From positions 1-23,471 of IMG/VR virus record IMGVR_UViG_3300025785_000099: a stretch of 23,471 nucleotides of DNA; one strand, given 5' to 3'. Below are positions 1 through 23,471 of the stretch, piece after piece. This stretch comes from a virus. The position numbers and the translations under genes were made by a program. Position 1 is the stretch's first letter; the number at the start of each line of letters is the position of its first letter. The notes under the pieces were generated by a model. That model was not told where the DNA came from and did no database searches. It saw only the letters and a program-made list of their open reading frames with translations.

Positions 1-168
1 ACGGTGCATAGGATGTGCATGAGCCGCATCTGTCTTTTCGTGTTCGCGTAGTTCTTTTTCTAAACCCGCAACTTTGCGAGCTTCTGCTTTCCATTCACGT
101 TCGATAACGTAGTTTGAAGGTTCACGGTGTTTGGGCTTTTCAGCTTTAACAGAAAATTTGGTTGCCAT
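1..168 (-). CDS. Hypothetical protein, 5' part only (runs off left edge)
   Basis: An open minus-strand frame starts with ATG at 168 and continues for 56 codons to the window edge with no stop. GGAG lies 7 bases upstream of the ATG on the minus strand, a good ribosome binding site. The visible protein begins MATKFSVKAEKPKHREPSNY and is very hydrophilic, rich in Lys, Glu, Arg and His, with a probable helical stretch (EWKAEARKVAGLEKELREHE) at residues 26-45. I recognise no family. It is the only gene here on the minus strand, so it marks a transcriptional divergence point next to the late structural genes. The C-terminus is outside the window. Confidence 0.6.
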   Translation of the reverse strand, partial: MATKFSVKAEKPKHREPSNYVIEREWKAEARKVAGLEKELREHEKTDAAHAHPMHR

Positions 169-186
169 TGGAAAAACTCCTATAAT
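158..186 (+). promoter_or_regulatory. Candidate sigma70-type promoter, divergent region
   Basis: TATAAT at 181-186 is a perfect -10 hexamer. TTGGTT at 158-163, 17 bases upstream, matches only half of the -35 consensus. A transcript starting near 193 would reach the ATG at 233 with a leader of about 40 bases. On the other strand, TTGCCA (complement of 201-206) and TATAGG (complement of 179-184), 16 bases apart, could serve the minus-strand gene, so the two promoters may overlap back to back. This rests on sequence match only. Confidence 0.35.
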
Positions 187-232
187 GTGTGTGCCGATTA
201 TGGCAAATTTTTCTTTGCAAAGGAAATTGAAA

Positions 233-562
233 ATGGGTTACCCAAATATGGAAAAAGAACCGAAGGGCGCTAAATCAAGCGACCGTACTGGTGAAAAGAA
301 AATTCATGTGTCTAAAGTTGACCGTGAAGCCTACGAGCCTGGCGTGTCTGGCGAGAAAATGCCCAAGGGTGTTTTGTCTAGCGATACATCTGGCGAGCGC
401 AAGGCTAAGATTGTTGGCGGCGTTGCTATGGGCAAGGCTGACAGCATCGGTTCACGCGATGGTTCACACATGGGTCGCGTTGATGGTCGTTGCGGCGAGA
501 TGAACACTGGTTCGTCTGAAAAAGTCGTGTACGATCACAAACGTAGCGATTATGGTAAGTAA
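233..562 (+). CDS. Hypothetical hydrophilic protein with internal repeat
   Basis: A 109-aa protein. I chose ATG 233 because AAAGGA lies at 220-225 just upstream; the frame extends further upstream only through a TTG at 131, which would overlap the divergent gene. The protein is charged, Gly/Ser/Lys rich, and has no hydrophobic segment. A 14-residue motif occurs twice: PKGAKSSDRTGEKK at residues 10-23 and PKGVLSSDTSGERK at 44-57. The C-terminal half is Gly-rich with a single Cys (about residue 88). It probably lacks a conventional globular core, but that is inference. It is followed by a hairpin, so it may be its own transcription unit. Function unknown. Confidence 0.65.
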   Translation: MGYPNMEKEPKGAKSSDRTGEKKIHVSKVDREAYEPGVSGEKMPKGVLSSDTSGERKAKIVGGVAMGKADSIGSRDGSHMGRVDGRCGEMNTGSSEKVVYDHKRSDYGK

Positions 563-569
563 TGCGAAA

Positions 570-597
570 CCCCAAGAGTCAGTCGGGACTCAAGGGG
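570..597 (+). terminator. Intergenic hairpin, weak terminator or processing stem
   Basis: CCCC (570-573) pairs with GGGG (594-597) and GAGTC (576-580) with GACTC (587-591), separated by a symmetrical AA/AA internal loop (574-575 and 592-593) and closed by a six-base loop. Only CTTCT follows instead of a U-run, so it is a poor intrinsic terminator; it could be an RNA-stability or processing element. It sits between the stop at 562 and the next ATG at 626. Confidence 0.4.
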
Positions 598-625
598 CTT
601 CTAGGCACAACAAAAAGAGGTTGTC

Positions 626-844
626 ATGCTTGGTGAACATTGTAAGTCTTGTATCTACTTCAAAGATACAGAAAGAGGCTCATTAGGAGTCTGTCGGCGT
701 TTCCCAGCTCACCATAACAAAAGTCGTGAGGACTGGTGCGGTGAATTCAAAGCTGAAATGCTGGCGCTGCCTGTTGTAGATATGCAACGCAAGCCAGGTC
801 GCCCAAAGAAAGAGGTACAGAATGTACAAGCCTCTGAAGGATAA
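626..844 (+). CDS. Small four-cysteine protein with AT-hook-like tail
   Basis: A 72-aa protein with an AGAGG ribosome binding site at 616-620, six bases before the ATG. Cysteines fall at 6, 9, 23 and 38 in the pattern CKSC ... GVCRRFP ... DWCGEF, a spacing seen in small phage and bacterial proteins that probably bind a metal or an iron-sulfur centre through four Cys; the ligand is inference. Residues 55-62 (RKPGRPKK) resemble an AT-hook, with the GRP core flanked by basic residues, suggesting minor-groove DNA contact. The 3' end overlaps the next gene by 23 bases in a different frame, implying coupled translation. No more specific function can be given. Confidence 0.75.
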   Translation: MLGEHCKSCIYFKDTERGSLGVCRRFPAHHNKSREDWCGEFKAEMLALPVVDMQRKPGRPKKEVQNVQASEG

Positions 845-1106
845 AGTCATTGTTAAGCCTGAAAAGCGGTTTACATCTGAATCGCTGGATTTAAGCATAG
901 TGGCTGGCGCGGAAACTACTGGATACATTACCGCCGTGGGTGATGATGCTGCGGCGCATGGCTTAAATGTGGGCGATAAAGTACACTTTGGCACGATTGC
1001 TGACACATATAAAGATGAGTATTTGAAATATCACGACTTCAAAGAAAACGGCGAACGCTATCTAGTGATGAGTTGGCAAGATATTTGCTTTGTGGAAGAA
1101 GCATGA
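822..1106 (+). CDS. groES: GroES-like co-chaperonin
   Basis: A 94-aa protein, the usual length of a 10-kDa co-chaperonin. Visible landmarks in order: N-terminal strand PLKDKVIVKP (residues 4-13); a mobile-loop region at about 17-32 containing SIVAG, where GroES has the IVL tripeptide that docks on GroEL (here I-V-A); the core GYITAVG (34-40); NVGDKVHFG (49-57); and the C-terminal LVMSWQDICFVEE (81-93), matching the GroES LIMSESDI... end. The known role is to cap the GroEL ring and fold substrates; phage versions such as T4 gp31 adapt host GroEL to the phage coat protein. No groEL is visible, so it would work with the host chaperonin. AGAGG lies before the ATG. It overlaps the gene before by 23 bases and the gene after by 4 (ATGA). 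Confidence 0.85.
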   Translation: MYKPLKDKVIVKPEKRFTSESLDLSIVAGAETTGYITAVGDDAAAHGLNVGDKVHFGTIADTYKDEYLKYHDFKENGERYLVMSWQDICFVEEA

Positions 1107-1321
1107 ACGAGGCATACAAGCTATTGTGGTTTCACGACTGCGCTGTAAAGCAAATGGAATGGCTGAAAGCGAACGGTGGCAGCTATGAGATGGTTGAATC
1201 GTTCAAAGAGTTTGTGAACAGTTACGCAACAAAGATCAAGGAAATCAAAGATGCCGTTAATCAAGAGCAAATCAGACAAAGCGTTCAAAGAGAACATCAA
1301 AGCGGAAGTGAAGGCGGGTAA
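1103..1321 (+). CDS. Hypothetical 72-aa protein
   Basis: The chosen ATG at 1103 overlaps the co-chaperonin stop (ATGA) and has GGAAG just upstream; a TTG at 1073 would extend it but has no support. The protein starts MNEAYKLLWFHDCAVKQMEW and looks alpha-helical and charged, without Cys pairs or a membrane segment. Its last 23 codons lie under the start of the 47-aa gene at 1251, in a different frame. In that zone composition becomes Gln/Ser/Gly rich, so the C-terminus may be poorly constrained. No family recognised. Confidence 0.6.
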   Translation: MNEAYKLLWFHDCAVKQMEWLKANGGSYEMVESFKEFVNSYATKIKEIKDAVNQEQIRQSVQREHQSGSEGG

Positions 1322-1394
1322 ACCTGTCAAGCAAGCCGTGGCAATTGCATACTCTGAAAAGCGGGAAGCTGCCAAAAAGCCTAAAAAGAAATAA
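1251..1394 (+). CDS. Small basic protein (47 aa), overlapping gene
   Basis: ATG at 1251, with AAGGA at 1238-1242 at good spacing, opens a 47-codon frame ending in TAA at 1392-1394. The protein begins MPLIKSKSDKAFKENIKAEV, continues KAGKPVKQAVAIAYSEKR and ends in a Lys-rich tail (AAKKPKKK). This pattern, with KSxSxKAFxxNI, KAGKPxKQAVAIAYS and a basic tail, recurs as a small stand-alone protein in many environmental phages as I remember them; its function is unknown to me. Net charge is strongly positive, so nucleic-acid binding is possible. It overlaps the preceding gene by 71 bases in another frame. Confidence 0.75.
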   Translation: MPLIKSKSDKAFKENIKAEVKAGKPVKQAVAIAYSEKREAAKKPKKK

Positions 1395-1417
1395 AATCGG
1401 GTAAACCGAGGATTTCT

Positions 1418-2212
1418 ATGCCAACATTAGCCGACTTGCTGCAACTTCAACAAAATGCCAACGCTTATGTTGGCTATCCGCAATTGCAGCGCCAAGCAGC
1501 AAGGATGCAGCAAGCGCAAGCTGGAAGAATTCCTGAAAACTTGCAAGACCCAAGAACTTATGGTTTTGTGCGGGGAATGTTGGGAAGTAGCCCTGATGAT
1601 TTGGGAATGAGTGTAATGTCCCCAAATACAGCAAAAGCTAAAGAAGCTGCTTATTACGGCAATCAATTGTCTAATCTTGCTCAAATTGCGCCAGCCGCTG
1701 CGCCTGCGCTTAAGGGTTATGGAAAACTTGCTGGCGAAGCTATAAATGACGCTATGGTTTATGGTACAGGCCCATTAGCCAAAATAACACCACAATCCAT
1801 GAAAATGGTTGAGGATACGGCTTATAAAGGTAGTCACGTTGCGCCAAATTGGAAAACTTACGGTGCGCCATTACATGATCTAACACAAATCATGCCAGCA
1901 GACGTTTATTCTCAATCTGGTAAAGAACTTTATGGTGTTGGTGATAGATTAACTGATTCTGAATGGCGAATTGCCGCCCTAAAAGCTAGAAACAAACCAG
2001 ACGCAATGATTGACGTTTATCGTGCTGTACCGAAAGGCGTGAAAGACATTAATCATGGCGATTGGGTAACAACAAGCCCTAACTATGCTAAATGGCATGG
2101 TGAGAACGTCTTGGATGGTGATTACGATATTGTAAAAAAATCCGTAAAAGCCAAAACTCTTTCAACAGAAGGTTATCCGTATGAATTCGGATATCACGAA
2201 AATAATGACTGA
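1418..2212 (+). CDS. Putative mono-ADP-ribosyltransferase, possible virion cargo
   Basis: A 264-aa protein; GAGG at 1408-1411 precedes the ATG. The C-terminal part has the layout of R-S-E type ADP-ribosyltransferases: VYRAVPKG with Arg202, then GDWVTTSPNYA with the S-T-S-like TTS at 218-220, and YEFGYHE with candidate catalytic Glu256. Such enzymes move ADP-ribose from NAD+ to a target protein; T4 Alt, ModA and ModB are phage examples that modify host RNA polymerase and other proteins. The N-terminus (TLADLLQLQQNANAY) followed by a Gln/Ala-rich helix resembles the 445-aa putative ejection protein at 18433. No signal peptide is visible. The gene is richer in A+T than the terminase genes after it. 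The fold is an inference from motifs; activity and target are unknown. Confidence 0.6.
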   Translation: MPTLADLLQLQQNANAYVGYPQLQRQAARMQQAQAGRIPENLQDPRTYGFVRGMLGSSPDDLGMSVMSPNTAKAKEAAYYGNQLSNLAQIAPAAAPALKGYGKLAGEAINDAMVYGTGPLAKITPQSMKMVEDTAYKGSHVAPNWKTYGAPLHDLTQIMPADVYSQSGKELYGVGDRLTDSEWRIAALKARNKPDAMIDVYRAVPKGVKDINHGDWVTTSPNYAKWHGENVLDGDYDIVKKSVKAKTLSTEGYPYEFGYHENND

Positions 2213-2675
2213 AGTAAAACGCCCAGTAGGTAGACCAAGCCTGTTCAAAGAAGAATACTCTGATCAATTGATTGAGTATTTTGATATTGAGCCGTATGAG
2301 CGCAGACCTTTATTGGATGCTCAAGGTAATGAAAAAGGCTCAGAGATTGTTGCTGCCAAATTTCCTACATTGGCACGTTTTGCCATAAAAATAGGCGTGA
2401 CAAGAGAGACGCTTCATGAATGGGCGACAGCCAAAAATGAGGATGGAGAACTAAAGCATCCTGATTTTTCTTACGCCTATAAAAGAGCAAAAGATTTTCA
2501 AGAGGCAATACTTGTTGAGGGCGCAATGGCTAACGCATTTCATGCCAATTTCAGCATCTTTACCGCTAAAAACGTATTGGGATGGCGAGACAAGATGGAG
2601 CAGGAAATTACAGGGGTGGATGGTGCTCCATTGCTGACAGGCATCCAAGTCACATTCGTCAAACCTAATGAGTGA
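2181..2675 (+). CDS. terS: Terminase small subunit
   Basis: A 164-aa protein placed directly before the large terminase, matching the size of P22 gp3 (162 aa). Residues 14-35 (RPVGRPSLFKEEYSDQL) lead to an insert, then a helix-turn-helix-like segment, FPTLARFAIKIGVTRETLHEWA in pieces at 61-82, and the conserved-looking NANFSIFTAKNVLGWRDK region (here HANFSIFTAK, NVLGWRDK at 121-138). The small subunit recognises packaging sites on phage DNA and hands it to the large subunit. I used ATG 2181 because AGAAGG lies 8 bases upstream; ATG 2205 (MTEVKRPVGRPS) is a plausible alternative and would make an 8-base overlap with the upstream stop. It overlaps the large subunit by 8 bases (ATGAGTGA). Confidence 0.85.
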   Translation: MNSDITKIMTEVKRPVGRPSLFKEEYSDQLIEYFDIEPYERRPLLDAQGNEKGSEIVAAKFPTLARFAIKIGVTRETLHEWATAKNEDGELKHPDFSYAYKRAKDFQEAILVEGAMANAFHANFSIFTAKNVLGWRDKMEQEITGVDGAPLLTGIQVTFVKPNE

Positions 2676-3963
2676 CGTAAAGACCGCCATTGCTAACGCA
2701 CAGTTTCCAGCCAAGCTGGAGTGCTTATTCAACCCTAAGAATTCCCGCTATCGAGTGCTGTATGGTGGTCGTGGCGGCGCTAAGTCATGGGGGGTGGCTA
2801 GAGCATTGCTGATTAAAGGCGCTCAAGCACCATTGCGGATTCTTTGCGCTCGTGAGTTTCAGACTTCTATCAAAGATTCAGTCCACAAGCTGCTGTGCGA
2901 CCAGATCGTTGATATGGGTTTGGCTGGCTTTTACGAGATTACCGAGAAGTCCATCAAAGGCAAAAACGGCACAGAGTTCTTTTTTGTTGGCCTACGGAAC
3001 AACGTGGTTAACGTCAAATCCATTGAGGGCGTGGATGTGTGTTGGGTTGAAGAAGCACAGACGGTCAGCCGCAATAGCTGGAACGTGCTGATTCCTACCA
3101 TTCGTAAGGAGCAGTCCGAGATTTGGGTGACGTTTAACCCCGAGTTGGAGACAGACGAGACTTACCAGCGGTTTGTGGCTAACCCACCCGCCAACGCCAT
3201 TGTCCAAAAGATCAATTGGTCGGATAACCCTTGGTTTCCTGATACGCTCAAAGACGAGATGCTGGCGCTAAAGTCACGCGACCCTGCGGCGCATAGAATC
3301 GTTTGGGAAGGCTTCTGCCGCATGACGGTGGACGGTGCTATCTTCGGCAAAGAAATGCAAATGGCCGAGTTGGACAGCCGAATCACTAACGTGCCATACG
3401 ATGCTTCTAAGCCTGTTCACGCCGTATTCGACTTGGGTTGGGCAGATATGACCTCAGTCTGGTTTGTTCAGTTTATTGGCATGGAAACACGCCTGATTCG
3501 CTACATTGAGGTCAATCAAACCACAATGACGGACATTCTGGCGAAGATGCAGACCTACGGCTATCTCTACGATACCCTATGGTTGCCACACGATGCCCAA
3601 AATAAGACGCTGGCATCGTCAGGTCGCAGTATTGAGGACATTGTGAGGGCAGCAGGCTACAAGACTAAGGTTTTGGAGCGTGTGCCTGTGGTGGATTCGA
3701 TCAACGCTGCAAGAACGATATTCAGGTCGTGTTATTTTGATAGAGATAATTGTGCCGAAGGGTTACAATGCCTCCGACACTATCGTTATGAAGTTGACTC
3801 CGAGACAGGCCAATTTAGCAGAACGCCTCTCCATGACCATTACAGTCACGGTGCAGACGCATTTAGATATATCGGGTTAATGGTGAATGAGCCTAGAGGC
3901 AGGCAGCGTCAAAAATCTGTGCCGCAGAACTATGGCGGCGCACACTCTTGGATGGGTAATTAA
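2668..3963 (+). CDS. terL: Terminase large subunit (ATPase and nuclease)
   Basis: A 431-aa protein. The ATPase domain shows Walker A GGRGGAKS at 33-40, Walker B with the catalytic acid in VDVCWVEEAQ at 122-131, and the coupling motif WVTFNPE at 153-159. The C-terminal RNase H-like nuclease shows acidic residues in VFDLGWAD (Asp255), WLPHDAQ (Asp309) and SHGADAFRY (Asp397). It resembles the PBSX/XtmB-like group of large terminases. It cuts concatemeric phage DNA and pumps it through the portal by ATP hydrolysis. The length is complete. Its start overlaps the small subunit stop, so translation is probably coupled; no clear independent ribosome binding site is visible. The portal gene follows with no gap. 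Confidence 0.95.
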   Translation: MSDVKTAIANAQFPAKLECLFNPKNSRYRVLYGGRGGAKSWGVARALLIKGAQAPLRILCAREFQTSIKDSVHKLLCDQIVDMGLAGFYEITEKSIKGKNGTEFFFVGLRNNVVNVKSIEGVDVCWVEEAQTVSRNSWNVLIPTIRKEQSEIWVTFNPELETDETYQRFVANPPANAIVQKINWSDNPWFPDTLKDEMLALKSRDPAAHRIVWEGFCRMTVDGAIFGKEMQMAELDSRITNVPYDASKPVHAVFDLGWADMTSVWFVQFIGMETRLIRYIEVNQTTMTDILAKMQTYGYLYDTLWLPHDAQNKTLASSGRSIEDIVRAAGYKTKVLERVPVVDSINAARTIFRSCYFDRDNCAEGLQCLRHYRYEVDSETGQFSRTPLHDHYSHGADAFRYIGLMVNEPRGRQRQKSVPQNYGGAHSWMGN

Positions 3964-6069
3964 ATGGCTGAATTCAATGAAAGCTCTTTGAGCGATTACG
4001 ACCCTCGAATTGACGAGGCTATCCAGTTTTTGCGTTTGGCGAACGATGCCGACACAATGAATCGCCAAGAAGCATTGGAAGATTTGAAGTTTGTCAACGG
4101 CGACCAATGGCCTGTTGAACTGCAAAACAGCCGCAACCTTGAATCTCGCCCTGTGCTGACGATTAACAAACTTGATGGTTATTGCCGCCAAGTGGTCAAC
4201 CAGATTCGCCAGCAGCGCCCACGCCCTAAAGTGCATGGCATGAACAGCCAAGCAGACGAAAAGACCGCGCAAGTCATCCAAGGCATCATCCGCCACATTG
4301 AAGCCAATTCCAATGCTGATAACGCCTATGACACAGCCACAGATTACGCTGTTCGCATGGGTTGGGGCTATATCCGTCTGCGTACAGATTACGTGAGTGA
4401 CGACTCATTTGACCAAGAAATCTACATTGAGCCGATTGACAACCCATTCACCGTCTATTACGACATTAACTCAATCATGCCTGATGGGTCTGATGCAGAG
4501 CGTTGTTTGATTACAACAATGATGCGTAAGGCTGATTTCAGCAAGCTCTACCCTGATGCTGAAGTCACATCGTTCACACAGCGCGGCACTGGTGACAGCC
4601 AATCGGAATGGATTACCAAAGAGGATATTCGCCTCGCTGAGTATTACTACATGGTGCGTGAACGCGCCAAACTGTATATGCTCAGTGACGGTTCGGCTAC
4701 CTTTGCGACTGACAAAGACTTTTTCAAACGCCTTGAAAACATGGGCATTGAGATCATTGACGAGCGTGAGTCGGTCAAGAAGTCGGTTAAGTACTGCAAA
4801 CTGACAGCCAACGAGATTTTGGAAGAAGGCGAATGGGCGGGTAAATACCTACCCATTATTCCTGTTTACGGTCGCCATGTGATTGTGGGCGACAAGCGCA
4901 AAAAGTTCGGAATGGTGCGTCACGCCAAAGATGCCCAACGTATGTACAACTTCTGGCAAACCTCGCTGACTGAATCAGTCGCCCTTGCGCCCAAAGCCAA
5001 GTGGATTATGGCTGAAGGCCAAGATGAGGGGCATGAAAACGATTGGGCGCAGGCCAACATCAAGTCATTCCCGCTGTTGCGCTACAAACAGACGGACATT
5101 GACGGTCGCCAAGCGCCACCGCCTACCCGCTTGCAGCCAGAGCCACCGCCTGCTGGCATTTTGGAGGCCACAGGGCTAATTGACCAAGATATTAAGGTCT
5201 TGATGGGTGTGTTTGACCCTGCTCAACTGAAGCAAGGCAACATTTCAGGCAAGGCTTTGAACGGTCAGCAACAGCAAGTCGACCTCAACAACTTTGACTT
5301 TTACGACAATTTGTGTAAATCGCAGGCTCAAGTGGCTCGTGCCATTCTTGACCTTATCCCCAAAATCTACGATACCGAGCGTGTTATGCGGATTATTGGC
5401 GATGACGGTAAGCCTGAGTTGGTGACGGTTAACGAGCGTGATGCCGTGAACAACCTCATGAAAAACGACTTGACTGTGGGTCTTTACGATGTGGTGATGG
5501 ACACAGGCCCAGGCTACAACAGCAAGCGCCAAGAGGCTTTGGAGACCATTACGCCCATCTTGTCGGCAGACCCACAGCTTATGTCTCAGATTGGCGATTT
5601 GTGGTTCAGGAACATGGACTTCCCTGGCGCAGACGTTATCGCAGACCGCTTGGCTACGCTCAACCCATTGTCTAAGATTGACGAAAAATCGGATGTGCCA
5701 CCGCAAATCCAGATGGCTATGGCTCAGGCTCAGGCGCAAGTCCAACAAATGCAGCAGAAAATGCAGCAAATGGAAATTGCCATGAAACAACGTGCTGACA
5801 TCGAGCAAGTCAAGCAAGACGCTGAGACTAAGCGCGAACTGATGCGCCAGACAGCCAAGGCACACAATACCGAGACAATGGCAGAGGTCAAGGTTAACGA
5901 CCAGAATACCCGCGCCATTACTTCACAAAACAAAGTGGAAATTGAAGCGATCATGGAATTGCTGCTTCACCACATGGACACCAAGCGTCTTGAGAAGGAA
6001 ATTCAAGTGCGTAATGCGGAACAATACGCTTATGCAAATCAGGCTAATCAAGACATTGCAAATCAATAA
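3964..6069 (+). CDS. Portal protein, P22 type
   Basis: A 701-aa protein (P22 gp1 is 725 aa) beginning one base after the terminase stop. The N-terminal region contains EALEDLKFVNGDQWP and RPVLTINKLDGYCRQVVNQI followed by RQQRPRPKVHG, the typical start of P22-type portals. A middle region includes IEPIDNPFTVYYDINS and the stem/wing features expected of the family. From about residue 580 the sequence turns Gln/Met/Ala rich (AQAQAQVQQMQQKMQQMEIA) and is probably a long coiled-coil barrel, as in the P22 portal C-terminus. The dodecameric ring sits at one capsid vertex, conducts DNA and anchors the tail and terminase. Assignment rests on remembered family signatures plus position. Confidence 0.9.
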   Translation: MAEFNESSLSDYDPRIDEAIQFLRLANDADTMNRQEALEDLKFVNGDQWPVELQNSRNLESRPVLTINKLDGYCRQVVNQIRQQRPRPKVHGMNSQADEKTAQVIQGIIRHIEANSNADNAYDTATDYAVRMGWGYIRLRTDYVSDDSFDQEIYIEPIDNPFTVYYDINSIMPDGSDAERCLITTMMRKADFSKLYPDAEVTSFTQRGTGDSQSEWITKEDIRLAEYYYMVRERAKLYMLSDGSATFATDKDFFKRLENMGIEIIDERESVKKSVKYCKLTANEILEEGEWAGKYLPIIPVYGRHVIVGDKRKKFGMVRHAKDAQRMYNFWQTSLTESVALAPKAKWIMAEGQDEGHENDWAQANIKSFPLLRYKQTDIDGRQAPPPTRLQPEPPPAGILEATGLIDQDIKVLMGVFDPAQLKQGNISGKALNGQQQQVDLNNFDFYDNLCKSQAQVARAILDLIPKIYDTERVMRIIGDDGKPELVTVNERDAVNNLMKNDLTVGLYDVVMDTGPGYNSKRQEALETITPILSADPQLMSQIGDLWFRNMDFPGADVIADRLATLNPLSKIDEKSDVPPQIQMAMAQAQAQVQQMQQKMQQMEIAMKQRADIEQVKQDAETKRELMRQTAKAHNTETMAEVKVNDQNTRAITSQNKVEIEAIMELLLHHMDTKRLEKEIQVRNAEQYAYANQANQDIANQ

Positions 6070-6073
6070 AATC

Positions 6074-6116
6074 AGTAGCATAATGGCTACTAAACCTTAC
6101 CTGTGAGGTACACAGG
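6074..6116 (+). promoter_or_regulatory. Two adjacent hairpins before the scaffold gene
   Basis: AGTAGC (6074-6079) pairs with GCTACT (6086-6091), loop ATAATG. CCTGTG (6100-6105) pairs with CACAGG (6111-6116), loop AGGTA. Neither is followed by a U-run. CATAAT at 6079-6084, with TTGCAA at 6056-6061 and a 17-base spacer, is a weak promoter match overlapping the first stem. The 67-base gap is the largest in this part of the operon, which makes a regulatory role plausible. Confidence 0.3.
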
Positions 6117-6136
6117 GTTAAATCGTTGGGAAACGT

Positions 6137-7042
6137 ATGTCCGAAAACCAAGCAGGTCAAGTATTGACTAGCGAAAATGCGGCTGAGTTCTATGCACAAA
6201 AACTGGGTTTAGCCCAAGCAAATTCCGAGCCTGTGGCTGTTGTTGAGGAAACTCCAACAGAGCCAGTGTTGGAAGAAGTTAGTGGGAGTGAGCCAGAGGA
6301 AGCGAAAGAGGAAGCCAAGCCAGAGGGTGAACGGAAACAGAATCCGAAACTCGAACGGAGGTTTTCAGAGATTACCAAGCAGCGTGAAGAAGCGCGTAAA
6401 GAAGCGCAACGTGAACGCGAACAAAGGCAAGCTCTGGAAGAACGTTTAGCGGCTCTTGAGAGACAAACACAGCCCCAAAAGGCTGCGCCTGTTGACGAAG
6501 AACCGCAACCTAGCCAGTTTCAGGATGCGTTTGAATATGCGAAGGCTCTTGCAGAGTATTCGACAGAAAAAGCGCTTCAGGAACGAGATAGGCGTGATGC
6601 TGAGGAAAAAGCTGCTGCCCAACGACAAAAAGTTTATGAGACTTGGGGTCAAAAAGTACAGCAAGCCAAAGCAGAACTGCCTGATTTTGACGATATGGTG
6701 GCATCAAGTGACGTAGTTGTAAGCGATTCGGTACGTGATGCAATTCTCGAGAGCGATGTAGGCCCAAAAATCCTGTATCACTTAGCCGAGAACTCAGACC
6801 TCGCCAAAAAGATTGCTGGTATGACGGAAAAAGCCGCCATGAAAGAGTTGGGGAAACTGGAGGCAAGGTTTGAAGCCAAGCCTGAAGAAGTAAAGCCTGT
6901 GGTTAAAAGTAAAGCGCCAGCGCCAATTCAACCGATTCGCACTGCGGCTGGAGTAGCGGATGTGGCTATTGACTCAAACGGTCAATTTCACGGAACTTAC
7001 TCACAGTGGAAAGCAGCACGAAAACAAGGTCGAATTCGTTGA
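6137..7042 (+). CDS. Scaffolding protein
   Basis: A 301-aa protein between portal and coat, the expected place and size for a scaffold (P22 gp8 is 303 aa). It has an acidic, Pro/Glu-rich N-terminal third (PTEPVLEEVSGSEPEEAKEE), a long charged coiled coil (roughly residues 70-115, ERRFSEITKQREEARKEAQR), further helices, a Pro/Lys/Ala linker near 250-265, and a basic C-terminal tail ending SQWKAARKQGRIR. In P22 a basic C-terminal helix-loop-helix of the scaffold binds coat protein, so the tail here probably does the same. Scaffold directs procapsid assembly and leaves before DNA packaging. The call relies on architecture and synteny. GGGAA at 6128-6132 serves as ribosome binding site. Confidence 0.8.
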   Translation: MSENQAGQVLTSENAAEFYAQKLGLAQANSEPVAVVEETPTEPVLEEVSGSEPEEAKEEAKPEGERKQNPKLERRFSEITKQREEARKEAQREREQRQALEERLAALERQTQPQKAAPVDEEPQPSQFQDAFEYAKALAEYSTEKALQERDRRDAEEKAAAQRQKVYETWGQKVQQAKAELPDFDDMVASSDVVVSDSVRDAILESDVGPKILYHLAENSDLAKKIAGMTEKAAMKELGKLEARFEAKPEEVKPVVKSKAPAPIQPIRTAAGVADVAIDSNGQFHGTYSQWKAARKQGRIR

Positions 7043-7068
7043 CAGACCCTTTTTTGTTCATATTTAAT
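7039..7068 (+). promoter_or_regulatory. Candidate promoter of the coat gene
   Basis: TTGACA at 7039-7044 is a perfect -35 hexamer. TTTAAT at 7063-7068, 18 bases downstream, matches the -10 consensus in five of six positions. The -35 overlaps the scaffold stop codon and the element ends 14 bases before the coat ATG; the AAAGGA ribosome binding site lies at 7071-7076. A start near 7075 would give a very short leader that could damage the binding site, so the true start may differ. The position fits a need for high coat expression. Confidence 0.4.
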
Positions 7069-7082
7069 TCAAAGGAAATGAA

Positions 7083-8303
7083 ATGAGTAACCAACTCCTA
7101 ACCATTTCCAAGATCACCAACGAAGCGTTGATGGTCTTGGAGAACGAATTGACTTTCACCTCGGAAGTCGACCGTAACTATGATGACCAATTTGCTGTCG
7201 TTGGCGGCAAAATTGGTAACACCGTGAACGTCCGCCGCCCTGGTCGTTTCATTGGTACTACTGGCCCTGCTTTGAACGTTGAAGATTTCAACGAAACAAG
7301 CGTGCCCGTTACCTTGAGCACACAATTCCACGTTGACACACAGTTCACTACACAAGACTTGGCTTTGTCCTTGGATATGTTCAGTGACCGCGTGTTGAAA
7401 CCCGCTGTGGCTGCTATCGCCAACAAGATTGACCGTGACGGTTTGTCTATGGCTGCGTTGAACACCGCCAACATCGTTGGTACTGCTGGTACGCCTCCTA
7501 CTGGTCTGATTACTTATCTGACTGCTGGCGCTTACCTTGACAGCGAAGGTGCTCCTCGTGATGGTCGCCGTTCTTGCACCGTTGAGCCTTTCACATCTGC
7601 CACCATTGTGGACAGCTTAAAAGGTTTGTTTGTGCCCCAAGAAGCTATCGGCGAACAGTACCGTAAAGGTCTGATGGGTCGTGACTCTGGTGGTATGAAC
7701 TGGAAAATGGATCAAAACGTTGTTAGCCAAACTTTTGGCAACTACAACGGCACTGCAACCATTAACACTTCTACCGACACTGGTATCTTGACCTCTGGTT
7801 GGGCTTCTAGCTCGGTGTTGACCTTGACTAAATCGGGTACGTTCACTCCTAACGTTGGCGACACATTCACTATCGCTAACGTCTATGCAGTCAACCCCCA
7901 AAACCGTCAAGCCTACGGTAGCAACAAACTGCGTAACTTCGTGGTGAAAGCTATCTCTGGTAACAGCGTGACCGTGTCTCCTGCTGTGATCTCCGCTGGT
8001 CAATTCCAGAACGTGAGCATCACATCGGCTGGCGCTTCTGCTGTGACTCCTTTTAACCAAACTGGTGTCGTTTCTCCACAGAACATCATCATGCACCGTA
8101 ATGCTTTTACATTAGCAGTTGCAGACCTCGAGTTACCCGAAGGTGTACATTTTGCTGGTCGTGCTAGTGATAAAGAAATCGGTTTGTCCATGCGTGTAGT
8201 ACGTCAGTATACAATTAATAACGATAGTATTCCTACTCGTTTGGATGTGTTATACGGATGGGCACCTCTGTACCCCGAACTCGCTTGCCGTGTTGCAGCC
8301 TAA
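7083..8303 (+). CDS. Major capsid (coat) protein, P22 gp5 family
   Basis: A 406-aa protein (P22 gp5 is 430 aa). The start MSNQLLTISKITNEALMVLE and the run GNTVNVRRPGRF (46-57) resemble the P22 coat N-arm and early core. The region from about 222 to 340, containing VGDTFTIANVYAVNPQ (258-273) and LRNFVVKA, corresponds to the telokin-like insertion domain of gp5; the HK97-fold core resumes around NAFTLAVADLELPEG (340-354). AAAGGA at 7071-7076 is a strong ribosome binding site; an ATG at 7078 is immediately closed by TGA. Codon use is unusual: no AAT or GTA and one TTA in the first 339 codons, then all three appear repeatedly in the last 67. It forms the icosahedral shell. Confidence 0.93.
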   Translation: MSNQLLTISKITNEALMVLENELTFTSEVDRNYDDQFAVVGGKIGNTVNVRRPGRFIGTTGPALNVEDFNETSVPVTLSTQFHVDTQFTTQDLALSLDMFSDRVLKPAVAAIANKIDRDGLSMAALNTANIVGTAGTPPTGLITYLTAGAYLDSEGAPRDGRRSCTVEPFTSATIVDSLKGLFVPQEAIGEQYRKGLMGRDSGGMNWKMDQNVVSQTFGNYNGTATINTSTDTGILTSGWASSSVLTLTKSGTFTPNVGDTFTIANVYAVNPQNRQAYGSNKLRNFVVKAISGNSVTVSPAVISAGQFQNVSITSAGASAVTPFNQTGVVSPQNIIMHRNAFTLAVADLELPEGVHFAGRASDKEIGLSMRVVRQYTINNDSIPTRLDVLYGWAPLYPELACRVAA

Positions 8304-8326
8304 TCTTCATTAAGGAGTAAATAATC

Positions 8327-8629
8327 ATGGCTTTGACCCCCACCACCTACACCAACAACGGCCCTGCCGTTACAACCAGCCCTCACTATCTGATTGATGG
8401 TGACAGCACAGACGGAACGGCTATCGCCCCTAACGGTGGCAAAGTGTCTTTCTATGGCGTTACCGCTGTGGTTCAACCCACTTCCGCTGGTAACACCACC
8501 ACTACTGCTGCTGGTTCTACTACTGCTGTGTACACCAACACCACCTTCCCAGGTGCGTCTGGCTCAACAGCTTACACAATCGGTGACATTGTTACCGCAT
8601 TGAAAGCTCTTGGTTTGATTGCTGCTTAA
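8327..8629 (+). CDS. Small capsid-associated protein (decoration or head-fibre-like)
   Basis: A 100-aa protein right after the coat gene with a strong AAGGAG at 8312-8317. It is rich in Thr, Ala, Gly and Val. GGKVSFYGVTAVVQPTSAG (37-55) and the ending YTIGDIVTALKALGLIAA (83-100) match a pattern I associate with small phage proteins annotated as head fibre or head decoration, where a short Gly-Val-Pro segment precedes a C-terminal oligomerisation helix. It shares a probable transcript with coat, ended by the terminator at 8651-8675, which suggests it is needed in high copy. A surface decoration role is inference. Confidence 0.6.
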   Translation: MALTPTTYTNNGPAVTTSPHYLIDGDSTDGTAIAPNGGKVSFYGVTAVVQPTSAGNTTTTAAGSTTAVYTNTTFPGASGSTAYTIGDIVTALKALGLIAA

Positions 8630-8650
8630 ATAGCAAAAAAACCAATCAGG

Positions 8651-8675
8651 AAACGCCCTTCATTGGGCGTTTTTT
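8651..8675 (+). terminator. Rho-independent terminator
   Basis: AAACGCCC (8651-8658) pairs perfectly with GGGCGTTT (8665-8672), loop TTCATT, and the 3' side runs into a U-tract through 8675. It is the clearest terminator in the window and lies 22 bases after the stop of the gene following coat. Genes downstream must be served by readthrough or another promoter. Confidence 0.9.
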
Positions 8676-8709
8676 GTATAATCACTTTGTCTTTCTGAAA
8701 GGACGCAAA

Positions 8710-9045
8710 ATGTCATCTACGACCGTAACTCGTGGCAATGCCCATGAGACTTTCTACATCACTCCCACTCTTAACAACGCATCCAATACTTTGGCTGCCA
8801 ACACTACCACCGCTGTGACTTACACAGTGCCTGGCTTGTTGACAACTGATTTTATTGTTGTCCAAGGTGTGATTGGTACTCAAACCGCTGGCGTTATCAT
8901 TGCTGAAGCCGATTGCACTGCTGCTAACACTTTGCAAATCCAGTTTGGCAACTTGACATCAAGCGCTTCTGTTGTGCCTGCTAGTGGTCAATACGTCATC
9001 CAGATTACCCGTCTGGAAGGCCCTGCGCCTGCTACTGCGGTTTAA
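8710..9045 (+). CDS. Small virion-type protein, unknown
   Basis: A 111-aa protein. I chose ATG 8710, with GAAAGGA at 8697-8703; the frame can be extended to a TTG at 8674, but that lies inside the terminator tail. It is Thr/Val/Ala rich and looks all-beta, with alternating hydrophobic strands such as AVTYTVPGL, DFIVVQGVI, LQIQFGNL and QYVIQITRL. It has one Cys (about residue 77) and no membrane segment. The position among coat-proximal small genes suggests a capsid decoration or head-surface protein, and similar beta proteins commonly follow coat genes in environmental phages. No specific family recognised. Confidence 0.6.
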   Translation: MSSTTVTRGNAHETFYITPTLNNASNTLAANTTTAVTYTVPGLLTTDFIVVQGVIGTQTAGVIIAEADCTAANTLQIQFGNLTSSASVVPASGQYVIQITRLEGPAPATAV

Positions 9046-9047
9046 TC

Positions 9048-9398
9048 ATGGCTGGCTCAACCGTACAACGCAATTCGGGTCAAACCGTTGCGTTATCTGT
9101 GACCAACACTGCACACTCTGCTGTTCAGATCGTTGGTAACTACACTAACGACCAAGTGAACTTTGCTTCATTCCTCAATACGGGCACTGCTCCTATTGCG
9201 GTGAAGTTTGGTACAACTTCAAGCGTTGGTGCTCCTACGTTCCCCTCAGACGGAACGAATGGAGACTACGTATTGCCTGCTGGCATGACTTCACCTTTGA
9301 TCTTGGCAACCCCGCAAGCGCCCTTTTACATGACTGCGCTCAGTAATTCGGCTACTGCTGGTTTGCTGTACGTCACTCCTGTGGCAGATCAATCATAA
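9048..9398 (+). CDS. Small virion-type beta protein, unknown
   Basis: A 116-aa protein starting two bases after the previous stop (TAATCATG), with no good ribosome binding site of its own, so it probably depends on translation of the upstream gene. Composition is Thr, Ser, Ala and Val rich, with predicted beta strands (QTVALSVTN, AVQIVGNY, IAVKFGTT) and a C-terminal LLYVTPVADQS. It resembles a small jelly-roll or immunoglobulin-like module, but that is impression only. Together with the preceding 111-aa protein it forms a pair between coat and the large fibre gene. Function unknown; structural role inferred from position. Confidence 0.6.
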   Translation: MAGSTVQRNSGQTVALSVTNTAHSAVQIVGNYTNDQVNFASFLNTGTAPIAVKFGTTSSVGAPTFPSDGTNGDYVLPAGMTSPLILATPQAPFYMTALSNSATAGLLYVTPVADQS

Positions 9399-9407
9399 GA
9401 GGCTTAA

Positions 9408-12170
9408 ATGGCTGACCCCGCAAAAGTAAACGACCAGAATATCTTGCCTGTACAGGCGTTATTCAATCTTGATAACTCATTCAATACGTTTATCGGGCAG
9501 GGTCAGCCCTTTTACGCTACTGTTAACCCGCAACAATCGGGCTTGCAGATTACCAACAGCACGATTGACAGCACGACAATCGGCGCTACTACCCCGTCTA
9601 CTGGGGTTTTTACCAATATTCAGACAACAACAGGGCAAATTACCACATCTCCAAGCGGTAATACAGATATTGTCAACAAAGCCTACGTTGACGCTATTGC
9701 CCAAGGCTTAAACCCTAAACAAGCTGTTAAATGCGCTACGACTGTGAACATTACGCTGTCGGGATTGCAGACCATTGACACTTATTCGGTGCAAGCTGGC
9801 GACCGAGTATTGGTAAAAAATCAAACTACCGCCTCGCAAAACGGCATTTATGTTGCGGCATCGGGCGCTTGGACTCGTGCCACAGACATGGATGTTTGGG
9901 CAGAAGTGCCTGGTGCTTACACGGTTGCTGTATTTGGGTCGGCTAACGCAAATACTGGATGGGTTTCTACATCAGCACAATCTGGCACGATTGGCACAAC
10001 AGCTATCACGTTTGTTCAGTTTTCAGGCTCTGCGACTTACTTTGCTGGCACAGGGCTAACCCTTGCGTCAAACACTTTTAGCATCACAAACACAGGCGTG
10101 ACCGCTTCGACCTATGGTTCAGCGTCTAGCGTCCCTGTTTTGGCGATTAATGCACAAGGTCAAGTAACAAGCGCAACACTGACCTCGATTGCGATTGCTG
10201 CTTCGCAAATCACATCAGGAACTATCGCTAGTTCATTGATTTCAGGCTCTTACACAGGCATCACAGGCGTTGGAACACTTACGGCAGGTACATGGAACGC
10301 TTCAACAATCGGAGTTCCCTACGGCGGCACAGGCGCAACATCCCTAACTGGATATGTGAAAGGGACTGGCACGAGCGCTTTGACAGCGGTGACTTCAATC
10401 CCAAATACGGACATTACTGGTTTGGGGACAATGAGCACACAGAACGCCAATTCTGTGGCTATAACTGGCGGGACGATTTCAGGGCTTTCTAGCCCTATCC
10501 CTGTGGCCTCTGGGGGCACAGGTGCGGCTACCCTATCAGGATATGTATTTGGTAACGGTACAGGCGCTTTTACGGCTTCCTCGACCATTCCTAATACAGC
10601 AATCACTGGCTTGGGAACAATGTCAACCCAAAATGCCAACTCTGTGGCGATTACAGGTGGAACAATTAACGGCGCGTCTATCGGTGCGACCACTCGTTCA
10701 TCTGGCGACTTCACTACTTTGTCGGCTAATTCTGTTACCAGTACAACGCCAGTTTTGTCGTTCAATGCTTCCAACTCTATTGCTTCTTTTGGTAGCACAA
10801 CCGCCAACTCATATAACCAGCTTGTTATTCAAAACAAGAGTACATCTGCTTTTGCTTCAACCAATTACGTTATCTCTAACGACATAGGTACAGATTCATC
10901 GTATTACGGTGAGTTTGGCATGAACTCATCGGTTTACTCATCTGGTACACCTTCTGACTTTTACTCCATCAACAACGGGATTTATTTTTCTGGTCACGAT
11001 GGAGACATTACTTTTGGGTCTGGCAACGGATATAAAAGCTATTTTGCTTGGGGTTCAACAGGCCAATATGCTCATGTAATCAACAGTTCAGGTGCTCTTG
11101 GTTTTTCAACAAACCTTGGAACAACTCCTGCATTAAGTGGAACAACAGGTTACGGCACTTCTGGTCAAGCCTTGGTGACAGGCGGTTCAACCGCTGCGCC
11201 AGCATGGGGCGTGGTTGGCATTAATGGAGGCGGTACAAATGGAACGGCTACTCCTACTGCTGGTGCTGTTCCCTATGGCACTGGTACTGCTTACGCATTT
11301 ACTGCTGCTGGCTCTACTGGACAAGTCTTAACCTCAAATGGTTCTGGCGCTCCAACATGGTCAACGCCCACAGCTTATGCAACAGTTACTGACGACACCA
11401 CCACAAATGCAACTCGTTATCCACTGTTTGCATCCGCTACAAGCGGCAATTTACAAACTGAGTACACAAGCTCCACCAAGTACCAATACAACCCTTCTAC
11501 TGGCGTATTGACAGCCACAGGGTTTAGCGGCTCTGGCGCTTCTTTGACTAGTCTGACTGCTGGTAACTTGACAGGCACAATTCCAAGCGCTGTCCTTGGT
11601 AACTCTACGGTCTACATTGGAACGACAGCGATTGCTCTTAACCGAGCAAGCGCCAGCCAGACCTTAACAGGAACAAGTATTGACGGTAACGCTGGAACTG
11701 CAACCACAGCGACCACAGCAACAAACGCCACAAATACCGCAACCACTGATGACACATCAACTAATGCGACTGTTTATCCTGTTTGGAAAACAAATACAAC
11801 AGGTAATTTGCCTGAATACACATCATCAACCAAACTCAAATTTAATCCAAGTACAGGCGTTTTGACTTCTGTCGGTACGGTTATCAGTTCCGATAAAAGA
11901 CTTAAAAGAAACATTGTTTCTATTGATAAAACGCTTGATAAAGTCATGTTGTTAAACCCTGTGACATACAACAGATTAGACAACGACAACAATGAAATCG
12001 GTTTTATTGCTCAAGAAGTTCAAAAGATCATCCCCGAGGTGGTAGATGATTCTGGTGAATATTTGGGAATTGCTTATGCAAACCTTGTCCCTGTGCTTGT
12101 TAAAGCTATTCAAGAGCAACAAAAAATGATTGAAAAAATGGCAGGAAAATTAGCGGCTTTTGGTCTTTGA
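9408..12170 (+). CDS. Tail fibre with C-terminal S74 chaperone domain
   Basis: A 920-aa protein, low in complexity and rich in Thr, Ser, Gly and Ala. Residues 88-207 contain a module common in phage fibres: DIVNKAYVDAIAQGLNPKQA, GDRVLVKNQT and QNGIYVA. Residues 306-431 are two copies of a 63-residue GGTG-type repeat; two copies of a TNAT..YP...NPSTGVL module follow at about 661-706 and 780-822. The last 96 residues form an intramolecular chaperone of the endosialidase type (peptidase S74), with SDKRLK at 828-833 giving the Ser828/Lys833 dyad known to self-cleave in that family. The fibre should trimerise and release its chaperone after folding, then contact the host surface. AAGAGG precedes the ATG. 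Receptor specificity cannot be read. Confidence 0.88.
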   Translation: MADPAKVNDQNILPVQALFNLDNSFNTFIGQGQPFYATVNPQQSGLQITNSTIDSTTIGATTPSTGVFTNIQTTTGQITTSPSGNTDIVNKAYVDAIAQGLNPKQAVKCATTVNITLSGLQTIDTYSVQAGDRVLVKNQTTASQNGIYVAASGAWTRATDMDVWAEVPGAYTVAVFGSANANTGWVSTSAQSGTIGTTAITFVQFSGSATYFAGTGLTLASNTFSITNTGVTASTYGSASSVPVLAINAQGQVTSATLTSIAIAASQITSGTIASSLISGSYTGITGVGTLTAGTWNASTIGVPYGGTGATSLTGYVKGTGTSALTAVTSIPNTDITGLGTMSTQNANSVAITGGTISGLSSPIPVASGGTGAATLSGYVFGNGTGAFTASSTIPNTAITGLGTMSTQNANSVAITGGTINGASIGATTRSSGDFTTLSANSVTSTTPVLSFNASNSIASFGSTTANSYNQLVIQNKSTSAFASTNYVISNDIGTDSSYYGEFGMNSSVYSSGTPSDFYSINNGIYFSGHDGDITFGSGNGYKSYFAWGSTGQYAHVINSSGALGFSTNLGTTPALSGTTGYGTSGQALVTGGSTAAPAWGVVGINGGGTNGTATPTAGAVPYGTGTAYAFTAAGSTGQVLTSNGSGAPTWSTPTAYATVTDDTTTNATRYPLFASATSGNLQTEYTSSTKYQYNPSTGVLTATGFSGSGASLTSLTAGNLTGTIPSAVLGNSTVYIGTTAIALNRASASQTLTGTSIDGNAGTATTATTATNATNTATTDDTSTNATVYPVWKTNTTGNLPEYTSSTKLKFNPSTGVLTSVGTVISSDKRLKRNIVSIDKTLDKVMLLNPVTYNRLDNDNNEIGFIAQEVQKIIPEVVDDSGEYLGIAYANLVPVLVKAIQEQQKMIEKMAGKLAAFGL
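10323..10700 (+). repeat. Tandem 189-bp repeat coding two 63-aa fibre units
   Basis: Unit 1 is 10323-10511 and unit 2 is 10512-10700, in frame. Both begin GGTGA.(S/T)L(T/S)GYV and share the identical run TMSTQNANSVAITGGTI near the end, while many synonymous positions differ at the DNA level, so selection appears to act on the protein. Such GGTG units are typical of beta-structured fibre shafts. Confidence 0.85.
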
Positions 12171-12181
12171 TTGGAGTAAAT

Positions 12182-12496
12182 ATGGAATTTAACTGGAAAA
12201 TTCTGGAAGTCAAAGCCGCAGATGGCTTGATTACAGAAGCCAAATATCATGTAAAAGCTGTTGACGGTGACTATTCTGTGGACACTGAAGGTTATTGGCG
12301 ATTTGGAGATCCTGTTTTGACCAAGCCTTACGCCGAAGTCACCGAGAAAGATGTGATTGCTTGGGTTAAAGAAGATGCTACCCAACACGGCGAAAATATC
12401 ATAGAATCACGCCTAGCGCAACAGCTTGCCAACATGGAACAAAAAACCGTGTTGCCGCCTTGGGTTGCCCAAGTTTTCACACCAAATTTGGGTTAA
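12182..12496 (+). CDS. Fibre-associated small protein (paralogue of the 14696 gene)
   Basis: A 104-aa protein. ATG 12182 is chosen because GGAG at 12172-12175 lies correctly upstream; a TTG at 12167 is in frame but has no support. Landmarks are FNWKILEV at the start, YHVKAVDGD, YAEVTEKDVIAWV near the middle, and VLPPWVAQ close to the C-terminus. The order W-x-I / V-D-G / TE-DVI-W / LPPW is shared with the 107-aa protein at 14696, which also follows an S74 fibre. Comparable small proteins are common beside tail fibres in marine and freshwater phages (I recall them under a DUF name near 7936, not verified). A role in fibre assembly or attachment is inferred only from this pairing. Confidence 0.7.
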   Translation: MEFNWKILEVKAADGLITEAKYHVKAVDGDYSVDTEGYWRFGDPVLTKPYAEVTEKDVIAWVKEDATQHGENIIESRLAQQLANMEQKTVLPPWVAQVFTPNLG

Positions 12497-12499
12497 ATC

Positions 12500-13471
12500 A
12501 TGGCTGTACCATTTGACATCATCAGCAGAGCATTAAAAGACATCGGCGCTTTGGAGGCGGGGGAATCTCCTACTCCAGAAGCAGCCGCAGATGCTTTTGA
12601 TATGCTCAACGATATGATTGACCAATGGTCAAACGAAGATATGATGGTTTTCTACAAAACCGAGATCGTATTTCCGATTGTGCCTGGTCAAACGCAATAC
12701 ACCATCGGCCCTACTGGTAACATCAACGCCAGCTTTACAGGGTCTATCACTGGCAACGTCTTGACCGTCACAGGCATCAACTCTGGTGCTATTAACCTGA
12801 ATCAGTATCTTAGTGGCTCAGGCATCACGGCAGGAACTCGCATTGTTGGCTTTCTGACAGGCGCAGGCAACAACGTGAATGAAGTTGGCACATACCAATT
12901 GAACGTCAGCCAGACCGTTGCATCCACCACCATTACGGGGTATTACGAGCGACCATTGGCAATTGATTCGTCTTTTGTACGTATTAACACTAATTCTAAT
13001 GGTGTGCCAATTGTCAATGGCGGTCTAGATTACCCTGTTGCAATCTTGAATCTTGAAGATTACGAGATGATTGGCCTCAAGACGTTGAATGGCCCTTGGC
13101 CTAAAGCTGTTTACTACCAGCCAACAGAGATTCTTGGGAATATTTATGTGTGGCCTAACCCTTCTCAGGGTGAGATGCACATCTTTGCCAACCAAATCTT
13201 TGCTCGATACAACACTTACTTTGACAACTTAGCATTGCCACAAGGCTATACAAACGCCCTGCGCTGGTGTTTGGCTGAACGCCTGATGCCTATGTACGGC
13301 AAAGCAAGTGCTACTCAAATTCAAATGATTAATGCGTTTGCATCGCAGGCTAAAGCTACGGTAAAACGCACAAACATGAAACCACCGCAAGTCTCTCGCT
13401 ACCCTGATTCGCTGCTTGTCGGCAAGTCTAAGGACGCTGGTTGGATTTTAAGTGGTGGATTCTTTAGATAA
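12500..13471 (+). CDS. P22 gp4-like tail accessory factor with inserted beta domain
   Basis: A 323-aa protein. The N-terminal MAVPFDIISRALKDIGALEA, then ADAFDMLNDMIDQWSNE, resembles the P22 gp4 family, whose twelve copies bind the portal and form the head-to-tail adaptor. P22 gp4 has 166 residues, and part of the extra length here is an insert at about 78-147 starting FTGSITGNVLTVTGINSG and ending NVSQTVASTTITG, a Gly/Thr-rich beta module. The family sequence resumes with a proline/aromatic beta region and the helical end ALRWCLAERLMPMYG (253-267). The same module occurs twice in the gp10-like protein at 15028. No strong ribosome binding site is seen; the start is three bases after the previous stop. 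Confidence 0.75.
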   Translation: MAVPFDIISRALKDIGALEAGESPTPEAAADAFDMLNDMIDQWSNEDMMVFYKTEIVFPIVPGQTQYTIGPTGNINASFTGSITGNVLTVTGINSGAINLNQYLSGSGITAGTRIVGFLTGAGNNVNEVGTYQLNVSQTVASTTITGYYERPLAIDSSFVRINTNSNGVPIVNGGLDYPVAILNLEDYEMIGLKTLNGPWPKAVYYQPTEILGNIYVWPNPSQGEMHIFANQIFARYNTYFDNLALPQGYTNALRWCLAERLMPMYGKASATQIQMINAFASQAKATVKRTNMKPPQVSRYPDSLLVGKSKDAGWILSGGFFR

Positions 13472-13483
13472 AAAGGACTAGAA

Positions 13484-14686
13484 ATGTCAACAATCAATTC
13501 AAACGCAACAGGTATTATTGAAACAGCAGACAACACCAATACGTTGGCTTTGCAAACAGGCGGGACAACTGCTGTTTATGTTGACTCTAGTCAAAACGTA
13601 GGTATTGGTACAAGTTCGCCAGGGTATAAATTAACTCTCTCTGGAGGCGGGGCATCTTTTCCAAATAACTATGGAATTTTTCTCCCTGATTCATCAAATG
13701 CAAACGATGGAACGCATGGAGGAGGTATAAATTTTGCATCGGACAACAATTTTTATTTAGATGCTAAAAACAGTACTTCTAATTTTATTTTTCGCGGAAC
13801 AAGTTACGCGGAACGTATGCGTATCGACTCCAGCGGTAACGTAGGTATTGGTACAAGTTCGCCGTCTTATAAGTTGGAAGTCCAAGGAAGCGCCAACACT
13901 TATTTGGGACAACGCATTTACAATACCAATTCTGGATCATCTGCTGTTTCTTATCTTCAAATTGGCAATGATAGCAACGGCGCAACCGCACAACTTGGAT
14001 TAAATAGCAGCACAAATACAACAAACTTTGGCGGGGCTAATGGTCTTTATTTGGCAAATGGTCTTTCTGCACCTATTGCTTTTGCTACCGCTGGCTCTGA
14101 ACGTATGCGTATCGACTCCAGCGGTAACTTGCTGGTGGGAATTACAAGCAACGGCCTTACTGCAAGGATAAATGCAGCAGCCAGCACAAACAATGGCACA
14201 TCTTCGGCAATGTCTTGGACTAATAGTTCTAGTTCAAATTTAGGGTCAATTGCATCACATGGCGTTTGGTATACGGGAACATATACTTATTCTCCATATA
14301 ACAACACAACGGGACTTGCTGCCAATATGTTTGTTGGGTCGAACGGGGATTTATACCGTTCTACATCGTCTTTAAAATATAAAAAGGATGTTACAGATTA
14401 CGATAAAGGTTTAAACGTAATTATGTCTTTGCGTCCAGTTTATTACAAAGACAACCGAATTGATGAATATCGTGTTGAAGGAAACCAAACTTATGCTGGT
14501 TTGATTGCCGAAGAAGTGCAAGAAGCTGGATTAACAGAGTTTGTACAGTACGCAGCAGACGGAAGCCCTGATGCAATATCTTACGGCAACATGGTGTCCT
14601 TGTGCATCAAAGCCATCCAAGAACTCAACGCAACCATCACAGACTTGCAGGCTAAACTCAAATCCGCTGGCGTAGCTGGCTTCTAA
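13484..14686 (+). CDS. Second tail fibre with S74 chaperone domain
   Basis: A 400-aa protein with AAAAGGA at 13471-13477. It is built of fibre repeats: VGIGTSSP-YKL occurs near residues 38-50 and 119-131, and ERMRIDSSGN at 110-119 and 206-215, each followed by a variable section. Residues about 295-400 form a second S74 intramolecular chaperone; SSLKYKKDV at 295-303 keeps the Ser295/Lys300 spacing of the self-cleaving dyad, followed by PVYYK, GLIAEEVQEAG and a C-terminal helix (AIQELNATITDLQAKLK). The chaperone is clearly diverged from that of the 920-aa fibre, so this is not a recent copy. Probably a trimeric fibre or side appendage. It sits between the gp4-like and gp10-like genes, where P22 has none. 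Confidence 0.85.
   Translation: MSTINSNATGIIETADNTNTLALQTGGTTAVYVDSSQNVGIGTSSPGYKLTLSGGGASFPNNYGIFLPDSSNANDGTHGGGINFASDNNFYLDAKNSTSNFIFRGTSYAERMRIDSSGNVGIGTSSPSYKLEVQGSANTYLGQRIYNTNSGSSAVSYLQIGNDSNGATAQLGLNSSTNTTNFGGANGLYLANGLSAPIAFATAGSERMRIDSSGNLLVGITSNGLTARINAAASTNNGTSSAMSWTNSSSSNLGSIASHGVWYTGTYTYSPYNNTTGLAANMFVGSNGDLYRSTSSLKYKKDVTDYDKGLNVIMSLRPVYYKDNRIDEYRVEGNQTYAGLIAEEVQEAGLTEFVQYAADGSPDAISYGNMVSLCIKAIQELNATITDLQAKLKSAGVAGF
13595..14128 (+). repeat. Exact DNA direct repeats within the second fibre gene
   Basis: A 26-base run is identical at 13595-13620 and 13838-13863 (codes NVGIGTSSP). A 30-base run is identical at 13811-13840 and 14099-14128 (codes ERMRIDSSGN). The two repeats abut around 13838-13840. 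Identity at synonymous positions contrasts with the diverged repeats of the 920-aa fibre and points to recent duplication or gene conversion. Confidence 0.9.
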
Positions 14687-14695
14687 GGAAAAATC

Positions 14696-15019
14696 ATGTC
14701 AAACACATACACATGGGTAATTGACGCACTTGATTGCGCTCCTAGCGCAGAAGGTCAGACCAACGTGGTCAACACGATTCATTGGCGCGTTAATGGCACA
14801 GACGGTACGCATAACGCTACTGTGTACGGCACACAAGGCGTTGCATATACCGCTGGCTCACCTTTCACGGCTTTCAATAGCCTGACAGAAGCAGAAGTCA
14901 TTGGTTGGTTGCAATCCGCAATGGGTGCAGAAAAAGTTGCTGAATTGGAAGCTAATTTGGATGCTCAGATTGCTGCTTTGATCTCTCCTGCTAAAGTGAC
15001 ACCCGCTTTACCTTGGTAA
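14696..15019 (+). CDS. Fibre-associated small protein (paralogue of the 12182 gene)
   Basis: A 107-aa protein starting nine bases after the second fibre, with AAGGAA upstream. It begins MSNTYTWVIDALDCAPSAEG, then IHWRVNGTDG, FNSLTEAEVIGWLQSAMGAE and a C-terminal PALPW. The pattern (Y/F)-x-W-x-I, W-x-V---DG, L-T-E-x-(E/D)-V-I-x-W and L-P-(P)-W matches the 104-aa protein after the first fibre, so the two are probable paralogues. The recurrent fibre-then-small-protein order suggests a functional partner of the fibre, such as a folding or attachment factor. That role is inference; no catalytic residues are apparent. Confidence 0.7.
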   Translation: MSNTYTWVIDALDCAPSAEGQTNVVNTIHWRVNGTDGTHNATVYGTQGVAYTAGSPFTAFNSLTEAEVIGWLQSAMGAEKVAELEANLDAQIAALISPAKVTPALPW

Positions 15020-15027
15020 TATAAAAC

Positions 15028-17004
15028 ATGGCTGATTTTGGTTTTGTTGGCGCAAGTTACGAAGCTCCTTCCATCTATCAAGATGCACAGGAGTGTATTA
15101 ACTTTCGCCCTGAAGTTGATTCTACAAAGCCTGATGGCGCTCGTGGCGTGGTTGCTTTATACCCAACGCCAGGGCTGACAATTCAAGCCACTTTGCCAAA
15201 TCAACAGGAAGTGCGCGGCTTGCGTACTTTGTCTGGTGGGAATATTCTTGTTGCTGTGTGTGGCTCATACGTTTACGCATTAAATACTGCGTTAACTCCC
15301 GTCATCATCGGTCAACTGAACTCAACATCTGGTCGGGTATCAATTTCTGACAACGGTATTAACGTCTACATTGTGGATGGAACTTACCGTTATACGTGGG
15401 TTATTGGTACGCAAACGGCTGCGATTTTCACAGGGTCAACATCAGGTACTACCTTGACGGTTTCTTCTGTTAAATCGGGAACTATTGCTGTTGGACAACA
15501 ATTCTTTGCTATTGGTGGCGCTCAAGAGACCGTGATTACTGCGCTCGGCACAGGTAGTGGTGGTGTTGGTACATATACGATCAACATTAGCCAAAACCTT
15601 GCTTCTGCTCAGTTCTACACATCTTCAAGCGGCGCTATTGTAACTGGCGCAATTTCTGGTACTACATTGACAGTCAGTGCAGTGTCTAGCGGAACTCTTT
15701 ATGTTGGGCAAACCATTCAAGGTACTGGCGTAGCCGCCAACACTATGATTACCGCCCTTGGAACTGGCACAGGCGGCACAGGTACATACACGGTCAGCAC
15801 TTCGCAAACCGTTGCATCTGAGACTTTGTATGCCCTAAATTGGACAGTTATTCCATCGTCTGACGGTGCGTTTACTGGCGGTAATACTGTCGACATTGTT
15901 GACAATTACTTTGTCTACAACCGACCAAACAGCCAGCAATGGGGTGCTTCTAACCTCTTATCGCCTGTTAGCCCTGCTCTTAGCTACTCAGCCAAAGACG
16001 GTGCGCCTGACAACCTTGTCTCCCTTATTGTTGACCATCGAGAAGTTTATTTGTTGGGTGAGGCTTCTTCTGAGGCGTGGGTGGATGTAGGCGCTGTGCC
16101 TTTCCCATTCCAACGAATTCCAGGCACTTCTACGCAACACGGTATTGCGGCTAAATTCTCTATGTCTCGCGTGGGCAATTCGTTTGCCTATGTCTCGAAA
16201 AACAGTCGCGGTCAAGCCCAAGTCATGCAAATGAACGGCTATCAGCCACAACGTATCTCAACTCATGCAGTTGAGAATACATTGGTCAACCAAAATATTT
16301 CAGACGCTATTTCGTGGACATATCAATTAGAAGGCCATGAAGTTTTTGTGGTGACATTTCCAAGTATCGGCACAAACGGTTTGACTTGGGCTTATGACGT
16401 TACAACAGGTATGTGGCATAAGTGGTTGTACACAAACAACTTAGGCCAATACGAGCGTCACCGTGGTAATTGCGCTGCGTTGTTTCAAGGTATGGTTCTC
16501 TGCGGGGACTATTCCAACGGCAACATCTACGAAATTGACTCCACTAATTACACTGATAACGGTCAAAACGTGCGTAGATTACGCAGAGCGCCTCATTTGG
16601 TGACTGATTTGCAACGTCAATTCTTTGATGAGTTACAAATTCAATTCCAGCCTGGCGTGGGAACAACTGGTCTAAGTGCTGGTTCATTTCCAAACAATGT
16701 GCAAATTATTCCTGCTGGACAAACTTTTACAGTGTTGGCTGGACAATCTTTTTATTTGCAAGCAACGGTTGTTTCTCCGACTACTGACAACCCCCAAGCC
16801 ATGTTGCGCTGGTCAAATGACGGTGGCTCTACATGGTCGCGTGAATATTGGGTTTCTATCGGTCAAGAAGGCAAATACAAAAATCGTGCCATTTGGCGCA
16901 GATTGGGTACAGCCCGAGATCGAGTGTATGAGGTCGTTGTCTCAGACCCTGTAAAAGCGGTCATTGTTTCTGCCAACCTTAAAGCCTCTGAAGGAGAAAG
17001 CTAA
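15028..17004 (+). CDS. P22 gp10-like DNA stabilisation / tail hub protein
   Basis: A 658-aa protein (P22 gp10 is 472 aa). The N-terminal [26 protein letters not shown], given here in two parts ([24 protein letters not shown]), and ALYPTPGLT match the family start; later landmarks are [35 protein letters not shown] and [13 protein letters not shown]. In P22, gp10 hexamers plug onto gp4 below the portal, keep packaged DNA inside and carry the tail. The extra length is largely two beta modules at about 133-197 and 203-269, each with (G/S)[10 protein letters not shown], SGT-x-x-VGQ, TALGTG and GTYT-x-x-SQ. No Shine-Dalgarno sequence is obvious before the ATG. Confidence 0.85.
15424..15834 (+). 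repeat. Two coding copies of a beta-module in the gp10-like gene
   Basis: Copies span roughly 15424-15618 and 15634-15834, in frame. Both encode [18 protein letters not shown](S/T)GG and GTYT..(I/T)SQ. A third, more diverged copy lies at about 12731-12940 in the gp4-like gene. The boundaries are approximate. Confidence 0.75.
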
Positions 17005-17240
17005 TGGCTGGTGGAATTTACGGCTCAACGCAAACAAACCCATACCCGCAGTCGGAGTTTTTGGATAGCTCAACCAAACGCCCGACTCGTGCTTGGCAAC
17101 AGTTCTTTCTTAACCTGCTGAACTTCTCATCGGCAACCACAGCAACGACAGGCTCTGGTAGCCTTCCTGCTGCGCCCGTAGGTTTTATAAACATTACGGT
17201 AAATGGTAAGCCTTTCAAAGTTCCGTACTACAATCAATAA
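17004..17240 (+). CDS. Small tail-region protein, unknown
   Basis: A 78-aa protein with AAGGAG at 16991-16996; its ATG shares one base with the upstream TAA (TAATG). It contains NPYPQSEFLDSSTKRPTRAW (12-31), a short aromatic helix (QQFFLNLLNF), a Thr/Ala/Ser/Gly linker and a conserved-looking end, GFINITVNGKPFKVPYYNQ. Small proteins with NPYPQ, RPT.AW and VNG..(F/Y)K(V/I)PYYN are common beside the gp10-like gene of similar phages as I remember them. It is too short to be a P22 gp26-type needle. Probably a minor tail component; function unknown. Confidence 0.7.
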   Translation: MAGGIYGSTQTNPYPQSEFLDSSTKRPTRAWQQFFLNLLNFSSATTATTGSGSLPAAPVGFINITVNGKPFKVPYYNQ

Positions 17241-17241
17241 C

Positions 17242-17592
17242 ATGACAATTGCACAAGAATTTGCTGAAAAATTGGGCACTTTTGAAGTTGACCCATGTGT
17301 TATGCATCATTTTTCTGATGGGCTATACGCCAAGGAAATGACCATTCCAGCAAATTATCAGGCTTGTCAACACGCTCACAATTACTCGCATTTGTCTATT
17401 TTGGCAAAAGGTCGGGTTCTTGTTGAAACTGATGATTGGAAAAAAGAATTTAAAGCGCCTGCTTGTATTGAAATTAAAGCGGGTGTTTTTCACAAAATCA
17501 CAAGTCTTGAGGATTGTGTTTGGTTTTGTGTTCACGCAACTGATGAAACCGACCCAGAAAAGGTCGATGAAATTTTGATTCAAAGGGGTTAA
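17242..17592 (+). CDS. Cupin-fold protein
   Basis: A 116-aa protein; ATG 17242 follows the previous stop by one base, which I prefer to the ATG at 17203 lying inside that gene. Residues 44-57 (HAHNYSHLSILAKG) fit cupin motif 1, HxH then a third His50 in the usual Glu position, and KAGVFHKI (79-86) fits motif 2 with His84. These four His could bind one metal ion. Cupins range from isomerases and dioxygenases to binding proteins, so no reaction can be named. Its setting between the tail hub and ejection genes suggests it is made late; whether it is structural, modifies sugars on the host surface or is unrelated cargo is open. Ribosome binding site is weak. Confidence 0.65.
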   Translation: MTIAQEFAEKLGTFEVDPCVMHHFSDGLYAKEMTIPANYQACQHAHNYSHLSILAKGRVLVETDDWKKEFKAPACIEIKAGVFHKITSLEDCVWFCVHATDETDPEKVDEILIQRG

Positions 17593-17593
17593 T

Positions 17594-18430
17594 ATGCCTT
17601 TAGGTTCTCTTACTGGCGCGGCAATTATGGGAGGCGGTAGCCTTTTGGGTGGATTGCTTGGTGCAGGCGCTTCTCAAAATGCAGCCAATACCCAAGCTAA
17701 TGCCGCTTTGCAAGCTGCTCAAATTCAGCAAAATATGTTCAACACGCAGAACGCGCAACTTGCGCCGAATCGTGCGGCTGGATATAACGCCCTGAATCAA
17801 CTTGGTGCATTAGGTTCTGGCACATCACAAACCTATGATGCCAACGGTAATCCAACTGGTTCGCAAACTGGTTCAGGTTATTTGACGCACCAATTTAATG
17901 CTCAAGACCTTCAGGCTGGTTTAGCGCCTAACTATGACTTCATGCTTAACCAAGGCCAAATGGCTAACCAACGTGCTGCAAACGTGGGCGGTGGTGCTAT
18001 TGGTGGTAATGCCTTGCAAGGTTTGAATCAATTTACGCAAGATTACGCTGGTAATGCTTATCAAAACGCTTTTAACAACTACCAGACACAGCGCACAGGC
18101 ATTTACAACACTTTGGCTGGTATTGCTGGCTTGGGTCAAAACGCTCAAAATACAACTGCTAACTTGGCCTCCAACACTGCTGGCGCATTAGGCCAAACAG
18201 CTATTGGTGGCGCGGCTGCTCAAGCGGCTGGAACTATTGGGGCAGCAAACGCTTTGTCTGGCGGTTTGCAGGGCGCTGGAAACGCTTACTTTTTAAACAA
18301 TTTGTTGAATAAAAATCAAGGAGGCTATACGCCTTCTTCAATGCCAGTTACACCTGTTTCGCAATTGGATTACAGTTTGCAACCAACGCAACCGTTAAAC
18401 AATTTTGGCGCTAATTTAATTTCGGAGTAA
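17594..18430 (+). CDS. Internal virion / DNA-transfer protein (P22 gp7-like position)
   Basis: A 278-aa protein with AAGGGG upstream. It opens with a Gly-rich hydrophobic segment (LTGAAIMGGGSLLGGLLGAG, residues 6-25), then an Ala/Asn/Gln-rich helical stretch (ASQNAANTQANAALQAAQIQ) and QLAPNRAAGYNALNQLGALG. The remainder is rich in Gly, Ala, Asn and Gln and has a Pro-rich C-terminus. This architecture is typical of podovirus proteins annotated as DNA transfer or ejection proteins, which are packed in the head and injected to form a channel across the cell envelope. It heads a run of three such genes, matching the P22 order gp7-gp20-gp16. Sequence similarity to P22 gp7 itself is not evident to me. 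Confidence 0.7.
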   Translation: MPLGSLTGAAIMGGGSLLGGLLGAGASQNAANTQANAALQAAQIQQNMFNTQNAQLAPNRAAGYNALNQLGALGSGTSQTYDANGNPTGSQTGSGYLTHQFNAQDLQAGLAPNYDFMLNQGQMANQRAANVGGGAIGGNALQGLNQFTQDYAGNAYQNAFNNYQTQRTGIYNTLAGIAGLGQNAQNTTANLASNTAGALGQTAIGGAAAQAAGTIGAANALSGGLQGAGNAYFLNNLLNKNQGGYTPSSMPVTPVSQLDYSLQPTQPLNNFGANLISE

Positions 18431-18432
18431 AC

Positions 18433-19770
18433 ATGGCTGACTTAACCACAACTCCTGTTGCTACGCAGATTCAGCCGCCCAAGAATATGACTCTTGCGGA
18501 CATGGTGAACTTGGCTGGTGGCATCCAAGCATACCAACAATCGCAACAACTTAATCCGTTGCAGCTTCAAAAAGCACAGTTGGAATTGCAACAAGCGCAA
18601 CAAACATCGCCTTTGGCTGTGCGTGAGGCTGCGGCTAGAACATCTACGGCTGAAACTGGGTCTAAAAAAGCAAGTTCAGAATTGAACGCTTACTATCAAG
18701 ATCAAACACGCAAAACTTACGGTGGTTTGTTAACCGACCCTGATTTCAATCCGCAAAATCCCAACCCTGAAGCTATCAAAGAAAAATTAAACGAAGCTAA
18801 GGATTATTTGGTTAACGTCATTGGTGTGCCTGAGCATGAAAGTAAGATGCACGACAAATTGTTGGAGCATATTGATAAACATGGTGCTGCTGGCGCTCAA
18901 CGAGTAATCCAAACAATTGCTAATGGCGTACAACAAGCAGGTACTAATACAGAGCAATTTGGTCAAGTTAACAAAGCGCCCACTTACATTAACCAAGGCC
19001 AGTATGCTGTGCCTGTGTACACATCGCCTTATCAAAGTGGTGGCCCAGGTCAAGCGCCAGCGGTGCAAATGCAATTGCCGCCAACAACTGAAATCGTTAA
19101 TGCTGAAACTGGCGAAAAAGAATTGATTGGAAACACTCCTATCATTAACAGAAAATTAACAACAGCGCTCGGGCCTGCTCAAGCAGCTACTCAAGAAGCC
19201 GCTGGCAATGTTGTTAAGTCTGACATTTTGCAAACAATGTCGGATGCTTCTGCGGCTCAAAACCGCATTGCAACATTCCAAAAAATCAAACAACTTACAC
19301 CTGAATCGTTTACTGGTGTTGGTGGCGAACGCAAAAAATTCTTGTCTGGCTTGGCTCAGTCTGTTGGTATCCCTGTTGCTGAACTTGAAACATCATCCAC
19401 AGACGAATTGGCTAAAAATTCCAAGTTGTTGGCATTGGCTGGCGGCAATACCGATGCTGCTCGTTCAATTGCTGAAATGGCAACACCTAACGCCAAGATG
19501 ACCAAGGAAGCGATGTTGCGCGTTTCAGATCAATTGATTGGCATGGAAAAAATGAAGTTGGCAAAAGCCGCTTACCTTTCTTCTTCAATCAACAACCCTG
19601 CCGAATACAAACGCAAATTGGATACGTTTAACAATTTTTCAGACTTCCGTCTTTTCCAAGAAATGACGCCTGAAGAAGTCGCTAAATTGAAAGCATCTAT
19701 GTCGCCTGCTCAACAACAAGAGATGAGCAACAAAATCAAGCAAGCAAGAGCATTAGGGATTATTCAATAA
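18433..19770 (+). CDS. Putative internal virion (ejection) protein, 445 aa
   Basis: A 445-aa protein starting two bases after the previous stop, with GGAG at 18424-18427. After a short leader it has MTLADMVNLAGGIQAYQQSQ (19-38), followed by a Gln/Leu/Ala-rich amphipathic helix to about residue 66. The middle is mixed and hydrophilic, and the last third is helical with little Cys or Trp. There is no lysozyme or transglycosylase motif that I can see. Position corresponds to P22 gp20. The TLAD segment matches the N-terminus of the ADP-ribosyltransferase-like protein at 1418. An ejection role is inferred from position and composition. Confidence 0.6.
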   Translation: MADLTTTPVATQIQPPKNMTLADMVNLAGGIQAYQQSQQLNPLQLQKAQLELQQAQQTSPLAVREAAARTSTAETGSKKASSELNAYYQDQTRKTYGGLLTDPDFNPQNPNPEAIKEKLNEAKDYLVNVIGVPEHESKMHDKLLEHIDKHGAAGAQRVIQTIANGVQQAGTNTEQFGQVNKAPTYINQGQYAVPVYTSPYQSGGPGQAPAVQMQLPPTTEIVNAETGEKELIGNTPIINRKLTTALGPAQAATQEAAGNVVKSDILQTMSDASAAQNRIATFQKIKQLTPESFTGVGGERKKFLSGLAQSVGIPVAELETSSTDELAKNSKLLALAGGNTDAARSIAEMATPNAKMTKEAMLRVSDQLIGMEKMKLAKAAYLSSSINNPAEYKRKLDTFNNFSDFRLFQEMTPEEVAKLKASMSPAQQQEMSNKIKQARALGIIQ

Positions 19771-21926
19771 TGGGAACTCTAGCCGAATTGTGGGACGCGC
19801 CCACTACTGAAAAAAAGACAACGCAGGATGTTGCTCCTAAGCGCAATGCGTTTTCTACGTATGTGCCTGGTACACAAATCGGCTCAGAAGCCACTTCTAA
19901 CTTAGCTGATTTGTGGGAACAAACACCTGCCACAGAACAGCCAAAAGAAGAACAACAATACGGCATTGTTGCTGATGCCATTAAAAAAGCATTTGAAGCT
20001 CGTCACAAATTTAATCAAACCGTTGCTGGTGTAGGCGAAGCTGGATTGACCGCATTAACTGGCTCTGTTGCTGCTCCATTGGCTGCGGCTACTGGTTTGG
20101 TTTATGGCGCTCGTGGCGGAAATCCAGAAGAACAAGCTCGTAACTTAATGCAGCAAATGACCTATCAGCCAAGAACGGCTAAAGGTCAAGAGTATGTGCA
20201 ATCATTGCAAAATGCGTTTGAAGCATCTAAATTGCCGCCTGTTTTCCCTGAAGCCCAATCATTGGTTGGAGCGCTGCCGAATCGTGCCGCTGTTAAAGCC
20301 GCTATTCCTGAATTTACCATTGAACGTCAGAATGTAAAACCTGTTGTTAATGCAATTGAAAATGTAAAACCTGCCACAGCGGGTAGTGTTGGCTCTGCCA
20401 AAGTTGAGTTCAATCCTTACGCTGGTCAAATTACTGGTGAAGAAAGTGCTCGCGGTCAATTTCCACAGGTAAAACTTTCAAAAACTACGGAAGATGTAAA
20501 GCCACAAGAACAAATAACACGCGCAACTATTGCAAAAGAAATTTTGCAAGAAGGTGGTGTTGATTCAAGTCAAGTAAGACCTGGTGTTGTTACTGGTAAT
20601 GAAAACACATTACGTAATGAACATACAGAAGCAAAATCAGCAAATCCAACGCCAAAAAGCGAATTGTTAAAAAGCCAAATTGCTAATGAGCAAATTGCTT
20701 TGTCCAACTATGCCCAGAAGCGTATTGAGAATACAGGCGCAAGTTCAACACTTGTAACGCCTTATGAACGTGGTGAGCGCATCAACAGTACTTTTACTGG
20801 CGATGAAGGAATTTCTGGTTTTATTAAAGGCGAAAAACAAAAGTTATATGATGAAGTCGCAACCAAAGTTGGCGGCAATCCAATTCAATCGTCTAATGTT
20901 GACGAATTATTTGGCAACAAACAATTTAAGGCTGGCCTTGGTCTGAAAGGCAACGAAGGCGTTGCAAAATCTGCTGAAGAACTTATTAATCTTGCTAAAA
21001 CTGTTGGCTTTCAAGATGAAATGGGTCATGTTCACGCACCAAATACTATTGGTGCATGGATTGCTGTTCAGAAAGCATTGAACAGCGAATGGTCGCCTTC
21101 AAACGCAAAAATTATCCGAACTATTAATCAATCAATTGAGCGTGATATTGGGCAAGCTGGCGGTTTGGAAATGCTTAAAAAAGCAGACAGTTTGCATGAA
21201 GCGGAAAAAGTTTTGTTTGGTTCTAAAGGCATTAAACAAATATTTGGTGACATTGATCCTAATGGAGTTCAAACTGCCACAGCATTTGAGGCAATACCTC
21301 AAAAGTTAAATAGTATGCCTGTTGACCAATGGAAACACATTTACGAAACTGCTGAAAAAATTTCTAAGGGCGCACTTGAAGGGCCTATTGATAAAACTAC
21401 AGGTTTGCCTAAATGGACAATCCCAATTCCTGATGAATTGCGCGTATCTGCACAATCTGCTGTTAATGAAATGCGCGGAAACATTGCTCGTGAAATTTAT
21501 CAAGCTGGCGCTGCTAAAGCTGGTGAATGGAATCAAAACGCAGTCAATAAGATTTTGAACGCTCGCGCTGACAAAATTAAATTAGCTTTTTCACCTGAAG
21601 AACAAAAAGCGTTTCATACACTGAACGTAGGTGGTTATTTAATGCCAGGTGTTCATGGTTATGAAGGCGCTGGTTTGCAAGGTCAGCGTGTTCAAGGAAT
21701 TATTGAGCATAATTTGCCTAAAGCTGGTGCAGCAACTGGAGCAACTATTGGTGGCGCAATTGGTGGGCCAACAGGTGCGGCTGTTGGTGGGTATTTGGGT
21801 GGTAAGGCGGGAACAACAGGTCAACAAATGTTGGCTGCTCGTCATATGACCAAAGAAGCGCAAAAATTAAAAGAACAAATGCAAAATACATCAAAACTTT
21901 CAGACATTGGTAAGGAACAAAAATGA
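19770..21926 (+). CDS. Putative large internal virion (ejection) protein, 718 aa
   Basis: A 718-aa protein whose ATG shares one base with the previous stop (TAATG). A short motif is duplicated near the N-terminus: TLAELWDAP at 3-11 and NLADLWEQT at 44-52. Residues 84-113 (TVAGVGEAGLTALTGSVAAP and on) form a long hydrophobic small-residue segment that could insert in membrane, followed by NPEEQARNLMQQMTYQPRTA. The central region is hydrophilic and helical. Near the C-terminus (652-682) is a glycine-zipper, ATGATIGGAIGGPTGAAVGG, another membrane-interacting type. Position and size suit P22 gp16 (609 aa), which enters the host envelope during ejection. No enzyme motif was found. The coding is notably A+T rich compared with the head genes. 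Confidence 0.6.
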   Translation: MGTLAELWDAPTTEKKTTQDVAPKRNAFSTYVPGTQIGSEATSNLADLWEQTPATEQPKEEQQYGIVADAIKKAFEARHKFNQTVAGVGEAGLTALTGSVAAPLAAATGLVYGARGGNPEEQARNLMQQMTYQPRTAKGQEYVQSLQNAFEASKLPPVFPEAQSLVGALPNRAAVKAAIPEFTIERQNVKPVVNAIENVKPATAGSVGSAKVEFNPYAGQITGEESARGQFPQVKLSKTTEDVKPQEQITRATIAKEILQEGGVDSSQVRPGVVTGNENTLRNEHTEAKSANPTPKSELLKSQIANEQIALSNYAQKRIENTGASSTLVTPYERGERINSTFTGDEGISGFIKGEKQKLYDEVATKVGGNPIQSSNVDELFGNKQFKAGLGLKGNEGVAKSAEELINLAKTVGFQDEMGHVHAPNTIGAWIAVQKALNSEWSPSNAKIIRTINQSIERDIGQAGGLEMLKKADSLHEAEKVLFGSKGIKQIFGDIDPNGVQTATAFEAIPQKLNSMPVDQWKHIYETAEKISKGALEGPIDKTTGLPKWTIPIPDELRVSAQSAVNEMRGNIAREIYQAGAAKAGEWNQNAVNKILNARADKIKLAFSPEEQKAFHTLNVGGYLMPGVHGYEGAGLQGQRVQGIIEHNLPKAGAATGATIGGAIGGPTGAAVGGYLGGKAGTTGQQMLAARHMTKEAQKLKEQMQNTSKLSDIGKEQK

Positions 21927-22663
21927 GCGTTAATCTTGCACCCATCGGTAACGGTTTCCAATTCTTCACTAGCACAGGCTTGCCTTTAGCTGGTGGTCAA
22001 ATCTACACCTATCAAGCAGGTTCAAGCACACCGCTTGCTACTTACTCTGATAACGGTGGTGTGTATTCCAACACCAATCCTATCGTCTTGGGTTCGGATG
22101 GTCGCCCACAGACTGAGATTTGGTTGACCTACGGTTACAACTACAAGTTTGTGTTGCAAGATGCTATTGGCAACACCATTCAAACTTACGACAATTTGTA
22201 CGGAATTATTGGCGTTCAATCATCTACTGGAGCAACAATTCCTAGTGGCTTGATTTCTTTGTGGTCTGGTTCAATTGGGTCTATTCCCTCGGGATGGTTA
22301 ATTTGTGATGGTACTAATGGAACGCCAAACTTAAAAGATTCATTTATTGTTGGCGCTGGTAACTTGTACTCTGTTGGTGGAACTGGTGGTTCTAAAGACG
22401 CTATTGTTGTTTCACATACACACACGGCAAGTTCTGTTGTTACAGACCCTGGACACTTTCATAGTGGTGGCGTTACAGGTTCAGTAATTAATGTTAACGC
22501 TGGAGGTGGATACAGCGTCATTAACCAAAATTCAACAACAAACTCAACAGGAACTGCCACTACTGGTATTTCTGTTGCGACTACCAACGCATCAACTGGT
22601 GTAAGTGGCACAAACGCAAACCTGCCTCCTTATTATGCTCTTGCATACATCATGAAATCATAA
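21923..22663 (+). CDS. Collar-type receptor-binding tail protein
   Basis: A 246-aa protein, ATGA overlap with the gene before and AAGGA at 21912-21916. Residues 5-95 form an N-terminal module often found on phage fibre and spike proteins: APIGNGFQFFTSTGLPLAGG, IYTYQAGSSTPLATYSDN, PIVLGSDGRPQTEIWL and YKFVLQDAIGN. It probably attaches the protein to the virion. Residues 107-130 (IPSGLISLWSGS, IPSGWLICDG) and PNLKDSFIVGAG start a phage collar domain like that of T4 gp12, followed by HTH at 165-167 and H178/H180 that may bind metal, and the family-typical end NLPPYYALAYIMK. It is likely the host-recognition tip. No tailspike enzyme is seen. Confidence 0.8.
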   Translation: MSVNLAPIGNGFQFFTSTGLPLAGGQIYTYQAGSSTPLATYSDNGGVYSNTNPIVLGSDGRPQTEIWLTYGYNYKFVLQDAIGNTIQTYDNLYGIIGVQSSTGATIPSGLISLWSGSIGSIPSGWLICDGTNGTPNLKDSFIVGAGNLYSVGGTGGSKDAIVVSHTHTASSVVTDPGHFHSGGVTGSVINVNAGGGYSVINQNSTTNSTGTATTGISVATTNASTGVSGTNANLPPYYALAYIMKS

Positions 22664-22672
22664 GGTGTTGAC

Positions 22673-22903
22673 ATGGAAGAGAAGACCATTACCCACAAAG
22701 AAATCTATGACCGTCTTGTTTTGGTGGAAACAAAGATTGATTCGATTGATACAAACACCAAAGGTTTGGTCGATGCTTTCCAATCGTTGCAAGGCGCTTT
22801 TAAGGTCTTAAGCTGGATTGCTTCTGCTGCCAAGCCTATTCTTTGGATAGCTGGCGCGTTTGGTGCGGCAACTTTGTTCTGGTCGCAACTTGGCAAAAAG
22901 TGA
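22673..22903 (+). CDS. XhlA/holin-like membrane protein
   Basis: A 76-aa protein with AAGG at 22662-22665. The N-terminal half (MEEKTITHKEIYDRLVLVET, then KIDSIDTNTKGLVDAFQSLQ) is a charged amphipathic coiled coil, followed by one membrane segment at about 46-70 (VLSWIASAAKPILWIAGAFG and on) and a short basic end GKK. This is the layout of XhlA-type haemolysin/holin accessory proteins. Such a protein could help permeabilise the inner membrane at lysis. No endolysin is visible before the window ends, so the lysis role rests on architecture and position alone. It could instead be a membrane-bound tail or entry factor. Confidence 0.65.
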   Translation: MEEKTITHKEIYDRLVLVETKIDSIDTNTKGLVDAFQSLQGAFKVLSWIASAAKPILWIAGAFGAATLFWSQLGKK

Positions 22904-22910
22904 GTAGCCC

Positions 22911-23471
22911 ATTGACCCGATCACCCTTCTTCTTGGCGCAGTCACTTTGGTCAAACAGATCAAAGCGGGTTGCGATCAACTCCATGAAGGACGCATGGCG
23001 ATTGAGGAGTTCAAGAAGGGGACTGAACGCGCCATTGGTGACGTTAAAGCCATTGCAAAAGAAGTTTCAGGAATTTGGGTTTGGCTCAAAGGTTTATTTG
23101 GCGCTAAAAAAGCTGTTGTCGCCGTTGCAGAGCCTATTAAAAAAGTTAAACGTCACCAAGACCCTGAAGAACTCCAAGCACAGCTTATCGTGGATGTTGG
23201 TCAAAAAATGGGAGACTTCTTTGATTTGCATCAGAAGCTCACAAATTATTACAAAGACCTTGAGGAAACATCGAACACGGTCTACGACCCAAACGCAAAC
23301 CTTGCCAAGAACGCAATGGATAGGGCGCTCGTAGAACTTCAACTGGAGAACTTGAGCATAGAGATACGAGAGGCTATGGTGTATGCGCCGCCTGAGTTAA
23401 AGGACATATACACGAGGTTTCTCAAGATGCACAGTCGGATTGTTGAAGAACAGGAATTCGCAAGGCGTGAG
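22911..23471 (+). CDS. Hypothetical protein, 3' end beyond window, start unresolved
   Basis: The frame is open from just after TAG (22905-22907) to the right edge, at least 187 codons with no stop. It begins IDPITLLLGAVTLVKQIKAG, then ATG (22995) EEFKKGTERAIGDVKAIAKEV-like helices, VSGIWVWLKGLFGAKK, a Lys-rich linker, and a long helical end (FFDLHQKLTNYYKDLEET). The part before the ATG looks like real protein: a hydrophobic helix. The only codons there that could start are ATT 22911 and TTG 22947. ATG 22995, preceded by GAAGG, is a conservative start. GTG at 22900, overlapping the holin stop as GTGA, is in the wrong frame by one base. The role is unknown; a small membrane-associated late protein is possible. 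Confidence 0.6.
   Translation, partial: MDPITLLLGAVTLVKQIKAGCDQLHEGRMAIEEFKKGTERAIGDVKAIAKEVSGIWVWLKGLFGAKKAVVAVAEPIKKVKRHQDPEELQAQLIVDVGQKMGDFFDLHQKLTNYYKDLEETSNTVYDPNANLAKNAMDRALVELQLENLSIEIREAMVYAPPELKDIYTRFLKMHSRIVEEQEFARRE

Follow-up and report, generated by a model that had tools for sequence, protein, structure and literature searches.

A variable cargo slot upstream of terS in freshwater P22-like phages joins exchangeable enzymes to a conserved N-terminal leader

A phage enzyme that is injected usually reveals itself only through proteomics, through the position of its gene or through fusion to a structural protein, and we know of no described route by which single enzymes enter the heads of P22-like phages. 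For structural proteins, such routes are better defined. In P22, the three ejection proteins all require scaffold, and two of them, gp7 and gp20, enter the procapsid via their N-terminal parts; for T4 IPIII ten N-terminal residues are sufficient (PMC8402733); the P22 procapsid structure contains scaffold columns that have been suggested to dock the ejection proteins (PMC12005531). T4 Alt is an ADP-ribosyltransferase (ART) that is packaged with the genome and modifies the host immediately (PMC5512222, PMC9503650). ARTs encoded close to terminase have been predicted to be head-packaged (PMC9503650), and the polyvalent proteins of phages and conjugative elements are predicted to be injected (Iyer et al. 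2017, PMC5512222).

Here we consider a 264-aa protein encoded at 1418..2212 of a 23,471-nucleotide IMG/VR fragment (the window, meaning the whole stretch of DNA that was analysed; features given below as start..end lie on its + strand). The protein, defined by its ORF, its relatives (L002-L031) and slot replacement, consists of an N-terminal leader region and a C-terminal ART-like domain, and its gene is one allele of a highly variable single-gene cargo slot located directly 5' of terS in freshwater P22-like phages. The most likely reading, which we hold to be probable, is that a scaffold-directed packaging leader is joined to an exchangeable enzyme for injection; this is judged most likely because of the N-terminal precedents of P22 and T4 IPIII and the predictions for polyvalent proteins and for ARTs near terminase. 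The proposed logic is thus that of T4 Alt. However, no family match to Alt was found for the 264-aa protein (Pfam yields no family for it at E values up to 1), and it is a small single-domain enzyme of a P22-like podovirus, encoded in a swappable slot behind a constant leader. With the polyvalent proteins the slot shares its domain types (ART-PolyVal, LPD23, GNAT and a HExxH-type peptidase), and sister alleles at the locus match the ART-PolyVal and LPD23 domains of the polyvalent effector set. Polyvalent proteins, in contrast, are multidomain, with at least two disparate effector domains as their criterion; here a constant short leader precedes one effector at one fixed locus, and a single recognised effector domain is found in the 264-aa protein (Pfam, PHROG). 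The leader also recalls the T4 capsid targeting sequence, a short N-terminal sequence that sends unrelated proteins into the head, as is proposed here, but it is longer and no sequence relation to T4 has been established; of the window genes scanned, none was recognised as a prohead protease. Finally, N-terminal procapsid incorporation of the P22 ejection proteins is the model for the leader. The 264-aa protein, however, is none of the three, and it is dispensable, since it is missing in near-identical phages.

The window encodes a coat protein together with a terminase small subunit (terS, 2205..2675), a Terminase_3 large subunit (terL, 2668..3963), a P22-like portal (3964..6069; E 9.6e-175) and a scaffolding protein (phrog_8865, 6137..7042), which is a candidate receptor for the leader by analogy with P22 (PMC8402733). 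Further downstream, proteins of 278, 445 and 718 aa correspond in order and size to P22 gp7, gp20 and gp16. The first, ejection protein 1 (17594..18430), occupies the gp7 position and matches phrog_598 (DNA ejection); gene order and this match of their neighbour are the basis on which the 445-aa protein (18433..19770, gp20 position, with relatives) and the 718-aa protein (19770..21926, gp16 position) are considered putative ejection proteins 2 and 3. (Gene calls came from a simple script, and the counts given throughout are of distinct but related sequences.) The terS ORF as listed (2181-2675) begins 5' of the probable true start; judged by relatives that start MTEVKRPVGRPS, this is the ATG at 2205, which overlaps the stop of the slot gene. 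A gene for a GroES-like co-chaperonin is present at 822-1106, two genes 5' of the slot gene; relatives, like Xanthomonas phage PBR31, also carry one close to terminase.

The extent of the slot was determined by comparison with relatives that have identical or near-identical portals. Flanking DNA in these phages is 93-97% identical over most of its length, and the flank matches end and resume around 1393..2204. The upstream match reaches 1392 (1423 in L043, 1435 in L044) and the downstream match resumes at 2204 (L042, L043) or later (2242 in L041). Between these points, L043 encodes a 346-aa ART-PolyVal protein, which is a different ART, L044 encodes a 285-aa allele, and L041 encodes a GIY-YIG nuclease; in L042 the slot is empty and the upstream sequence directly joins terS. 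Leader-type slot genes (n=67) show where the slot lies in other relatives: the next recognised gene is terS for 44, terL for 10 and portal for 3, and the remainder are followed by a contig end or an unclassified gene. Overlap between slot gene and terS is mostly four bases, and exactly one leader is present in each of the 24 positive contigs. A hypervariable accessory slot that is present or absent among near-identical phages might also be expected if the gene served superinfection exclusion or acted against competitors and was expressed from a prophage or a late operon without virion delivery. We consider this improbable given the position of the slot gene at terS and its overlap with it, the polyvalent-type domains, and the presence of sister domains in ejection-type proteins (see below).

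Two other features of this neighbourhood are of note. In near-identical phages the first part of terS is likewise exchanged: the match to L042 and L043 is interrupted from 2242 to 2596, and terS therefore varies together with the slot. In L050, L064, L070, L071, L079 and L102, which have no leader gene, a ParB-like/methyltransferase-like protein lies upstream of terL; this protein, which is found in many leaderless relatives, carries LIPYxNNSRTHSDEQVAQIAASIKEFGWTNPIL near its start.

Among relatives obtained by enzyme, portal and leader searches, 64 distinct slot proteins share the start MPTLAD. Most of them share an N-terminal leader of ~80 residues (consensus MPTLADIYSAIxxxKRKxxDxxxNPxxSLQQMxGNANDRA, ending near YNPxGM), in which P2, T3, L4, A5, D6 and further residues are at least 90% conserved. 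The C-termini behind this leader vary: there are two ART types, LPD23/HExxH proteins, GNAT proteins and domains of no assigned family, with Pfam matches to ART-PolyVal in 32 (E <0.001), to LPD23 with a HELQH-type peptidase motif in 8 and to GNAT in 2. Clustering places the window-type ART behind the start of the leader family in 14 members. A leader protein of L084 (3857-4879) has an unassigned C-terminal domain that matches MATCAP (weakly) and phrog_3170. The start motif occurs at index 2 in 17 distinct N-termini, a count that includes related proteins, versus ~0.4 expected from the internal rate. In pairs whose C-termini are <25% identical, the leader is 62% identical on average, and codons differ synonymously at 51% of the identical leader residues; this combination argues for selection at the protein level rather than recent copying. 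The same data bear on the idea that the start is kept simply because alleles recombine at that DNA, the peptide itself being unimportant. Such an account would fit the L044 match, which ends exactly where the MPTLAD codons do, at 1435, but it would not predict a conserved leader of ~80 residues in which half of the identical residues are encoded by different, synonymous codons, and we regard it as very improbable.

The same ART is found behind other leaders in phages with other portals. In L012 and MW202544, which have SU10-type portals, the window-type ART is encoded just upstream of the terminase genes and is preceded by MADLRATP...NPLTGLS and MADYIGATPQQNPILGLLA; in the L182 lineage it occupies the same slot behind MATLADALKG...STLADPI. 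Consequently, the leader is specific to the phage lineage and does not travel with the enzyme, as would be expected of a leader that served the enzyme. (By eye, one open frame of the SU10-portal phage, L012:115-1308, contains a GNAT-like stretch and the window-type ART, and its product is possibly a two-enzyme slot protein.) These observations are relevant to another explanation, in which the constant leader would be a module for partner binding, oligomerisation or autoinhibition and the enzymes would act late in the infected cell or in lysogens. A leader that is predicted to be helical, with a charged KRK stretch, suits several roles, and the prediction, which is of low confidence and assigns no fold, also counts against the packaging reading. 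However, one leader serves unrelated enzymes and changes with the phage lineage rather than with the enzyme, and the slot gene is tied to terS, not to early or lysogeny genes. We therefore think this explanation unlikely. In 50,697 isolate phage records the leader consensus, the window leader and two further leaders were all unmatched, apart from one weak match (E 4), and among prokaryote genome contigs none of 139 leader-pattern matches was a relative, so that no host can be named.

Some features of the window protein itself count against a leader-based packaging model. It has the start of the leader family (MPTLADL, 1418..1438), which it shares with L044 as DNA to 1435, through codon 6, but its agreement with the main leader stops after these seven residues. 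The rest (YSA...KRK...NP..SLQQM..ANDRA) is missing, and LQLQQNANAYVGYPQLQRQAARM... is present in its place. After residue seven, the window protein and its relative from L024 carry another N-terminal region, such that residues 1-105 (1418..1732) are 83% identical between the two proteins; in L024 this region is fused to a different C-terminus, but it is the one relative in which the region precedes another domain. AlphaFold models the region with low confidence, with helices predicted at residues 4-9 and 21-35. The leader of L043 (MPFLSDLL...FVQHPGQSL...NERA) looks intermediate in sequence.

The C-terminal domain (residues 129-262, 1802..2203) appears ART-like in both fold and residues, and ADP-ribosyltransferase activity is predicted for it. 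It matches positions 334-463 of the 472-position phrog_2579 profile (E 1.2e-31), and is thus homologous to the C-terminal domain of these mycobacteriophage proteins. In the latter, however, the domain follows a ParB-like part, which is absent from the 264-aa protein; only the C-terminal 130 of the 472 profile positions are matched, and since the domain is ART-like and the ParB part is missing here, the name 'ParB C-terminal domain' for phrog_2579 is misleading. Across 20 relatives, Arg202 (2021..2023, in the VYRAVP strand) and Glu256 (2183..2185, in YEFGY) show conservation of at least 90%; a WVTTS-type strand separates the two residues, which are read as the candidate R and catalytic Glu of an R-[ST]-E triad. 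The AlphaFold model of the domain is confident, with mostly high pLDDT from residue 141, and the VIA-align matches with Z >=2 are mostly entries of the ART superfamily (KptA, Vis, ParT, PARPs and Rhs toxins). Together with the phrog_2579 match and the conserved R and E, this supports the preliminary description, which had called the protein ADP-ribosyltransferase-like. Its proposed comparison of the C-terminal structure with known ARTs gave a mixed outcome: ART-superfamily entries prevail, but the top Z is 4.9, over 72 residues, which counts against the preferred reading, and plain Foldseek of the window model against the PDB gives no significant match. A sequence search of the PDB matched nothing. 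Among viral predicted structures, the window ART domain occurs in large polyvalent-type phage proteins.

That description had also proposed that the enzyme and the 445-aa protein share an encapsidation or ejection signal at their N-termini. The similarity that it reported is present: residues 3-23 of the 264-aa ORF and 20-40 of the 445-aa ORF have 9 identities in 21 ungapped positions, and Gln/Ala-rich sequence with QQAQ follows both segments. The pair ranks best among all N-terminal pairs in the window. However, the pairwise match is weak and suggestive only. BLASTP returns these 21 residues with 9 identities at E 0.87 (as a single comparison), 9/21 is reached in 4.1% of composition shuffles (first 40 x first 60 residues), and the 264-aa protein also reaches 9/21 with the 278-aa protein, elsewhere. 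In relatives of the 445-aa protein, the segment (TLADM...NP, residues 20-42, 18490..18558) is conserved as [ST]L[GA]D[MLI]...NP in the family alignment, but it lies ~17-20 residues in and is thus internal rather than N-terminal. In an ungapped profile test, the best register sets TLADI against SLGDM and gives N-P equal spacing in both, with P values of 0.10 (5 columns) and 0.036 (24 columns), ranging from 0.036 to 0.35 by length; hhalign, in contrast, does not align the leader and 445-aa families (probability 1.2-1.6%, in a different register). Both segments resemble a helix terminated by N-P, and [ST]-x-x-[DE] is the common capping box at the N-terminus of helices. Convergence would thus suffice to explain the shared motif, which may mark two helices that happen to begin with this box. 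Neither pairwise nor profile comparison gives a significant relation between the enzyme and the 445-aa protein, and a homologous signal in the two seems doubtful to us. What stands of the proposal is an N-terminal delivery signal on the ART-like protein, which has good indirect support from the constant leader and exchangeable enzymes, the slot in the head/packaging operon, the lineage-following leader and the sister domains in ejection proteins.

The L077 sister allele, an ART-PolyVal, has as its best structural match a domain in the pre-ejectosome structure solved for cyanophage A4 (Z 8.6, 124 residues, rmsd 3.4), with no sequence match between the two; in vir555 a related ART domain is fused within a 1,974-aa protein whose gene lies two genes beyond that of an annotated internal virion protein; and in Sulfitobacter phage phiGT1 a related ART domain lies within a head-operon protein.

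Ejection protein 3 (the 718-aa protein and its relatives L157-L179 and L269) has a short N-terminal tag of its own, which is phage-specific and repeated within the protein. The 718-aa protein starts M-G-TLAELW, with a first copy, TLAELWD, at 19776..19796 and a second, NLADLWE, from residue 44 (19899..19919; p=0.005). Elsewhere the repeats are DELGQLI (twice) and DPDVAAF-like (twice), and repetition is found at p<=0.01 in 16/23. In L123, L167 and L176 the copies flank an inserted lysozyme-like domain, and a repeat is seen by eye in a virus assigned to an archaeal host (FDTSVLNNPD/FNTSVLGTPD). In the close relative L037 (7413-9329) a 638-aa ejection protein 3 shares its first 211 residues with the 718-aa protein and has a different C-terminus; ejection protein 3 is therefore modular too. 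We considered whether the leader is a copy of this tag. The two agree in the window and in L077, but not in L024, L067, L093 or L007. Simple copying of the tag therefore does not account for the leader; this mismatch within genomes also counts against the preferred reading.

If the leader is a scaffold-directed packaging signal, the slot protein would be made late, together with the head proteins, and its leader would bind to the head during assembly. The most plausible partner is the scaffold, as it is for the P22 ejection proteins. The protein would remain inside the head during DNA entry and exit with or before the DNA at infection, and the enzyme would then immediately ADP-ribosylate a host target. 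These steps, from scaffold binding and packaging to injection, are our inference, as are the activity of the enzyme and its target.

No arrangement in which a constant leader is joined to interchangeable enzymes was found in the literature searched. Whether P22-like and related podoviruses have a general cargo system, with a fixed slot by terS and a lineage-specific leader that addresses arbitrary enzymes to the head, we consider about an even question. If so, injected effectors would be recognisable by their leader alone, like a capsid-targeting counterpart of the trafficking domains of polymorphic toxins. The constant leader with its interchangeable enzymes provides a sequence handle for finding such effectors and a testable address signal, and the slot shows a fast-changing attack locus that near-identical phages fill differently.
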